Assembly (NCBI GenBank): GCA_003402375.1
Contig: QFXJ01000051.1
Location: forward strand, 1-64,000
Direction of reading: 5' to 3'
Origin: Candidatus Nitrotoga sp. CP45
GTDB lineage: Bacteria; Pseudomonadota; Gammaproteobacteria; Burkholderiales; Gallionellaceae
DNA length: 64,000 nt
The translations under genes were made by a program, and so were the position numbers. This document shows, in pieces, positions 1 to 64,000 of the stretch. Every line of letters begins with the position of its first letter. The stretch's first letter is position 1. A model generated the notes under the pieces. It did no database searches. It had not been told where the DNA came from and saw only the letters and a list, made by a program, of their open reading frames with translations.

Positions 1-522
1 AGGCTGCGAAGCGTTGTGTCGGCTTGTTCGCATCAAAGCTCGCTTTATGCGACAGCGCGAAAAACACTTCGCACATTATCATAAACCCCCGATGTTCATA
101 AAGCGCGGCAGTCTGTGTTACTGCCACTGCGCAGTTATTTCCTTCGCTCTGCGCCGCAACCTATATCAGTTGAACGTAATATAGAAAACATTTTGATAAG
201 CCAGCAATGCTGCCTATATCGGCAAATACGGTCAAACATTACCAACTCCCCACTATTTTTCATTATCTTAGCTGATTATTTTGCTTGGCTTTAATTTTAT
301 TGCAACCTAAAATTCTGCGGATGGAAGCTCAGGCTGTTTCTCAGCTCGGTAGTTTGGGCTAAATGAAATGAAGCCCAACATCTCACTCTCGCACCTATCT
401 AGCCAAGGCACCTTGGTTGCAGTAGTACGACAGGCTTGGAATTTGCCGACTACTTGAAGCTGTAATCTACAGGACAGCACGATCTTCGTGAATTTTAGAG
501 CATGTCGGTTTATCAACTCTAC
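1..522. other. Intergenic region with one REP palindrome
   Basis: No convincing gene is visible in this stretch. A short reading frame on the minus strand (307-516) translates straight through the REP palindrome at 353-379 and has no family resemblance. The rest is AT-rich with no recognisable promoter or RNA gene. Confidence 0.5.
353..379 (+). repeat. REP palindrome, forward copy 1
   Basis: Arms TTGGGCT (354-360) and AGCCCAA (372-378) flank an AATGAAATG core. The same unit recurs around 27.9, 28.5, 56.1, 57.5, 57.9 and 59.9 kb. Copies at 56.1-57.9 kb flank Y1-type (RAYT) transposase remnants, so this copy is probably a dispersed REP of that family, standing alone without a transposase. Confidence 0.7.
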
Positions 523-1635
523 TCACATTAGCCTGCGCCCTGCTTGTATCTCCTGCAATAGTTTGCGCACCGGCGTAGGGATTGCAGCTTGCAACGCATC
601 ATCCACATCCAGCCACATCATGCCTGGCTCCTGAATTTGCTTGGGTTTGTTAATTACCTGCAATAGTAGGGGGGTGATATGCAGCTTGAAATGGGTGAAA
701 GTATGAGTGAATGTTGGTAGTGCAATCGTGTGTATTGTTTCGGTGCCGAAGTGCTGACGGCAGTAGGCAGTCGCATCTTCAGTCCTGCTTAGAAGTTGTG
801 GATCCACTTGTGGCGGACACCACAAGCCACCCCAGATGCCGTTCCCCGGGCGCTTTTCCAGCAGGATATCGGGGCCATTAAGAAGCAAAAGAAAGGTGCT
901 GTGTCTTTCCGGCAGCACCTTGCGTGGGCGTGGCGTTGGCAGTTGTGCGACCAGTCCGTTTTGATGCGCCATGCAGTCTGCTTGCAGCGGACAGATGGGG
1001 CATTGTGGTTTGCTGCGCGTGCAGACCAGCGCGCCCAGATCCATCAAGCCTTGCGTATAGACCGCGACATCACGCTTTGGCAGCGATGCTTCGGCTTGTT
1101 GCCAGAGTTGAGCTTCAATCTTTTTTTCGCCAGTGTAACCCTCAATGGCATGGTAGCGTGCCAGCAAACGTTTGACGTTGCCATCGAGAATCGCGCGCCG
1201 TTCATGGAACGCGAATGCGCTGATGGCGGCGGCGGTGGAGCGGCCGATGCCGGGAAGAGCAAGGATGTCTTCAAAATGCTGGGGAAACTTTCCCTCATGC
1301 CGTTGCATGATGAGTTGCGCGGTGCGGTGCAGGTTGCGCGCACGCGAGTAGTAACCTAAGCCGCTCCAGTGCGCCAATACCGCATCTTCGCTGTCGGCGG
1401 CGAGCGCTGCGATAGTGGGAAAGCGTGCCACAAAACGATGGTAGTAGGGGATAACGGTGACGACCTGGGTTTGTTGTAGCATTATTTCTGACAGCCATAT
1501 GCGGTAAGCATCTGCGCCCTGCCACGGCAAGTCATGCCGACCATGTTGTTGCTGCCAGTCTATGATGCGGTGAGCAAATAATTCTGAACGCGGATTATTG
1601 CGATTCTTGATCAAGGCGTAAGACCTCTCCGTCAC
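523..1635 (-). CDS. mutY: A/G-specific adenine glycosylase MutY
   Basis: Base-excision repair enzyme that removes adenine mispaired with 8-oxoguanine. The protein is 370 residues. The helix-hairpin-helix GPD fold is visible: SEIMLQQTQ with catalytic Glu50, the hairpin LPGIGRSTAA from about 127, and the conserved Asp151 in ILDGNVKR. The iron-sulfur ligands are Cys205, Cys212, Cys215 and Cys221 in the expected C-x6-C-x2-C-x5-C spacing. The C-terminal part (about 240-360) matches the NUDIX-like 8-oxoG reader. The start is a GTG at 1635 without a good ribosome site, so the exact N-terminus is uncertain. It lies 48 bases downstream of the asmA-like gene on the same strand and may be co-transcribed with it. 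Confidence 0.95.
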   Translation of the reverse strand: MTERSYALIKNRNNPRSELFAHRIIDWQQQHGRHDLPWQGADAYRIWLSEIMLQQTQVVTVIPYYHRFVARFPTIAALAADSEDAVLAHWSGLGYYSRARNLHRTAQLIMQRHEGKFPQHFEDILALPGIGRSTAAAISAFAFHERRAILDGNVKRLLARYHAIEGYTGEKKIEAQLWQQAEASLPKRDVAVYTQGLMDLGALVCTRSKPQCPICPLQADCMAHQNGLVAQLPTPRPRKVLPERHSTFLLLLNGPDILLEKRPGNGIWGGLWCPPQVDPQLLSRTEDATAYCRQHFGTETIHTIALPTFTHTFTHFKLHITPLLLQVINKPKQIQEPGMMWLDVDDALQAAIPTPVRKLLQEIQAGRRLM

Positions 1636-1683
1636 AGACGGAAGAGAGGGGGAGGGGACGTTTTACAGGTTATTGGCATGGGA

Positions 1684-3912
1684 TTATTTGAAGAGCCCTT
1701 TTAGCTTATCCTGAAGCTGATCCTGCAACTTGGTTTTAATTTCTTCTTTTTTTGCTTCGATTTTTTGTTTGACAACATTTGAAGCCATCGCGCCAAAGTC
1801 CAATGTGTAATTCAAGTCGTTAAATGGCCCGCTTAAACGCACCGGGATAGTGATGCCGCCAACGATGTCTTTGCCACCCTGGCCTTTTAGTGTTTTCGCT
1901 AGTGTGGCATTAGCCAGATAATTGATGGTGTCGTTACCAATGTTGATATCTCCATTGCCTGACAAACGTAGCAGCGGTGATTTCAATAAGAGGTCATCGT
2001 TGTGTGCCACACCGTTGTTAACTTTGAAACTGGCTTTCAGTTCGCTGAAGTCCGTTTTCTCGGCTTTGTTAACGGATTGGGTTTGTGTCGTTGCATTTTT
2101 CATGCTCAGCATGCCCTGCGCTTCGCGCAGAGTTTTGGCAATGTTGATGCCTTTGACCGCACCATCCGTCAGGTTTAATGACATGCTGCCGTTGAGTGCC
2201 TTCTTAAGCGCACTGATGGTGTTGCCCTGGGCGGCTAAATTAAGCGCGACATTGCCCTTGCCTTCCAATGTGTCAAAGTTGGCAGCATCCTTGAGCAATG
2301 GCGCGATGTTGATGCCACTCAGATTCTGGTTTATAGCGATGTGAGGCGTAGTCTGCGCATTGACTTTCAGGCTGCCGTTCATGCTGCCCTGATAAAGATT
2401 GGTGGACAGCGGGCTGATTGTTAGCAAGCCGTTATGTGCTTTCACGTCGATGCGTACTTGTGAAAGTTTCACATTGGCAATTTTAAGCGCTCCAATGCGT
2501 AATCCGCCCTCAAGATTAATTTTTTTCAGCGCAGCTAAATCAATTGGCTGCTCCGCCGGGGCAGGTTTATTGGCAACGCTTGCTGCTGACTTAGGCAGAT
2601 ATAAATCAGCATCAAACTGGTCTACATCAATGTCAAAGCGTATGGCTGGATCTTGAAAGCCATTGACCGCCACCTTGGCTTTAACTTGGCTTTGCAGCAG
2701 CCCACCCACGAGGTCGGCCTGGACGCTCTGGCGACCGCCATCTATTTGCACACGACCCTTCATTTCGCTGTTGATTGATTTGTTCGGCAGCTTGTCGCCC
2801 GTTGCATTTATTGCGAGGGTCAGATTGGAAAGGTTGAGCTGCTGTTGTTCGATGTTGCCAGTTACAGGCGAGCCGAGCTTTATCTTGAATGCCTGTTCGG
2901 GTTGCTTCATATCTAACTCTAACGTAAGCGCACTGCTCTTGAATGATTGAGGATTACCGGTCAAATCAGACAGAGCAAGATTGGCTACGATGTTGCCGAA
3001 TGAACTATCCAACTTAGCGTTTAATGTGAGCTTATCGCCTGTGAAATTATTCTGAATCAGGCTTAATGCAGGCGCATCCAGTTTGGCGTCGAAATTATTT
3101 TTGCCTTGCACACCGGTGGCCGTAACCGCTAACTTTTTCGCGGAAAATTCTTGCGTGTCAAAATTCGCGTTGATATTGCCGTTAGCCAAAAGCGCTAGAT
3201 TACGGATGTCGAGTGCTGCGCCCTTGGCTTGTAATTCCAGCTCTTCTATTTGAAATAGCTGTTTTTTTAGATTGAAAGTGAATGTGGTTTTTATTTGGGT
3301 GGCCATGTCCAGCTTGGGTTTGCTGGATTGAATGACAGCAGCAAAATCAATTTTTCCCGGCACACCGTTGGCAATACGTCCGGTATTAAGGTTGAAGCCT
3401 TTCAGCACATACTGCGCACCCGTGGCTTCATCCAGGTAGGTCAGCTCTGAGTCTTTCACGCGCACTGAGGCAATGTCGAACTCAAGCGGCGTTTTTTCGT
3501 TGTCAGTCTCTTTTTTGCTTAGCAGGTCGTCAATGTTGGTCTTGCCGTTCTTGAATTTCACCAGCGCCGCCTTCAGGCCACTGATCGAAATTTCGTCCAC
3601 AACCACTTGTTTGGATAGTAGCGGCAATAGCGCCAGCGAGACACGCGCACTGTCAATGTAAATAAATTCCTTGTCGTTCTGAAATTCAGATAAAGATACC
3701 TTGCCAATGTCGGCGCCTATGCTGGGGAAGAAAATCAGTTTGATATCGCCATCTAGCTTGAGAGTACGTTGCTGCTTATCTTTCACCAGCTTGATGATTT
3801 GGGTTTTGTAATCATTGGGGTTAAATGTGGCAGCGATATAAGCTACACCAGCTATTGTAATGGCGACCATTACACCTGCTGACCATAAACTATATTTTAG
3901 AAATTTTTTCAT
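1684..3912 (-). CDS. AsmA family protein (1)
   Basis: Large envelope protein of 742 residues, AsmA family (bridge-like proteins implicated in outer-membrane lipid homeostasis). One N-terminal membrane anchor (about 10-30) is followed by a long beta-rich periplasmic region. The AsmA C-terminal part is visible around 560-700, with repeated motifs such as GNGDINIGNDTINY and IPVRLSGPFNDL. It ends in a lysine/glutamine-rich helix (about 715-742) that looks coiled-coil. It precedes mutY on the same strand, and the asmA-mutY pairing is, from memory, common in betaproteobacteria. Which AsmA subfamily it belongs to cannot be settled by eye. A second, different AsmA protein is encoded at 8636-10645. 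Confidence 0.88.
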   Translation of the reverse strand: MKKFLKYSLWSAGVMVAITIAGVAYIAATFNPNDYKTQIIKLVKDKQQRTLKLDGDIKLIFFPSIGADIGKVSLSEFQNDKEFIYIDSARVSLALLPLLSKQVVVDEISISGLKAALVKFKNGKTNIDDLLSKKETDNEKTPLEFDIASVRVKDSELTYLDEATGAQYVLKGFNLNTGRIANGVPGKIDFAAVIQSSKPKLDMATQIKTTFTFNLKKQLFQIEELELQAKGAALDIRNLALLANGNINANFDTQEFSAKKLAVTATGVQGKNNFDAKLDAPALSLIQNNFTGDKLTLNAKLDSSFGNIVANLALSDLTGNPQSFKSSALTLELDMKQPEQAFKIKLGSPVTGNIEQQQLNLSNLTLAINATGDKLPNKSINSEMKGRVQIDGGRQSVQADLVGGLLQSQVKAKVAVNGFQDPAIRFDIDVDQFDADLYLPKSAASVANKPAPAEQPIDLAALKKINLEGGLRIGALKIANVKLSQVRIDVKAHNGLLTISPLSTNLYQGSMNGSLKVNAQTTPHIAINQNLSGINIAPLLKDAANFDTLEGKGNVALNLAAQGNTISALKKALNGSMSLNLTDGAVKGINIAKTLREAQGMLSMKNATTQTQSVNKAEKTDFSELKASFKVNNGVAHNDDLLLKSPLLRLSGNGDINIGNDTINYLANATLAKTLKGQGGKDIVGGITIPVRLSGPFNDLNYTLDFGAMASNVVKQKIEAKKEEIKTKLQDQLQDKLKGLFK

Positions 3913-4311
3913 GTTGCCCCCGGCTGGAACATCGGCAGTAATTATAGACGAAGTGCAAAATAGCTGATTGTTTTACATGCCATTTTGTACAAGTACATCT
4001 AATATATCTTGACGCGAAAAATATCGTTAGGCCATATCATGAAAATTTGGGTTAGTAGGGATGTCGCTGGCTGGCGGCAATTCGCAAAATGGCATGTATT
4101 GCAGATGGGTGAGCATAGATGAAAGCTCATCCAATATTAAAACATGTGCATAAGCAGTACGTTATACGTAAATGCTTTTTATGTTAAATATGTATAATAA
4201 GTTATAACATAAATATATGTTGTATATATTTCATTGTTCTCGTAAGATGCGTCTGGTTCGTTATTAATTAACGATCTAAACTTAATTAGCCACTAAACTT
4301 AGGAGACAACT
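3913..4311. promoter_or_regulatory. Divergent AT-rich intergenic region
   Basis: About 400 bases between two divergent genes. It becomes very AT-rich from 4150 onward and contains a small inverted repeat (AACATA, four bases, TATGTT) near 4205-4220. A GGAG ribosome site lies about 7 bases before the ATG at 4312. It probably carries promoters for both genes, but no -35/-10 pair can be assigned with confidence. Confidence 0.4.
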
Positions 4312-4950
4312 ATGGAAAATATTAACAACGTACCTGACAATTCTCGCCGTACCGCCCTTAAAACAGGCTTTGCTGTAAGTGCGCTCGCTGCGCTTAGCTT
4401 AACCACTCTCAATAGCGCAAATGCGAACACAGGTAGTGATACAAAGCACGACATGGCTATTTTAAACGCGGCCTTGGATCTTGAAAATCAAGCAATTTGG
4501 GCATATGGCGTGGCTGCGGGAAAGCTGAGCGACAGCAAGGTGGGAAATGTCATCAAGGCCCTGGCACTGCGTAATCAGGCCGATCACATTAAACATCGGG
4601 ATATCTTCATATCCACGATTAAGAGCCTGGGCGGGACACCAGTCAGTGCAAAGGGAGCGTACGATCTTTCTGCTTATATTAAGGCTAGAGAGGGTAATCT
4701 TGATAGTGACGCCAATATCGCCAAACTTGCACTGGCACTAGAAGTGGATGCGGTGCTTGCGTACGCCAGTGCCGTCAGCAAACTGCGTACTCCCGCATTG
4801 GTTGCTGCTGGATTGACTATCTTGCCAGATGAATCAGCACATGCCGCAGCAATTCGCGCGGTGTTTGGCACGCTTGATCCGACGATCCATGCTGTACCGG
4901 ATGCACAACTTAGCAAAGAAACTCGCAGCCAGTGGATACTACCGGTCTAA
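4312..4950 (+). CDS. Ferritin-like domain protein with Tat-type signal
   Basis: Predicted exported ferritin-like protein of 212 residues. The N-terminus has a twin-arginine style signal (SRRTALKTG, about 11-19, then a hydrophobic stretch ending near SANANTG). The mature part reads as a four-helix bundle with carboxylate/histidine positions typical of di-iron folds: LENQAIWAYG, QADHIKHRD, LEVDAVLAY and DESAHAAAIR. Whether it binds iron or is only a structural ferritin-like protein is unknown. GGAG with about 7-base spacing supports the ATG at 4312. The next gene, a copper protein, starts 17 bases after the stop, so the two are probably co-transcribed and both act outside the cytoplasm. Confidence 0.85.
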   Translation: MENINNVPDNSRRTALKTGFAVSALAALSLTTLNSANANTGSDTKHDMAILNAALDLENQAIWAYGVAAGKLSDSKVGNVIKALALRNQADHIKHRDIFISTIKSLGGTPVSAKGAYDLSAYIKAREGNLDSDANIAKLALALEVDAVLAYASAVSKLRTPALVAAGLTILPDESAHAAAIRAVFGTLDPTIHAVPDAQLSKETRSQWILPV

Positions 4951-4967
4951 TCAGCATGGTGAGTACT

Positions 4968-5333
4968 ATGAGGATGCCGCTTACCATATTTACAGCGGCA
5001 TATTTGGGGCTGACAGCGATTTCAATGACGGTGTCAGCCGCTCCTAATGAGGCAAATGGGGAACGCCATGCTACCAGGGTACCTATTACAGTCACGATTG
5101 ATGCCTTTCAATTTCAACCCGATAAGATACGGATAAAACGTGGGCAAAGCGTAATCTTTATTAACAAGGATGAAGTTCCGCATACGGTGACACCTGATAA
5201 AAATGGTCACTTTGTTTCCTCTGGCATCATAAAAGGTGGCGAACAACATGAAGTGTTTTTTGAATCAGCGGGAGTACAGAATTATTCGTGTGATTTTCAT
5301 CCCAGTATGCGTGGGCGGGTGATCGTAAAATAA
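4968..5333 (+). CDS. Cupredoxin (amicyanin/plastocyanin-like)
   Basis: Small exported type-1 copper protein, 121 residues from the ATG at 4968. A signal peptide covers about 1-24 (ends VSAAP). The copper site is complete: His72 in DEVPHTV, then Cys108, His111 and Met114 in SCDFHPSM, the C-x2-H-x2-M spacing seen in amicyanin. GGTGAG at 4958-4963 favours 4968; in-frame ATGs at 4956 and 4974 and a GTG at 4932 (which would overlap the upstream gene) are alternatives. It follows the ferritin-like gene closely and is followed by a strong hairpin, so the pair looks like one transcription unit. A role as periplasmic electron carrier is inferred from the fold, with no partner oxidase or dehydrogenase in sight. 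Confidence 0.9.
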   Translation: MRMPLTIFTAAYLGLTAISMTVSAAPNEANGERHATRVPITVTIDAFQFQPDKIRIKRGQSVIFINKDEVPHTVTPDKNGHFVSSGIIKGGEQHEVFFESAGVQNYSCDFHPSMRGRVIVK

Positions 5334-5349
5334 GAAGTAACCAACAAAA

Positions 5350-5396
5350 AATCCGTTCATCCTAAACTTGTTGAAGGATGAGCGGATTGACTTTTT
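5350..5396 (+). terminator. Rho-independent terminator after cupredoxin gene
   Basis: Thirteen-base arms AATCCGTTCATCC (5350-5362) and GGATGAGCGGATT (5376-5388) pair with one G-T wobble and are followed by CTTTTTC. It lies 16 bases after the cupredoxin stop codon. Confidence 0.85.
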
Positions 5397-5527
5397 CTGC
5401 GGGAGGTCGAATTTGATTGCCCACACTATTTCACATAAAGCTGTCTAATTTTTCCCTACATACGGTCTGGAGTAAAATGCAAACTGTCTCCTTAAAGTGG
5501 GGAGCGAATGTACCAAAGGAGTATGGA

Positions 5528-6166
5528 ATGCTTGAATTATTAGGGAATCGTCAGCAAGAGCTTTTAAAGCTCTTGCTGAAGAATAAGAGCGGTTTAACTT
5601 TAGAAGAACTTTCAGACCACCTTAAAATTTCCCGAAACGCCGTTCGTCAGCACGTATCCGCATTGGAGAACAACGGAATAGTCACCGAAGGAGTAACCCG
5701 TCCTTCTGGGGGACGTCCAGAACAGCTTTATGTACTTACCGATGAAGGCAAGGAGTTCTTCCCGCGCAATTATTCCTGGTTTGCTCAGCTAATGGTCGAA
5801 TTAATCGCTCAAGAGTCTGGGGTGGCGGGGTTGAGGGAAAGATTGGGTAGTATGGGGGTGGGAGTTGCTCAACAGCTACTTAGCCAAAATTCAGTACTCA
5901 AAACGCGCGAGCAAAAGGTGGAAAAGCTTTCTAAGGCGATGGAAGAGCTTGGTTATAGTACGAGGAGCATCGCTGTTAATAGCGATGCACCCACAATTGA
6001 AGCGGATAACTGCATTTTTCACAATCTGGCCATGAAAAACCCGGAGATTTGCCAGTTTGATCTGGCGTTGTTATCGACCTTTACGGATAGTACGGTTGAT
6101 CACGTGGAATGTATGGCTAAAGGCGGTAACGTTTGCCGTTTCAAATTTAAGGCAAAAGATGAATGA
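5528..6166 (+). CDS. SufR-like winged-helix transcriptional regulator
   Basis: DNA-binding regulator of 212 residues. Residues about 22-50 form a helix-turn-helix (LTLEELSDHLKISRNAVRQH) followed by a wing (RPSGGRPEQLYVLT). The C-terminal region carries four cysteines, Cys162, Cys175, Cys195 and Cys203. The first pair has the C-x12-C spacing known from cyanobacterial SufR, which suggests a bound iron-sulfur cluster. The start at 5528 is chosen because AAAGGAG lies just upstream at 5514-5520; a longer frame back to 5417 lacks family resemblance. It follows the ferritin-like/cupredoxin pair in the same direction but after a terminator. Control of that pair or of a distant suf operon is possible but not shown. 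Confidence 0.8.
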   Translation: MLELLGNRQQELLKLLLKNKSGLTLEELSDHLKISRNAVRQHVSALENNGIVTEGVTRPSGGRPEQLYVLTDEGKEFFPRNYSWFAQLMVELIAQESGVAGLRERLGSMGVGVAQQLLSQNSVLKTREQKVEKLSKAMEELGYSTRSIAVNSDAPTIEADNCIFHNLAMKNPEICQFDLALLSTFTDSTVDHVECMAKGGNVCRFKFKAKDE

Positions 6167-6231
6167 ATTTTATAACAGTAGTGTCCGGTAATTCAGTTGA
6201 ATGTTTTCCGCTCTACCCGACTCCATTTTGC

Positions 6232-8232
6232 TTATGGTGCTGAATTTTGTAGCGAAACTTCCTTCCTGGGTGGAAAGAAAAATTCGCGTGGGTTGCTCAC
6301 AAAGCGAGCCCCCAACATCAAAAACAATTCACCAATACGATTGAAGCGAACTTGACGTGCCTTCATCGCGACGTAAAGCGCTAAGCTGAAGCTCACCGCA
6401 AGATTGACTAGACCGATCAGCGCAATGCCCAACAGAGAAATCGCTACCAGCTGCCAGCTCACCATGAAATCAAGTGCAACCAGGGCGAAAGCAAAGTTGG
6501 CCGCCGAAAATGTAACATGGCGGATATCAATGAAAGGTAGGCCGAGCATGAAGCCTATCATTCCCATGCTACCGAGCATGATGCCGAACGTAAAATTCCC
6601 CACTAACGCACCAAGATTGTCTCCGATATAAGCCGCGAAGCGATTAAGCCGGTGCTCGCCTAACAATTTGCGCAACCAGTGCAGTTGTTTTAAACGAGCT
6701 GGAATTCGAGTGTAAGCACACTGATTGTCGTAATAACCAGAGATTAATCCGGCAAGAAAAAGACATACGCCGGCAACTGCGGCGTGAACCAGGGCCAAGC
6801 TATAAAAGGGATTGATATCGTCCAATGTATGCCAAGCTTTCTCTTCCGACATCACCGGCGACCCGGCCATGGAGCCTAGCACTGCGATTAGCATGCCGGT
6901 TGGAATTGCAAGTATCACATTGCCAAGAATTGAAATCATCTGGGTGCGCCAAACAATAGCGATGAGTTGCACCACCCCATCAAGCGGCGCCTTTCCTTTA
7001 CTGTTCAGTGCAGCATTCTGATCAACTGTGGCCGCAATCGTCGCCGCAGTCATTGCGGGTTGCTTGGTGGCAACCGTAAAATGCATGACGTGTATCAGCA
7101 TAAACCCAAACGCATAATTCATGCTGAAGAAGAAAGCTTGGGCAAAAGGCGCTAACAGCATTTTGCTAATCCCGATTTTGATCAACGCCATAAATCCGAT
7201 TATAAAACCCGCCCCCATGGATGAGCGCAACATATGGAAATACTCGCCCTGCGTCGCGGCAGCATAATGTTCACCGGTTTTTCCTGCATTCTCTGTTACC
7301 TGTAAAGCCACCAGATCGGTGACGCGAGTAAATACATCACGCACACTGTACTTGCGATTTTCCTCACGCACTAATTCACGCAGCAAAGCCAAGCTGCGCA
7401 TCGTGGTTTCGTTCGGGTCAAGCAATACCAGCAAAGTTTCCAGCCGTTTGATCATCTGATGCACGCGCTGCAAGTGATATGTAAGGCTGATGCTCGCACC
7501 ATTTTGCTCAGATTGCTTGCGCACTTTTACCAGCACATCTTCACATTGCTGTAGCAATACGGGGATATGTGTATCGTCAGGTAAAGCAGGGGCTCCCCGG
7601 AGATGTGCATGATAAGCCCGGTAATATTCGCAGGTCTCGGCGTTCTGCGCCAAAAAAGGGGATTCGAAGCGTTCGATATCAGGATAATGACGTACCAGTT
7701 CATGCTCAAGCCCCGTGGACGCAATGCGGTAGGACAACATCTGGACTGCATCGAGCATTTCCTCCTGAATTTTTGCCCATCCGGGATGAGATGGCTCAGC
7801 ATCAAAATCGATGCATTTCAATAATTCAATCCATACTTCATCAGGAATCTGATCGACCCATAGATAATCGGTATGCCTGTGGAATACGAGCCCGAACATA
7901 TCCTTCAGGTAATCATCGCGTGTTTCTTCCGGCAATAAACGAAAAATGATGCGCTTCCAGACTGTCGTAAAAAACCCCTCGTTAGATAATATCCCGGTAT
8001 CAGCATAAAGATGGCTATGGCGACGCTTCTCAAATAGCGCCAACACATAACTGCGCAGGGCTGTAGCATATTCAGGGTGCATCCTCAGTAAAGTGATTAA
8101 AGCGCGCAAATTTGTCGTAGCCACCCCACCGACATTGGGGTTCTTCGGCCGAATGCTGTCGACTAGTGTGATCAACAGGGCTGGGTCAGTCTCTTCGGGT
8201 GTCGCAAGAATATTTTTAAGTATAGATTCCAT
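6232..8232 (-). CDS. Membrane protein of the 'site-specific recombinase' (Gcr/SpecificRecomb) family
   Basis: A 666-residue protein matching, by overall pattern, the family named after a Neisseria 'site-specific recombinase'. The N-terminal 320 residues are soluble and helical (for example NPNVGGVATTNLRALITLL). From about 330 on it has several hydrophobic segments (about 335-385, 430-455, 480-505, 545-575, 580-640), which is a membrane-protein layout and not that of a tyrosine or serine recombinase. No recombinase catalytic motif is visible, so the family name probably misleads about its function. It is flanked by a convergent regulator gene and 400 bases of non-coding DNA. Confidence 0.75.
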   Translation of the reverse strand: MESILKNILATPEETDPALLITLVDSIRPKNPNVGGVATTNLRALITLLRMHPEYATALRSYVLALFEKRRHSHLYADTGILSNEGFFTTVWKRIIFRLLPEETRDDYLKDMFGLVFHRHTDYLWVDQIPDEVWIELLKCIDFDAEPSHPGWAKIQEEMLDAVQMLSYRIASTGLEHELVRHYPDIERFESPFLAQNAETCEYYRAYHAHLRGAPALPDDTHIPVLLQQCEDVLVKVRKQSEQNGASISLTYHLQRVHQMIKRLETLLVLLDPNETTMRSLALLRELVREENRKYSVRDVFTRVTDLVALQVTENAGKTGEHYAAATQGEYFHMLRSSMGAGFIIGFMALIKIGISKMLLAPFAQAFFFSMNYAFGFMLIHVMHFTVATKQPAMTAATIAATVDQNAALNSKGKAPLDGVVQLIAIVWRTQMISILGNVILAIPTGMLIAVLGSMAGSPVMSEEKAWHTLDDINPFYSLALVHAAVAGVCLFLAGLISGYYDNQCAYTRIPARLKQLHWLRKLLGEHRLNRFAAYIGDNLGALVGNFTFGIMLGSMGMIGFMLGLPFIDIRHVTFSAANFAFALVALDFMVSWQLVAISLLGIALIGLVNLAVSFSLALYVAMKARQVRFNRIGELFLMLGARFVSNPREFFFPPRKEVSLQNSAP

Positions 8233-8635
8233 TCATTTCGATCCAGGTAAAGGTAGGTGGATTGGTTAGCAGGCTTGATATTTCTTGGCTAAACATATTC
8301 ATACCGCATTTATTTGTGATGTCTCAAGCGCCGAAACGCACACCACGTTTGGACTGATATATTGATGCAGTCCGCCAAATCATGTTTGGGCTACAACCAA
8401 CACAACAAGTACGATAGTGGCCAAAATATCACATTGGTTCCACAAGAAAGCTCTCGATTGAAGGTCAATACATTGAAGGTCGAAGGTTTAGCAGGCGCAC
8501 AGCTATTTTGAATAAGTGCAGATTCGTCAAATAATTCTCTTTTTCAATTTAATCTATTGCACAGTTTCTGTTGCCAGGCAAAGTGTAACGGTCTAGCTAT
8601 TGGCTGGACTCGTGTGAAGTGAACTATTAGATTCA
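8233..8635. other. Intergenic region, nothing recognised
   Basis: Four hundred bases between two minus-strand genes. A short direct repeat (TTGAAGGTC, twice near 8458-8485) is visible but no gene, RNA or clear terminator. Confidence 0.4.
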
Positions 8636-10645
8636 TCAAGGCTTAGCTTCGCGCTTTGATCCAACTGCGGTCTTATGCGGCGCGGGTTCCTGCGCTTTCT
8701 GAATCAGCCGTCCGCAATCACTGTCCAGACCCGGTCCGGTTTCAATAAGAGGGATCAGAGCAAGCAGCGGATTAATTACACCGAGTAATATCGCACCAAG
8801 GCCGCGCTTGGCAAGGTTGACCTTGTCCAGTTGCACATCAGGCTTGGCTAACGTCCCGCGTATGTGAATGGGGCCGCGCAATGAAACCGGGCTTATATCT
8901 TTGGGTTGCGGGTTTAGTGTCAAATCCAGCGTTTCCTTGCCAAAATCAATCGTACCAGTGCCACGGATATTGGTGTCCATCGTATCGAGGACCAGCGCAT
9001 TGGCCGCCATCACGCCATTTTTGACGCTGAAATCGGCGACGCCGCAACGGATTTGCGTGGGCTCATCACCCTTTACCTTGAATCTAAGCCATTCCCACAA
9101 ATCCAGACCGATTATTTCAACCATCTCGTTACTGATCTCACCCCCTGCGATGACGAGACCGAGCTTGCCGTTTGAGGTTGCCAGCATATGCGCCACCGAG
9201 TTGCCTTCTCCCGTTAAATCGAATGCGCCATTGATCTGGCCGATACTTGACCCGGATAAATCGACTGTCGGAAATAACTTGCCCAGCAAAAGTTTTTTTG
9301 CTTGCACTTTAGCTTGTGCCCGGATCGGATCCTTCTGCCCATCAAGCGAAACCACGGCAACGAGATCACCGCCAGCCAAGCCAAAGTTAAGCGGATTAAG
9401 CGTCAGAATGGAGTCCTGCAGTTTCAAATGGACAACCAGATCTTCAATGGGCAGTGCTTTGGCTCGATGGATGGATTTTGCGCGCAGTTTTACGTCTGCA
9501 TCCATGGTGCTCCAGCGGTCAGTATTGAAGGGCTCGTCAGGCAATACGCGAGCCTTGGCTGAGATTGCCGTCTGGCCAGGCGACGGGGCGGGTTGCTTTG
9601 CGGCCTCTGCAAGGCTACCCTGTTTAGCCCCGATCAGTGGGCCTAAATCAGCCAGATCGAGTATCTTGGAAACGAGTTCGCCTTGCATAAATGGACGTTT
9701 ACCGCCGGTATCGACCTGCAGTGTGCCGGCAATATCACTCTTGCCTGTCTTGCCTCCAAAGTTTTCATAACGCCACTTGCGCGCGCTGTGCATCAGGCGG
9801 CCCTTGGTCGAATAGGCGGGTGTTTCTGGAAGCACGATACCAATCAATGGAAAAAGGTCTGCGAGACTATCGCCACGCAAGACAAGATTCAGATCAATCG
9901 CAGAAATTTTGGTCAAGCCGGTAATCGTTCCATCGGCCTGCGCAGCGGTATGTCCTATCGTGGCATCGATCTTCAACGGGTAGGGCATTGCTTCATCGCG
10001 TAGGGCTAGCACCGGCCCGCCCGTACCGTGCACCGCGAGTGGGAGTCCTTGGTACTGCCCCTTGGCGTTGAAAACAATGCTCGCTTTAGCCAGGCCATCT
10101 TTCTGGCCTTGCGTTGAAATTTCTGACTGAATACTGATCTTTTTCACGGGGTCGTCGTAAGAGAATCGCCCGTTATCAAGTAGTATATGGTCAATATGGA
10201 TGCGTGAGTCTTCGTCTTTCTGATCACGGTCAAGCAACCAGTTCTTCCGGCCGTCTGCGGTCTGTTCCAGAAAAACTACCGGGCGTTCAAGACGCACTTC
10301 AGGCAAAACCACGTTTTTCATTAGCAACGCTGGCAAATCAATTGTGAATTCGACGCCATCAACCGCAACCATTTGTTTTTCTTTGGCCCACGGCGGATTG
10401 GCAAACGTGATACGTTCAGCGCGAAACGAGGGGTGTGGCCAAGCAAGATGAGCTGACAAATCGCCATTGATTACCAATTGACGGCCTGTCTTTTCCGTTG
10501 CCATGCGCTCTATCGGTCCACGCAACCAATTCCAATTGAAAAACGCAATAATCAGAACGATCAGCAGTGTTATCACGAGCAAAAACCCGCCGACCCATTT
10601 CAACAAAGTGCGCAATACCATGAAAGTCTGTCTATTGGATTCCAT
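8636..10645 (-). CDS. AsmA family protein (2)
   Basis: Second AsmA-type envelope protein, 669 residues. A membrane anchor lies at about 15-38, followed by the typical start of the AsmA fold (TGRQLVINGDLSAHLAWPHP, about 59-78) and a beta-rich periplasmic body. The C-terminal AsmA part is at about 480-620, for example GTIDFGKETLDLTLNPQPKD. GAGGTG about 5 bases upstream supports the ATG at 10645. It lies 114 bases downstream of the cyclic glucan synthase gene on the same strand, so co-transcription of two envelope genes is possible. The two AsmA proteins in this window differ in length and sequence and are not recent duplicates. Confidence 0.85.
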   Translation of the reverse strand: MESNRQTFMVLRTLLKWVGGFLLVITLLIVLIIAFFNWNWLRGPIERMATEKTGRQLVINGDLSAHLAWPHPSFRAERITFANPPWAKEKQMVAVDGVEFTIDLPALLMKNVVLPEVRLERPVVFLEQTADGRKNWLLDRDQKDEDSRIHIDHILLDNGRFSYDDPVKKISIQSEISTQGQKDGLAKASIVFNAKGQYQGLPLAVHGTGGPVLALRDEAMPYPLKIDATIGHTAAQADGTITGLTKISAIDLNLVLRGDSLADLFPLIGIVLPETPAYSTKGRLMHSARKWRYENFGGKTGKSDIAGTLQVDTGGKRPFMQGELVSKILDLADLGPLIGAKQGSLAEAAKQPAPSPGQTAISAKARVLPDEPFNTDRWSTMDADVKLRAKSIHRAKALPIEDLVVHLKLQDSILTLNPLNFGLAGGDLVAVVSLDGQKDPIRAQAKVQAKKLLLGKLFPTVDLSGSSIGQINGAFDLTGEGNSVAHMLATSNGKLGLVIAGGEISNEMVEIIGLDLWEWLRFKVKGDEPTQIRCGVADFSVKNGVMAANALVLDTMDTNIRGTGTIDFGKETLDLTLNPQPKDISPVSLRGPIHIRGTLAKPDVQLDKVNLAKRGLGAILLGVINPLLALIPLIETGPGLDSDCGRLIQKAQEPAPHKTAVGSKREAKP

Positions 10646-10759
10646 CAGGCACCTCTATAAAAACATTACATTTTTAAAAAACTCCAAAAAAATATTTATT
10701 CAAACACTTTGTGGTACGGGTGAAGTCTGGCACTCGCATTAATCCAAGCTACGCATGTT

Positions 10760-13700
10760 TTATGCGCGAACATCCCCTAACCGCACCTCAACAGTGTGTG
10801 GCTTACCATCGTTAACCAGAGCAATGACCAAATCGTGCTGTGCAACGCCGTCGATGGTTACGCCAGGCGCATTGTCTGTATCGGCGGTCTGAACGATGGT
10901 GATGTGATAATCCGTCTCCCGATAGCGGTAATTCACCGTGAACGTCTTCCAGTCTGCGGGGAGGCACGGTGTGAAACGCAGTTTGTCGACTTCCAGCGTT
11001 AAGCCCAGAAGTGTTTCCAGGATCAATCGATACAGCCAGCCAGCAGAGCCTGTATACCATGACCATCCGCCCCGGCCGGTGTGGGGCGGGACCGCATACA
11101 CATCGGCTGCGACAACATACGGTTCTGTCTTGTATACCGCGACCGCTTCTGGCGTTTGCGCATGGTTCACCGGGTTGATCATCGCCAATAGTTCCCACGC
11201 ACGCTGGCGATCTCCTAATGTGGCGAACGCCATCGTCGCCCAGATGGCCGCATGGGTATACTGCCCCCCGTTCTCACGAACACCGGGGACATAACCTTTG
11301 ATGTAGCCCGGATTTAATGGCGATTGGTCGAAAGGCGGATCGAGCAGTTGAATAATGCCGGCATCCCGTCGTACCAAATGCTCGCTCACCGCTTCCATGG
11401 CTTGCCGTTGACGCGTGTCGGCGCCAGCGCCGGACAGCACGGACCAGCTTTGCGCAATCGAATCAATCCGGCATTCAGCGTTAGAGGAAGAACCCAACGG
11501 ACTGCCATCATCAAAGAATGCACGGAGATACCATTGGCCATCCCAGCCGTGCAGCTCAATATTTTGGCGCAGACGGGCGGCTTCTGTTTCGCAGCGCTCG
11601 ACAAAAGCCGTATCACCAAACTTTGCAGCGACGTCGGCAAATTTAATGAGCACGTCATACAGGAAAAAGGCTAGCCAGATGCTTTCGCCCCTACCGTGGA
11701 TACCGACCAGATTCATTCCATCGTTCCAGTCTCCGGCACCCATTAGCGGGAGGCCATGTTCGCCGAACCGCAAGCCATGAACGATAGCGCGCACGCAATG
11801 TTCGTATAAACTCGCGGCTTGCTCGGAGTGGATAGGCAAGTCGTAATATGAATCTTCGTCAGCGTGGACCAAACGACCCTCAAGGAATGACACGGATTCA
11901 TCCAGCACACCCATATCGCCGGTAGCTGTTATGTAACGACACGTTACCAAGGGCAGCCAGAGATAGTCATCTGAACAACGCGTGCGTACGCCGCGGCCCA
12001 TTGGTGGATGCCACCAATGCTGGACGTCACCTTCAATAAATTGACGCGCTGCACAGCGAAGCAAATGCTGGCGCACCAGGACCGGTTCAGCATGCACGAG
12101 CGCCATCGCATCCTGCAATTGATCACGGAAGCCAAAGGCTCCACCGGACTGATAATAACCGCTGCGGCCCCACATACGGCAAGCTAAAATCTGGTATACA
12201 AGCCAACCGTTCATCAGTAGGTTAATGGACTGATCGGGTGTTTGCACCTGTACGGCACCGAGTGTACGTTGCCAGTAATGCTGTACTTTTTCTAATACAT
12301 TGTGCGCCGCGATCGAACCGCGGAATCGTCGCGCCAGCGTTCGGACATCATCAACATCACGGCCAAGGCCGAGGCGGAAAACAGTCTCATGCGTCTGGCC
12401 CGCACCCAGCTCGAAAGATACCCGGAGGGCACCACAGGGATCCAGCGCCGGACCAACCCGACCCGAGAGCTCCGCCCACGCCATCGCAGCCGGATTTTTG
12501 AGCCCACCGTTACGGCCAATGAACTCGGTCCGATCTCCCGTCACGCTACGCGTGGCATCGTCGGTGTCGAAGAAGGCGATCCGGCCTGCGAAATCGTTGT
12601 TATAGGGATTGCGCGCGAGTAGCACTCCGCTCTTGGGATCGATCTCGGTGATCACGTGCATGCCGGTTTTCTCCCGCAGATCGCCTAACACCCATTCTGT
12701 ATAGCCGGTCACGGATAGCTGGCGTGGCCGTCCGGAATCATTACGCACTTTCAGCATCGTAAATTTAACTGATGCATCCAATGCAACGAATATCCATAGC
12801 TCCGAATGGATGCCGCCCTCGCTATGTTCGAAGACGCTATAACCGAACCCATGCCGCGTAACGTATGGCGTTAGCCCACATTTTGGTAAGGGTGTGGGCG
12901 ACCAGTAATAGCCGCTCTCTTCGTCGCGGAGATAGAAGGCCTCTCCTCCCCCATCGCTCACCGGATCATTGCGCCAAGGTGTCAGGCGGAATTCGTGCGC
13001 GTTCTCGCCCCAAGTGTAGGCCTGCCCGCTCTCTGAAATTACCGTTCCAAAGTGCGGGTTAGCCAACACATTCGACCACGGTGCAGGGGTCATTTGGCCG
13101 AGTCCGGTGGTGATGACATATTCGCGCCCGTCCTCAGTGAACCCGCCGAGACCATTATCAAAGAGCAGCCGGCGGCGCGGCAACGCAACCATTCGCCTGG
13201 AATCAGACCGACGGATCGGCGCCGACCCAGTGAGCGCGACGGGCAATTCCACAGGGATACGACGGGTGACCTGGTCCGCCAAGCTGCCGTTGCTATCCAC
13301 AATGATCGCGCGCGCGACTGTTTGCAGCAATATCCGATCCTCTGGCGCAATTTGCTCGCCACGGTGGACGAAGATGCCTCCCGGACAGTCGAGCATGTGT
13401 GCCTCGACACTGCTGGAAACCAGCCCCATTACATGTTCTTGCAGTAATTGCCGATAACCTGAGTGATCCTCATTCCAGATTATTAGATCAACCGCCAGAC
13501 CTTTCAGACGCCAGTATGCATGCGCTGCCACCACTTTCCGCACCAAATCAATGTTGGCCGGATCGCCAATCTGTAGAAGCACGATTGGGAGGTCACCGGA
13601 AATGGCGTATCCCCATAGACCCGATTGACCGCGTTGATTGTTGCGCAATATGCCGCTATCGGCGCGCAATGAAGCATTGGCAAAGAGCACCGAACTGGCC

Positions 13701-16700
13701 AGACGGCAAAATAGTTGTGCATCAGCTTCGCTCGCATTGAGTTGCCGCAACATCACAAGGCTGTGGGTTCGCGCCAGATCGAAAACGCGATCTGCCAAGC
13801 GGGGATCCTGATATTTATCGGTCAGGTTTAATACGGCATGGTGAGAATCGCCGACCCCGGTAACGATGTCGATCGTAGCGCATTCACCGGGACCAATGGA
13901 CAAGCGTTGCCGAATCGCCACGATTGGATCTAAAACCGAGCCGGCGCTATCCGAAAGTGACACTGAATCAGTCATCGCATAGGGAGCGGCAACCGTGTTT
14001 CCACGTCCGATAAAACGCATGCGATCCGTCTCATAAGAGACGGCATCAACGGCCGCACCCTGCACAGTCATCAAGTGGAACATCCACGGAGTCTGATCGC
14101 CCTGCGAGCGTGGCCGCCGATGGCAGAGGATCGCATGCCGCTCGGGCAATATTTCAGTCTGTACAAAAAGATTGCCGAAGGCCGGTGCCTGGGCATCGGC
14201 CGCTGGCGTTGCTAGCACGACTTCGGCATAAGTAGTGATCTCGATAGTTTGACGTGTCCATGCACGGTTGGTGATGCGGACACGACGCAGCTCAATATCA
14301 TCTTCCGGCGAAACCGTAATCTCGGTATGCGTATCAAAATCATGGTCGCGGCGACGGAACTCCACTCTGCCTTCCGAAAAAACTACTTCATATCGATTCG
14401 ATGGTTTTTGTGTAGGCTGATGGGTTGTTGACCAAAATTCACCGCTCGACACATCGCGCAAATAACAAAAACTGCCCCAATTGTCACATGTCTTGTCTTC
14501 GCGCCAGCGAGTAACGGCAATATCCTTCCAGCGGCTGCTTCCTCCGCCCGCATTCGTGACCATGACGTGATAGCGGCCATTCGACAGTAATTGAACCTCT
14601 GGACTCGGCGTGTTGGGACTTTTAATTATGCGTATCGGCATCTCGGCGATTCCCTCAGCCGCGCGGATTTCAGGAAGCTCGGCGGAACGCAGATGGAAGA
14701 CCTTAGCCTGAGGAATCCGTTCCTGAAGCAATAACATCGTCGCCTGAAATAGAGGGTCTGATTCAAATCTCCGCTGCATAGGACGATCCAGCAACAGATA
14801 TGATAATGAAAGTATGCTCATTCCTAAATGATGAGCCATAAATGAGCGCACCACGGCCCGAGTTTCACCGCGCCGTAGTCGCGATGACGTGTAGTCAACA
14901 GCTTCGTAAAACCCAAATTTGCCGGCAAAACCTTCGGCGGCGAGCTTTTGAAGGTTTGAACATGCAGCTTCAGGTGCAACCATCAAGGCCATTACCGAGG
15001 CATAGGGTGCAATAACAAGGTCATCGCCAAGGCCGCGTTTAAGTCCTAGTCCCGGTACGCCGAATGCCCGATACTGATAATTTAAATGGACGTCAACGCC
15101 GTTGTACCCGGACTCCGACATACCCCAAGGTACGCCGCGTTGGTTGCCATATTCGATTTGCCGATTAACGGCCGCTTTGTATGTCTGATCAAGCAGAGTG
15201 TTGTCGTAGGTCGGCATCACGAGCAGCGGCATGAGATACTCGAACATCGAGCCGCTCCACGATAATAGAAGCGGCTTCCCTCCAGTAGTCGTCAACATCC
15301 GGCCAAGAGCAAACCAGCTCTCCTGTGGCAATTCGCCTTGGGCAATCGCGACGAAATTGCACAGCCGGGCCTCTGAGGCAAGCAGATCATAGTAACTGGC
15401 ATCTAATCGGCGCTCACCCACGTTATATCCGATTGAAAGTAAACGTCGTGCGTGGTTGTACAGGAACCCATATTCCATCTGCGCAAACTCGCACGATTTT
15501 CGCGCAAGATATTCGAGTGTTTTTAACTGCTCTCGTGCGCGGTCGTGACCCTCACTCGCGAGTTGGCGTAACGATGGAATTTTTGCGGTAATGGCCGAAT
15601 CGCTCATCTCGGACGGGGTATTCGGCAGCAGCAGCGGAGCCTGAAAAACCAGGTCATCGAGAGCGCCTTCGCATTGCCTGACAAGTGCCTGCGCCCATTC
15701 GCCAGCTTCATTTAGAGAGCGATTTACTGCATTTTTTTCGATCTGATTGACCACTTCATTGGCGTAAGTGAGCAAGCCCTCCAGATACGCTCGAATACCC
15801 ACCAACGTAAGAGGGTGAGCCATGGCCGCAGCTTTGAGCGTTTTTTCGAATTGCGCCATTGGAATAGCCGCAGCGCCACCGGCCGTCTCAGCGACAATCC
15901 GCAGCGTGTCGCCCAGCCCAAAGAACAATTGTCTCCTAATAATCGGAGCATCGGGGATCTCCAACAATGCCGCGCGCAATGTCAGTAAATGGGCCGCCAG
16001 ATTCCCGCTGTCCACAGTTGAAACATAGCGCGACAAGGGTTTTAGCGACTGGGTGTCATACCAGTTATAGAAATGTCCCCGGTGCCGCTCCAATACATCC
16101 ATGGTTTGCAATGTATTTACCGTGCGCTCTATAAGTTGGCCATATCCGATGTAGCCAAAATCGTAGGCGGTTACATTAGCAAGCAGCGCCAAACCAATGT
16201 TAGTCGGTGAAGTGCGATGCGCGATTGTCGCAACGGGGTGTTCCTGAAAGTTGTCCGGCGGAAGCCAATTGTCTTCCTTCCCGACAAAAGTCTCGAAAAA
16301 TCTCCACGTCCGACGTGTAACCTGACGCAAAAAAAGAATTTGATCGACTTTTAACTCTGCGTTTCGACGCTCCAGCGGTCGACTTATCCACCAAGTGATT
16401 GCCGGGGACGCCGCCCAAAGCAACAACACGGGAAGCGCAACGATCAGCGTGGCTGGCATTTTGATCGCCAAGGTAACCATCATCATGACTGCGATAGCGG
16501 GTGCGATCCACATCGACCGGTAGGATGCACGAAGGCTCGTGTAGCCGGAAGGTGAAATTACTTGGTTGGGCTCACGTTCGATTTCGCGCGACGGCTTCCA
16601 TTCGAGAAGTCGCCGATGAGTGACTGACATCCGCACGATCGTGCGTACGATCGCGTCAAGGCTGAAATAGACCTCATAGGGCAGACATGCCAGCGAAAAT

Positions 16701-19489
16701 AAAACCTGACCGGATTGTCGGCCTGCTGCACGCATCACGGCACTCAAGTGCTGCCGCAGATGCACTTCACGCGGCTTCCGCAACAAATCAAAGAGGACGG
16801 CAATCACAGTGGGCGTAAAGAGAATGCTGATTACCGTCAATGTCCAGAACCATGCATGTGGCAATGCCACCCATCCTAATAATAACAATAGCGCCAGTGC
16901 CGCCGGGACCAGGCTTCGCCGGAGATTATCGATCAGTTTCCACTGCGATAGCGGCGATAGCGGATTACGCTGAAAACTTCCATTTGAGCTAGGTATGCGC
17001 GAAAGTAACCAACTCACTAGTTGCCAGTCTCCACGAATCCAGCGATGACGGCGGCTTACGTCCGCGCTGTAACGAACAGGAAATTCCTCATATAACTGCA
17101 CGTTGGCAAGTAATCCTGCCCGCGCATAAGACCCTTCCAAAAGATCATGACTGAGGATTCGGTTGTTCGGGAAACGTCCTGCGAGTGCCCGTTCGAATGC
17201 ATCGACATCGTAAATTCCTTTGCCGATGAATGAACCTTCACCGAACAGGTCTTGATAAACATCAGATACTGTCCGGGTATACGGATCAATACCGATCTCG
17301 CCGCTAAATAATTGCGCGTATCGCGAGCGATTTGTTCCGGGCAAACTTACATCAACACGCGGTTGCAGAATGCCATAACCTTCGGTCACAAGAGTATTAC
17401 CGTCATTGCCTTGGCCGGTTCCGCCGAACCGCGGGATATTCAGCGGATGCGCCATCGCACCAACAAATTGCCGGGCTGAATCGCGCGGCAATTGCGTGTC
17501 GGTATCAAGCGTAATGACGTACTTTACTGTCGACAATAATGCTGTATCACCCACGATGAGAGAGAATGCGTTACCCGCCCGGTCGCGCAAGAGCGCATTC
17601 AAGTCCGCAAGTTTTCCACGCTTGCGTTCAAAACCCATCCACACTCCCTCCTGCGGATTCCAGCGACGCGGACGTTGAAATAGGAAGAATTGGCCCCCGT
17701 TTTGAAAACCATCCCCGATTGAATCCGTGGGCTCATCCCCTTCGTTACTGGAGGCATTGCCATACTTTTTGTTTAGCTTCTCGATACTGGTTCTGGCGAT
17801 CTGTAAAAGGGCCCCGTCCTCAGGGAGTTCTTCCTGATTCGCATCCAGAAAATCAGTCAGCAGGCCGAAATCCAGATTTTGATCACGATTGGCAAGAAAC
17901 CTTACCTCGAGCGCTTCAACCAAATTTATTATATCGGCAGCATTCGTGAGCATGGTTGGAACCACCACCAGAGTACGGGTCGCTGGGGGAATTCCTGTAG
18001 AAAAGTCCATTCGTGGCAATGGATGTGGTGTCACTAGCAATTGGGCCGCCCAATTCACTAACGCAACGGCCAATTGGCTTGTCGCAAGTAGCGCTAGGAC
18101 ATACACGCCACCCAATAACCAATCGCGCGCACCATCCTCATAAGCTTTAATCACGAGACCACTGGTCAGGAACAGCGTAATAAGCGTAATCATGCCCAGA
18201 TAAAAGAAAAACGAAAACCGGCGACTTATATGGCATAGCTTCTCAAGAATAGACAGGCGTGCCTGCACCGTTCGCTCAAGATAGGGTAATCCTTTACCGA
18301 TCAAATGAAACCCAACATGGGCTGCAATCTCATCGTCCTTCCCCATTGCCGCACCTTCGCGCGCCAGCCTAAGCGCCGTTTGGGCCACCTCCACTTCTGA
18401 CAAAGCACCACCCTTGGCTAAACGTTCCACGACATGACGGTAGCGATCACGGGTGACAAAATCCATACGGCCATATACACCGCCCGGATCCTCCCGCAAG
18501 ATCGTTTCAACTGCACTAGTAGCTTCGGTAAAATCGCGCCAATCGACAGCGCCAAGCATGCGCAGGCTGCCAATACTGTTTGAAATTGACACCTGATCAG
18601 CCGCCTGCTGCTGATTGCCAGACCGTACTAACTCCTCGATCGTGCGATTTGATTCGGCAAGACTTTGCTCAATCCACTTCAACGGCAATGCCAATGCGGG
18701 ACTCTGTCCCTGTAGCCGACGCACAAATTCCGAAACAAATGGAGTTGTCATTGGCGGATTAGATCGCGCCATATCTGCAATAATTAAAATCAAGCCTTTT
18801 GGATCCTTCTCCACAACCTTGATCATTTCGTCAGCCCATTTGACGGCAAGGTTTGTTTCTAATCTGTCAATCTCGATATATACGGCAACACGGCGCAAAT
18901 TCTCGATTAACGCCAATCGCAACATGATCGGAATCGCCCATAATTCACCCAACTTCAGGGTAGAAACGGTCTGGTAGGCTGCTACAAGTCGACTAAGTGT
19001 TTCAGTATCGATCCGCCCATCACCATGTGAGATAGCCTGCAGAGCGATGTCGTACACCCGTGGAAGACCAGCTGATGACCCACGCACCAAGCATGGCAAT
19101 TCGCGGCTATAGTTTTTAGGAAGGTGATGTTTGGCTGTACGGATCTGCTCTTCGAGTAGGTGAAAATTGTCGAACAACCATTCTCCGGCTGGAGTTAGCC
19201 GATGATTCGCCTTAACTGTTGCTGTCAGAACATTACAAACGCTGATTAGCGTACTTTCGTTCGCAGCCAACCGTGCCAAAAGTTGATCTGGACTGCGTTT
19301 CGGCGACACTGTGTGGGACGCCGCAAGCGTTCTGCCATATAACTCCATTTGATCGGCGCTAAATAGTTCCGATCTTAGTGGTAGTTCTTCGCGAAGTTGA
19401 GGTCGTGGCCATCCGATTTTGCGAAACCAGGTAGTCAGGAATAGCAAAAAACCAGAAATTCTTGTGTCTCTGGCCTTCAAGTGAAACAT
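10760..19489 (-). CDS. ndvB: Cyclic beta-1,2-glucan synthase (NdvB/ChvB type)
   Basis: Giant inner-membrane enzyme of about 2,909 residues that builds and cyclises periplasmic beta-1,2-glucan. Order of parts: N-terminal region with membrane segments (about 410-490), the GT84 glycosyltransferase core with ITLDTDTQLPRD (about 665-680) and RRHRWIRGDWQL, further membrane segments, a glycoamylase-like domain (EYLMPLLVMPTYDNTLLDQT, then WGMSESGYN), two sugar-binding lobes, and a C-terminal GH94 phosphorylase-like domain with AGDWNDGMN (about 2590) and GRGGWSWYTGSAGW (about 2810) that controls chain length. The ATG at 19489 (FHLKARD follows) is preferred over an upstream in-frame TTG at 19534. Length and domain order match the family. 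No separate ndvA-type exporter gene is in the window. Confidence 0.95.
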   Translation of the reverse strand: MFHLKARDTRISGFLLFLTTWFRKIGWPRPQLREELPLRSELFSADQMELYGRTLAASHTVSPKRSPDQLLARLAANESTLISVCNVLTATVKANHRLTPAGEWLFDNFHLLEEQIRTAKHHLPKNYSRELPCLVRGSSAGLPRVYDIALQAISHGDGRIDTETLSRLVAAYQTVSTLKLGELWAIPIMLRLALIENLRRVAVYIEIDRLETNLAVKWADEMIKVVEKDPKGLILIIADMARSNPPMTTPFVSEFVRRLQGQSPALALPLKWIEQSLAESNRTIEELVRSGNQQQAADQVSISNSIGSLRMLGAVDWRDFTEATSAVETILREDPGGVYGRMDFVTRDRYRHVVERLAKGGALSEVEVAQTALRLAREGAAMGKDDEIAAHVGFHLIGKGLPYLERTVQARLSILEKLCHISRRFSFFFYLGMITLITLFLTSGLVIKAYEDGARDWLLGGVYVLALLATSQLAVALVNWAAQLLVTPHPLPRMDFSTGIPPATRTLVVVPTMLTNAADIINLVEALEVRFLANRDQNLDFGLLTDFLDANQEELPEDGALLQIARTSIEKLNKKYGNASSNEGDEPTDSIGDGFQNGGQFFLFQRPRRWNPQEGVWMGFERKRGKLADLNALLRDRAGNAFSLIVGDTALLSTVKYVITLDTDTQLPRDSARQFVGAMAHPLNIPRFGGTGQGNDGNTLVTEGYGILQPRVDVSLPGTNRSRYAQLFSGEIGIDPYTRTVSDVYQDLFGEGSFIGKGIYDVDAFERALAGRFPNNRILSHDLLEGSYARAGLLANVQLYEEFPVRYSADVSRRHRWIRGDWQLVSWLLSRIPSSNGSFQRNPLSPLSQWKLIDNLRRSLVPAALALLLLLGWVALPHAWFWTLTVISILFTPTVIAVLFDLLRKPREVHLRQHLSAVMRAAGRQSGQVLFSLACLPYEVYFSLDAIVRTIVRMSVTHRRLLEWKPSREIEREPNQVISPSGYTSLRASYRSMWIAPAIAVMMMVTLAIKMPATLIVALPVLLLWAASPAITWWISRPLERRNAELKVDQILFLRQVTRRTWRFFETFVGKEDNWLPPDNFQEHPVATIAHRTSPTNIGLALLANVTAYDFGYIGYGQLIERTVNTLQTMDVLERHRGHFYNWYDTQSLKPLSRYVSTVDSGNLAAHLLTLRAALLEIPDAPIIRRQLFFGLGDTLRIVAETAGGAAAIPMAQFEKTLKAAAMAHPLTLVGIRAYLEGLLTYANEVVNQIEKNAVNRSLNEAGEWAQALVRQCEGALDDLVFQAPLLLPNTPSEMSDSAITAKIPSLRQLASEGHDRAREQLKTLEYLARKSCEFAQMEYGFLYNHARRLLSIGYNVGERRLDASYYDLLASEARLCNFVAIAQGELPQESWFALGRMLTTTGGKPLLLSWSGSMFEYLMPLLVMPTYDNTLLDQTYKAAVNRQIEYGNQRGVPWGMSESGYNGVDVHLNYQYRAFGVPGLGLKRGLGDDLVIAPYASVMALMVAPEAACSNLQKLAAEGFAGKFGFYEAVDYTSSRLRRGETRAVVRSFMAHHLGMSILSLSYLLLDRPMQRRFESDPLFQATMLLLQERIPQAKVFHLRSAELPEIRAAEGIAEMPIRIIKSPNTPSPEVQLLSNGRYHVMVTNAGGGSSRWKDIAVTRWREDKTCDNWGSFCYLRDVSSGEFWSTTHQPTQKPSNRYEVVFSEGRVEFRRRDHDFDTHTEITVSPEDDIELRRVRITNRAWTRQTIEITTYAEVVLATPAADAQAPAFGNLFVQTEILPERHAILCHRRPRSQGDQTPWMFHLMTVQGAAVDAVSYETDRMRFIGRGNTVAAPYAMTDSVSLSDSAGSVLDPIVAIRQRLSIGPGECATIDIVTGVGDSHHAVLNLTDKYQDPRLADRVFDLARTHSLVMLRQLNASEADAQLFCRLASSVLFANASLRADSGILRNNQRGQSGLWGYAISGDLPIVLLQIGDPANIDLVRKVVAAHAYWRLKGLAVDLIIWNEDHSGYRQLLQEHVMGLVSSSVEAHMLDCPGGIFVHRGEQIAPEDRILLQTVARAIIVDSNGSLADQVTRRIPVELPVALTGSAPIRRSDSRRMVALPRRRLLFDNGLGGFTEDGREYVITTGLGQMTPAPWSNVLANPHFGTVISESGQAYTWGENAHEFRLTPWRNDPVSDGGGEAFYLRDEESGYYWSPTPLPKCGLTPYVTRHGFGYSVFEHSEGGIHSELWIFVALDASVKFTMLKVRNDSGRPRQLSVTGYTEWVLGDLREKTGMHVITEIDPKSGVLLARNPYNNDFAGRIAFFDTDDATRSVTGDRTEFIGRNGGLKNPAAMAWAELSGRVGPALDPCGALRVSFELGAGQTHETVFRLGLGRDVDDVRTLARRFRGSIAAHNVLEKVQHYWQRTLGAVQVQTPDQSINLLMNGWLVYQILACRMWGRSGYYQSGGAFGFRDQLQDAMALVHAEPVLVRQHLLRCAARQFIEGDVQHWWHPPMGRGVRTRCSDDYLWLPLVTCRYITATGDMGVLDESVSFLEGRLVHADEDSYYDLPIHSEQAASLYEHCVRAIVHGLRFGEHGLPLMGAGDWNDGMNLVGIHGRGESIWLAFFLYDVLIKFADVAAKFGDTAFVERCETEAARLRQNIELHGWDGQWYLRAFFDDGSPLGSSSNAECRIDSIAQSWSVLSGAGADTRQRQAMEAVSEHLVRRDAGIIQLLDPPFDQSPLNPGYIKGYVPGVRENGGQYTHAAIWATMAFATLGDRQRAWELLAMINPVNHAQTPEAVAVYKTEPYVVAADVYAVPPHTGRGGWSWYTGSAGWLYRLILETLLGLTLEVDKLRFTPCLPADWKTFTVNYRYRETDYHITIVQTADTDNAPGVTIDGVAQHDLVIALVNDGKPHTVEVRLGDVRA

Positions 19490-19534
19490 TCTCCACTTTG
19501 AAATACGTTGTCTACAAACATGATCGCAATGCAA

Positions 19535-20110
19535 TACATTGGTGATGGCTTAAGCATATTTAAGTGATAAAACTGTAAGTTGAAAACGGCCACGGCATTT
19601 AACTGCCTGATTTGCAGGCTTATGCCATGAAGATTTAGTGGGCAAACAAAGTAGAAATTCTGATAAGAATTTCAAACCAGATGCTATACATGATTAGCAA
19701 TGTCATTGAGCACTGACAATGCCGCCAGATTGCAATTAAAGCTGGGCAGTCTGTCGCTCACCGAGAAGCCTGTGTAAGTGAAATTCCTGGGCGGCTTAAC
19801 AGGGTAGCAGCCAATCCCGCCCGCACAATTAGTTCTGCCGCATCATGTAGTAGACTCGCAACCTAAAATTGACATGAATACGATGGCAGTGAAAGTAATA
19901 AATAAATGTTTTAATTGTTTCATTGTGAATTCTCTTGATTATTTTAAAGAAGTCGCCTGATTAGCTGCTCCTTTCGGTTTAGGTGCTCCAAGCTGCTCAC
20001 GCAGATCTCCAACATGCCGATTAGGAAAGCTTGTGGAGTGCTACTGCGACATGTTTGAAATGTGTCTAACCGCGCACGTAGACTACTATCCAAGCGTGTA
20101 TATGGTCTGT
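19535..20110. other. Intergenic decay zone
   Basis: The sequence holds a possible tiny lipoprotein (19843-19923, minus) and, just upstream of it on the same strand, an open stretch of about 30 codons ending at a TAA near 19943 (LREQLGAPKPKGAANQATS) with no start codon and an in-frame TAG before it. That stretch looks like the tail of a destroyed gene. The IS200-type remnant begins beyond it. No RNA gene was recognised. Confidence 0.45.
19843..19923 (-). CDS. Possible tiny lipoprotein (26 residues)
   Basis: A 26-residue reading frame, MKQLKHLFITFTAIVFMSIL followed by GCESTT and a stop. The shape is a lipoprotein signal: basic start, hydrophobic core and an S-I-L-G-C lipobox, but only four residues follow the cysteine. 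GAGAA lies about 7 bases upstream of the ATG. It could be a real entericidin-like toxin-sized lipoprotein, or the surviving 5' end of a longer lipoprotein gene. No family can be named. Confidence 0.35.
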   Translation of the reverse strand: MKQLKHLFITFTAIVFMSILGCESTT

Positions 20111-20420
20111 GCGGTATCGTACATAGCTTAAGCCAGCACCTTGGTGCGATATTTCGAGAATTGGCGAAGCATGAGGAAGTGGAGGTGGTGGAAGGCCATC
20201 TGATGCCAGATCATGTACATAGATAACTGAGCATACCGCCGAAGTACGCGGTTTTGAATGTGGTCGGATACCTTAAAAACAAAAGAGTGTAATCACCATA
20301 GCAAGAAAGTGTGGAGGTCGAGGAATTTCACTGGTGAGGCATTCTGGGCAAGAGGCTGCTTCGTATCGACAGTAGGATTAGATGAAGCAGAGGATGAACG
20401 ATATGGCCAGATGAAACTGA
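20110..20420 (+). pseudogene. IS200/IS605-family transposase remnant (tnpA)
   Basis: In frame from about 20110 the DNA reads SLSQHLGAIFRELAKHEEVE, then VVEGHLMPDHVH with the HUH-type His-x-His, then a stop. In shifted frames it continues IPPKYAVLNVVGYLKNK, and the nucleotides beyond still resemble the GEAFWARG...STVG part of IS200 transposases. Several stops and frameshifts make it non-functional. The catalytic tyrosine region is not readable. The element probably ends at the hairpins at 20427-20504. Confidence 0.8.
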
Positions 20421-20426
20421 ACGTCT

Positions 20427-20504
20427 AGCCGCCTTGGGCGGCTCACGGTTTTATCGGCCCCTTTGAGGGGCTTATCTAATAAGCCCCCGGCTTTGCCAGG
20501 GGGC
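20427..20504 (+). mobile_element. Right-end hairpins of the IS200-like remnant
   Basis: Three hairpins follow the transposase remnant: AGCCGCC/GGCGGCT (20427-20443), CCCC-TTTGA-GGGG (about 20458-20470) and GCCCCCGGC/GCCAGGGGGC (20483-20504). This arrangement is typical of the structured ends of IS200-type elements. The last hairpin lies 24 bases from the convergent yajQ stop and may act as a terminator for yajQ. Confidence 0.65.
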
Positions 20505-20528
20505 ATTTAGTTTCACAATAATATTTTT

Positions 20529-21017
20529 TCAGTCGCGAAAGTTTTGGTATTGCAGCGGAAAGTCAGTGATGGATGTGCGTATCAACTGGATGGCAGCTTG
20601 CAGATCGTCACGCTTACTGCCAGTTATCCGTACCGTGTCACCTTGTATGCTGGCTTGTACTTTCATTTTACTGTCCTTGACGAATTTGACGATTTTTTTC
20701 GCCAGTTCGATTTCCACCCCCACTTTGACGGTACAGGAACGTTTAACCTTGTTACCGCTAACTTTCTCAATCTTATCGCTAATCTCCAAGCACTTGATGT
20801 CTACGCCGCGCTTGGTAAGTTTGGCATTAAGAATATCCTGCACCTGGTTCAGCTGAAATTCATTATCAGCATGCACGGTCAGCACTAATTCTGCCTGCTC
20901 CACACGTGCGTCGGAACCCTTGAAATCAAAGCGCGTGCCAACTTCTTTGTTGGTTTGCTCGACTGCATTTTTAACTTCCGTCTTATCCACTTCGGATACG
21001 ATATCGAACGATGGCAT
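20529..21017 (-). CDS. yajQ: YajQ family nucleotide-binding protein
   Basis: A 162-residue UPF0234/YajQ protein with two ferredoxin-like folds. It begins with the family signature [11 protein letters not shown] and contains [26 protein letters not shown] and [15 protein letters not shown]. Family members bind cyclic di-GMP or other nucleotides and have been linked to gene regulation and virulence elsewhere; the role here is unknown. AAGGAG 7 bases upstream supports the ATG. It ends next to the IS200-like remnant. Confidence 0.95.
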
Positions 21018-21104
21018 TGCAGTTCTCCTTAAACTTTATCTTCTTAATCTTCTTTTTCAGACGGAGGAAATGCTTGATGAGGGGCTACGAGTGGATTCGA
21101 TTCG

Positions 21105-21419
21105 TTAACCAAAACTGCAAACGTAATTGACTGCATCCTGTGCATGTATTTCAAAGCTGCTGTTAGCAGCCACATTGAACTGCATACCGGCAGTATAGGT
21201 TTTAGCAGCGGCGTCGCCTGCTATTTTAACTTGACAGGTGCCACTGGTAATTTCCATTAGTTCAGGGGCGTCGATGTTAAAAGTGAGCTGGCTGCCCGGC
21301 ATTATTACACCGACGGTTTTGCGTGTGCCATCCGGGAATAGGACGGAGTGTGACACGCACTTACCGTCGAAGAATACATTGGCTTTTTTTACGACGCTAA
21401 CGTTATCGAATTGGGACAT
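21105..21419 (-). CDS. ppnP: Pyrimidine/purine nucleoside phosphorylase PpnP
   Basis: Single-domain cupin of 104 residues (YaiE/DUF1255 family). Typical stretches are [33 protein letters not shown] and a C-terminal VNYVCSFG. Characterised members cleave a wide range of nucleosides with phosphate. AGGAG about 5 bases upstream supports the ATG. It lies between yajQ and argG on the same strand with separate gaps of about 80 bases, so operon membership is uncertain. Confidence 0.92.
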
Positions 21420-21500
21420 GGATACTCCTGATGGGAATTATTTAATTTGATTTATTCAAGTTTTTATATAAACACAAAGCATTTCGAACAGATTTAACTA

Positions 21501-22718
21501 CTACCCTAGCTTCGCCGCAATACGCATTCTAAGAGCGTTCAGCTTGATAAACCCGGCGGCGTCTTTCTGGTCGTAAGCGCCCTTGTCGTCTTCGAAAGTA
21601 GCGATGTTCGGGTCAAACAGCGAATCGGTTTTGGAATCGCGTCCCACCACGATGACATTGCCCTTGTACAGCTTGATGCGCACCCAGCCGTTAACTTTTT
21701 GTTGCGTGTGATCTATAAGTGTTTGCAGTGAGCGGCGTTCTGGACTCCACCAATAGCCGTTGTAAATCATACTGGCATAGCGCGGCATTAAATCATCTTT
21801 CAGGTGCGCAACTTCGCGGTCCAGCGTGATGGATTCTATTGCGCGATGTGCCTTGAGCATGATGGTTCCGCCGGGGGTTTCATAACAGCCGCGTGATTTC
21901 ATGCCGACGTAGCGGTTCTCTACCAGATCAAGACGGCCAATGCCGTGTTTGCCACCCAACTTATTAAGCATGGTGAGTATCTGGGCCGGGCTCATGCGCG
22001 ACCCGTTGAGGCCGACAATGTCGCCGCGCTCGAATTCAATATCAAGATATTCAGCCGCGTCTGGCGCTTGTTCCGGTGATACTGTCCAGCGCCACATGCT
22101 TTCCTCTGCTTCAGCGGCGGGGTTTTCCAGATGGCGACCTTCAAAGCTGATGTGCAGCAGGTTTGCATCCATCGAATAAGGCGATCCGCCCTGTTTGTGT
22201 TTCATATCTACAGGGATGCTGTGCTTTTCAGCGTATGCCATTAGTTTTTCGCGCGAGAGTAAGTCCCACTCGCGCCACGGCGCGATTACCTTGATGTTCG
22301 GGTTAAGTGCGTAATAGCCTAGCTCGAAACGCACCTGATCGTTGCCCTTGCCAGTGGCGCCGTGCGACACCGCTTCGGCACACGTTTGCCTGGCGATCTC
22401 AATTTGGCGCTTGGCGATTAACGGGCGCGCGATCGAGGTGCCGAGCAGATATTCTCCCTCATATACGGTGTTGGCGCGAAACATCGGGAATACAAAATCG
22501 CGTACGAATTCGTCGCGCAGATCGTCAATGAAAATATTTTCCGGTTTGATGCCGAACTGCAATGCTTTTTTGCGCGCGGGTTCGAGTTCTTCACCTTGGC
22601 CAATATCGGCAGTGAAAGTTACGACTTCGCACTGATAGGTATCCTGTAACCATTTCAGGATCACTGAGGTATCCAGCCCACCAGAGTAGGCGAGGACGAC
22701 TTTTTTGATTTCACTCAT
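21501..22718 (-). CDS. argG: Argininosuccinate synthase
   Basis: Joins citrulline and aspartate with ATP, the penultimate step of arginine synthesis. The protein is 405 residues, the normal length. The N-terminal ATP pyrophosphatase loop is AYSGGLDTS (about 10-18). Conserved [15 protein letters not shown] and [13 protein letters not shown] follow. It is the last of three arginine genes in the order argD-argF-argG, separated from argF by 69 bases that contain a hairpin. Confidence 0.98.
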
Positions 22719-22752
22719 TTCGTTTTTCTCTGTTTAATAAACCACCAATGAA

Positions 22753-22775
22753 AATAGGGTGCACAAGCGCACCCT
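22753..22775 (-). terminator. Hairpin between argF and argG
   Basis: Arms AGGGTGC (22756-22762) and GCACCCT (22769-22775) form a stem read on the minus strand and followed by ATTTTC. It sits between the argF stop and argG start and could be a leaky terminator or processing site that sets argG levels relative to argF. Confidence 0.55.
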
Positions 22776-22787
22776 GCATTTATGCTT

Positions 22788-23708
22788 TTAGTTATTCACA
22801 TTACCTAATAGCAGATATTCCATCAGTGCTTTTTGTACATGTAATCGATTCTCTGCTTCATCCCATACCGCGCTTTGCGGGCCGTCAATAACAGCGGCGT
22901 CCACTTCCTCTCCGCGATGCGCCGGCAGGCAGTGCATGAACAGTGCATCCGGTTTGGCGACGGACATCATTTCTGCATCCACAATCCAGTCGGCAAAAGC
23001 TTTGCGGCGTGCATCGTTCTCACGCTCAAAGCCCATGCTGGTCCAGACATCGGTGGTAACCAGGTCGGCATTGCGCGCCGCATCCATCGGGTCAGCAAAT
23101 TCTTCATAGTGGTCTTCACCGAATAGTCCGGCGCGTTCTGGCTCAACTTCATAGCCAGGTGGGGTGGAAACATGGACGTTGAAGTCGAACACCTCCGCTG
23201 CTTGTAACCAGGTATTGCATACATTATTGGAATCACCGATCCATGCAACGGTTTTGCCCTGAATGGAGCCACGCTGCTCGATATACGTGTAGATATCAGC
23301 CAATATCTGACAAGGATGGTATTCATTGGTCAGGCCGTTAATCACCGGTACTCTTGAATTTGCGGCAAAGCGTTCGATGATTTCTTGCTCGAAAGTACGG
23401 ATCATCACCAAGTCACTCATGCGGGAGATAACTTGTGCGGCGTCTTCTACCGGCTCACCACGCCCTAGTTGAGAATCGCGCGTGTTGAGGTAAATGGCAT
23501 TGCCGCCAAGTTGCTGCATGCCTGCCTCAAATGATAGGCGTGTACGCGTGGAGCTTTTCTCAAAGATCATCACTAAAGTGCGATCCACTAGTGGATGATA
23601 GAGCTGGTAGTTTTTGAAGCGTTGCTTGATGATGTGCGCGCGGGCAAACATGTGTTCAAACTCTGCACGGGTAAAGTCTTTGAATTGTAAAAAATGTTTA
23701 ATGTTCAC
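22788..23708 (-). CDS. argF: Ornithine carbamoyltransferase
   Basis: Makes citrulline from ornithine and carbamoyl phosphate. The protein is 306 residues with the carbamoyl-phosphate motif SSTRTRLSFE (about 52-61), HPCQ in NEYHPCQILAD, and the ornithine-binding FMHCLPAHRGEEV near the C-terminus. The start is a GTG one base after the argD stop, so translation is probably coupled to argD. Confidence 0.98.
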   Translation of the reverse strand: MNIKHFLQFKDFTRAEFEHMFARAHIIKQRFKNYQLYHPLVDRTLVMIFEKSSTRTRLSFEAGMQQLGGNAIYLNTRDSQLGRGEPVEDAAQVISRMSDLVMIRTFEQEIIERFAANSRVPVINGLTNEYHPCQILADIYTYIEQRGSIQGKTVAWIGDSNNVCNTWLQAAEVFDFNVHVSTPPGYEVEPERAGLFGEDHYEEFADPMDAARNADLVTTDVWTSMGFERENDARRKAFADWIVDAEMMSVAKPDALFMHCLPAHRGEEVDAAVIDGPQSAVWDEAENRLHVQKALMEYLLLGNVNN

Positions 23709-23709
23709 G

Positions 23710-24888
23710 TTATGCGCCTTGCGCCAGGAAATTGGTAATCAGCGGGCATAGCTGGTCCAGCAATTGCAGCGCTTCTGCGGTAGTGAACACCATTGCGGGT
23801 AGCAGCCGGATAACATTGTCAGCGGTGACGTTGATCAACAGTCCTTGCGCCAAGGCTTGCTTAACCAATTCCCCGCAGCTCCTGTCCAGCTCAATGCCGA
23901 TAATCAGCCCCTGCCCTCGAATTTCCACCACGCCAGCCACTGCGGCCAGGCGTGTGCGTAAGCCCTGCTGTAGAAATTCGCCTACCGTGGCGGCATTCGC
24001 TACCAGCTGGTCTTCTTCCATTATCGCCAGCGTGGTTAGCACAGCAACACATGCTAATGGGTTGCCGCCGAAAGTAGAGCCATGATTGCCCGGCTTAAAG
24101 GTTCCCGCAGCCTTGCCAGCGGCTAGGCAGGCGCCAACAGGAATGCCGGAGCCGATACCTTTGGCTAGTGTCATTACGTCCGGCAGGATGCCCGTATGCT
24201 GGTGGGCGAACCATTTGCCGGTACGGCCAATACCGCATTGCACTTCATCCAGCATCAACAGCCAGTTGTGCTGGTCACAGATTTTGCGCAGTTGCTCGAG
24301 ATAATGGATATCCAAGGTACGGATTCCGCCTTCGCCTTGAATAGGCTCGATTAGTACCGCTACGACATTAGGGTTGTGTTCGGCAACTTGATGTATGGCA
24401 TCCAGGTCATCATAAGGAACGCGCACAAAACCTTTCACCAGTGGTTCGAATCCCGCCTGTACTTTGCGGTTGCCGGTGGCGGACAGTGTAGCCAAAGTGC
24501 GGCCATGAAACGCTTTTTCCATTACGATAATGGCTGGATTTTCAATGCCTTGCTGATGGCCATATAGACGTGCCAACTTGATTGCAGCTTCATTAGCCTC
24601 ACAGCCAGAATTGCACAAGAACAACTCTTGCATGTTGGCCAGCTCGCACAGCTTGTCGGCTACAGCTTCTTGCTCGTATATCTGATACAAGTTGGAAACG
24701 TGTATCAGTTTGCTGATTTGCTCCGTAAGCGCCGCCGTTAAGCGTGGGTGGGCATGCCCCAGAGTGTTGACAGCGATGCCGGACAGCGCATCGAGGTAGC
24801 GTTTGCCATTGCTGTCCCACAGCCAAACGCCTTCACCGTGCTTGAAGGTGACTGGCAGGCGAGCATAGGTGTTCATCAAATGTGACAT
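23710..24888 (-). CDS. argD: Acetylornithine aminotransferase
   Basis: Class III PLP-dependent aminotransferase that converts N-acetylglutamate semialdehyde to N-acetylornithine. The protein is 392 residues. Visible landmarks are GSEANE-like NSGCEANEAAIKLAR, FHGRTLATLSATG, the cofactor region LDEVQCGIGRTGKW, the PLP lysine in TLAKGIGSGIPVGA and the GSTFGGNPLAC loop. It is the first gene of the argDFG group. The first ATG at 24888 and a second four codons later are both possible starts. Confidence 0.97.
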   Translation of the reverse strand: MSHLMNTYARLPVTFKHGEGVWLWDSNGKRYLDALSGIAVNTLGHAHPRLTAALTEQISKLIHVSNLYQIYEQEAVADKLCELANMQELFLCNSGCEANEAAIKLARLYGHQQGIENPAIIVMEKAFHGRTLATLSATGNRKVQAGFEPLVKGFVRVPYDDLDAIHQVAEHNPNVVAVLIEPIQGEGGIRTLDIHYLEQLRKICDQHNWLLMLDEVQCGIGRTGKWFAHQHTGILPDVMTLAKGIGSGIPVGACLAAGKAAGTFKPGNHGSTFGGNPLACVAVLTTLAIMEEDQLVANAATVGEFLQQGLRTRLAAVAGVVEIRGQGLIIGIELDRSCGELVKQALAQGLLINVTADNVIRLLPAMVFTTAEALQLLDQLCPLITNFLAQGA

Positions 24889-24898
24889 AGAATGACAG

Positions 24899-24917
24899 AC
24901 GGCGGCATGGCCGCCGT
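24899..24917 (-). promoter_or_regulatory. Strong hairpin in argD leader
   Basis: Perfect eight-base arms ACGGCGGC (24899-24906) and GCCGCCGT (24910-24917) with a three-base loop lie 10 bases upstream of the argD ATG. There is no T-run after it. A stem this close to the start could mask the ribosome site or stabilise the message. No arginine-repressor box was identified. Confidence 0.4.
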
Positions 24918-25294
24918 ATTGGGTTCAGGAAAACGCGTATATTGAGCCAACTTACCTGGATTGTGCAAGGGGAAAATTTATTTGCGGCACTAAACCCCTG
25001 TGCTACGCACCACCATTGTGGCGCATACCAACGAAGATCCTCGATTTTCCTCATTGATCATTTGCTGGGGTCGGCCAACGAAGCTATTGTTAGCGTTTCC
25101 AATCTTCGCGATTCAGCTTATGACGCAAACGTCTGTGCATCATATGGCCACTGCCCTCGAATCGAATTTATTGTTACAGTAATTATGTAATTAAATCTAT
25201 TTTGTAGGTGCTCAGCCTAATAATACTTGTAAGTAATGCGCAGAAATGATTAACGTACAGTAACTTCAACCGAAAATGCATTGGAGTCACACTT
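24918..25294. other. Intergenic region, no gene seen
   Basis: Nearly 380 bases between argD and a broken VOC gene. Short frames on both strands have no family resemblance. The argD promoter should lie here on the minus strand but no clear box is visible. Confidence 0.4.
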
Positions 25295-25660
25295 ATGATC
25301 CTCGGCCTCCGCACCGTTATATATCCTGCCCCAGACCTTGCTGCCGTCAAAGATTGGTATTCGAAGGTGCTCGGTCAAGGATCCTATTTCGATGAACCGT
25401 TCTATGTCGGGTTTTCCGTTGGTGGCTTTGAGCTCAGGTTGTTGCCGAGCGCGTAACCCGGAGCAGTCGGCCCTCAACCGCTTTGGGGTGTGGCAAACAT
25501 CGAATCTGCTTATGCCTGATTGCTAGAGCTGGGGGCTTCTATGCTGGAGCCTGTTGCCGAAGTCGGTGAGGGTATCAAGGTGGCTGCTGTAAAAGCCCCC
25601 TTTTGCAATCGCTTGGAAATCATTGAAAATCCTCACTTCAATACGAGCGTCGTTCGGTGA
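25295..25660 (+). pseudogene. VOC/glyoxalase-family protein, two in-frame stops
   Basis: Starts with GGAG then ATG at 25295 and reads MILGLRTVIYPAPDLAAVKD, WYSKVLGQ and FSVGGFELRLLPSA, i.e. a vicinal-oxygen-chelate domain. A TAA stops it at 25454, then the same frame continues PGAVGPQPLWGVANIESAYA to a TGA at 25517, then LLELGASMLEPVAEVGEG and onward to the natural TGA at 25658. No frameshift is needed. Both stops could be single-base changes, so the decay looks recent. Confidence 0.8.
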
Positions 25661-25725
25661 TACAGCTAATTCTTTCCGATCGGGCACGTTAGCGTCCATC
25701 ACCACTTACTTTCTACGAGGATCAT

Positions 25726-26108
25726 CATGGCAAGACAGATTTATCCCAGATTGTCCATTGCAAGCACAAATCCAATAAAAACAATGGTCTGTTGACCCTG
25801 ATTATTCGAATGACATAGCCGTATGCATGATCATCAGCGAGAACATTTACGTTATGTTGCTCACCGAACCGTTCTTCGCGACGTTTACGGAAAAACCAAT
25901 CTGCGACGCAAAGAGCAGCACTGAAGTGCTAGTTTGTTTATCATGCGACAGCCGTACTGAAGTCGGCAAGCTTATCGAAAAAGCGCTGATAGCGCGCGGA
26001 ACAGCTCTACGTAAACCTGAAGACCATGGCTTCATGTACGGACACAGGTTTGAAGATATTGACGGACACATTTGGGAGCTCATTTACATGGAGACCAGTC
26101 CGACTTAG
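25726..26108 (+). pseudogene. Second VOC-family protein, frameshifted
   Basis: The N-terminal piece MARQIYPRLSIASTNPIKTM runs in one frame. The rest, from about 25785, continues in another frame: QWSVDPDYSNDIAVCMII, VMLLTEPFFATF, STEVLVCLSCDSRTEVGKL, then DHGFMYGHRFEDIDGHIWEL to the TAG at 26108. The segment normally joining the two (about 15 residues with the FF.KLGF-like motif) is missing, so a small deletion destroyed the frame. The C-terminal frame alone is open from 25827 but lacks the first metal-binding half. Confidence 0.78.
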
Positions 26109-26567
26109 GCGTAAGCCTGAAATGCTAGCCGACCTCAACAATAGCTTCTAACCATTTTCATGCAAGTCTAAAATTTGAAATGAAATATATCTAACTCAAT
26201 TGTCTTTAATTAACGACAAGTGTTTATTAAGTATATTCAATGTATTATAAATATTACAGTAAATGTAATCTGCAAAGAGTGACATTATCACTGCTATATT
26301 TTTAGTTTCAAATTAAATTATTATTTAAATAACTGTTTTAATTATACATTTAAAATGTAGCATGTATTTTGCTTACACAAATAGCGCGAGCATTAGGTTG
26401 GTTTTTAAATTAACTGAAAAAGAGAAGTTTGGAGTACATTCTAGTTTTGGCTAGGTAATTGAAAATGAAGAGCTTTATTGCGATAAACAGTAATCGTTTT
26501 CCACCGTAGTGCATGTTCACAATATAGATATGGATAGTTTGATTTATTTAAAAGAAGGAGATTTACC
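26109..26567. other. AT-rich intergenic region
   Basis: About 460 bases of very AT-rich DNA. No coding frame or palindrome stood out. It must contain the promoter of the small gene at 26568. Confidence 0.4.
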
Positions 26568-26888
26568 ATGGCTAAAAATAACTTCAACAAGTTTACTCAT
26601 GCGGATATACACAGGCAAAGTGCAAGGCTTGTCCCAGCCAGGGAAGGCCTATATGAAACCATGAAAGCTGGTATTGAAAAAAGAATGTCATCCGGATTCA
26701 CTTGCGAAGAGGCTAGAAAATCGAGTGAAATAAATCGACCTGTTAATGAAGCAAATCAAAGAGGTGAATCCAATCATAAACATTCATTTTTAATTGCTGC
26801 CGGAATGGCAATAGTCGGAGCGGTTGCCATAGCAATAAATTCAAAATCGTTGCCCGGTGCTGGAGCTTTGATTTCCAAATCCAAGTAG
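26568..26888 (+). CDS. Small protein with C-terminal membrane segment, unknown
   Basis: A 106-residue protein with an excellent ribosome site (AAGGAG, 8 bases before the ATG). The first 75 residues are polar and helical (for example HADIHRQSARLVPAREGLYE). A single hydrophobic segment follows, HSFLIAAGMAIVGAVAIAIN (about 77-96), then a short basic tail. It is probably a tail-anchored inner-membrane protein. I do not recognise a family. It stands alone between decayed VOC genes and a convergent SDR gene. Confidence 0.75.
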   Translation: MAKNNFNKFTHADIHRQSARLVPAREGLYETMKAGIEKRMSSGFTCEEARKSSEINRPVNEANQRGESNHKHSFLIAAGMAIVGAVAIAINSKSLPGAGALISKSK

Positions 26889-26989
26889 TCAGGCGCTTTC
26901 AGAAGTAAGCTTTGTCCACATAGGTATATTCATCACGCTTCTAAAAACTTTCTTGCCAATCACTGCGCCGATGTAATGGTCCAGGGTAA

Positions 26990-27700
26990 TTACCAAGGTA
27001 TTTCCTGGCCGTCATAACTAAAGAATTTTCCTGAATCGGCCATTGAAAGGTTGCTAATCACTTGTCGCATGCCTGAAACGCTTTGCTCGGTAGAGATCAA
27101 AGCGTTCGGCCCACCCATATCAGTTTTGACCCAACCTGGATGAATTACGATCGAAGTGATTCCAGCAGACTGTAGATCAATTGCAAGGCTCTTTACGACC
27201 ATATTTACTGCTGTTTTGCTTGAACGATAAAGGTAATTCCTACCTCCGCTATTGTCCGCAATGCTCCCCATTTTGCTAGTTATGGCCACAAAAATTTTTT
27301 TCTCACTACGAGCGAGTTGAGTGGCAAATGTTTCAACCATTTTGAGTGGCGCCATGGTATTGATGCGGAATACCTGCATCCATTCCGCATAATCGATATG
27401 ACCGAAACTATTTACGTCCGACTTCGGATAGATGCCCGCATTGCTAATGAGTAGGTCGATAGATTCATCGGACAGTTCCTGGGCCAAGCGCTCAATCTGC
27501 GCATGATCAGAGACATCAAGAGCCAGAATTTTTATAAGCTCAGGATATTGGGCAGCCAGTTTATTAAGCTCATCCGATTTCCCTGGATTCCGACTACAAG
27601 CCAAAACAATCCAGCCATCTGCAGCATATTGCCTGGAAAACTCCAGTCCGATCCCACGGTTAGCGCCAGTAATCAAAGTAGTTTTCATGATCGCACCCAA
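26990..27700 (-). CDS. SDR family oxidoreductase
   Basis: Short-chain dehydrogenase/reductase of 236 residues with the nucleotide-binding TGANRGIG near the N-terminus, the SNAG-type motif LLISNAGIYP, and the active-site Tyr-x3-Lys in YLYRSSKTAVN. A second ATG four codons in (27688) gives the canonical MKTTLITGANRG and may be the true start. The substrate cannot be predicted. It resembles the sniffer/C-factor-like subgroup in outline. Confidence 0.85.
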   Translation of the reverse strand: MGAIMKTTLITGANRGIGLEFSRQYAADGWIVLACSRNPGKSDELNKLAAQYPELIKILALDVSDHAQIERLAQELSDESIDLLISNAGIYPKSDVNSFGHIDYAEWMQVFRINTMAPLKMVETFATQLARSEKKIFVAITSKMGSIADNSGGRNYLYRSSKTAVNMVVKSLAIDLQSAGITSIVIHPGWVKTDMGGPNALISTEQSVSGMRQVISNLSMADSGKFFSYDGQEIPW

Positions 27701-27931
27701 TATTTGTTTAAGAGTTCAGTATATTGCCATCAATTTTTGCTAACAGCATGCTGCATCTCTTTGATGTTATATCTACTTCTATAAAAAGGAAGTAAGTTCT
27801 GCCATAAGATGGCACCTTATTTTTTCTATATGGATAAGTGATGTCGAATGATTCATCCGAAATGCTTGAAATAAGTGGGGCAGCAGTGAATTTGACCCTA
27901 TTTATTCCCCCACCAGACCAAGCGTGAGTGA

Positions 27932-27953
27932 GATGTTGGGCTTCAGCCCCAAA
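27932..27953 (-). repeat. REP palindrome, reverse copy, shortened
   Basis: GATGTTGGGCTTCAGCCCCA matches the outer arms of the REP family, but the AATGAAATG core is mostly lost. It lies between the SDR gene and the 93-residue orphan gene. Confidence 0.55.
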
Positions 27954-28081
27954 CTACCACGCTATTGAAGCATCTAATGCGATGTAGTAGACTTTTATTC
28001 ACTTGGACCGAAATATCGGGTGGGTCAGAGTGGCCCGGGAAAACCGGCCCCGAATACGATACAGAAGAAAGGTGGGCAATC

Positions 28082-28363
28082 ATGAGCAAGCGTTTCCAAA
28101 ATTGGGCTGAGACCTGGATCGAGGATAACATCCTTCATGGCGGTAATCCCGACATCGAGAACTACGATGCGCGGGCAAGACGGCTGATGGATGAAATGTA
28201 CGCCGCGGCGGCTGCGGCCAACTTCTCAGACTTAGAGACCGCGGAGGAGCGGAAGCACCTTGCACCCCTGGTTTTGGCGAAGGTCTCGGACGACACCGAT
28301 TTCGACTATGATACATTTACGCTCAAGTATCTACTGGCGGCGGAGTTTGAAGACGGCGATTGA
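28082..28363 (+). CDS. Hypothetical 93-residue protein
   Basis: Acidic protein of 93 residues beginning MSKRFQNWAETWIEDNI and ending AEFEDGD, mostly helical, with no membrane segment. The ATG at 28082 fits the neighbouring sequence; the frame is open further upstream to 27965 but that part is not protein-like. It is richer in G and C than the flanking DNA. It sits between two REP sequences of the same orientation (27932 and 28547), which suggests a mobile or imported passenger. I do not recognise the family. Confidence 0.55.
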   Translation: MSKRFQNWAETWIEDNILHGGNPDIENYDARARRLMDEMYAAAAAANFSDLETAEERKHLAPLVLAKVSDDTDFDYDTFTLKYLLAAEFEDGD

Positions 28364-28450
28364 GCCCCGCCCGCCCGACTTACTCACACCGGCTCACCAA
28401 CGCATTCAGCCATTCAACCCGGTTAAACACGGGCATGGTCAACGTGCAGA

Positions 28451-28476
28451 TGCCCACGTGGGCACAGCGTGCCCAC
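28451..28476. repeat. Overlapping palindromes TGCCCAC/GTGGGCA
   Basis: A perfect 14-base palindrome (TGCCCACGTGGGCA, 28451-28464) overlaps a second hairpin, GTGGGCAC-AGC-GTGCCCAC (28458-28476). The middle arm can pair with either neighbour. It resembles dispersed intergenic repeats of many betaproteobacteria. Only one copy was seen here. Confidence 0.6.
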
Positions 28477-28546
28477 CCTACTTGACTAAGTTCACGCGAG
28501 ATATAACCTACTGTGGTTCACTACTGACTGACCCCGTTCGTTTCGT

Positions 28547-28576
28547 GATGTTGGGCTTCATTCATTCAGCCCAACC
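28547..28576 (-). repeat. REP palindrome, reverse copy
   Basis: TTGGGCT and AGCCCAA arms (28551-28574) around a TCATTCATTC-like core, touching the stop codon region of the convergent HNH-type gene at 28576. Confidence 0.65.
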
Positions 28577-29202
28577 TATCGCGCTGATGACTCAATAATT
28601 ACGATAAATTTGATCTTCTCAAAGAATGTTATAAGCCAAGCTGACTGTATTCCGACCTCTTCAATAACTGAGAAGTAATACTCAGCAACATCTGGTTCAC
28701 GGTGAGCGTAAGTCAGTTGCGTTAAGAACTCCTCGGGCATCCGATATTTCATTACATCCGCCCAGACACGCGATTCGGGCACAGCCGACAGAATGTTATG
28801 GTAATGACTTAGTCCGCGAACGATTTTTTTGACGACACGAATGACTCTCGGATCTTTCCCGGGATAGACCATGTGTTTGGATTTGCCATCAATTTCGACT
28901 GGTTGCCAAGTATTGACAATATCTTGGATGCGACGGGGGCCATCAACTTGCTTGAAGCTGCGTTGAACCGTTGTGTTCCAGAGTTCGTAGCGACAGTCAT
29001 TTGGCTCGCCCGCCAATGACAGGATGTTTCGAAAATGTGCTTCATCATCTGCCCACCCGTTATTGCACAAATTGCAGGATTGGATGGTCAGGCGTTGTAC
29101 TCTCGACTTCGCTTTCGATTCTGGATACAAGCACTTGGGGAAAACATGTTCCTTGTCGGTGGCGTCACGCTTTCCACAATATGCGCACAGTTTCTTGCTC
29201 AA
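28576..29202 (-). CDS. HNH endonuclease-like protein
   Basis: A 208-residue protein with a zinc-ribbon HNH arrangement in its first 50 residues: Cys6-x2-Cys9, DKEHVFPKCLYP with the catalytic-type His19, and Cys43-x2-Cys46 followed by NNGW. The remaining 150 residues (for example RGLSHYHNILSAVPESRVWA) form an unrecognised domain. The start is a TTG at 29202 preceded by AAGGGA at suitable distance. Such proteins occur in defence and mobile contexts, but no methyltransferase or other partner is adjacent. Nuclease activity is inferred from the motif only. Confidence 0.7.
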   Translation of the reverse strand: MSKKLCAYCGKRDATDKEHVFPKCLYPESKAKSRVQRLTIQSCNLCNNGWADDEAHFRNILSLAGEPNDCRYELWNTTVQRSFKQVDGPRRIQDIVNTWQPVEIDGKSKHMVYPGKDPRVIRVVKKIVRGLSHYHNILSAVPESRVWADVMKYRMPEEFLTQLTYAHREPDVAEYYFSVIEEVGIQSAWLITFFEKIKFIVIIESSAR

Positions 29203-29314
29203 GATTCATCCCTTTGCGCTTTCTTAGCTAACGTAAAGTTGACATCCTAAAAAATGCCGACAAAGGCACCTGTAAGATGCATAAACTGGCGCTGATTGCG
29301 GATGTGACACATGA

Positions 29315-31356
<2,042 letters not shown>

Positions 31357-31444
31357 GCGAACAAATTACTGTAAATGAGGTGGGAAAGCAAGCGTGTGCT
31401 ATTCCGATACTCCAAGGGCCGTAAGTGAGGATGTCGTTAATAGT

Positions 31445-32377
31445 TCATGCAATAAGCTGGGCGATCAACGCCACGTCGGCGGCACCGGTCACTGGCAGGC
31501 CATGAGTAGACTGGTATTCTTTAATGAGTTGCCGTGAGGTTTGACCGAATATTCCATCCGCTTTAATGTCCACGCCGCGATCCGATAGCCCTAGCTGGAG
31601 AAGGCGCACATCCAGCCCGCGTTGCAGAGGCGATTGCAAAGCCAATGGGCGCGTTCCAGGCTGCGGGCCATCGTAGCAGCCGCGAGGAGTGGCTGAAAGT
31701 GTTACGTTGGAAATTTCTTGGCCGCGTACAACCAGCGGTAGCTCTAGCCCCCAGTAACCCTGATCAATCAGGCGTTGGAAGGTATCCATGCGATAGACGG
31801 TGGCGCGTAAATCGGCGCGAGTATTTTCGGCCAACCAAGCGCGACGGATGGCTATGTAAGCGGCAATCCATTTCTGCTCGCTGACGCTGGAGATATCGCC
31901 GACTTGTTGTATGGTGCGGGTGCGCATTAATTTCCATGAACCGTGCACGAAACTGTCGTATACCACCGCTACACCAAGTGGACTAGTAATTTTTAAGCGT
32001 TCTGCAGTTTGAGCGGCAGGCTGCCAATAGGTTTCATCGAAAAAAGTGTCCTGTGTATCGCGCATAACGTTGTCGTCAGCACTGGCACGTAGCAGGTTAT
32101 GTAGTTTAAATTCTTTATCCAGCTTAAGGTCGCGTGCCGCAAAGCGTGGCAGGTAGGATTCTAAACGGGAGCTAAAGCGGGCACCCGAGTTGGCGCAATA
32201 GCGTTGCATCAACTCATATAGATTACCTGAGCCCAGTGTGGTCTGCGACCGGCCGAAGGTGAGATGTCCAGTGTCACCTGCAATTAGTGTCACCTGGCCG
32301 TAATCACCCAGCACTTCGCCGGTCTCGAAGATATTGATGAGAGCCTCGGCGGTTTTCTTTTGGGTTGCTGTCAACAT
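31445..32377 (-). CDS. GH46 chitosanase with peptidoglycan-binding domain
   Basis: A 310-residue protein. Residues 1-230 match GH46 chitosanases: NIFETG with putative catalytic Glu18, GDYGQVTLI, and GDTGHLTFGRSQTT with Asp35, followed by YDSFVHGSW. The C-terminal part (about 240-308) is a PG-binding type 1 repeat (LQRGLDVRLLQLGL, DGIFGQTSRQLIKEYQ). It would hydrolyse chitosan or a related amino-sugar polymer. No signal peptide is visible at the chosen ATG, so export or phage-like release is unexplained. The gene lies alone between thiC and a MITE. Confidence 0.85.
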   Translation of the reverse strand: MLTATQKKTAEALINIFETGEVLGDYGQVTLIAGDTGHLTFGRSQTTLGSGNLYELMQRYCANSGARFSSRLESYLPRFAARDLKLDKEFKLHNLLRASADDNVMRDTQDTFFDETYWQPAAQTAERLKITSPLGVAVVYDSFVHGSWKLMRTRTIQQVGDISSVSEQKWIAAYIAIRRAWLAENTRADLRATVYRMDTFQRLIDQGYWGLELPLVVRGQEISNVTLSATPRGCYDGPQPGTRPLALQSPLQRGLDVRLLQLGLSDRGVDIKADGIFGQTSRQLIKEYQSTHGLPVTGAADVALIAQLIA

Positions 32378-32411
32378 AATTGTAATTCCTCAGTTTTTGA
32401 GTTGATCTTTA

Positions 32412-32552
32412 GGGCGCCTCTAAAAATTCAAGTTTCTAGGCAAGACAAGGCATGAGTAAAAAATTTGAGCGCGGCATATAATTGATATGTAAGCGATAAT
32501 TTTTTTCGAGTAACGCCGTATTGTGACGAAAATTGGATTTTTAGAGGTGCCC
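32412..32552. mobile_element. 141-bp MITE with TTTA target duplication
   Basis: Terminal inverted repeats GGGCGCCTCTAAAAAT (32412-32427) and ATTTTTAGAGGTGCCC (32537-32552) differ at one position. TTTA occurs directly outside both ends (32408-32411 and 32553-32556), as expected for a target-site duplication. It has no coding capacity. A second copy begins at 63905. Confidence 0.8.
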
Positions 32553-32600
32553 TTTAATATTTTTAGCCTGAAGTTCATATGTCCTGGCTGTGCTGAACAC

Positions 32601-33458
32601 TTACCCATCAAATGCCACATCCCCTTCATCCACCATGTCGCCCACATTGATATTCTTGAAGTCAAACAGTTTGCTGTCCATTAGGTGGGAGGGTTTAACG
32701 TTCTGCATGGCGGTGAAAATGGACTGGCTGCGGCCGGGGTACTGGCGCTCCCATGCCGTTAACATTTCCTTGATATTCTGGCGTTGCAGGTTTTCCTGCG
32801 CACCGCACAGATTGCACGGAATGATGGGAAATTTCAGGGTGCGGGCAAAACTGGCAATATCTTTCTCGGCGCAATAAGCCAATGGGCGAATCACCACGTG
32901 GTCGCCCTTATCCGTAACCAGCTTCGGTGGCATAGCCTTGAGTTTGCCGCCAAAGAATATATTCAGGAACAGCGTTTCTATCATGTCGTCGCGGTGGTGG
33001 CCCAATGCGATCTTGTTTGCACCCAGCTCTCCGGCCACGCGATAGATGATGCCGCGACGTAAACGCGAGCAGAGTGAGCAGGTGGTTTTGCCTTCCGGGA
33101 TTTTCTCCTTGACGATGGAATAGGTATCCTGGGTTTCAATGTGATACTCGATGCCAATCGATTTGAAATAGTCGGGCAGGATATGCTCCGGAAAACCCGG
33201 CTGCTTCTGATCCAGATTCATGGCGATCAGGCGAAAATTAATCGGTGCGCGTTTTTGCAACGTACGCAAAATTTCCAGCAGGGTGTAAGAATCCTTGCCA
33301 CCGGACATGCACACCATTATGGTATCGCCTTCTTCGATCATGTTGAAGTCGCCGATAGCGCGGCCAACTTGTTGTTCCAGTCGTCCGCGCAGGCGGTTAA
33401 AATTGCTGGAGTGGTGCTCAAAATGGATGGGGTGTGTGATGGCGTTCATATTGCTCAT
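32601..33458 (-). CDS. ttcA: tRNA 2-thiocytidine(32) synthetase TtcA
   Basis: Thiolates cytidine 32 of certain tRNAs using an iron-sulfur cluster. The protein is 285 residues with the PP-loop SGGKDS (52-57), the first cysteine pair in [10 protein letters not shown] (about 130), LGHHRDD, and a further CNLCGAQ (about 220). Length and motifs fit TtcA. The adjacent pteridine reductase gene ends directly at its start (33458/33459), so the two are probably co-transcribed. Confidence 0.96.
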
Positions 33459-34199
33459 TCAAAGGTTGATACTGCGTCCGCCATCCACCGCGATAATTTG
33501 TCCGGTAATGTAGGGCGCATCGTTTAATAAAAACTTCACGGTACGGGCAATGTCGTCTGGCTCGCCTTCGCGTTTGAGCAAGGTATGCGCGATGATCTTT
33601 CTCCGACGCGTCTCATCGTCCCACTCCGCAGTTTCAGGCCACACAATGACGCCAGGGGCAATCGCGTTGACGCGCACCTGTGGGGCCATTTCCTGCGCCA
33701 GCGCGCGCGTGAGCGCCGACAGTCCGCCCTTTGCTATGCTATATAACAAGTGCCCACGCATTGGCCGTTCGGCATGGATGTCCACGATGTTGACAATGGC
33801 GCCGTGGTTGTGGCGCAACTCCCTCGCTGCCGCTTGTGCGAGCAGCAGTGGGGCTTTCAGGTTGGTGCCAATGAGGTCGTTCCAGTTTTGATCGTTCACA
33901 TCGCTTAGTGACGTTGCAAAAAAACTGGAAGCATTATTAACCAGCGCATCCAGACGCCCAAAGTGGCTGATGGTTTCCTCTACCAGCCGGAACAGAGCTT
34001 GCGGATCCAGCAGATCTGCCTGTATGTGCAGCGCAGAGCCAGGACGCTCGGCTTGCAACTCGGACTGCAAAGCCAATGCATCCTGCGCAGAAGAACGGTA
34101 GTGCAGCGCAATGTTCGCCCCCGCTGCGTGCAGCTTGCGGCAGATCGCCGCGCCCACGCGCTTTGCGCCACCCGTCACTAATACCACTTTACCTTGCAT
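33459..34199 (-). CDS. Pteridine reductase (SDR family)
   Basis: SDR enzyme of 246 residues from the ATG at 34199 (MQGKVVLVTGGAKRVG). TGGAKRVG with its basic residue is typical of pteridine/dihydropteridine reductases (FolM/PTR1 type), which reduce folate or biopterin derivatives. NNASSFF, the catalytic YSIAKGG and the C-terminal YITGQIIAVDGGRSI are present. The frame extends upstream to 34256, but that would run into the divergent methyltransferase start. It shares a 55-base promoter region with that divergent gene and abuts ttcA downstream. Confidence 0.88.
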   Translation of the reverse strand: MQGKVVLVTGGAKRVGAAICRKLHAAGANIALHYRSSAQDALALQSELQAERPGSALHIQADLLDPQALFRLVEETISHFGRLDALVNNASSFFATSLSDVNDQNWNDLIGTNLKAPLLLAQAAARELRHNHGAIVNIVDIHAERPMRGHLLYSIAKGGLSALTRALAQEMAPQVRVNAIAPGVIVWPETAEWDDETRRRKIIAHTLLKREGEPDDIARTVKFLLNDAPYITGQIIAVDGGRSINL

Positions 34200-34254
34200 G
34201 GTGCTCTCCCCTAAACTTACGGCTTGTAATTTAACACATCCCCATCGCTCAATC

Positions 34255-35406
34255 ATGTCCTCACTGCCCTTGCCATCCCCCGAAGCCCAAGCGCACAGCG
34301 ATCAACTGCGTGATTTGATTCATCATGATATTGCGCGGCAGGGAGGGTGGATTCCATTTTCGCGTTTCATGGAATTGGCGTTATATGCGCCAGGAATGGG
34401 TTATTACAGCGCCGGGGCACGTAAGTTCGGCGAAGCTGGGGATTTTGTCACCGCGCCGGAAATTTCGTCGTTATTTGGCCGAACGTTGGCGCGACAATTA
34501 ATTGAAATTATGGCGCAAAGTACTCCGCATATTCTCGAGCTTGGCGCGGGTAGCGGTAAGTTGGCGGTTGATATATTGGGCGAGCTGGAACGGCAGAATA
34601 GTTTGCCCGAACGCTATGACATCCTGGAAGTCAGCGCCGACTTGCGCGGGCGGCAGCAATCATTGCTGCAAGCGCGCTTGCCCCATTTGATTGACCGCGT
34701 GCATTGGCTGGATGCGCTTCCAGATAGCATTTCTGGCGTGCTTGTCGCCAACGAAGTGCTGGATGCGTTGCCAGTGCATCTGGTGCGTTGGACTGATGCG
34801 AATATTGTTGAACGTGGCGTGGCGAGCGAGGGAGAAAACTTTGTGTGGCAGGAACGTCTGCCGGAAAACTTAATGTTGCTGGAGATTGCCCAACAAATCA
34901 AAGTGCCTGATGACACGCTCAGTGACGTATCGCTTGCCGTACGTGGTTTGGTTAGCAGCCTGAGCGAGCGCTTACATCAAGGTATGCTGCTATTTATTGA
35001 CTATGGTTTTGGCGCGCGCGAGTATTACCATCCGCAGCGCACACAAGGCACGCTCATGTGCCACTACCGCCATCATGCACATGACGATCCCTTCTTTCTG
35101 CCCGGCTTGCAGGACATTACCGCGCATGTAGATTTTACCGCCGTAGCGGAAGCGGCCATTGATGCAGGATTGCACCTGTATGGCTATACAACACAAGCCT
35201 ATTTCCTGATTAACGGCGGAATTACTGACTTATTGGCAGAGACCGATTCTGAAAATATTCGCGACTACCTTCCTCTTTCTGCACAACTGCAAAAGCTGAC
35301 TAGTCCTGCTGAGATGGGTGAGTTGTTTAAAATAATTGCTCTGGGCAAGGGAGTAAACATGCCCCTATGTGGCTTTGTATCAGGTGATAAGTCACGTTTG
35401 TTATAA
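34255..35406 (+). CDS. MidA/NDUFAF7-type SAM-dependent methyltransferase
   Basis: A 383-residue protein of the family that includes the mitochondrial complex I assembly arginine methyltransferase NDUFAF7. It begins near MSSLPLPSPEA. Landmarks are GWIPFSRFMELALYAPGMGY, the AdoMet loop ILELGAGSGKLAVDIL (about 93-108), SGVLVANEVLDALP and FIDYGFGAREYYHP. In bacteria the substrate is not established. A frame upstream to 34111 is open but overlaps the divergent gene; the ATG at 34255 gives the family's usual start. Confidence 0.9.
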   Translation: MSSLPLPSPEAQAHSDQLRDLIHHDIARQGGWIPFSRFMELALYAPGMGYYSAGARKFGEAGDFVTAPEISSLFGRTLARQLIEIMAQSTPHILELGAGSGKLAVDILGELERQNSLPERYDILEVSADLRGRQQSLLQARLPHLIDRVHWLDALPDSISGVLVANEVLDALPVHLVRWTDANIVERGVASEGENFVWQERLPENLMLLEIAQQIKVPDDTLSDVSLAVRGLVSSLSERLHQGMLLFIDYGFGAREYYHPQRTQGTLMCHYRHHAHDDPFFLPGLQDITAHVDFTAVAEAAIDAGLHLYGYTTQAYFLINGGITDLLAETDSENIRDYLPLSAQLQKLTSPAEMGELFKIIALGKGVNMPLCGFVSGDKSRLL

Positions 35407-35527
35407 AAATATTCTTATAAGATTGATACGTCAGCAGCTGGATGTCTGGCTATGGAACCCGCATGTTTTATCAAACACTCTGACTTTGGATTTATACTGC
35501 ATCTAACATAATTCTTGTAAGACACGA

Positions 35528-36007
35528 ATGATGAAGCCACATTACCTATTAGTTTTTCTGTGTGTTGGTTATGTCAGCTGGGCACAGGCGGAAATATATA
35601 AAAAAGTCGACGCTGACGGGCATGTGACTTATTCCAGCACACCTATTAGAGGCTCCAAGAAGCTTGATTTGGGACCACTGACCATCGTGCCGTCTCCTGC
35701 GCATGCGCGCAATAACGCTACGCCCTCCGATTTCCTTAAGGTAGATTCGGATACACAGAAAAATCGCGATAATTTGCGTCGCAAAATACTTGAAGAAGAA
35801 TTATCAACAGAACAAAAGTTGGTCGAAGAAGCTCGCCAGAACCTGATGAATGGGAAAGAACACCCGGAAATTTTGAAGGACAAAGACGGTAAGGGCTATC
35901 GAAATGCGGCCAAATATGAAGAAAATATAAAAGCCTTGCAGGTGCAGGTAACATTGCACCAGAAGAATGTCGAAGCGCTTAAGACTGAACTGCTCAAACT
36001 CAAGTAA
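35528..36007 (+). CDS. DUF4124 domain-containing exported protein
   Basis: A 159-residue protein with a signal peptide (about 1-21, ending WAQA). The DUF4124 signature IYKKVDADGHVTYSSTPIRG follows directly. The second half is a charged helical region (RRKILEEELSTEQKLVEEAR, then LQVQVTLHQKNVEALKTEL) likely to form a coiled coil. Function is unknown; such proteins are common in periplasms of betaproteobacteria. It stands alone, convergent with topA. Confidence 0.85.
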   Translation: MMKPHYLLVFLCVGYVSWAQAEIYKKVDADGHVTYSSTPIRGSKKLDLGPLTIVPSPAHARNNATPSDFLKVDSDTQKNRDNLRRKILEEELSTEQKLVEEARQNLMNGKEHPEILKDKDGKGYRNAAKYEENIKALQVQVTLHQKNVEALKTELLKLK

Positions 36008-36061
36008 TTATCGTGTGTTTTTCGGATAAATTTGCTGAAAAATTCATATTCGGACATCTTA

Positions 36062-38638
36062 TTACTTAGTCGCGGATTTTTTCGGAGTAGCTGACTTTTT
36101 TGGGGTAGCTGGCTTTTTCGGAGCGACAGGCTTTTTTGGCGCAGTGGATTTTTTCGGAGTAGCAGGTTTTTTCTTGGCTGCGGCTTTCTTCAAAGATGGC
36201 CCTTTTGCCACACGTTCGGCTAGCAGCGCCAAACCTTCTTGTAATGTTATTTCTTCCGGGGATAAGTCTTTAGGCAGCGTGGCGTTAACTTTTCCATGTC
36301 TTACGTAGGGCCCATAACGGCCATTGCAGACCTCCACTGGCTTTTGGTCATCAGGATGCGCGCCCAGTTCCCGTAATACAGTATTGGAAGTTCTTGCCTC
36401 TGCTAATAAGGCTACTGCGCGTTCCAACTGTATGGTGAAAACACTGTCTCCCTTGGGAATGGATTTAAATTTTCCATCATGCCCGACATAAGGGCCGAAA
36501 CGTCCAATGTTGACGATAATTTTTTTTCCGCTTTCGGGGTGGAGTCCCAATTCCTTGGGAAGTTGCAGCAATTGTGTAGCGGCAGCAAGGTCTGCCTGTT
36601 CTGGAGATAATTCCTTCGGCCAGGAAATACGTTTTGGTTTTGTTTTGGAGCCTGCCTCTACTTCACCGAGTTGTATGTAATACCCATAAGGGCCGCGCAA
36701 CAATAACACCGGCAGGCCGCTGACTGGATCGCTCCCCAGTTCTTTGCGCGCTTCCCCTGTATCGGCTTCACCGGCGAGGTTGCGAGTGTAGTCGCACTCT
36801 GGGTAGGCTGTGCAGCCAATAAAGTTGCCACGTTTGCCCAAGCGGGTAGCTAAAGGCTTGCCGCATTTGGGGCAGGCTTCGTCAATTAATTCTTGGGTTA
36901 CATCTTTGCGCTCGATGTTCTTCTTATCTTGTATAAGCGCAGTGAAGGGATGCCAGAAATCGTTTAATACTGGAATCCAGTCGCGCTTGCCATCGGAAAT
37001 TTCATCCAGCTCATCCTCCATTTGTGCAGTAAATCCGTAATCGACATAGCGCGTAAAATGTTCCGTGAGGAAACGGATAACAACACGTCCAACATCGGTC
37101 GGCTTGAATCGTTTTTTGTCCAGCATTGCATATTCACGAGCCTGTAGCGTGGAAATGATGCTGGCATAAGTTGAGGGACGCCCGATGCCATGCTCTTCTA
37201 AAGTTTTTACTAAACTGGCTTCGGAAAATCGCGGGGGCGGCTGGGTAAAATGCTGTTCACCATATAATTTATCAAGAGGAATAGTCTCTCCCTCTTCCAA
37301 AGGCGGCAATTTTTTGTTTTCTTCTTCTTCGCTGTCATCCGTGCTTTCTTGGTAGACCGCGATAAATCCAGGAAATATAAGGGTTTGGCCGCTGGCGCGA
37401 AACAGGGTGTCATCCCCGCCGAGGCGGATATCAAGACTGACTGTATCGAAACGCGCGGGAGCCATTTGACAGGCGAGGGTACGCTTCCAGATCATTTCAT
37501 AGAGCCGCGCTTGATCTATGGTGAGAAACTCCCGCATGTTCTCCGGGGTGCGTGCAATAGAGGTTGGCCGTATGGCTTCGTGAGCCTCCTGCGCATTCTT
37601 GGCTTTACTTTTATAGAGCAGTGCTGTTTTAGGCAAATAGTCCGGTGAAAATTGTGCAGCGATATAACCACGTATTTCCTGCAGGGCTTCCTGCGCCAGC
37701 GTGACGGAATCGGTACGCATATAACTGATTAGTCCTACAGCCTGACCGCCGATGTCGATCCCTTCATAAAGCTGTTGGGCGATACGCATAGTGCGGTCAG
37801 TAGGCATACCTAGTTTGCGTGCTGCCTCCTGTTGCAGCGTGGAGGTGGTGAATGGCGCAGCGGCATAGCGCTGCTTAGCTTTCTTTTCCACGCGCACCAC
37901 GCGCGGCGGCAATTTGGCCGCACTGATATTGTCAAAAATCTTCTGGTATTCCGCCTCGCTGGCTATACCTAGCTGCTCCAGTTTTTTCCCTTGATATTGA
38001 AACAGTTTGGCGGTAAATGGTTGGCTATTTTTCTGGCTGTCGAGATGCACAGTCCAATATTCCTGTGAGCGGAATGCCTCGATTTCTAATTCGCGTTCTA
38101 CGATCAGGCGCAGCGCCGGGCTTTGCACGCGTCCGGCAGAAAGCCCGGGGCGTATTTTGCGCCATAGTAGCGGCGACAGATTGAAACCCACCAAGTAATC
38201 CAGCGCACGCCGCGCCTGTTGCGCGTTTACCAAGGGAATCGAAATTTCACGCGGATGTGCCACCGCTTCGCGCACCGCAGACTGGGTAATTTCGTAGAAC
38301 ACTACGCGCTGCATGGATTTGTTTTTCAAATTGCGCTTGCCTTTGAGCAGCTCAGCGACATGCCAGGCTATGGCTTCCCCCTCACGATCCGGGTCAGGCG
38401 CCAGATAGATATTGTCTGCCTGAGCGGCGGCTTTGGCGATGGCGTCTACATGTTTGCTGTTTCGCGCAATAATTTCGTACTGCATGGCAAAATCATGTTC
38501 AGTATCGATCGCCCCTGATTTGGGTATCAGGTCGCGCACATGTCCATAGGTCGCCAGTATCTCAAAATCTTTACCCAGATATTTTTTCAGGGTGACGGCT
38601 TTGGCCGGGGATTCAACGATTAGTAGATTACTCGCCAT
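36062..38638 (-). CDS. topA: DNA topoisomerase I
   Basis: Type IA topoisomerase of 858 residues that relaxes negative supercoils. The Toprim domain opens with LLIVESPAKAVTLKKYLG, the active-site tyrosine (about 307) lies in GLISYMRTDSVTL, and a four-cysteine zinc finger starts at CPKCGKPLATRLG (about 590). Repeated C-terminal modules (IGRFGPYVGHDGKF, NGRYGPYVRHGK) follow. The last 40 residues are a low-complexity tail of KKPATP/KKSATP units, probably a DNA-binding extension. It is downstream of smg and dprA, the order smf-smg-topA known from many Proteobacteria. Confidence 0.98.
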   Translation of the reverse strand: MASNLLIVESPAKAVTLKKYLGKDFEILATYGHVRDLIPKSGAIDTEHDFAMQYEIIARNSKHVDAIAKAAAQADNIYLAPDPDREGEAIAWHVAELLKGKRNLKNKSMQRVVFYEITQSAVREAVAHPREISIPLVNAQQARRALDYLVGFNLSPLLWRKIRPGLSAGRVQSPALRLIVERELEIEAFRSQEYWTVHLDSQKNSQPFTAKLFQYQGKKLEQLGIASEAEYQKIFDNISAAKLPPRVVRVEKKAKQRYAAAPFTTSTLQQEAARKLGMPTDRTMRIAQQLYEGIDIGGQAVGLISYMRTDSVTLAQEALQEIRGYIAAQFSPDYLPKTALLYKSKAKNAQEAHEAIRPTSIARTPENMREFLTIDQARLYEMIWKRTLACQMAPARFDTVSLDIRLGGDDTLFRASGQTLIFPGFIAVYQESTDDSEEEENKKLPPLEEGETIPLDKLYGEQHFTQPPPRFSEASLVKTLEEHGIGRPSTYASIISTLQAREYAMLDKKRFKPTDVGRVVIRFLTEHFTRYVDYGFTAQMEDELDEISDGKRDWIPVLNDFWHPFTALIQDKKNIERKDVTQELIDEACPKCGKPLATRLGKRGNFIGCTAYPECDYTRNLAGEADTGEARKELGSDPVSGLPVLLLRGPYGYYIQLGEVEAGSKTKPKRISWPKELSPEQADLAAATQLLQLPKELGLHPESGKKIIVNIGRFGPYVGHDGKFKSIPKGDSVFTIQLERAVALLAEARTSNTVLRELGAHPDDQKPVEVCNGRYGPYVRHGKVNATLPKDLSPEEITLQEGLALLAERVAKGPSLKKAAAKKKPATPKKSTAPKKPVAPKKPATPKKSATPKKSATK

Positions 38639-38659
38639 GGTGGTGTTTAATTTTAATAT

Positions 38660-39115
38660 TTAATGTAAGCGACTGGAGTCAGCCGGAGTAAGCAGGTCTT
38701 CGATTATTAAAGGATCCAAGTCTTGACGTTGATTCCACAACACCATGAGAACGATGAGCTTGATTTTGTCCAGCGGCAAATTTTCACGGTTCAATGCGAC
38801 CGCGCGGTCGAGGATCATTTCCCGTTCCACGGGTGTGATTACTTTATTTTGTTCCCAAAATGTCAGAAAACTACGTACCTCAAAGCTAATGCGCTTGATT
38901 TCCAAATCAGCATAAAAACGCTCACCGCTATCGTTAATGGTGGACGGATAGTTTGCTTTGTTTAATTGCTCTAGGCCAGACAGCCAGGCCAGCGCCAGAT
39001 GAATATCCTCATCTTCGAATCCGGCGGCGGATAACTTGCGGGATAGCTTGTCGGAATTGGGGTAGCGGCCAGCATGAAAATAACTTTCAAATAAAAACAC
39101 TAAGATGTCAAACAT
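38660..39115 (-). CDS. smg: Smg family protein (DUF494)
   Basis: A 151-residue DUF494 protein. It starts MFDILVFLFESYFHAGRYPN, and the rest is mostly helical (LALAWLSGLEQLNKAN, EREMILDRAVALNRENLPLD). The function is unresolved. Its place between dprA and topA, 21 bases from topA, is the widespread arrangement and supports the call. Confidence 0.93.
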   Translation of the reverse strand: MFDILVFLFESYFHAGRYPNSDKLSRKLSAAGFEDEDIHLALAWLSGLEQLNKANYPSTINDSGERFYADLEIKRISFEVRSFLTFWEQNKVITPVEREMILDRAVALNRENLPLDKIKLIVLMVLWNQRQDLDPLIIEDLLTPADSSRLH

Positions 39116-39348
39116 AATGTCCCGATAAAAAATTGATTAAGTAGATGATTATTAAACTTAGGTGTAATTAAACCAAGAGTAAGGGATTATGAATAATTAT
39201 AGTTTTTCTTCTCCTGTGATAGGTGTTGTTCACTAGGAGCTTGTCGGATTTCTCTCGTAATTTATTGATTAAATTGGTGCGTCCGTTATTTAATGGTAAT
39301 GTATTTATATATAATAAACAATATGTTATGTAATTGACAGTCATAGGT

Positions 39349-40416
39349 TTAATTTATACGCTGGTAAAGCCCTCCTGGTAAAGTTGCGATGTCGCCATCC
39401 AGTTCCAGTTGTAACAGGATGGCGGATAGCTCTCCAATCGTCAAGCCACTACGCTGGCTCAAGCTGTCCATATCTACCGGATCAAAACCTAAATGTGTGA
39501 ATAAAGGGTGTTCTTTGAATACGGAAGATTGCAGGGCTGTGCTGGTGGAGAAATGTCCCAGCTCCTCTAGAATGTCTTGCGCGCACTCTACCAGCTTAGC
39601 GCCCTGCTTGATCAAATGATGGCATCCTTTTGTCTGTGGGGCGTGGATGGAGCCGGGAATGGCGAAAATGTCGCGTCCTTGTTCAGAGGCCATACGGGCG
39701 GTAATCAGTGAACCGCTCTGCAGAGAGGCTTCGACTACTAAACACCCTAAGCTAAGGCCGCTAATAATGCGATTCCGGCGCGGAAAATTTGCCGCTAGTG
39801 GTGGAGTGCCTAATGAAAACTCGGAAACCAACGCGCCTTCCTGTGCCAATTGGTGTGCCAGCTGGCGATTGGCGGCAGGGTAAACTTTGTCCAGCCCCGT
39901 GCCAACGATACCTATGCTGGAACCGTACTCGCGCAACCCTCCGTGATGTGCCGCGGCGTCTATGCCATGCGCCATGCCGCTGACAATGCACAGTCCAGCA
40001 GCGCTGGCTGTCTGGGCAAAAGCTTCCGCATTGCTTAACCCTTGTGGAGTGGCATTACGGCTGCCAACGACGGCGAGCGCCGGGTGGTTAAGCAATTCGA
40101 GCCGTCCTTTTACATACAGCAGTAATGGTGGGTCGGAAATGTTTAGCAGAGCCTGGGGATAGTCAGGGTCTGCCAGCGTGACAATATGGTTGTGTGGGTC
40201 AGCCAGCCAACTGGCAATGGGTGCTAGTGTTGCTTCGTCCCAACCTTGAGTGATAGTTGCAGCAATGGCTGGCTGAACGACTTGCTGGAGAGTCTGCAAC
40301 GGTGTGGCGAAGATTTGGGCGGGAGTACCGAAAGCTTGTAACAGACGGCGCAAACCTTCATTGCCTAAACCAGGTATCCGGTTTAAGGCAAGCCATGACG
40401 CAAGTTCAGCGTCCAT
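39349..40416 (-). CDS. dprA: DNA-processing protein DprA
   Basis: Loads RecA on incoming single-stranded DNA during natural transformation. The protein is 355 residues. A helix-hairpin-helix-like N-terminus (LALNRIPGLGNEGLRRLLQA) is followed by the Rossmann fold with LAVVGSRNATPQG, SGMAHGIDAAAHHG and FPRRNRIISGLS, and a small winged-helix C-terminus (SGLTIGELSAILLQLEL). It lies 11 bases downstream of the LysM gene and 233 bases upstream of smg. Confidence 0.97.
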   Translation of the reverse strand: MDAELASWLALNRIPGLGNEGLRRLLQAFGTPAQIFATPLQTLQQVVQPAIAATITQGWDEATLAPIASWLADPHNHIVTLADPDYPQALLNISDPPLLLYVKGRLELLNHPALAVVGSRNATPQGLSNAEAFAQTASAAGLCIVSGMAHGIDAAAHHGGLREYGSSIGIVGTGLDKVYPAANRQLAHQLAQEGALVSEFSLGTPPLAANFPRRNRIISGLSLGCLVVEASLQSGSLITARMASEQGRDIFAIPGSIHAPQTKGCHHLIKQGAKLVECAQDILEELGHFSTSTALQSSVFKEHPLFTHLGFDPVDMDSLSQRSGLTIGELSAILLQLELDGDIATLPGGLYQRIN

Positions 40417-40427
40417 AGGTTGGGAAG

Positions 40428-41468
40428 TCAGGGTGTTAGCGCGCTATCCAACAATTGCACAGGCAGTTGGGTTCGCATCACTAGAGCGTAGGCTACTTTG
40501 TCAAAAGTACGGAATACAAATAACAGGCCATAACGTACATCTGGCAGGATGAAGGTTTCCCCTTTTTCCTTTACCACATCTCCCTTGCGATATAGCGCCA
40601 GTACATGGCCATTTTCCAGGCCATCACGAAGCCCTTTGTTGAGGGTTACGATAGAATGTTGGCCCGCTTGGGAAACGCCCATGTAAATAGAAATAACGCG
40701 TGCCGCAATCTGGCCGTCTGGAACGCGGGGTATATAGCTTCCGGCAAACTCACTGGAAGCTTGGATAAGTCGATCCCCTTTGTTAATTTCCTTAAGTGCC
40801 TTGGTGATCTTAAGCGTGCTGATATCGGCGAACTTTTCAACTTCTGCATCACCCAAATAAACTGCTTCGTATCCCAACACTTCTTTGTTATCCGGGTCAA
40901 GCAATGTTTTGCCCGGGCGGTAAATTTGCCACAGTACCCCGTGGTCTTTGGACAGGCCGTTAGCGTATGCTATATCTCCGCTGCCCAAAAGGACGCGTTT
41001 TTCGTGGGTGCCAACGATGGCTGGTGCTTTAGCTAGCAAATCTTTCTCAATTATTAGTGGCCTGCTTAGGAAAGGTTCGATGGCACTAGCTGGAATACTG
41101 GAGATTGCGTTGTGTGCGTTGTTTTGCACGTGCACCTGGGGGGAAATTTTTACACTGTCTGATGTGCCTGCTTCGGTTGTTTCTTCGATTTTTTTAATTT
41201 TACCGATGTGCAGTGTACCGTTTGCACGATCCAAATGAACCACATCACCGGGATAAATCCAGTGTGGATTTTTAATGGTATCTTTGTTCAAACCCCAGAT
41301 TTGTGGCCATTGCCATGGATCCTTGAAAAACTTGGCGGAGATGTCCCACAGCGTATCTCCTTTCACCACAATATGACTGTCCGGTGCATTGTCATGGATT
41401 TTAACCGTGTCAGCGAAGGCGAAGGTGGGTAATAAACAGCAAATCAGCGATATAATAATCTTATGCAT
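40428..41468 (-). CDS. LysM domain protein, exported
   Basis: A 346-residue protein with a signal peptide (about 1-19, ends FAFADT) and one LysM peptidoglycan-binding domain (about 33-82: VVKGDTLWDISAKFFKDP, NPHWIYPGDVVHL). The remaining 250 residues are an uncharacterised region found in LysM proteins encoded beside dprA/def in betaproteobacteria. A role in cell-envelope binding is inferred. It is divergent from def and followed closely by dprA. Confidence 0.9.
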   Translation of the reverse strand: MHKIIISLICCLLPTFAFADTVKIHDNAPDSHIVVKGDTLWDISAKFFKDPWQWPQIWGLNKDTIKNPHWIYPGDVVHLDRANGTLHIGKIKKIEETTEAGTSDSVKISPQVHVQNNAHNAISSIPASAIEPFLSRPLIIEKDLLAKAPAIVGTHEKRVLLGSGDIAYANGLSKDHGVLWQIYRPGKTLLDPDNKEVLGYEAVYLGDAEVEKFADISTLKITKALKEINKGDRLIQASSEFAGSYIPRVPDGQIAARVISIYMGVSQAGQHSIVTLNKGLRDGLENGHVLALYRKGDVVKEKGETFILPDVRYGLLFVFRTFDKVAYALVMRTQLPVQLLDSALTP

Positions 41469-41539
41469 GAAAACTCCATTTTGCGTGGAAACCCAGTTTT
41501 AGAAGTCAGGCTGAGGACAACAAGTATTGTAAGATATTC

Positions 41540-41571
41540 ATGCAATACGCTTTAAATGCAATACGCTTTAA
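41540..41571. repeat. Perfect 16-bp tandem duplication upstream of def
   Basis: ATGCAATACGCTTTAA occurs twice without a gap (41540-41555, 41556-41571) in the promoter region shared by the LysM gene and def. It looks like a recent slippage duplication. Confidence 0.9.
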
Positions 41572-41606
41572 ATTCTGCCCCTAGTTATTTAAATTAGCAA
41601 GCATTT

Positions 41607-41633
41607 ATGGCAATTCTACTATGGCAATTCTAC
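41607..41633 (+). repeat. Duplicated def start region (13-bp direct repeat)
   Basis: ATGGCAATTCTAC is present at 41607-41619 and again at 41621-41633, one base apart. The second copy is the real def start. The first copy is in another frame and would give a 28-codon decoy peptide that ends inside def. Confidence 0.9.
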
Positions 41634-42124
41634 AAATATTGCAATATCCGGATGAGCGGTTACATACCGTCGCAGTTCCAGTGCCTGTGGTAACTGCGGC
41701 TACCCGCAAGCTGGTCTCTGATATGGCCGAAACAATGTATGCTGCGCCGGGAGTGGGGTTGGCCGCGACTCAGGTAAATGTACATCAACAGATCATTGTG
41801 ATGGACATTTCTGAGACTCAGGATCAGTTGTTAGTGTTCGTTAATCCGGAAATTATTGCCAGCAGTGGTGAGAGCATATGTGAGGAGGGCTGTTTGTCGG
41901 TTCCTGGAGTATATGAAAAAATACGCCGTGCTGGGCATGTCGCCGTGCGCGCACTAAATACGCAAGGTGAATCTTTCACGCTTGAAGCGGACGGGTTGCT
42001 GGCGATCTGTATTCAACATGAGATGGATCATCTTAAGGGTAAGGTGTTTGTTGAGTATCTTTCGCCGCTCAAACAGTCCCGTCTTCGGACCAAGCTTAAG
42101 AAACATCGCCGTGAAACGATGTAG
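41621..42124 (+). CDS. def: Peptide deformylase
   Basis: Removes the formyl group from nascent proteins. The protein is 167 residues with all three motifs: [18 protein letters not shown] with the metal-binding cysteine, and QHEMDHLKG with two metal-binding histidines. No strong ribosome site precedes the ATG. It is followed after 83 bases by fmt, the usual pair, and then rsmB, DUF4390 and the two-component genes in one direction. Confidence 0.97.
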
Positions 42125-42207
42125 GTGCTTCAAGAATGTGTCTTGCCCAAGCTTTTGTGTTGCGTCTTGCCTTGAATGAAAGTCGTCATTAATTTAAAGG
42201 TGTTCTG

Positions 42208-43158
42208 ATAATCAACTCTTCCCTAAAGATCATTTTTGCGGGCACTCCAGACTTCGCGGCCACCGCACTAGAGGCGTTACTGGCACAACAATTTGCTGTG
42301 GCTGCGGTGTTGACCCAGCCCGACAGGCCCGCTGGCCGTGGTATGCGACTCACCGCCAGCCCAGTTAAACAGCTTGCCTTGGCGCGTAGCCTGCCCCTGT
42401 TACAGCCCGCTTCATTAAAATCTGTTGATGTACAACAAGAGCTTGCCAATTATGCGGCGGATGTAATGGTGGTGGCGGCTTATGGGCTAATACTGCCATC
42501 AGCGTTACTACAGTTGCCACGCTACGGCTGCCTGAATATTCACGCTTCACTATTACCGCGCTGGCGCGGTGCGGCACCTATTCAGCGCGCTATTCTGGCG
42601 GGTGACGACAAAACCGGAGTCACCATTATGCAAATGGATATTGGGCTCGATACGGGCGACATGTTGCTTAAAAAATCCTGTTTGATCACTGCGCGTGACA
42701 CCACGCAAACATTGCATGACAAATTGGCGGGGTTAGGTGCCGAAGCTATCGTCGAGACATTGTGCCTGCTAGAGCAAGGGCAATTGAAGCCAGTGCCGCA
42801 AGATGCGGCCGAAGCGACGTATGCTGCCAAACTTAGCAAAACAGAAGCGCTCATTGACTGGTCAAAAAACGCCACGGAAATCATACGTGCGGTGCATGCT
42901 TACAACCCTTTCCCTATCGCATATACCATTCTTAATGGGGTACCTGTCAAAATCTGGCAGGCTAGCGTGCGCGAGGAGGTTGAAGGTGAGGCGGGGACTG
43001 TGCTGGCCATAGAAAAAAACGGCATTATTGTGGCATGCGGCCAAGGGGCATTATGCCTTGAAGTATTGCAGCGCCAGAATGCCAAGGCATTGCCTGCGAT
43101 GCAATTTATGCAGGGGTTTACAGTGCATCCGGGCGACCGTTGTACTTCATTCCCCTGA
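42208..43158 (+). CDS. fmt: Methionyl-tRNA formyltransferase, non-standard start
   Basis: Formylates initiator Met-tRNA. The conserved N-terminus KIIFAGTPDFAATALEAL is encoded from 42226 onward, but the frame back to the stop at 42190 contains no ATG, GTG or TTG. The best candidate is ATA at 42208, 5 bases after AAAGGTG; CTG at 42205 and ATT at 42232 are alternatives. The first conventional codon is a GTG at 42298, which would delete the essential first strand. Later motifs are intact: NIHASLLPRWRGAAPIQRAI and MDIGLDTGDML. From 42208 the protein is 316 residues, the normal length. It is either a true non-AUG start or a point error in the sequence. Confidence 0.9.
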   Translation: MINSSLKIIFAGTPDFAATALEALLAQQFAVAAVLTQPDRPAGRGMRLTASPVKQLALARSLPLLQPASLKSVDVQQELANYAADVMVVAAYGLILPSALLQLPRYGCLNIHASLLPRWRGAAPIQRAILAGDDKTGVTIMQMDIGLDTGDMLLKKSCLITARDTTQTLHDKLAGLGAEAIVETLCLLEQGQLKPVPQDAAEATYAAKLSKTEALIDWSKNATEIIRAVHAYNPFPIAYTILNGVPVKIWQASVREEVEGEAGTVLAIEKNGIIVACGQGALCLEVLQRQNAKALPAMQFMQGFTVHPGDRCTSFP

Positions 43159-43159
43159 T

Positions 43160-44446
43160 ATGCATACCGCACAACGGGGTGCCAGCCAAGTTGTCTGCCA
43201 AGTGTTGGCTGGACGTAATCTGAGTCAAACATTGAGTGCTGCTTTGCAGGCTACACCTGGGCAAATTGTGCCCGAATTGACACCACAACAACGTGGTGCG
43301 CTACAGGATTTGAGTTATGGTACGCTGCGTTTTTACGGTCAGTTAGCGCGCGTGCTGGATCAATTGTTGCATAAACCGGTGCAGGATTCGCAACTACGTT
43401 GCCTGTTATTGGTGGCTTTGTATCAACTGCTGTATACCAAAGCTGCGCCCCATGCGGTGGTAGATCATGCCGTACGCGCTGTGCGAAAGTGCAATGCAGC
43501 AGCTGGAGGATTGGCAAATGCGGTATTGCGCAATTTTTTGCGCAACCGCGAGGCTTTACTTGCGGCCGCGTCCACGAGCGAGGAGGGCCGCTATGCCTAT
43601 CCGCAATGGTGGATAAGTGCAGTCCAGGCGCAATATGGAATGCATTGGGAGGCTATCTTGCTAGCGGGTAACCAGCATCCGCCTATGACACTGCGTGTGA
43701 ATTGCCGACGTATTAGCGCGGTAGATTATCTGGCACTGCTTGCGCAGCATGATATTCAGGCCCGCTTGATCGGGCCAGATGCTGTGCTGTTGCAAACGCC
43801 TCTCCCGGTAAATAAGTTACCAGGATTTTGCGATGGTTTAGTGTCAGTGCAGGATGCCGGTGCGCAATACGCAGCACGCTTGTTGGATGTGCAAGACGGT
43901 ATGCGGGTGCTTGATGCGTGCGCTGCGCCGGGCGGGAAAAGCACCCACCTACTGGAGCTGGCGCAATTGGATCTGCTCGCTTTAGACAATAATGCGCAAC
44001 GCTTGGAACGGGTACGTGAAAATTTGCAACGTCTGCAATTGCATGCGCAGCTGCAAAATGGTGATGCGGCACAACCCGATAGCTGGTGGGATGGCAAACC
44101 ATTCCACCGAATTTTGGCCGATGTACCTTGCTCCGCCTCTGGCGTGGTGCGGCGCCATCCCGATATAAAATGGCTGCGTCGTCCGGGCGACATTGATGGA
44201 TTCGCGCAACAACAGTTGCATATTCTTTGCGCATTGTGGCGGTTGCTGGAAAAAGATGGAAAGCTGCTATATGTAACCTGCTCCATTTTTGCGCGGGAAA
44301 ACCAGCAAGTTATTAATGAGTTCTTAAATCAGCATGATGATGGCAAGCAATTGCCGCTGTCTATGCCCAATTTAAATGAAGGTCAAATTTTCCCGGATGA
44401 CCAGCACGATGGTTTTTTTTATGCATTACTGCAAAAGCACGCATAG
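43160..44446 (+). CDS. rsmB: 16S rRNA (cytosine-967) methyltransferase RsmB
   Basis: Makes m5C967 in 16S rRNA. The protein is 428 residues. An N-terminal NusB-like RNA-binding domain (about 1-140, for example HAVVDHAVRAVRKCNAAAGG) precedes the methyltransferase domain with ACAAPGGKSTHLLEL (about 252), DVPCSASGVVRRHPDIKW and the nucleophile motif VTCSIF (about 372). The start is ATG 43160, one base after the fmt stop. The end overlaps the next gene by 26 bases. Confidence 0.96.
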   Translation: MHTAQRGASQVVCQVLAGRNLSQTLSAALQATPGQIVPELTPQQRGALQDLSYGTLRFYGQLARVLDQLLHKPVQDSQLRCLLLVALYQLLYTKAAPHAVVDHAVRAVRKCNAAAGGLANAVLRNFLRNREALLAAASTSEEGRYAYPQWWISAVQAQYGMHWEAILLAGNQHPPMTLRVNCRRISAVDYLALLAQHDIQARLIGPDAVLLQTPLPVNKLPGFCDGLVSVQDAGAQYAARLLDVQDGMRVLDACAAPGGKSTHLLELAQLDLLALDNNAQRLERVRENLQRLQLHAQLQNGDAAQPDSWWDGKPFHRILADVPCSASGVVRRHPDIKWLRRPGDIDGFAQQQLHILCALWRLLEKDGKLLYVTCSIFARENQQVINEFLNQHDDGKQLPLSMPNLNEGQIFPDDQHDGFFYALLQKHA

Positions 44447-45050
44447 CCTGGCGCGATTGCTGGCTGTGCTGTTGGCATTATGGCTAAGTATTTCGGTCGT
44501 CTGTGCCGAGGGCATCACAGTGCGTAAAACGGAGGTGCGGTTTTCTGACGGTAGCTACCAGCTTTCGGCTGATTTCGACATTGGCTTAAATTTTGTGGTA
44601 GATCAAGCGCTAACGCGCGGTGTTCCGTTGTATTTTATTACCGAGTTCACCCTAACCCGTTCGCGTTGGTACTGGCTGGACGAAGTTATCGTAAAGAATA
44701 AACAAACTGCCAAATTATCTTACAACAAACTGACGCGCCAGTACCGCATTACGCGTGGTTCACTGTTTCAAAATTTCTCTAGTCTGGGCGATGCACTGCG
44801 TATTATAAGTCATCAGTCCGCTCCACCTATTGATGCTACGCTGCTCCAGAATAACGACAATTATATGGCAGCGTTATTACTTCAAAAGGGGGATTACATT
44901 GCCGCTACGCGAATGCGCCTGGATGTAACACAATTGCCCAAACCGCTGCAAGTCAATGCCTTGGCAACACAAGATTGGAACTTTGATTCCAATTGGTATC
45001 GCTGGATAGTGCGCCCCGCCGTATCTGCTGCAGACCGCGAAAGTGAGTAG
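44421..45050 (+). CDS. DUF4390 domain-containing protein
   Basis: A 209-residue exported protein of the DUF4390 family. A hydrophobic signal covers about 8-28 (ending VVCAEG). Typical family stretches are YQLSADFDIGLNFVVDQALT, GVPLYFITEFTLTRSRWYWL and YRITRGSLFQNFSSLGDAL. Start codons at 44376, 44409 and 44421 are in frame; 44421 is chosen to keep the signal peptide short. It always seems to travel with the NtrY-like kinase that follows three bases later, so a role in sensing at the periplasmic side is plausible but unproven. Confidence 0.88.
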   Translation: MHYCKSTHSLARLLAVLLALWLSISVVCAEGITVRKTEVRFSDGSYQLSADFDIGLNFVVDQALTRGVPLYFITEFTLTRSRWYWLDEVIVKNKQTAKLSYNKLTRQYRITRGSLFQNFSSLGDALRIISHQSAPPIDATLLQNNDNYMAALLLQKGDYIAATRMRLDVTQLPKPLQVNALATQDWNFDSNWYRWIVRPAVSAADRESE

Positions 45051-45053
45051 GCA

Positions 45054-47177
45054 GTGAAGTATTTAATTTTCATCAGTGCACTGCTCGGTAGTTTTCTGCT
45101 TTATCTGCTGTCAAGCGCTAGCGCCAATACTGAGTTGTTTTCGCGTAACTACTACGTACTGCTGTCGTTGGCCGGTGTCCTGGCATTGTACCTGGCCGTG
45201 CTGGTTGGCTATCAATTATGGCAGTTACGCGGCAAGCTTAAGGCACACGTGTTTGGTGCGAAACTTACCCTGCGCCTGACACTGTTTTTCATATTGATTG
45301 CGATTTTGCCTGGTTTGCTGGTGTATGCAGTTTCGGTACAGTTTCTTGATAAGAGCATCGAATCGTGGTTCGACCTTCGGGTAGAAAAAGCGTTGGAGGG
45401 CGGTTTGAACTTGGGCCGAAATGCGCTGGAAACGGGTCTCAATGAACTGAGCAAAAAAGGCCAGTCCACCGCCCTGTTACTTGCCAAACAATCTCCGGGT
45501 CAATACAAAAAAACGTTGGCCCAGCTAATAGGCAAAGGTACGGCCCAGGATGCTGCATTGTTTAACAAAAGCGGAAAGCTACTTGCGTTTGCCAGTAGCA
45601 GCCGCAAGCCGCCTCCAGATGCGCCGGATGCCGAAATGCTGCGTGAGGCAAACCAGCAGGGGCTGCATAGCATTATTGATACACTGCCAGATAACAGCCT
45701 GATATTACGTGCGTTGGTGTTGGTTAAGCCACAACGATCGTTGGCCGGGGCGCGTATCCTGCAGCTGACACAACCCGTGCCCAAGCAGCTTGCCGCTGAC
45801 GCAGAAATGGTACGGGCGGTTTATCGCGATTACCAGGAATTGTCACTGTCCCGTTTGGGATTGAAGCGCTTATATGGCATCACGCTTACGTTATCACTGT
45901 TGATTGTATTGTTGAGCGCGGTGTCAGCCGCTTTTTTTATCAGTGATCGCCTAAGCGCTCCGCTCGCAGCGCTGGCCGAAGGCACACGGGCGGTAGCGCA
46001 GGGCGATTTTTCACGTCAACATCCAATTAAAAGCAGTGATGAGCTGGGTGCCCTGACCGGGCTATTCAACCAGATGACATTACAACTGGCCGATGCAAAA
46101 AATACGAGCGGGCAGCAACAGCGCCAAGCGGAAGATGCTAAAGCCTACCTGGAAAGCATGTTGGCACATCTATCGTCTGGCGTTTTAGTAGTGGATGAGC
46201 AATTCAGGCTGCGTTCTGTCAACAGTAGTGCGGCGCAGATACTGGGGGCATCGCTCCCGGATATGCAGGGTGTGCCCTTAGCGGAAATCGCTGTGAAGCA
46301 TCCTTTGTTGCGCCCTTTTTCTGATGCAGTCATGCAGGCCTTTAATGAAGTGACAAGCGGCGAATGGCAGCGTCAGATTGAGCGGCTCAGCAAAAATGGT
46401 GATCAGATATTATTAATGCGCGGTACCCGGTTATCCACAGCGATGGACAATAGCTACGTAGTGGTGTTCGACGATATTACCCATTTGCTGCAAGCGGAAC
46501 GTCAGGCCGCGTGGGGCGAAGTGGCACGCCGCTTGGCGCACGAAATCAAGAATCCACTGACACCTATTCAATTGTCTGCGGAGCGCCTTCAGCACAAATT
46601 GAGCGCCAAGCTGGACGGTAGCGACGCACAACTATTACAGCGGGCCACGCAGACTATCGTGAGTCAAGTGGCGGCCATGAAAAATATGGTAACGGAATTC
46701 GCCGATTATGCCCGGGCGCCCGCTCCCAAGTTGGTAGCGCTGGACATGCACCAGCTATTACGTGAAGTGCTCGGGTTGTATGAAGCTAGCAGCAGTCCGA
46801 TTATTTTGCGCTTGAATGCGGCCCAAGCTTGGGTGAAAGGGGATGCGACACGCTTGCGCCAAGTGATTCATAATTTGTTGCAGAATTCGTATGACGCTTT
46901 ACAAAATGTGGCTCAACGGGAAATTATCGTGAGCACGGCAGAGGAAGGTGGCGCATTAAAATTATGCGTGCAAGACAATGGCTGTGGTTTTCCTGAACAT
47001 TTGCTGGCACGTGCTTTTGAACCTTACAGGACAACTAAACCCAAGGGTACCGGGCTAGGTTTGGCGATCGTGAAAAAAATTGTGGAAGAACACGGTGGCA
47101 GTATTGTGATTGAAAATATAGCAGCCGGTGGAACGCGAGTAAGTGTTATTTTGCCCTTATTGATAGAGGTCGTGTAA
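45054..47177 (+). CDS. NtrY-like sensor histidine kinase
   Basis: Membrane kinase of 707 residues, start GTG at 45054. N-terminal membrane segments (about 3-20, 30-50, 72-98) and a further one at about 280-305 enclose a periplasmic region. HAMP (about 300-355, LSAPLAALAEGTRAVAQGDF) and PAS (about 365-470) domains follow. HisKA shows RRLAHEIKNPLTPIQLSAER (His about 496), then the ATPase domain has NLLQNSYDAL and GTGLGLAIVKKIVEEHGG. The layout matches NtrY. It is translationally adjacent to the regulator gene (two bases). The signal sensed is unknown. Confidence 0.93.
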   Translation: MKYLIFISALLGSFLLYLLSSASANTELFSRNYYVLLSLAGVLALYLAVLVGYQLWQLRGKLKAHVFGAKLTLRLTLFFILIAILPGLLVYAVSVQFLDKSIESWFDLRVEKALEGGLNLGRNALETGLNELSKKGQSTALLLAKQSPGQYKKTLAQLIGKGTAQDAALFNKSGKLLAFASSSRKPPPDAPDAEMLREANQQGLHSIIDTLPDNSLILRALVLVKPQRSLAGARILQLTQPVPKQLAADAEMVRAVYRDYQELSLSRLGLKRLYGITLTLSLLIVLLSAVSAAFFISDRLSAPLAALAEGTRAVAQGDFSRQHPIKSSDELGALTGLFNQMTLQLADAKNTSGQQQRQAEDAKAYLESMLAHLSSGVLVVDEQFRLRSVNSSAAQILGASLPDMQGVPLAEIAVKHPLLRPFSDAVMQAFNEVTSGEWQRQIERLSKNGDQILLMRGTRLSTAMDNSYVVVFDDITHLLQAERQAAWGEVARRLAHEIKNPLTPIQLSAERLQHKLSAKLDGSDAQLLQRATQTIVSQVAAMKNMVTEFADYARAPAPKLVALDMHQLLREVLGLYEASSSPIILRLNAAQAWVKGDATRLRQVIHNLLQNSYDALQNVAQREIIVSTAEEGGALKLCVQDNGCGFPEHLLARAFEPYRTTKPKGTGLGLAIVKKIVEEHGGSIVIENIAAGGTRVSVILPLLIEVV

Positions 47178-47179
47178 AA

Positions 47180-47827
47180 ATGGCAACTAAAGAAATTCTA
47201 GTAGTCGATGATGAAATCGGAATACGCGAGTTGCTCTCGGAAATCTTGTTTGACGAAGGTTATCGTGTACATCTGGCTGAAAATGCTATCCAGGCCCGCG
47301 AGTTTCGCAACCGGCAGGTGCCGGACTTGGTTTTGCTCGATATTTGGATGCCACATACCGATGGCATCAGTTTGCTTAAAGAATGGGTAGGTCAGAATTT
47401 GTTGACTATGCCAGTGATCATGATGTCGGGGCATGGCACCATAGAAACAGCGCTTGAGGCGACACGCATCGGTGCGGTGGATTTCCTTGAAAAACCCATT
47501 GCGTTACAAAAATTGTTGGATACGGTTACCAAGGCAATCAGGCTGAGCGCAATTCCCCATCCCCAGCAGGAAACTACATCAGCAGCCGGCAAGGGAAGCG
47601 CAGCGGCTATTTGGGAGGCTGCGGCACAATTTCCATTGCCGCTTGACCTGCCCTTGCGCGAAGCGCGTGAACATTTTGACTGCCTTTACTTTAGTTATCA
47701 TATGCAGAAAGAGAACGGCAATATGACCCGCGTGGCAAAAAACGTTGGGTTGGAGCGTACCCATTTATACCGCAAATTAAAACAACTCGACGTTATGTTT
47801 ACCAAAAAAGACTCGGACAAAAATTAA
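47180..47827 (+). CDS. NtrX-like response regulator lacking the AAA+ domain
   Basis: A 215-residue regulator. The receiver domain (1-120) has the acidic pair Asp10-Asp11, phospho-acceptor Asp54 in LVLLDIWMP, MMSGHGTIETAL and the Lys in FLEKPI. A linker follows, then a Fis-type helix-turn-helix at the C-terminus (MTRVAKNVGLERTHLYRKL). The central sigma-54-activating AAA+ domain of NtrX/NtrC is absent and there is no sign of a frameshift, so it should act as a simple DNA-binding regulator like the RegA/PrrA type. It is the partner of the kinase upstream. Confidence 0.9.
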   Translation: MATKEILVVDDEIGIRELLSEILFDEGYRVHLAENAIQAREFRNRQVPDLVLLDIWMPHTDGISLLKEWVGQNLLTMPVIMMSGHGTIETALEATRIGAVDFLEKPIALQKLLDTVTKAIRLSAIPHPQQETTSAAGKGSAAAIWEAAAQFPLPLDLPLREAREHFDCLYFSYHMQKENGNMTRVAKNVGLERTHLYRKLKQLDVMFTKKDSDKN

Positions 47828-47828
47828 C

Positions 47829-47845
47829 ACTTTCAAATTGAAAGT
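47829..47845 (+). terminator. Palindrome after the response regulator
   Basis: ACTTTCAA-A-TTGAAAGT, eight-base arms, two bases after the regulator stop codon. There is no T-run, so it could be a weak terminator or a protein-binding site. Confidence 0.4.
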
Positions 47846-48033
47846 CCGGCAATGCAGGCGGCAATCACAATCTCGTTAGTGACTTTTGTGCTGATAAAAG
47901 TAGGAATCCAGTGTTTTTTATCGTTTATCCATGTGTTTGACAGTCAGTTTGGCTTCCAGTACATTCATTCCATATGGAAAAAGAGTGTTTACTTTTCCTC
48001 TCCGCTAATCCTTTATAAATAAAATATTTAATT

Positions 48034-49095
48034 ATGAATATAGTGCCAGCCGGAAGTAATAATCAGAATTTATCCATTTCAGATTTATCCCGTATTTTAG
48101 AAACAAAGCTTTCAGGAAAAAGCGTTGGCTTTGCTTATGTGATTTCCTACAAAGATAAATTTGGAACGGGAAATTCTGGGGGTTTTTGTAGGCTCCAACA
48201 AGATAAGCCAAGCCGAGCAATGACTATTTTTGAAGCCTATAACTGTGCCTCGGTAAGTAAGCCAATCAGTGCTGCTGCGCTTATGTTACTTTTATACAAA
48301 ACTGATGGTGTTGGCCTAAACTCATTGATGTGGAATTACTTACCTTCACATTGGCCAAAAGGATCAGGTATTAAAACAATTACTTTTAAAGAATTACTTA
48401 CTCATCACTCTGGTTTTAGAACCAGTGCACGATCGTATTCCGACCTTAAAAAATTGGTGGCAGCGGGTATAAATAGCCACGATAAAAAGGAAGGTTCCTA
48501 TAACAACAGTAACTATGCGCTGCTTCGGCTTATTATTCCTAAACTCGCCAAATACCCTATTGCCTCTTTGAAAGGCAAAACGGGAATTGAACTAGTATTA
48601 GGTGAACCCATTCAGGCTCAGGCATTTGCTGATGCTTATATAGATTATCTAAAGAAAAATTTATTTGATAAAGTCGGAAGTATGTTCGAGGTAGACTGCA
48701 ATCAAAATGGGATTGAGCCTCCCCTTTTTTATTCATTCACTGATCAAACATTAAAGGGAAAAAACATGGGCGACCAAACCTTAAATGCAGGTTCGGGTGG
48801 CTGGGTAATGTCTACCGCGCAGATGGCCGATTTCTTTAGAACGCTGCATCATACTGAAGAAATAATGAAAAAATCATTGTCAGACAGGCTTATTGAGGAA
48901 CACCTAGGTTATGGAATTGAAAAAATAGAAGGCTTAAATTGTTATTATAAATCAGGCCTTTCAAGTGTCGATGGCCGCGATTTTTGTTCATTAACGATGG
49001 GTTTTGAAAACGGTATTCAATTTGCAATGATGTCAACCTCAAGCCTGGGACTAAAACATATTGCTTGGGACGCATTTAAAGAGTGGTATCACTAA
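48034..49095 (+). CDS. Beta-lactamase-fold serine hydrolase
   Basis: A 353-residue class C beta-lactamase/penicillin-binding-fold protein. The active-site S-x-x-K is Ser73 in CASVSKPISA. LLTHHSGFRT and the Tyr-x-Asn element in YNNSNYALLR (about 149) are present. No signal peptide is seen. Catalytic function is probably peptidase or esterase rather than antibiotic resistance, as for most unassigned members. The gene is markedly AT-rich with codon choice unlike its neighbours, suggesting acquisition by transfer. It stands alone. Confidence 0.82.
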   Translation: MNIVPAGSNNQNLSISDLSRILETKLSGKSVGFAYVISYKDKFGTGNSGGFCRLQQDKPSRAMTIFEAYNCASVSKPISAAALMLLLYKTDGVGLNSLMWNYLPSHWPKGSGIKTITFKELLTHHSGFRTSARSYSDLKKLVAAGINSHDKKEGSYNNSNYALLRLIIPKLAKYPIASLKGKTGIELVLGEPIQAQAFADAYIDYLKKNLFDKVGSMFEVDCNQNGIEPPLFYSFTDQTLKGKNMGDQTLNAGSGGWVMSTAQMADFFRTLHHTEEIMKKSLSDRLIEEHLGYGIEKIEGLNCYYKSGLSSVDGRDFCSLTMGFENGIQFAMMSTSSLGLKHIAWDAFKEWYH

Positions 49096-49279
49096 ATTTC
49101 ACCCAAATTCACTATTGCAGTTTTTTTCCGCAACGGGAAAATAAAAAAGTAGAGTAGAAGACACGCTTGCACCATTCCTCCCGCATCAAATCACCGTAAA
49201 TGCGGTTTTGCGGGGTTTTGCTTCGCAGAAGCCCTGCCAACCCCCATTCCCGCACATCGCTTTCTAATGTTCTGCACAC
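49096..49279. other. Short intergenic region
   Basis: Convergent gap between the beta-lactamase-fold gene and the polyphosphate kinase gene. A small hairpin (GCTTC-GCA-GAAGC near 49220) is visible and nothing else. Confidence 0.35.
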
Positions 49280-50164
49280 TTACCGTCCCGGTTTTTCTTC
49301 CATTAACTGTTGGCGGATCGACAGCAAATCTTGCTGACGTTTGGCATTCGTCTTTGGATAGCTCATTTCGAGGGACTTAAACGTATCGAGAATAATATTT
49401 GAAACAATGAGCCGTGCGTTTTCCTTGTCATCGGCTGGCACCACATACCATGGTGCTAGTTTTGTGCTCGTTGCGCTCAGGCATGCCTCATAGGCCTGCA
49501 TATATTGGTCCCAGAATTTTCTTTCAACGATGTCTGCCTGATCGAATTTCCAGTTTTTTTCGGGGTCGTCGATACGTTCGAGAAAGCGCTTGCGCTGCTC
49601 ATCTTTCGAAAGGTGCAGGAAAAACTTGATGACCCGTGTGCCGTTGCGGTGGAGATGGTCCTCCAGGTTTACGATGGAGAGATAACGTTCCTGCCAAATT
49701 GTTTTATCGTCAACCAGTCCGTCCGGTAATCCCTGTCCGTGGAGAATTTCAGGATGTACACGGACGATTAATACCTCTTCATAATAGGATCGGTTAAAGA
49801 TGCCGATGCGGCCGCGTTCCGGCAGGCACTGGGTGGTGCGCCACAGAAAATCATGATCCAATTCCGTAGCGCTGGGATGCTTGAAACTGAACACCTGGCA
49901 GCCTTGTGGATTTATACCGGACATCACATGCCGAATGACCCCGTCCTTTCCTGCCGCGTCCATGGCTTGAAAAATTAGCAGTAAAGAATGGCGGTTGGAC
50001 GCATACAGCAGTTGCTGCAAGTCGCTTAATTCCGACACCTGTTCTGAAAGAAGTTTGTTGTAACTCTCCTTTGATTTGTAAATCGGCTTCACCAATGTCG
50101 GCCATTTTTTGAGCTTGACCTGTTCACCTTCTTGAACCTGGAAATCTTTTGAATTTACTTTCAT
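49280..50164 (-). CDS. Polyphosphate kinase 2 (PPK2 family)
   Basis: Transfers phosphate between polyphosphate and nucleotides. The protein is 294 residues from the ATG at 50164, which has GGGTG upstream; an ATG at 50209 is a less likely start. The Walker A loop is [10 protein letters not shown] (66-75), and [19 protein letters not shown] carries the Walker B/lid region. The [17 protein letters not shown] and [10 protein letters not shown] stretches suggest the class III-like PPK2 group that can phosphorylate AMP and ADP; this class assignment is tentative. It lies among stress-related genes (cbpAM, mtfA). Confidence 0.9.
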
Positions 50165-50388
50165 TTTCACCCTTTCGGTAAGCATCAAACCTGCGCTACT
50201 GCGCATCATCTTTCGCTATTCTGAATTTCCATCGATCCTCTTGCTCTGCCATACCTCTATAACTCTCCTCCATTTTACTGGCCCATCCAACTATTCCATC
50301 GGGTTATGCCCATCAGCAAAATATGGCGATAATTAATTATTGCGTAGCGGCTTTATCTGCCTCTACAGATTTTACGCTGCAGTGCATT

Positions 50389-50568
50389 TCAGCAAATCTC
50401 TGTATCGTCGTCGGAGGGCATGGTCGTCAGTGCCAGTTCAATGTTTGAGGCAAGCTTCTCCGCATATTTTTTCGCCTCAAATAGATGAAGCGATTCGTAG
50501 TATTTTGCTTTCAACCGAAAATGATCGATATCGTCCAATAATATTTTTTTTGTTTCGTCATGTTTCAT
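50389..50568 (-). CDS. Small 59-residue helical protein
   Basis: A 59-residue frame, MKHDETKKILLDDIDHFRLK followed by AKYYESLHLFEAKKYAEKLA and ending DDDTEIC. AGGAG lies 7 bases before the ATG, and codon use is protein-like throughout. It is predicted to be a charged helical hairpin with no membrane segment. It sits between ppk2 and cbpM on the same strand. No family is recognised; the upstream start codon region overlaps nothing else. Confidence 0.65.
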   Translation of the reverse strand: MKHDETKKILLDDIDHFRLKAKYYESLHLFEAKKYAEKLASNIELALTTMPSDDDTEIC

Positions 50569-50788
50569 TAAACTACTCCTGAGTTAGCTGATGTAGAGAT
50601 GAGCCGATAATAGGCGCTCGTTAAAAATGTGAACGGTTGCCGCCGCTCACGACCGTCTGCTTTGACGCAACTGAATACATCGCACTAGACCGAAGATGAT
50701 TGATTCTTAAAATACCGGAACCTCGACTGCTATTTAACGATAAATTTGGGGTGGCGGATTTTACGGCCGATTCGGCGCAATTGATCGC
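50569..50788. other. Intergenic region, nothing recognised
   Basis: About 220 bases between two minus-strand genes. It probably contains the promoter of the small protein. No hairpin stood out. Confidence 0.35.
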
Positions 50789-51112
50789 TCAGTATTCGCC
50801 ACCCACCGCCCGCAGACGGGTGCGCAGCGATTCAATCTCATCCATTAATTCCAGCGCCAATGCCGCCCCAGCGAGACCGATATCCAGATCACGCTGCAAG
50901 CGCAAAGCTTTGCGTGCGCGGTGCAGGCTGGCACCGGCGAAAATCCAGCGCGCCGGTTCACGACCCTGCGGCTCCAGCACGCCCGCATCCACCAGCTCGA
51001 TGATCTGTTGATCATGAACGGAACAGGCGCCGCACAGATCGGCCAGCGTCAGCTGGGTTTGTTCTTCCAGTATGCATATGGAAAATTGTGGCAAGTTATT
51101 TTCTGTATTCAT
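50789..51112 (-). CDS. cbpM: Chaperone modulator CbpM
   Basis: A 107-residue MerR-like winged protein that binds and inhibits the DnaJ homologue CbpA. The pattern LTLADLCGACSVHDQQIIEL, then DAGVLEPQGREPARWIF and RARKALRLQRDLDIGL is typical. It starts 11 bases after the cbpA stop, with its AGGAG ribosome site overlapping the cbpA stop region. Confidence 0.93.
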   Translation of the reverse strand: MNTENNLPQFSICILEEQTQLTLADLCGACSVHDQQIIELVDAGVLEPQGREPARWIFAGASLHRARKALRLQRDLDIGLAGAALALELMDEIESLRTRLRAVGGEY

Positions 51113-51123
51113 TTCCCATACTC

Positions 51124-52074
51124 CTATTTTGGCACTCCCAGTTTGGTGCGCGGATTGAAATCAAGCTCCTGTTCCATTTTCCGGTACAAGTCCTTTTTTG
51201 CTTCGGTATCGGCTGGCGGCAACGCGATGGACAAAATCACATAGCAATCGCCGGGCGGATTGCCCGTTATGCCGCGTCCCTTCAGCCGCATCTTGCGCCC
51301 GGAAACTGAGCCCTCGGGTATCTTGAGTTCCACGATACCGCCGAGTGTCGGCACCTTCACCGTTGCGCCCAGTGCCGCTTCCCAAGGTGACACTGGCAGC
51401 TCAAGATAAAGATCGCGGCCATCGACCCGGTAAAGCGGATGAGGACGGAATTCGATCTCGAGATACAGATCCCCCGCTTTGCCTTCTCCAGCCCCCGGGC
51501 TGCCCTGTCCGCTGAGGCGGATATGCTGGCCTGCGCGGATGCCTTTGGGAATGGCTACGTTGAGAATGCGATCTTTGATGACGACATGGCCTTGCGCATC
51601 CATCACGGGAACCCGCAGCGTGATAGTCCGGGTTGCACCCTGAAAAGTATCTTCCAGGTCAATGAGCACCCTGGCGTGATGATCCTCGCCTTTGGCATGT
51701 GGAGAAGCGTGTCCTGCTCCGCCGCCTTGAAAGTTCTTGCCAAACAGGGATGCGAAAAAATCGCTGTAGCCTGCCGCATCATCTCCGGTAGAACTTCTGC
51801 CGCTGAATTCGAAACCCGTGTTCCAGTCCGGCGGCGGACGAAATTCCTGTCCGCCTTTATAGCTGGCACCGAGTTGATCGTAAGCCGCGCGTTTCTCCGC
51901 ATCCTTCAACACCTCATAGGCCTCACCCAGCTCTTTGAAACGCGCTTCTGCGTCGGCCTCCTTGCTGACATCAGGATGATACTTGCGGGCCAGTTTGCGG
52001 TAGGAACGCTTAATCTCATCCTGTGTCGCATCGCGCGCGACTTCCATGATCTTGTAGTAGTCCTTGAATTCCAT
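51124..52074 (-). CDS. cbpA: Curved DNA-binding protein CbpA (DnaJ family)
   Basis: Co-chaperone of 316 residues. The J domain is complete (1-70) with the HPD motif in ARKYHPDVSKE. A glycine/phenylalanine-rich linker with DWNTGFEFSGR and the two C-terminal peptide-binding domains (IDLEDTFQGATRTITLRVP, KIPEGSVSGRKMRLKGRG) follow. It has no zinc fingers, as expected for CbpA. AGGAG 8 bases upstream supports the start. It forms an operon with cbpM. Confidence 0.96.
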   Translation of the reverse strand: MEFKDYYKIMEVARDATQDEIKRSYRKLARKYHPDVSKEADAEARFKELGEAYEVLKDAEKRAAYDQLGASYKGGQEFRPPPDWNTGFEFSGRSSTGDDAAGYSDFFASLFGKNFQGGGAGHASPHAKGEDHHARVLIDLEDTFQGATRTITLRVPVMDAQGHVVIKDRILNVAIPKGIRAGQHIRLSGQGSPGAGEGKAGDLYLEIEFRPHPLYRVDGRDLYLELPVSPWEAALGATVKVPTLGGIVELKIPEGSVSGRKMRLKGRGITGNPPGDCYVILSIALPPADTEAKKDLYRKMEQELDFNPRTKLGVPK

Positions 52075-52099
52075 CTGACCAGATCTCCTTTTTAAGAAG

Positions 52100-52882
52100 C
52101 TACGGTATTCTTGCTTGTAATGCAGGCCGGTAAAACAGCGCTAGTTGCTTGTGCACACCGGGATAGCAGTTTTTCAAAATATCCGGCGCGGTAAAAAAAT
52201 ACTCGTTGCATACCGCAAAGAATTCTGCCGGGCTGGTGGCCGCATAGGGATTGATGCAGCCCGATTTACCCGCCGCCACTTGCCAGCACAATGTAGTATA
52301 CGCCGCGTTGAAATCCTCACCCCATCTTTTCCGGCTCATTCCGCGACGCAATGGCGGCAAGCCGTTAGCCACTCCGTTGAGGCCGTCAAGTTTGTGCGCG
52401 AACTCGTGCAACACAACATTGCGACCAGGTTGCGGATGACAAATGTCGCGCTCCACATCGTCCCATGACAGGATCACCGACCCGCGCAACCACGCCTCGC
52501 CGCTTAATATCTTTTTCTCGTGATGTACCAGGCCGATGGCATCCGCCTGTTCATGATTAACCCGAAACGCACCGGGATAGAGGATGACTTCGACCCAGTT
52601 ATCAAAGCAATCCGTGTCCAGATTCAAGATCAGCAAACAGGCTTGCGCCGCCACCGCTACACGCATCGCCAGCGTCACCTCCAGTGCCTGCGCCCCGTTG
52701 ATCGACTTGTTGTGCAGAAACCATGTTGTCAGTTCGCGCAGATGTGCCATTTGCACCGCGTCCAACCCATGCAGTACGGCAATTTTTCGCGTCATCCTGT
52801 GCCAGACATGGTGGGGGATCGGATTTTGTCGCAGTATTCGGCGCATGTTCCAGCGCCGCAATATGTTGCCCAGTGATTTCAA
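52100..52882 (-). CDS. mtfA: Zinc-dependent peptidase MtfA (M90)
   Basis: Metallopeptidase of 260 residues that in E. coli binds the Mlc repressor and has aminopeptidase activity. The metal site is HEFAH in VVLHEFAHKLDGLNG, with the downstream Glu in SPAEFFAVCNEYFF. WVEVILYPGAFRV and AIGLVHHEKKILSGEAW are further family landmarks. The start is a TTG at 52882; an ATG twelve codons in (52846) is an alternative. It lies 25 bases upstream of cbpA on the same strand, so it may belong to that operon. Confidence 0.92.
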   Translation of the reverse strand: MKSLGNILRRWNMRRILRQNPIPHHVWHRMTRKIAVLHGLDAVQMAHLRELTTWFLHNKSINGAQALEVTLAMRVAVAAQACLLILNLDTDCFDNWVEVILYPGAFRVNHEQADAIGLVHHEKKILSGEAWLRGSVILSWDDVERDICHPQPGRNVVLHEFAHKLDGLNGVANGLPPLRRGMSRKRWGEDFNAAYTTLCWQVAAGKSGCINPYAATSPAEFFAVCNEYFFTAPDILKNCYPGVHKQLALFYRPALQARIP

Positions 52883-52940
52883 TTTTTATTTCTTTTGATC
52901 TGTGTCTTGCGCCGCAAAACCATCGAAAAATAAATAACGA

Positions 52941-53234
52941 CTATTTCCACATCACGCCGCAACCATCCTTGACAGCGGCGGCCAGCAAATCGATCAGAGG
53001 CATCGCACGATGCGCCGTGCTCACCACGGGTTCATCCGCATCCTTGTCTGTGTGGGGCGGCGCATTATTCGCCGCGACGGCGGTTTTCAACTGGCGCAAT
53101 GCTTCGGGTACATCTTCCGCCCGAAGTGCACCGGGCACGGTTACGCTGTGCCCCATCATTTTCAGCATGGCAATCGCAATATCGCCGAACATGGTGATGT
53201 CGGCATAGGCTTTGGTTGTAAATGTCACGAGCAT
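52941..53234 (-). CDS. DUF1840 domain-containing protein
   Basis: A 97-residue protein that opens MLVTFTTKAYADITMFGDIA and ends PLIDLLAAAVKDGCGVMWK, both hallmarks of DUF1840. The middle (TDKDADEPVVSTAHR) is variable in the family. Its function is unknown. It is a betaproteobacterial family, which supports the taxonomic guess. It precedes mtfA on the same strand. Confidence 0.9.
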   Translation of the reverse strand: MLVTFTTKAYADITMFGDIAIAMLKMMGHSVTVPGALRAEDVPEALRQLKTAVAANNAPPHTDKDADEPVVSTAHRAMPLIDLLAAAVKDGCGVMWK

Positions 53235-53262
53235 TTATAGTTGTCCTCGAATGATTCATTAT

Positions 53263-53564
53263 TTAGCGTTCAATACGCTCGCCCAGTTTCTCCAGTTGCT
53301 AGTCAACGGCATCCCACCCATGGGTCCAGCTTTCTCAATCTTATCCACACGCCAGTTTTCAAGTGGCTTCAGCTGGATTTCGTCCAGAAAACTGGAAAAT
53401 TTGTCGCGCTACTGTATCAGATTCGCCAAACTAACCCTGATCTCCACATGTTCGTGGCCTTTGCCGACGGCTTTGTCTGCACGCACAATAAGCCCGTCTA
53501 AATGCTTTATGCTGGATTCATATTCCATCATATTTCCCCGCATCAATTGATTAGCGTCTGTCAT
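53263..53564 (-). pseudogene. Decayed small helical-protein gene
   Basis: AGGAG and ATG at 53564 begin MTDANQLMRGNMMEYESSIK, HLDGLIVRADKAVGKGHEHV and RVSLANLIQ, then a TAG. The frame continues RDKFSSFLDEIQLKPLENWR and VDKIEKAGPMG. After a one-base shift it reads WDAVD, another TAG, then QLEKLGERIER and a natural stop at 53263. Two CAG-to-TAG type changes and one frameshift fit a once-intact gene of about 100 codons of a conserved but unnamed helical family. Confidence 0.7.
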
Positions 53565-53980
53565 TTCGGTTCTCCTTGTTTGCAACCAGGGTCACCCCAA
53601 TGGCTGTCAATTTAGTCTCAGGATCAGACCAAGTTAGTGTGGTGGCGGACATAGCTAATGAATCGGGGGCGATTCACAACGGAATTTGGCCTATCTCAAT
53701 GCCTCTAAGACTATTTGTTCTTAACAGGGTATTTCTGTTCGGCACCGCACATAAGGCGATTAGCAGGCGTGCTAGCCTGTTAAAAGATTTATTCTCATTA
53801 GTCTTGAAATTTTTTTCCGGCATAGTGAAATAAGCGTTCTCAGCAAAACAGGCAAGGGAAGAGATCAATTCGCCCTTTTCTGCGACCCAGGCTGAACCGA
53901 GCATGCTTCAGTTGATAAGTACTGGATAATGGAAATGTCTGAGTTAGACGGAGCATGATGAAAACATGGTGGAGTTGCTG
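53565..53980. other. Intergenic region, no gene accepted
   Basis: About 400 bases. Short frames on both strands (53576-53833 and 53674-53904) have no family resemblance or ribosome sites. The region must hold the promoter of the phospholipase D-like gene. Confidence 0.4.
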
Positions 53981-55384
53981 ATGTGTATAAAGAAAATCAG
54001 GTTTGTGAGCATCGCAAAATTTGCAGCAGCGTTTGGTCTGGTGTTGCTCATAGCTTGCACGTCAATCCCCACCATGGTTCCCGACATGGCGATGCATCCA
54101 GCGCATTCTGTGCAGTTCGATGGTGCGCATGGCCCGCTGACGGCCAAACAGGGCAAGGCGATTCTCGCCAGACTAAAAAAGAATGGCGCAGATACGAATA
54201 TCTTCGACCGGCATTTGGCACTGGAAGCTGAGATTGTCGGCAGCCCGCTGGTGGTGGGCAACAAGGTGGAACTGCTGGTAGATGGCCCGAAAACATATAA
54301 CGCCATGTTCGCAGCCATAGAGAAGGCGCAGGACCATATCAACATGGAAACCTACATCATCGAAGACGACGAGATCGGGCGCCATTTCATTGATCTTTTA
54401 ATCAGCAAACAACTCAGCGGCGTGCGGGTGAACCTGATTTACGATAGCGTGGGGTCGATCAGCACACCCAAAGAGTTCTTCAAGCCGCTGCAGGCAAGCG
54501 GTGTAAATGTTCTGGAATTCAACCCGGTCAATCCGCTCCTGGCGCGCAAGTACTGGCAAGTCAACCGGCGTGACCACCGCAAGCTATTGATCGTGGATGG
54601 ACAAGTCGCCTTTGTGGGTGGCATCAATATCAGCAGCGTATATTCCAGCGGTTCATCTGGTTCATTCGGCAGATTCAAATCAACCCGGGGCAATGAGCAA
54701 TGGCGCGATACCCATGTGCGCATGGCAGGGCCAGTTGTCAGCGAATTCCAGAAATTGTTCATGGCGACATGGAGTGAACAGAACGGCCCGCCCTTGGACG
54801 CCAGCGTTTATTTCCCCGCACCCGCCGACAAGGGCAATGAGGTCGTGCGCGCCATCGGTAGTTCACCCCAGGAGCCTTACAGCCAGATCTATGCCACCCT
54901 GCTGTCCGCCATTAATAGCTCGGAGACCCGGGTTTTTCTGACCAACGCCTATTTTGTCCCCGACCCTCAATTGCTTGCCGCGCTGAAGGAAGCGGCTCAG
55001 CGCGGAGTAGACGTGCGGTTGTTGTTGCCCGAAAAAATAGATTCGGCCATGGTGTATTACGCATCGCGCTCTTATTACGATGAGCTGCTGAGCGCCGGCG
55101 TAAAAATCTACCAGCGGCAGGATGCATTGTTGCATGCCAAGACTGCTCTCATTGACGGTGTGTGGTCAACCATAGGCTCAACCAATCTCGACTGGCGTAG
55201 TTTCCTCTACAATCAGGAAATAGATGCAATCATATTAGGGCAGGGTTTCGGCGCACAAATGCAGGACTTGTTCGAAAAAGACCTGGAATCGTCCAAACTG
55301 GTGACACTCGAAGCATGGAGAAAACGCCCTATCGGCTCCCGTATCAGGGAAATGGCAGCGCGCTTGTGGGCACGCTGGCTGTAA
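53981..55384 (+). CDS. Phospholipase D-like lipoprotein (cardiolipin synthase-type)
   Basis: A 467-residue protein with two HKD motifs: DHRKLLIVDGQVAFVGG (about 198) and HAKTALIDGVWSTIGSTNLD (about 384), both complete, so a phosphatidyl-transfer or phospholipase reaction is expected. The N-terminus is a lipoprotein signal with lipobox LIAC, which suggests outer-membrane or periplasmic-face anchoring, unlike the inner-membrane ClsA. The ATG at 53981 is chosen for its GGAG six bases away; the frame begins at 53966. A hairpin follows the stop. Confidence 0.9.
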   Translation: MCIKKIRFVSIAKFAAAFGLVLLIACTSIPTMVPDMAMHPAHSVQFDGAHGPLTAKQGKAILARLKKNGADTNIFDRHLALEAEIVGSPLVVGNKVELLVDGPKTYNAMFAAIEKAQDHINMETYIIEDDEIGRHFIDLLISKQLSGVRVNLIYDSVGSISTPKEFFKPLQASGVNVLEFNPVNPLLARKYWQVNRRDHRKLLIVDGQVAFVGGINISSVYSSGSSGSFGRFKSTRGNEQWRDTHVRMAGPVVSEFQKLFMATWSEQNGPPLDASVYFPAPADKGNEVVRAIGSSPQEPYSQIYATLLSAINSSETRVFLTNAYFVPDPQLLAALKEAAQRGVDVRLLLPEKIDSAMVYYASRSYYDELLSAGVKIYQRQDALLHAKTALIDGVWSTIGSTNLDWRSFLYNQEIDAIILGQGFGAQMQDLFEKDLESSKLVTLEAWRKRPIGSRIREMAARLWARWL

Positions 55385-55443
55385 ACGGTCAGCAGCGCTG
55401 ATCCAAACCCGGAATGTTGCCATGCACCAGACTACTCTTAGCC

Positions 55444-55471
55444 TGGTAGCCCGGTAGATACCGAGCTACCA
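55444..55471 (+). terminator. Hairpin after the phospholipase D-like gene
   Basis: Nested arms TGGTAGC/GCTACCA (55444-55450, 55465-55471) and CGGTA/TACCG inside. No T-run follows. Could be a terminator or another dispersed palindrome. Confidence 0.5.
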
Positions 55472-55535
55472 CAGGCTGCGCTTGGGATTAAGCAAGCGTA
55501 GTCTGGGCTAACGTAGATAGGCGCTGAGCTTGCGA

Positions 55536-55549
55536 AGCCCAACATCACA
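55536..55549 (+). repeat. Half REP at left side of RAYT copy 1
   Basis: AGCCCAACATCACA is the right arm and trailing part of the forward REP. The left arm is degenerate (GAGCTTGCG). It sits just upstream of the RAYT remnant at 55561, where full copies stand elsewhere. Confidence 0.55.
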
Positions 55550-55560
55550 AGGGAATGCAC

Positions 55561-56098
55561 ATGCGTTACCGACGTGCCGGTGCTGCGGGAGAGGCACATA
55601 CTTCTTCACTGTTAATCTGGCTGAACGGCGCTCCGATTTATTGGTGCGGCATATCGATGATTTGCGTGCAGCCATGAAAACGGTGAAAGACACACATCCG
55701 TTTGCCATCCTGGCGATGGTGGTGTTACCCGAACACCTGCATGCGATATGGCGCTTACCGCTGGACGATGCCGACTATCCACTGCGCTGGTCGCTCATCA
55801 AAGCCGGGTTTTCCAGGCGGCTGGCAAGAGGCGAGCACATTACATTCGTGCCAGCCGCCAAGCCAAGCATGAGCGAGATATTTCGTAGCGGCGATATTGG
55901 GAACATCAAATTCGGGATGAAATTGATCTTGCGCGGCACGTCGATGACATTCATTACAATCCTGTAAAACATGGCTAGGTCACTCACCCTGTTGATTGGC
56001 CACATTCAACATTGCATGGCTATATTGAGCGGGGGATGGCAGCATCGGATTGGGGTGTGCAAATAGGTGATGGAGTAGATGGTTATGGTGAGCGGTGA
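55561..56098 (+). pseudogene. REP-associated tyrosine transposase (RAYT) copy 1, broken
   Basis: Reads MRYRRAGAAG, then after a frameshift GTYFFTVNLAERRSD, HIDDLRAAMKTVKDTHPF, and the HUH motif in LPEHLHAIWRLP, then WSLIKAGFSRRLARGEHI. Near 55840 a four-base insertion shifts the frame. The rest in the third frame is RASRQAKHERDIS, stop, RRYWEHQIRDEIDLARHVD, IHYNPVKHG with the likely catalytic tyrosine, stop, then HGYIERGMAASDWG to the TGA at 56098. Two frameshifts and two nonsense changes show it is inactive. REP sequences flank it on both sides. Confidence 0.82.
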
Positions 56099-56103
56099 GA
56101 TGT

Positions 56104-56130
56104 GTTGGGCTTCATTTCATTCAGCCCAAC
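56104..56130 (-). repeat. REP palindrome, reverse copy, right of RAYT copy 1
   Basis: Full TTGGGCT/AGCCCAA arms with the complete core, six bases after the RAYT stop and in the opposite orientation to the left REP. This is the usual RAYT-REP pairing. Confidence 0.75.
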
Positions 56131-56160
56131 CGGGCTATTTGCACGATCTTCTTAACGGTT

Positions 56161-56337
56161 CTATAGCAAAGTAGAGGCAGTCAAGGCAACCGAAAGCGGC
56201 CAGCGTACACGATATAGAGCGTCATAATCAACGACACAGTAGATACATTCAAGCAGGCCGAGATTATCGGCCTCTGCATAAAATATAAGGGGTTGTGGGG
56301 TAAGAGACCATGCCATTTTTAAAGCAATAGCCGACAT
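56161..56337 (-). CDS. Possible 58-residue protein, unknown
   Basis: An open frame of 58 residues beginning MSAIALKMAWSLTPQPLIFY and ending SVALTASTLL, with GGAGG four bases before the ATG. It contains a hydrophobic C-terminus and two cysteines. It is divergent from the CHRD gene. No family is recognised. The frame could be a chance survivor, or a cut-down remnant, because a hairpin (AGGCCGA/TCGGCCT, 56255-56273) lies inside it. Confidence 0.35.
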   Translation of the reverse strand: MSAIALKMAWSLTPQPLIFYAEADNLGLLECIYCVVDYDALYRVRWPLSVALTASTLL

Positions 56338-56483
56338 TTAACCTCCATAAGTGTTCTACCGCACAGATTTCTTATTAGGCAAGGATAATAATTCCTCCAT
56401 TGAATAATGAAATTCAGAAAGATTGAATCATCATTGCTCATCATAAATTGGTAAATTGTTTAATCTTAATGGAGGTAATTTTA

Positions 56484-56951
56484 ATGAATATTATTCTTAA
56501 CAAAACACGATCCGTTTTTTATACTGGTACTTTGGCAATCAGCATTTTGATTGGTGGCATTGGCCTTGCATCCGCTGCTGCAATCAATGTAACCCTAAGT
56601 GGCGACGAAGAAGTACCGCCAGTTAGAACTTCCGCGTCCGGTGTAGGAAAAATAGAAGTGGCGGGTGGAATAGCTGGTGACAAATCAATTCGTGGGTCGA
56701 TAACTACTACAGGAATCGATGGTACAGCGGCTCATGTTCATGAAGCTCCGGCAGGAAAAAATGGGCCGGTTATTATCACCCTTAAGAAAACATCTGCCAA
56801 CGTTTGGGAAATTCCATCTGGCGCATCTTTAACAGACGCGCAATATGCTAATTTCAAAGCCGGGGATCTCTACCTAAACGTTCATAGCGTAGCCAATAGG
56901 GACGGAGAAATACGCGGTCAGATAAAAAGAAATAAACGTAGCCATAATTGA
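56484..56951 (+). CDS. CHRD domain-containing exported protein
   Basis: A 155-residue protein from the ATG at 56484 (GGAGG seven bases upstream; the frame is open from 56448). A signal peptide ends near ASAAA. The single CHRD domain shows INVTLSGDEEVPPVRTSASG, AAHVHEAPAGKNGPVIITLK and the closing LYLNVHSVANRDGEIRGQI. The chordin-type domain is common in secreted bacterial proteins of unknown role. It lies alone between RAYT remnants and is followed by a hairpin. Confidence 0.88.
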   Translation: MNIILNKTRSVFYTGTLAISILIGGIGLASAAAINVTLSGDEEVPPVRTSASGVGKIEVAGGIAGDKSIRGSITTTGIDGTAAHVHEAPAGKNGPVIITLKKTSANVWEIPSGASLTDAQYANFKAGDLYLNVHSVANRDGEIRGQIKRNKRSHN

Positions 56952-56963
56952 AACAATAACCTG

Positions 56964-56985
56964 AACCCCATCAACAGATGGGGTT
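56964..56985 (+). terminator. Terminator after CHRD gene
   Basis: Perfect nine-base arms AACCCCATC (56964-56972) and GATGGGGTT (56977-56985) with a four-base loop, 13 bases after the stop, followed by a T-rich but interrupted stretch. Confidence 0.7.
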
Positions 56986-57507
56986 TGGTGTTCCTCTATA
57001 CAGAGTAAATAATGTCACGAAATTTCCCAAGTCCTCACCCCGATCAAGAACCTTGAATACCTCCAGAGCCACAGATACACCCGAAACCACACATTAACAA
57101 TCCGCCGCCTTTCGATCCAGATTCTTCCCCATAACAGGAGAAAATGGAAAAGCCTGACGACGAAAGCAAGACATAATTCGAGGAGTAGTTGGAGGCTGGA
57201 TTATTGAAAATAAAAAGATGCAACAAAACAAAAAGTAGCTGGGCGGACAGGTATACGTTAGCGCTTTACCTGTCGCGCCTTTTAACTTTTAGTATATTTT
57301 CCAGGTGCATCTCCCCAACGTTTTTGATCAACTACTGGACCATAATTGTTATGGCTCCAGCTTCAACTCGTTAAACCATTTCAGTACTCCAGCAAGTGAG
57401 CCACGTTTATTTTCCATTGTAGCCAATCGGTTGTTGTTGCTATTACTATAAACAGCATAAACATACTTGCCAGGATGATAATAAGCGTGGTGCTTATTTC
57501 CAGCCCG
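56986..57507. other. Non-coding region between CHRD gene and RAYT copy 2
   Basis: About 520 bases. A glycine/cysteine-rich minus-strand frame (57044-57226) has no ribosome site and is not accepted. No other gene was found. Confidence 0.4.
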
Positions 57508-57534
57508 GTTGGGCTGAATGAAATGAAGCCCAAC
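57508..57534 (+). repeat. REP palindrome, forward copy, left of RAYT copy 2
   Basis: Complete TTGGGCT/AGCCCAA arms with the full core, followed by CATCACA as at 55536-55549 and 59944-59972. It immediately precedes the second RAYT remnant. Confidence 0.75.
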
Positions 57535-57555
57535 ATCACAGAGGAATGAACACAC

Positions 57556-57930
57556 GCGTTGCCAACGTGCCGATGCAGCGTGAAATACATACTTTTTTAC
57601 TGTTAATCTGGCTGAACGGCGCTCCGATTTATTGGTGCGGCATATTGATGATTTGTGCGCAGTCATGAAAACGGTGAAAGACGCACATCCGTTTGCCATC
57701 CTGGAGATGGCGGTGCTACCCGAACACCTGCATGCGATATGGTGTTTACCACCGGGCGATGCCGACTACCCGATGCGTTGGTCGCTCATCAAAGTCGGGT
57801 TTTCCCGGCGGCTGGCAAGAGGCGAGCACATTCGAGCCAGCCGCCAAGCCAAGCGCGAGCGCGGCATCTGGCAGCATAGGATTGGGGTGTGCAAATAGGT
57901 GATGGCGTAGATGGTTATGGTGAACGGTGA
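57556..57930 (+). pseudogene. RAYT copy 2, internally deleted
   Basis: Nearly identical to copy 1 in LAERRSDLLVRHIDDL, TVKDAHPFAIL and the HUH motif LPEHLHAIW (here followed by CLPPGDADYP), and it keeps the frame GFSRRLARGEHIRASRQAK that copy 1 lost by insertion. The start ATG has become ACG. About 140 bases, including the YNPVKHG tyrosine region, are deleted between GAGCG-type repeats, and the sequence jumps to the shared 3' end (GGATTGGGGTGTGCAAATAG). Confidence 0.75.
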
Positions 57931-57933
57931 AAT

Positions 57934-57960
57934 GTTGGGCTTCATTTCATCTGGCTTAAC
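57934..57960 (-). repeat. REP palindrome, reverse copy, degenerate, right of RAYT copy 2
   Basis: Left arm TTGGGCTTCATTTCAT intact, right arm changed (CTGGCTTAAC). It lies three bases after the RAYT copy 2 end and about 105 bases before the accessory three-gene cassette. Confidence 0.6.
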
Positions 57961-58065
57961 CTACTAAGCCATTGGTTTTATATAAAAGCTGTATCAGTTG
58001 AAGACACTGGTGTAGGATAATCGTACTCAAATCGAGCACGCCGTGCATAAATTACTGAGAGAGAT

Positions 58066-58779
58066 ATGCGAATAGTTGTTACTGATCTAACGCGATTCCA
58101 AAACCAAGAGTTGCTCTGTCTCGCAGGCCTTACAGAAGATGGGCAGCAGTGTATACGCCCATTATCAGCTTCCAAACCAGGCTATCTTTCATTCACAATG
58201 TGCAAAAAGTTGAATATTCTCCCTGGCACAATTCTGGATGGTACTTTTACCACACCTCTACATATTGATGCGCCTCATATTGAAGATATGCATTATTCAG
58301 ATTTAAAAACAGTAGGCGCAGTCGATTCGACTGAATTTCAATCCATCCTAGAGAAATCTTCCACCACATCAATCAAATCTGGCTTTGGTTGCACGAGCAA
58401 ACCAACTGATAAGGTATTAACCACCCCGCCCGCCAAGTCAATCATAACTCTGAAGCTCAATCCAAGACAGTTTCAAGTTGTTCAAAATAAATTCGATAAC
58501 GAAACAATTAAAGCCCATCTGACTGACAGTGATGGTTTAAAGTTGAGCTTCCTTTCAATCTCAGATTTGGGCTTCTACGTGAACGTAGGTCAGTCCGCGA
58601 CTCGAAAAATTAGCGCCAAAGAAATTACAGAGTTTATTCAAGAACAAGATGAGCTATTTGTCCGTCTCGGTCTGGGCAGAAAACATATAAGTGGTGATGG
58701 CAGGGAAGGCTATTGGATGCAAGTTAACGGGATATATACTTTCCCAGATTATCAAAAAATCGTGCGCACATATGAATGA
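58066..58779 (+). CDS. Probable dual-OB-domain protein, cassette gene 1
   Basis: A 237-residue soluble protein that opens MRIVVTDLTRFQNQELLCLA with QQCIRPLSASKPGY, and ends GREGYWMQVNGIYTFPDY. The pattern (beta strands with CIRPL, a flexible middle around 95-125, then a second strand-rich half with LKLSFLSISDLGFYV) resembles proteins annotated as 'dual OB-containing'. That label is from memory and moderately certain. OB folds usually bind nucleic acid or nucleotides. The stop overlaps the ATG of the DUF488 gene (ATGAATGA). The gene is AT-rich. Confidence 0.75.
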   Translation: MRIVVTDLTRFQNQELLCLAGLTEDGQQCIRPLSASKPGYLSFTMCKKLNILPGTILDGTFTTPLHIDAPHIEDMHYSDLKTVGAVDSTEFQSILEKSSTTSIKSGFGCTSKPTDKVLTTPPAKSIITLKLNPRQFQVVQNKFDNETIKAHLTDSDGLKLSFLSISDLGFYVNVGQSATRKISAKEITEFIQEQDELFVRLGLGRKHISGDGREGYWMQVNGIYTFPDYQKIVRTYE

Positions 58780-59227
58780 CATGGAAGAGATATTCACAAT
58801 CGGCTTTACAGCAAAACGAGCAGAAGATTTTTTCAAGCTATTAATAAACAAAAATGTTAAGACAGTTCTTGATGTTCGTCTAAATAACAAATCCCAACTG
58901 TCTGGATTTGCAAAAAAAGATGACTTAAGGTTTTTCTTAAGAGAATTTGGTGGAATTGCCTATATAGAGGCGAGAGACCTCGCGCCAGAAGCTGAGATTT
59001 TAAAACGTTACCAACGTAAAGAAATATCTTGGGAAGAATATGCTGATCGTTATTTGAATCTCATTAGCAAGAGAAACGTTGAACGGTTGATTGAAAAAAA
59101 TCAAGTAATTGGAAGTTGTCTATTATGTAGTGAACATCTGCCTCACCACTGCCACAGGCGGCTGGCAGCTGAATATCTGAATACTCAATGGGGCACTGCC
59201 CTAAAAATCACTCATCTAGTGAAGTAA
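58772..59227 (+). CDS. DUF488 domain protein, cassette gene 2
   Basis: A 151-residue DUF488 protein. It begins IFTIGFTAKRAEDFFKLL, has the conserved Asp-x-Arg in LDVRLNNKSQLSGFAKKDDL (Asp34, Arg36), and ends with the cysteine/histidine motif CLLCSEHLPHHCHRRLAAEY (Cys116, Cys119, Cys127, His128). The DUF488 reaction is unknown; the clustered Asp, Arg, Cys and His suggest an enzyme acting on a nucleotide or nucleic acid. The ATG at 58772 overlaps the previous gene by eight bases; an ATG at 58781 is also possible. The next gene begins four bases after the stop. Confidence 0.88.
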   Translation: MNDMEEIFTIGFTAKRAEDFFKLLINKNVKTVLDVRLNNKSQLSGFAKKDDLRFFLREFGGIAYIEARDLAPEAEILKRYQRKEISWEEYADRYLNLISKRNVERLIEKNQVIGSCLLCSEHLPHHCHRRLAAEYLNTQWGTALKITHLVK

Positions 59228-59231
59228 TAGC

Positions 59232-59915
59232 GTGCAAACTGAAAACACAAAAACACATTTACTGATTGCCTTACCTCGCTTGTTTTGCTTTAAGGCTATT
59301 TTTGACAAGACCGTCAGTTCAGTCCTTGATGGCCTTGGAGATGCGGATGTTTCGCTTGTTTCTGACAATGCAGGTAAAGCAAGGAAGTTGTTGGAATCCA
59401 AAGGACTTACCCCACACGAAGTAAAAATTTCAACCAAGCTAGACGCTAAAAACGCCCTAAAGAAATACAGTCATGTACTCGTATTTTGGGATGGTGAAGA
59501 ATTAACGGATATTATTTATTACGCTAAATATTTCAACAAACCCATCCGAATAGTTCCAGTACAAATAACTAAGGTCAGAAACAAAGACCATGACGAAGCG
59601 TTCGACGTTTATATTGGAAGAAAAACCCCGTGGGGCAATCCTTTTCCCATTGAACATGATGCACATGGCGACAAGCGAAAGGAGGTCATTGAAAAATTTA
59701 AAGTTTACTTTCAAGAGGAATTTATTGATAAACCCGACAACCTAAAACATCTGCTTACTCTTCGAGGAATGAGACTTGGTTGTCACTGTAAGCCGTTGCC
59801 CTGTCACGGGGATGTCATTGCTGACTTCATTAATAATTACTTTGACATTGCCGAACAACTCGATCAAATCGGAGAGAGTCAAACAAATAAGCCGAAGGTT
59901 TCCGAACATGTGTAA
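59232..59915 (+). CDS. Rossmann/SLOG-like + DUF4326 fusion protein, cassette gene 3
   Basis: A 227-residue two-domain protein starting at GTG 59232. The N-terminal 115 residues have alternating strands and helices with HVLVFWDGEELTDIIYYAKY, like the end of SLOG/YpsA-type nucleotide-binding folds, but the usual GSR and G-x-G sites at the start are replaced (ALPRL), so it may be a degenerate member. The C-terminal 100 residues are DUF4326: VYIGRKTPWGNPF (126-138), then LRGMRLGCHCKPLPCHGDV with Cys184, Cys186, Cys191, His192 and Asp194. It is the last gene of the cassette; a REP follows within 60 bases. Confidence 0.8.
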   Translation: MQTENTKTHLLIALPRLFCFKAIFDKTVSSVLDGLGDADVSLVSDNAGKARKLLESKGLTPHEVKISTKLDAKNALKKYSHVLVFWDGEELTDIIYYAKYFNKPIRIVPVQITKVRNKDHDEAFDVYIGRKTPWGNPFPIEHDAHGDKRKEVIEKFKVYFQEEFIDKPDNLKHLLTLRGMRLGCHCKPLPCHGDVIADFINNYFDIAEQLDQIGESQTNKPKVSEHV

Positions 59916-59943
59916 TCGAGAATCGATGGGGTTAGGCCTGTAA

Positions 59944-59972
59944 GCTGGGCTGAATGAAATGAAGCCTAAACA
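59944..59972 (+). repeat. REP palindrome, forward copy, with RAYT 5' fragment
   Basis: CTGGGCT/AGCCTAA arms with the intact core and the trailing CATCAC. About 25 bases further on, the DNA (TACCGACGTGCCGATAC) matches the start of the RAYT gene, so a whole RAYT unit probably once stood here. Confidence 0.65.
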
Positions 59973-60133
59973 TCACAGGCTACGGATGAAAAGATACTTT
60001 ACCGACGTGCCGATACAGCGGAAAGCACATGCAATCGGACCGGAACTAGCCGGATAAACCGTCTTTCAACCATACTACTTCTTGCTCCCCCCTGTTTTTC
60101 TACACCTACCGGTTTCAGGTACAATCGTGCGCA

Positions 60134-63100
60134 ATGACTGACCGCCCATCCCACCCCATTCCCACTGTTGGATCTCTTCAAGCTCGTCGTGCGGCACGTA
60201 TTGAATTGCTTGCTCCAATCGAGTTTCCGCTTGACCTGCCGGTAGTATTGCGGCGTGAAGAATTAGCGCAAGCCATCGTTGCCAATCAGGTGATCATCGT
60301 GTGTGGTGAGACTGGCTCTGGTAAAACCACGCAGTTACCTAAAATCTGTTTGAGTCTGGGCCGTGGTGTGCAGGGCGTCATTGCCCACACTCAGCCCCGC
60401 CGTGTCGCGGCGCGGTCTGTGGCAACGCGCATTGCGTTTGAACTGAAAACCGAGTTGGGCGGCCTGGTGGGCTATAAGATTCGCTTTAATGACAAGGTAT
60501 CGCCGGACACCTGCATCAAGCTGATGACCGATGGCATTTTGCTGGCGGAAATCCAGAGCGATCGGCTGCTAAAAAAATACGACACCATCATCATCGATGA
60601 GGCGCATGAGCGCAGCCTGAATATCGATTTCCTGTTGGGTTACTTCAAGCAGCTGTTGCCACGCCGCCGTGATCTCAAGCTCATAATTACTTCTGCAACG
60701 CTGGATGCGGAGCGCTTCGCTAAACATTTCAGCGGTGCGCCTATCATGCAGGTCAGTGGCCGCAGTTATCCGGTGGAGGTGCGTTACCGCCCGTTGCAGG
60801 AGAATGCCGAAGGCGAGATGCAGGATATTCCACAGGCGGTGTGTGCCGCGCTGGACGAACTGGCGGTGGATGGTTTGCGCGGCGACATTTTGGTATTTTT
60901 GCCGGGCGAGCGTGAAATCCGCGACACTGCGGAAGCTTTGCGCAAGCATCATCCTGTTGGCGTGGAAATCTTGCCGCTGTTTTCGCGTCTGTCAGCTGCT
61001 GAGCAGGATCGCGTATTCAAAACTTCCGGCATGCGCCGTGTCGTGCTGGCCACCAATGTCGCGGAGACATCCTTAACCGTACCGAATATCGGCTATGTGA
61101 TCGATAGCGGGCAGGCCCGTATCAATCGTTACAGCATACGGCAAAAAGTCGAGCAATTGCGCGTGGAGAAAATCGCGCGTGCCGCCGCCAACCAGCGCGC
61201 CGGGCGTTGCGGGCGGGTGATGAGCGGGGTATGCGTGCGGTTGTATGACGAGCCGGATTTTCTGGCGCGCACAGAATATACCGATGCGGAAATTTTCCGT
61301 GTGTCATTGGCAACCGTAATTTTGCGTATGAGTGCGCTGGGCTTGGGCGAAGTCGAACAATTTCCATTCATCGAGCCGCCCGGCTCGCGTTCAATTGCCG
61401 ATGGTTACCAGTTGCTGGCGCAATTGAATGCGATAAACGAAGAGCGGCAGCTGACACCGCTGGGACGCGAGTTGGCAAAGCTGCCGCTCGACCCAAAAAT
61501 CGCACGCCTGCTGCTGGCGGGAAGGCAATATCACTGTCTGCAGGAAATTCTCATCATCGCCAGCGCGCTATCATTGCAGGACCCGCGTGACCGTCCGTCG
61601 GAGTGGCGCAAAGCGGCGGATGACGCGCATCAGCGTTTTAATGATGAGCGCTCGGATTTTCTGGCCTATGTGAATTTGTGGGCATGGTTTCAAGAGGCAG
61701 TGAAGCATAAAAAATCCAAGCGCCTGTGGGCAAATGAATGCCGCGAGAAATTCTTGTCGCCACTGCGTCTGCGTGAATGGCATGAGCTGTATCAGCAGTT
61801 GCACGCGCAGGTTGCCGAGATGGGCATGCGGCTGAATGAAATTCCTGCCAGCTATGAAGAAATCCACAAGGCGCTGTTAACGGGCTTGCTGGGTAATATC
61901 GGCTGCAAGAGCGTGGACCGCGAAGCGCATTATCAGGGCGCGCGCGAAATAAAATTTTTTATCGTGCCGAATTCGGCGCTGGCGAAAAAAAGCCCAAAAT
62001 GGGTCGTGGCGGCTGAATTAACCGAGACGACGAAACTGTATGCCCGTTGTGTGGCGCGCATTGAACCGGAATGGCTGGAAGAAGTGGGTGCGCATCAGAT
62101 CAAGCGCCACTATTTTGATCCGCATTGGGAGAAGAAGGCGGCACAGGTAGTGGCATTTGAACGCAGCACCTTGTATGGCCTGATTATCAACCCGAAAAAG
62201 CGCGTGCATTACGGGCCGATGAACGTGGCGGAATCGCGCGCGATATTTATTCGCCAGGCGTTATTGGAGGGCGAATTTCATACACTCGCGCCCTTCTTCT
62301 CGCACAACCAGAAATTAATCCAGGACATTGAAGCGCTGGAGCATAAGGCGCGCCGACCGGATGTGCTGGTAGATGACGAATTGATCTTTGCCTTTTACGA
62401 TAGCATCATCCCGCCGCACATTTACAATGGCGCGGCATTCGAGGCATGGCGCAAGGAGGCGGAACGCGCCAAGCCGCGCCTGCTATATCTGCAACGTGAC
62501 GACCTGATGCGCCACGAGGCGGCGGGCATCACCACCGATCAGTTCCCCCCGCAATTGGTGATGAACAACATTAGCTATGCACTGGCTTATCATTTTGTGC
62601 CGGGCAAGAGCGACGATGGTGTGAATCTCACCGTGCCGCAGGCTCTGATTAATCAGGTATCCGCTCCACGTTGCGAGTATTTGGTGCCCGGCCTGCTGGC
62701 AGAAAAAGTGGCGCAATTGATAAAAACTTTGCCGCAGAAGCTGCGCCGCCATATGGTGCCGGTGCCGGAATTCGCCGCCTTGTTTTGTCGTGCGGTGCCG
62801 CCTTCGGATACGCCATTGTTGCAGGCTTTGGCACGCTATATCCGCGAACAAAAACAATTGGAAGTCCTGCTGGATGCATTTCGGTTAGAGCAATTGCCGG
62901 CCCACCTGCTCATGAATTTTTACGTCGTAGACGAGCATGGCAGACAGTTGGGGGTTTCGCGCAATTTCCTTCAGTTGCGTGCCGAGCTTGCGCCCAAGCT
63001 TGCGCCAGCCGCTGCAAAGGGTGCCGCCGCAGAACAAAAGCAGGTGCATTTTACCGATTGGAGTATGGGCGAAAATGGTTTGGGTGAATTCAAGGAAACT

Positions 63101-63895
63101 TCAGAAATACACCGCGCCGGACAAGTTGTAACGCTATTCAACGCCTTGGTGGATGAAGATGATGCGGTATCTTTACGGACATTCGATACCCGCGATGAAG
63201 CGCTGAGCGCCCATCGTATCGGATTACGGCGCTTATTTATGCTGGCGCTCAAAGAGCAGGTTAAATTTCTGGAAAAGAATCTTGGCTTGCAAGCAATGGC
63301 AATGCAGTTTTTGTCCTTCGGCAGCATCCAGGATTTGCGCCGCCAGATTTTGGCTGTCACCTTTGATCGCTGCTGCATGAATGAGCCCTGGCCGACAAAT
63401 GAAACCGAATTCGTTGCGCGTTGCAAGGAAGCCAAGAGCCGTTTGACGTTGGTGGCGCAGGAAATCGCGCGGCTGATCGGCGCAATTCTGGCCGAATATC
63501 AACTCGTATACAAAAAAATACAAGCTACCAAATCAAACGGGCAGGCCGTCCAGGATATGCGCACGCAGTACGAATGGCTGCTGCATAAGGAGTTTATCGC
63601 ACGCATTCCTTACGAGCGTTTACAGCATCTGCCACGCTATCTTAAAGCGATCAATGTGCGGTTGGAAAAGCTGCGCATCGATGCGGCACGTGATGCGCGT
63701 CAATACACGCAAATGCAATCCTTGCAGCAGGCTTGGCAACGTAAAGTAACTGCGCAGCAAGGCAATATTGATGCGCGGATGGAAGAGTTTGGTTGGCTAT
63801 TGCAGGAGTTACGCGTGTCGTTATTTGCGCAGGAATTGAAGACGCCGGTGATTGTGTCGGTGAAGCGGCTGGAAAAGTTGTGGGAACAAATGTAG
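60134..63895 (+). CDS. hrpA: ATP-dependent RNA helicase HrpA
   Basis: DEAH-box helicase of 1,253 residues, involved in RNA and ribosome quality control. Walker A is GETGSGKTTQ (about 56), the DEAH box is IIIDEAHERSLN (about 154), motif VI lies in NQRAGRCGRV, and the HA2 and OB-fold regions follow (about 430-680). The long C-terminal half is the DUF3418 region characteristic of HrpA. The ATG at 60134 is consistent with the family start, and length is normal. It stands alone between the REP region and a MITE. Confidence 0.97.
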   Translation: MTDRPSHPIPTVGSLQARRAARIELLAPIEFPLDLPVVLRREELAQAIVANQVIIVCGETGSGKTTQLPKICLSLGRGVQGVIAHTQPRRVAARSVATRIAFELKTELGGLVGYKIRFNDKVSPDTCIKLMTDGILLAEIQSDRLLKKYDTIIIDEAHERSLNIDFLLGYFKQLLPRRRDLKLIITSATLDAERFAKHFSGAPIMQVSGRSYPVEVRYRPLQENAEGEMQDIPQAVCAALDELAVDGLRGDILVFLPGEREIRDTAEALRKHHPVGVEILPLFSRLSAAEQDRVFKTSGMRRVVLATNVAETSLTVPNIGYVIDSGQARINRYSIRQKVEQLRVEKIARAAANQRAGRCGRVMSGVCVRLYDEPDFLARTEYTDAEIFRVSLATVILRMSALGLGEVEQFPFIEPPGSRSIADGYQLLAQLNAINEERQLTPLGRELAKLPLDPKIARLLLAGRQYHCLQEILIIASALSLQDPRDRPSEWRKAADDAHQRFNDERSDFLAYVNLWAWFQEAVKHKKSKRLWANECREKFLSPLRLREWHELYQQLHAQVAEMGMRLNEIPASYEEIHKALLTGLLGNIGCKSVDREAHYQGAREIKFFIVPNSALAKKSPKWVVAAELTETTKLYARCVARIEPEWLEEVGAHQIKRHYFDPHWEKKAAQVVAFERSTLYGLIINPKKRVHYGPMNVAESRAIFIRQALLEGEFHTLAPFFSHNQKLIQDIEALEHKARRPDVLVDDELIFAFYDSIIPPHIYNGAAFEAWRKEAERAKPRLLYLQRDDLMRHEAAGITTDQFPPQLVMNNISYALAYHFVPGKSDDGVNLTVPQALINQVSAPRCEYLVPGLLAEKVAQLIKTLPQKLRRHMVPVPEFAALFCRAVPPSDTPLLQALARYIREQKQLEVLLDAFRLEQLPAHLLMNFYVVDEHGRQLGVSRNFLQLRAELAPKLAPAAAKGAAAEQKQVHFTDWSMGENGLGEFKETSEIHRAGQVVTLFNALVDEDDAVSLRTFDTRDEALSAHRIGLRRLFMLALKEQVKFLEKNLGLQAMAMQFLSFGSIQDLRRQILAVTFDRCCMNEPWPTNETEFVARCKEAKSRLTLVAQEIARLIGAILAEYQLVYKKIQATKSNGQAVQDMRTQYEWLLHKEFIARIPYERLQHLPRYLKAINVRLEKLRIDAARDARQYTQMQSLQQAWQRKVTAQQGNIDARMEEFGWLLQELRVSLFAQELKTPVIVSVKRLEKLWEQM

Positions 63896-63904
63896 CTTTG
63901 TTAA

Positions 63905-64000
63905 GGGCGCCTCTAAAAATTAAGAGTTCTAAACAAGACTAGGCGCGAATAAAAAATGTTGACGCAGCATATACATTGATATGTAAGGAAACATTTTTTG
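63905..64000. mobile_element. MITE copy 2, cut by window end
   Basis: Starts with the same terminal repeat GGGCGCCTCTAAAAAT as the element at 32412 and continues with matching internal segments (AACAAGACTAGGC, GCAGCATATA, TTGATATGTAAG). The far end lies outside the window. It begins 9 bases after the hrpA stop. Confidence 0.75.

Follow-up and report, generated by a model that had tools for sequence, protein, structure and literature searches.

A conserved DuOB, DUF488 and mSLOG-DUF4326 gene trio in Candidatus Nitrotoga sp. CP45, a candidate mobile defence module with an exchangeable OB-fold protein

Upstream of hrpA in Candidatus Nitrotoga sp. CP45, three adjacent genes encode a divergent DuOB (dual OB) protein, a DUF488 protein and an mSLOG-DUF4326 fusion. 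This trio is a real conserved unit, in which the DuOB gene is exchanged independently while DUF488 and DUF4326 evolve together, and we lean towards reading the locus as one instance of a mobile defence module that has three components and is directed at DNA. The window, that is, the whole stretch of 64,000 nucleotides that was analysed, otherwise holds housekeeping-like genes and repeats, as judged from first residues and ten Pfam scans.

All three genes lie on the forward strand: gene 1 at 58066..58779 (DuOB, 237 aa), gene 2 at 58772..59227 (DUF488, 151 aa, ATG start) and gene 3 at 59232..59915 (mSLOG-DUF4326, 227 aa, GTG start). The longest reading frame of gene 2 opens at 58691, the aligned relatives begin near 58772, and a second ATG at 58781 is a possible alternative start. 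Genes 1 and 2 share an eight-base overlap, genes 2 and 3 are separated by a four-base gap, and GC contents of 0.41, 0.38 and 0.40 for genes 1, 2 and 3 compare with 0.54 for hrpA; the coordinates and composition thereby confirm the compact, AT-rich arrangement beside hrpA described in the first-pass annotation. Promoter-like sites occurred at chance frequency, and terminator-like sites numbered 3 against 1.8 expected.

The trio is placed between REP-type repeats. On the left is a REP/RAYT-like remnant (57507..57964) containing repeats, with homologous stretches upstream of hrpA in the same genus, and its inner inverted REP (57932-57964) forms the left edge of the cassette. The right edge is a REP (59934..59977) that adjoins the upstream region of hrpA, shares a 24-nt direct repeat with 57510-57533 and, together with about 60 bp of the left-hand element, makes up the right flank. 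REPs on both sides are thus as first annotated, but the RAYT-like fragment had been placed on the right, whereas the longer remnant sits on the left and only those ~60 bp on the right. The element is called RAYT-like by its motif, and neither of two such reading frames that were scanned matched Pfam. In six of ten same-genus regions (five of them realigned) the hrpA-side REP aligns contiguously with hrpA, the sequence to the left of this REP differs between regions, and no clean empty site for the cassette was found among the ten regions compared.

Gene 1 scored 22.7 bits (E 1.1e-4) against the Pfam DuOB profile PF22557, short of the cut-off of 27, and the PADLOC model PDC-M45A (DuOB) gave no match at E up to 1. 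It is DuOB-like by its fold, its place in the gene order and relatives of 37-44% identity at the same position. The AlphaFold2 model, built from 28 sequences (pLDDT 91.6, pTM 0.89), is beta-rich, with its strands in two groups. Ranks 1-7 of the Foldseek search were HIN-200 domains (E 3.6e-4 to 3.0e-3), with RPA, SSB and CST-type chains among others below them; the baculovirus single-strand binding proteins LEF-3 led in a viral structure library, and the VIA-align 2 rows were mostly OB proteins aligned over residues 1-92, with middling Z scores of up to 5.8. The model, Foldseek and VIA rows thus agree on the OB folds predicted at first annotation. HIN-200 proteins (IFI16, AIM2, p202) are animal DNA sensors with tandem OB barrels of about 200 residues, an arrangement that gene 1 may resemble, but the Foldseek rows gave TM values of just 0.31-0.39 at 9-12% identity, and HIN-200 chains were absent among the 50 entries that VIA shows. 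The modelled likeness is weak, one of arrangement rather than of membership.

Gene 2 matched Pfam DUF488 (PF04343) at 84.8 bits, over the curated cut-off of 22.2, and DUF488-N3a at 41.5 bits, being most like the 'active' N3a subclade; its PADLOC assignment is PDC-M45C (196.8 bits). A search of the genome with gene 2 gave no further DUF488 match. Candidate active-site residues are D34-x-R36 (58871..58879, forward strand), invariant in 12 sequences, and the motif C116-LL-C119-S-E121 ... C127-HRR (59117..59161, forward strand), in which C119, E121, C127, H128, R129 and R130 are invariant and C116 nearly so in the same 12-sequence alignment. DUF488 is placed in the Rhodanese-phosphatase superfamily.

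In gene 3, a minimal SLOG (mSLOG), Rossmann-like domain (59256..59576, forward strand; PF22565, residues 9-115; 39.2 bits, cut-off 27) precedes a DUF4326 domain (59580..59822, forward strand; PF14216, residues 117-197; 81.9 bits, cut-off 25) with GR...WGNP and C-x-C-x-P-x-x-CHGD motifs. Residues G129-R130, W134-GNP, C184, C186, P188 and C191-HGD are invariant in 23 sequences. No PADLOC model matches this gene. The Pfam profiles therefore bear out the original domain calls (dual-OB, DUF488, SLOG-like plus DUF4326), with gene 1 below its cut-off. For gene 3, AlphaFold2 (23 sequences; pLDDT 87.1, pTM 0.79) models the N-terminal half as an alternating beta-alpha, Rossmann-like fold. The VIA search ranked carbamoyl phosphate synthetase first (Z 9.6) and YpsA (DUF1273; 2nx2), a SLOG member, second (Z 9.3, rmsd 2.7, 104 aligned), tied with other Rossmann-like folds; model and search agree on the Rossmann fold expected for this half. 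DUF4326-to-SLOG fusions are reported in PMC9503650, which also assigns DUF4326 to the Rhodanese-phosphatase superfamily and considers it likely that viral DUF4326 proteins process the phosphates of ADP-ribose derivatives. Relatives of DUF4326 occur in 1854 of the phage records searched, and some of the matches listed lie beside genes for ribonucleotide reductase and thymidylate synthase.

A scan of viral contigs for the DUF488 subtype of gene 2 yielded 36 loci, some on near-duplicate contigs, whose gene content was read by local profile searches of the reading frames. DuOB was present in the cluster at 35 of them (partial in L132) and mSLOG-DUF4326 at 25, and the window's order was found in 23 viral loci (with the last gene cut in L116) and in L131; L130 has a permuted trio that begins with the counterpart of gene 3. 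Nine viral loci carry, with DuOB, a second DUF488 in place of mSLOG-DUF4326, eight in the order DuOB–DUF488(B)–DUF488(C) and one (L123) with DuOB last. The contig edge is reached after DUF488 in L114, and L133 consists of a truncated DUF488 and a second DUF488, without DuOB. Among 398 genomes of the phylum, DuOB was found in five, adjoined by DUF488 in every case, with mSLOG–DUF4326 as the third gene in three and a second DUF488 in two. A search of these genomes with gene 3 (E up to 1e-5) gave seven matches: three trios, one lone mSLOG–DUF4326 and three DUF4326 only. A scan of genome contigs with one protein yielded one locus.

Plasmids carry the same genes. Gene 3 matched 34 plasmid records and gene 2 matched 130, and eleven of the 34, together with one record of the lone-DUF488 type, were examined. 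Seven of the eleven contain the full trio (L010, L012, L015, L016, L171, L172 and L174, the last spanning the start of its record), so that the adjacency surveyed for recurs in plasmids as in 25/36 viral loci. DuOB is interrupted by a transposase-like gene in L011 and by ISEcp1 with blaCMY-31 in L013, the trio of L173 is decayed, and L017 has DUF4326 beside Sir2, without DUF488. One plasmid of 4167 bp has four annotated genes, DUF488 and DUF4326 among them, and pieces of DuOB can be read as open frames at either end of its record. The DuOB query P0001 gave no tblastn match on plasmids, though DuOB is present there, because the family diverges too far. Searches of E. coli genomes by blastn and of NCBIfam gave no match, and PDB sequence searches gave weak, unusable matches or none. 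Chance adjacency of the three genes was considered and rejected, as these families are found next to one another again in distant loci.

Parts of the trio also occur alone. An IncC plasmid carries a lone DUF488 of the gene 2 subtype beside a UvrA-like gene, genome G117 has mSLOG-DUF4326 without DuOB or DUF488, and a majority of the 80 retained viral loci with DUF4326 have no DuOB and no DUF488. Such solitary occurrences (IncC DUF488, G117 mSLOG-DUF4326, phage DUF4326) count against a defence module.

Within the genus the distribution is patchy: gene 2 was found in 1 of 19 genomes, and the other 18, several of them incomplete and judged for absence of the trio by gene 2 alone, all have hrpA, whole or in part. 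This pattern, with the carriage on plasmids and viral contigs, bears out the mobility proposed in the first-pass annotation.

The evidence for exchange of DuOB comes from trees and distance correlations of the 28 loci, window included, that have all three type-A genes; second-DUF488 loci, the broken L011 and L013 and the later L171, L172 and L174 were left out. A4 omits L103, L109, L110, L114, L116, L121, L126, L128 and L132, and A5 omits L103, L109, L110, L114 and L116. Between DUF488 and DUF4326, pairwise distances have a correlation of 0.89, and between DuOB and either of the two, 0.48; 2000 permutations never gave a value as high as any of these three. A DLTRF-type DuOB is shared by five loci (the window, L004, L112, L120 and L131), a set fixed by DuOB similarity ahead of building trees for DUF488 and DUF4326. 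The DuOB tree unites these five with 100/100 support, but their grouping is rejected both for DUF488 (p-AU 1.6e-5) and for DUF4326 (p-AU 2.9e-5), which shows that modules have exchanged DuOB. Long-branch warnings apply to several rows of the trees, those of the window and L131 among them. By path, the DUF488 and DUF4326 of the window are nearest to those of L098, L099, L100 and L101, and its DUF4326 also to that of L118, all five of which carry the common DuOB type. DuOB has the longest end branches (median 0.56; DUF488 0.15, DUF4326 0.26). A recognition subunit would be expected to look like this, an OB protein that changes quickly and is exchanged while the enzyme pair beside it stays stable; the fast evolution of DuOB could also be plain relaxation.

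Neighbouring genes of the relatives suggest the setting in which the module may act. The reading, uneven in depth, took in twelve plasmid records, four trio-bearing stretches of genomes and, in part, 23 viral loci; in PADLOC, 85 proteins taken from 22 viral loci matched 70 families, 25 of which are listed, and 30 neighbour proteins, chosen by eye, were scanned singly, with L176 and L177 outside the PADLOC scan. In L126 the order is pglX, DuOB, DUF488, DUF488, pglZ, brxL, the junctions being overlaps of four bases and a single gap of one base, and L125 has PglX upstream and BrxL downstream of its module; both are of the second-DUF488 version. A complete ZorABCD lies about 3.4 kb from the module of L178, separated by a gene pair that is presumably IS-like, and the DuOB of this locus is of the DLTRF type, among the four relatives nearest to gene 1. 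The second-DUF488 module of L175 is followed by PDC-S21 and PD-Lambda-2 B and C, L015 adjoins an annotated NotI-family restriction-modification pair, L099 a type II methyltransferase, L129 capP and L101 PDC-S35/TIR, and L171 has just an AAA ATPase distantly like defence ATPases. Defence-type neighbours were thus seen at eight of the loci of relatives read, a raw count that involves neighbours partly chosen by eye. On viral contigs the neighbours also include phage genes such as those for terminase and portal proteins. The first-pass annotation had suggested a mobile module that senses or edits a nucleotide or nucleic acid, possibly in defence or stress. These neighbourhoods make a defensive role directed at nucleic acids probable, and there is good support for a mobile module of that kind; sensing or editing of a nucleotide stands as a conjecture.

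A tblastn search of the window with 13 defence proteins from the relatives' surroundings (BREX, Zorya and others) gave no match; for PglX, PglZ and BrxL of L126 the limit was E up to 1e-3. The lack of such matches in the window and its housekeeping-like gene list count against a defence module.

In the mechanism that we propose, DuOB would act as a recognition subunit: its two OB folds would bind DNA that is foreign, damaged or modified, and the protein would either deliver this DNA to a conserved enzyme pair or switch the pair on. The pair would be DUF488 with mSLOG-DUF4326, or DUF488 with a second DUF488, and might act on phosphate or sugar-phosphate groups, removing or transferring them, either at DNA ends or on a nucleotide; the latter could be an ADP-ribose derivative that the SLOG domain binds. 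As an outcome, replication of the invader would be blocked or the infected cell disabled. Such phosphate or sugar-phosphate chemistry is a tentative proposal, to which we attach clearly less confidence than to a defence module as such. Burroughs and Aravind reportedly united RapZ-C, DUF488 and DUF4326 in 2023 and are said to predict DNA-end processing in conflict systems; the window's trio shares DUF488 and DUF4326 with conserved Cys, His and Arg residues, and that prediction fits the trio. PMC7824862 suggests a link that bridges NAD signalling with DNA modification and interfaces with replication and restriction-modification systems. We would extend the proposal, speculatively, to a modular immune system of prokaryotes in which fast-diverging tandem-OB proteins, with an arrangement like that of animal HIN DNA sensors, are interchangeable DNA-recognition subunits on a constant core of DUF488 and mSLOG-DUF4326, and in which the core performs a phosphate or ribose-phosphate reaction, so far not known in defence systems, on DNA ends or an NAD-derived nucleotide.

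Carriage by phages and plasmids also fits roles that serve the element, and the module might protect the plasmid or phage itself, from host nucleases or by degrading nucleotide alarm signals. Small plasmids such as the 4167-bp one and viral contigs with terminase and portal genes nearby would suit this reading, as would the view, in PMC9503650, that viral DUF4326 proteins process ADP-ribose phosphates; since most of the 80 viral DUF4326 loci have neither DuOB nor DUF488, however, that view concerns mainly stand-alone proteins. The copy within a BREX operon and those beside Zorya and PD-Lambda-2 point to the host side, and we regard a selfish or counter-defence function as rather improbable. 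An accessory role in DNA-end repair or nucleotide salvage, serving housekeeping or stress rather than conflict, could be argued from the lone same-subtype DUF488 next to a UvrA-like gene on the IncC plasmid, from OB folds typical of single-stranded DNA handling (LEF-3 being among the best viral-library matches) and from phage DUF4326 genes beside those for ribonucleotide reductase and thymidylate synthase among the matches listed. The patchy presence of the genes (gene 2 in 1/19 same-genus genomes, DuOB in 5/398 genomes) and neighbours of defence type are unsuited to a housekeeping role, which makes this explanation unlikely.

A toxin-antitoxin-like addiction module, in which one enzyme is toxic and its partner restrains it, would account for small, co-directional, overlapping genes on plasmids, and BrnTA, RelE and CcdAB pairs lie near the trio in several plasmid records. 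However, there are three genes and two conserved enzyme-like domains, an antitoxin-like regulator is not evident, and broken copies persist in L173, L011 and L013, so that loss is tolerated at least there; of the alternatives weighed here, this seems to us the least plausible.

DUF488 and DUF4326 are uncharacterised families, and the first-pass annotation saw in the locus its best candidate for an undescribed system. This novelty is not borne out: DuOB, mSLOG and DUF488-N3a are curated in Pfam, DuOB with two DUF488 proteins is the PADLOC candidate PDC-M45 (A, DuOB; B and C, DUF488), and DUF4326 already has a published functional prediction in PMC9503650. The window departs from PDC-M45 in several respects. 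Its gene 2 is the C component, but a second DUF488 corresponding to B is lacking and the third gene is mSLOG-DUF4326 instead; PDC-M45A recognises the DuOB relatives in L003, L010, L012, L015 and L016, but neither gene 1 nor the relatives in L004 and L009 (E up to 1). The link to BREX (pglX, pglZ, brxL) is L126, where pglX and pglZ enclose DuOB-DUF488-DUF488; L125 is the one other relative read that has BREX genes, and the window gave no match to PglX, PglZ or BrxL. Among the literature matches listed there was no experimental study of the trio, and the papers searched gave no data on its activity, binding or phage protection and no report of DuOB exchange or of a BREX-nested copy, the last including a term search of PMC12839542.

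The window locus is a divergent member of a predicted and catalogued kind; specialists may not be aware that DuOB is exchanged or that a form nested in BREX exists. As a compact trio with copies beside or within BREX, Zorya and PD-Lambda-2, it offers a testable setting for the function of DUF488 and DUF4326; if the exchange of DuOB reflects recognition, the swapped DuOB genes would reveal what is recognised.

Upstream of hrpA, the window carries repeated REP/RAYT-like elements at 55530-55967 and 57507-57964, which were found again upstream of hrpA in genomes of the same genus, and two ORFs scanned from these elements were not recognised by Pfam. A CHRD-domain gene (56448-56951) is located between the REP elements, and the DNA around it (56138-57489) was unmatched by blastn in the ten same-genus regions fetched.

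Relatives of the trio were also observed in other genetic contexts. On a viral contig (L126, 7-10053), pglX and pglZ of a BREX operon enclose a DuOB-DUF488-DUF488 version, and the genes overlap or abut. In a plasmid trio (L013, NC_010259.1, 132-5820), DuOB is split by an ISEcp1-blaCMY-31 segment located within the trio; a 4167-bp plasmid (L174) encodes the same DUF488 and DUF4326 proteins, with no annotation of that segment.

The component genes also occur apart from the trio. A single DUF488 gene of the same subtype as window gene 2, with neither DuOB nor DUF4326, lies on an IncC plasmid (NZ_KY887594.1, 6007-6438) beside a UvrA-like gene and genes for formaldehyde detoxification; numerous matches at 51.0% identity look like this same protein. 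On a Photobacterium plasmid (NZ_CP090497.1, 5031-6233), a Sir2-family gene adjoins a DUF4326 gene, and DUF488 is absent.

A search of phage records returned 1854 with DUF4326 relatives, for example nrdA.1 of Acinetobacter phage Acj61. Because nrdA or td frequently adjoins these relatives among the matches listed, this result suggests that phage DUF4326 proteins have a part in nucleotide or DNA modification.
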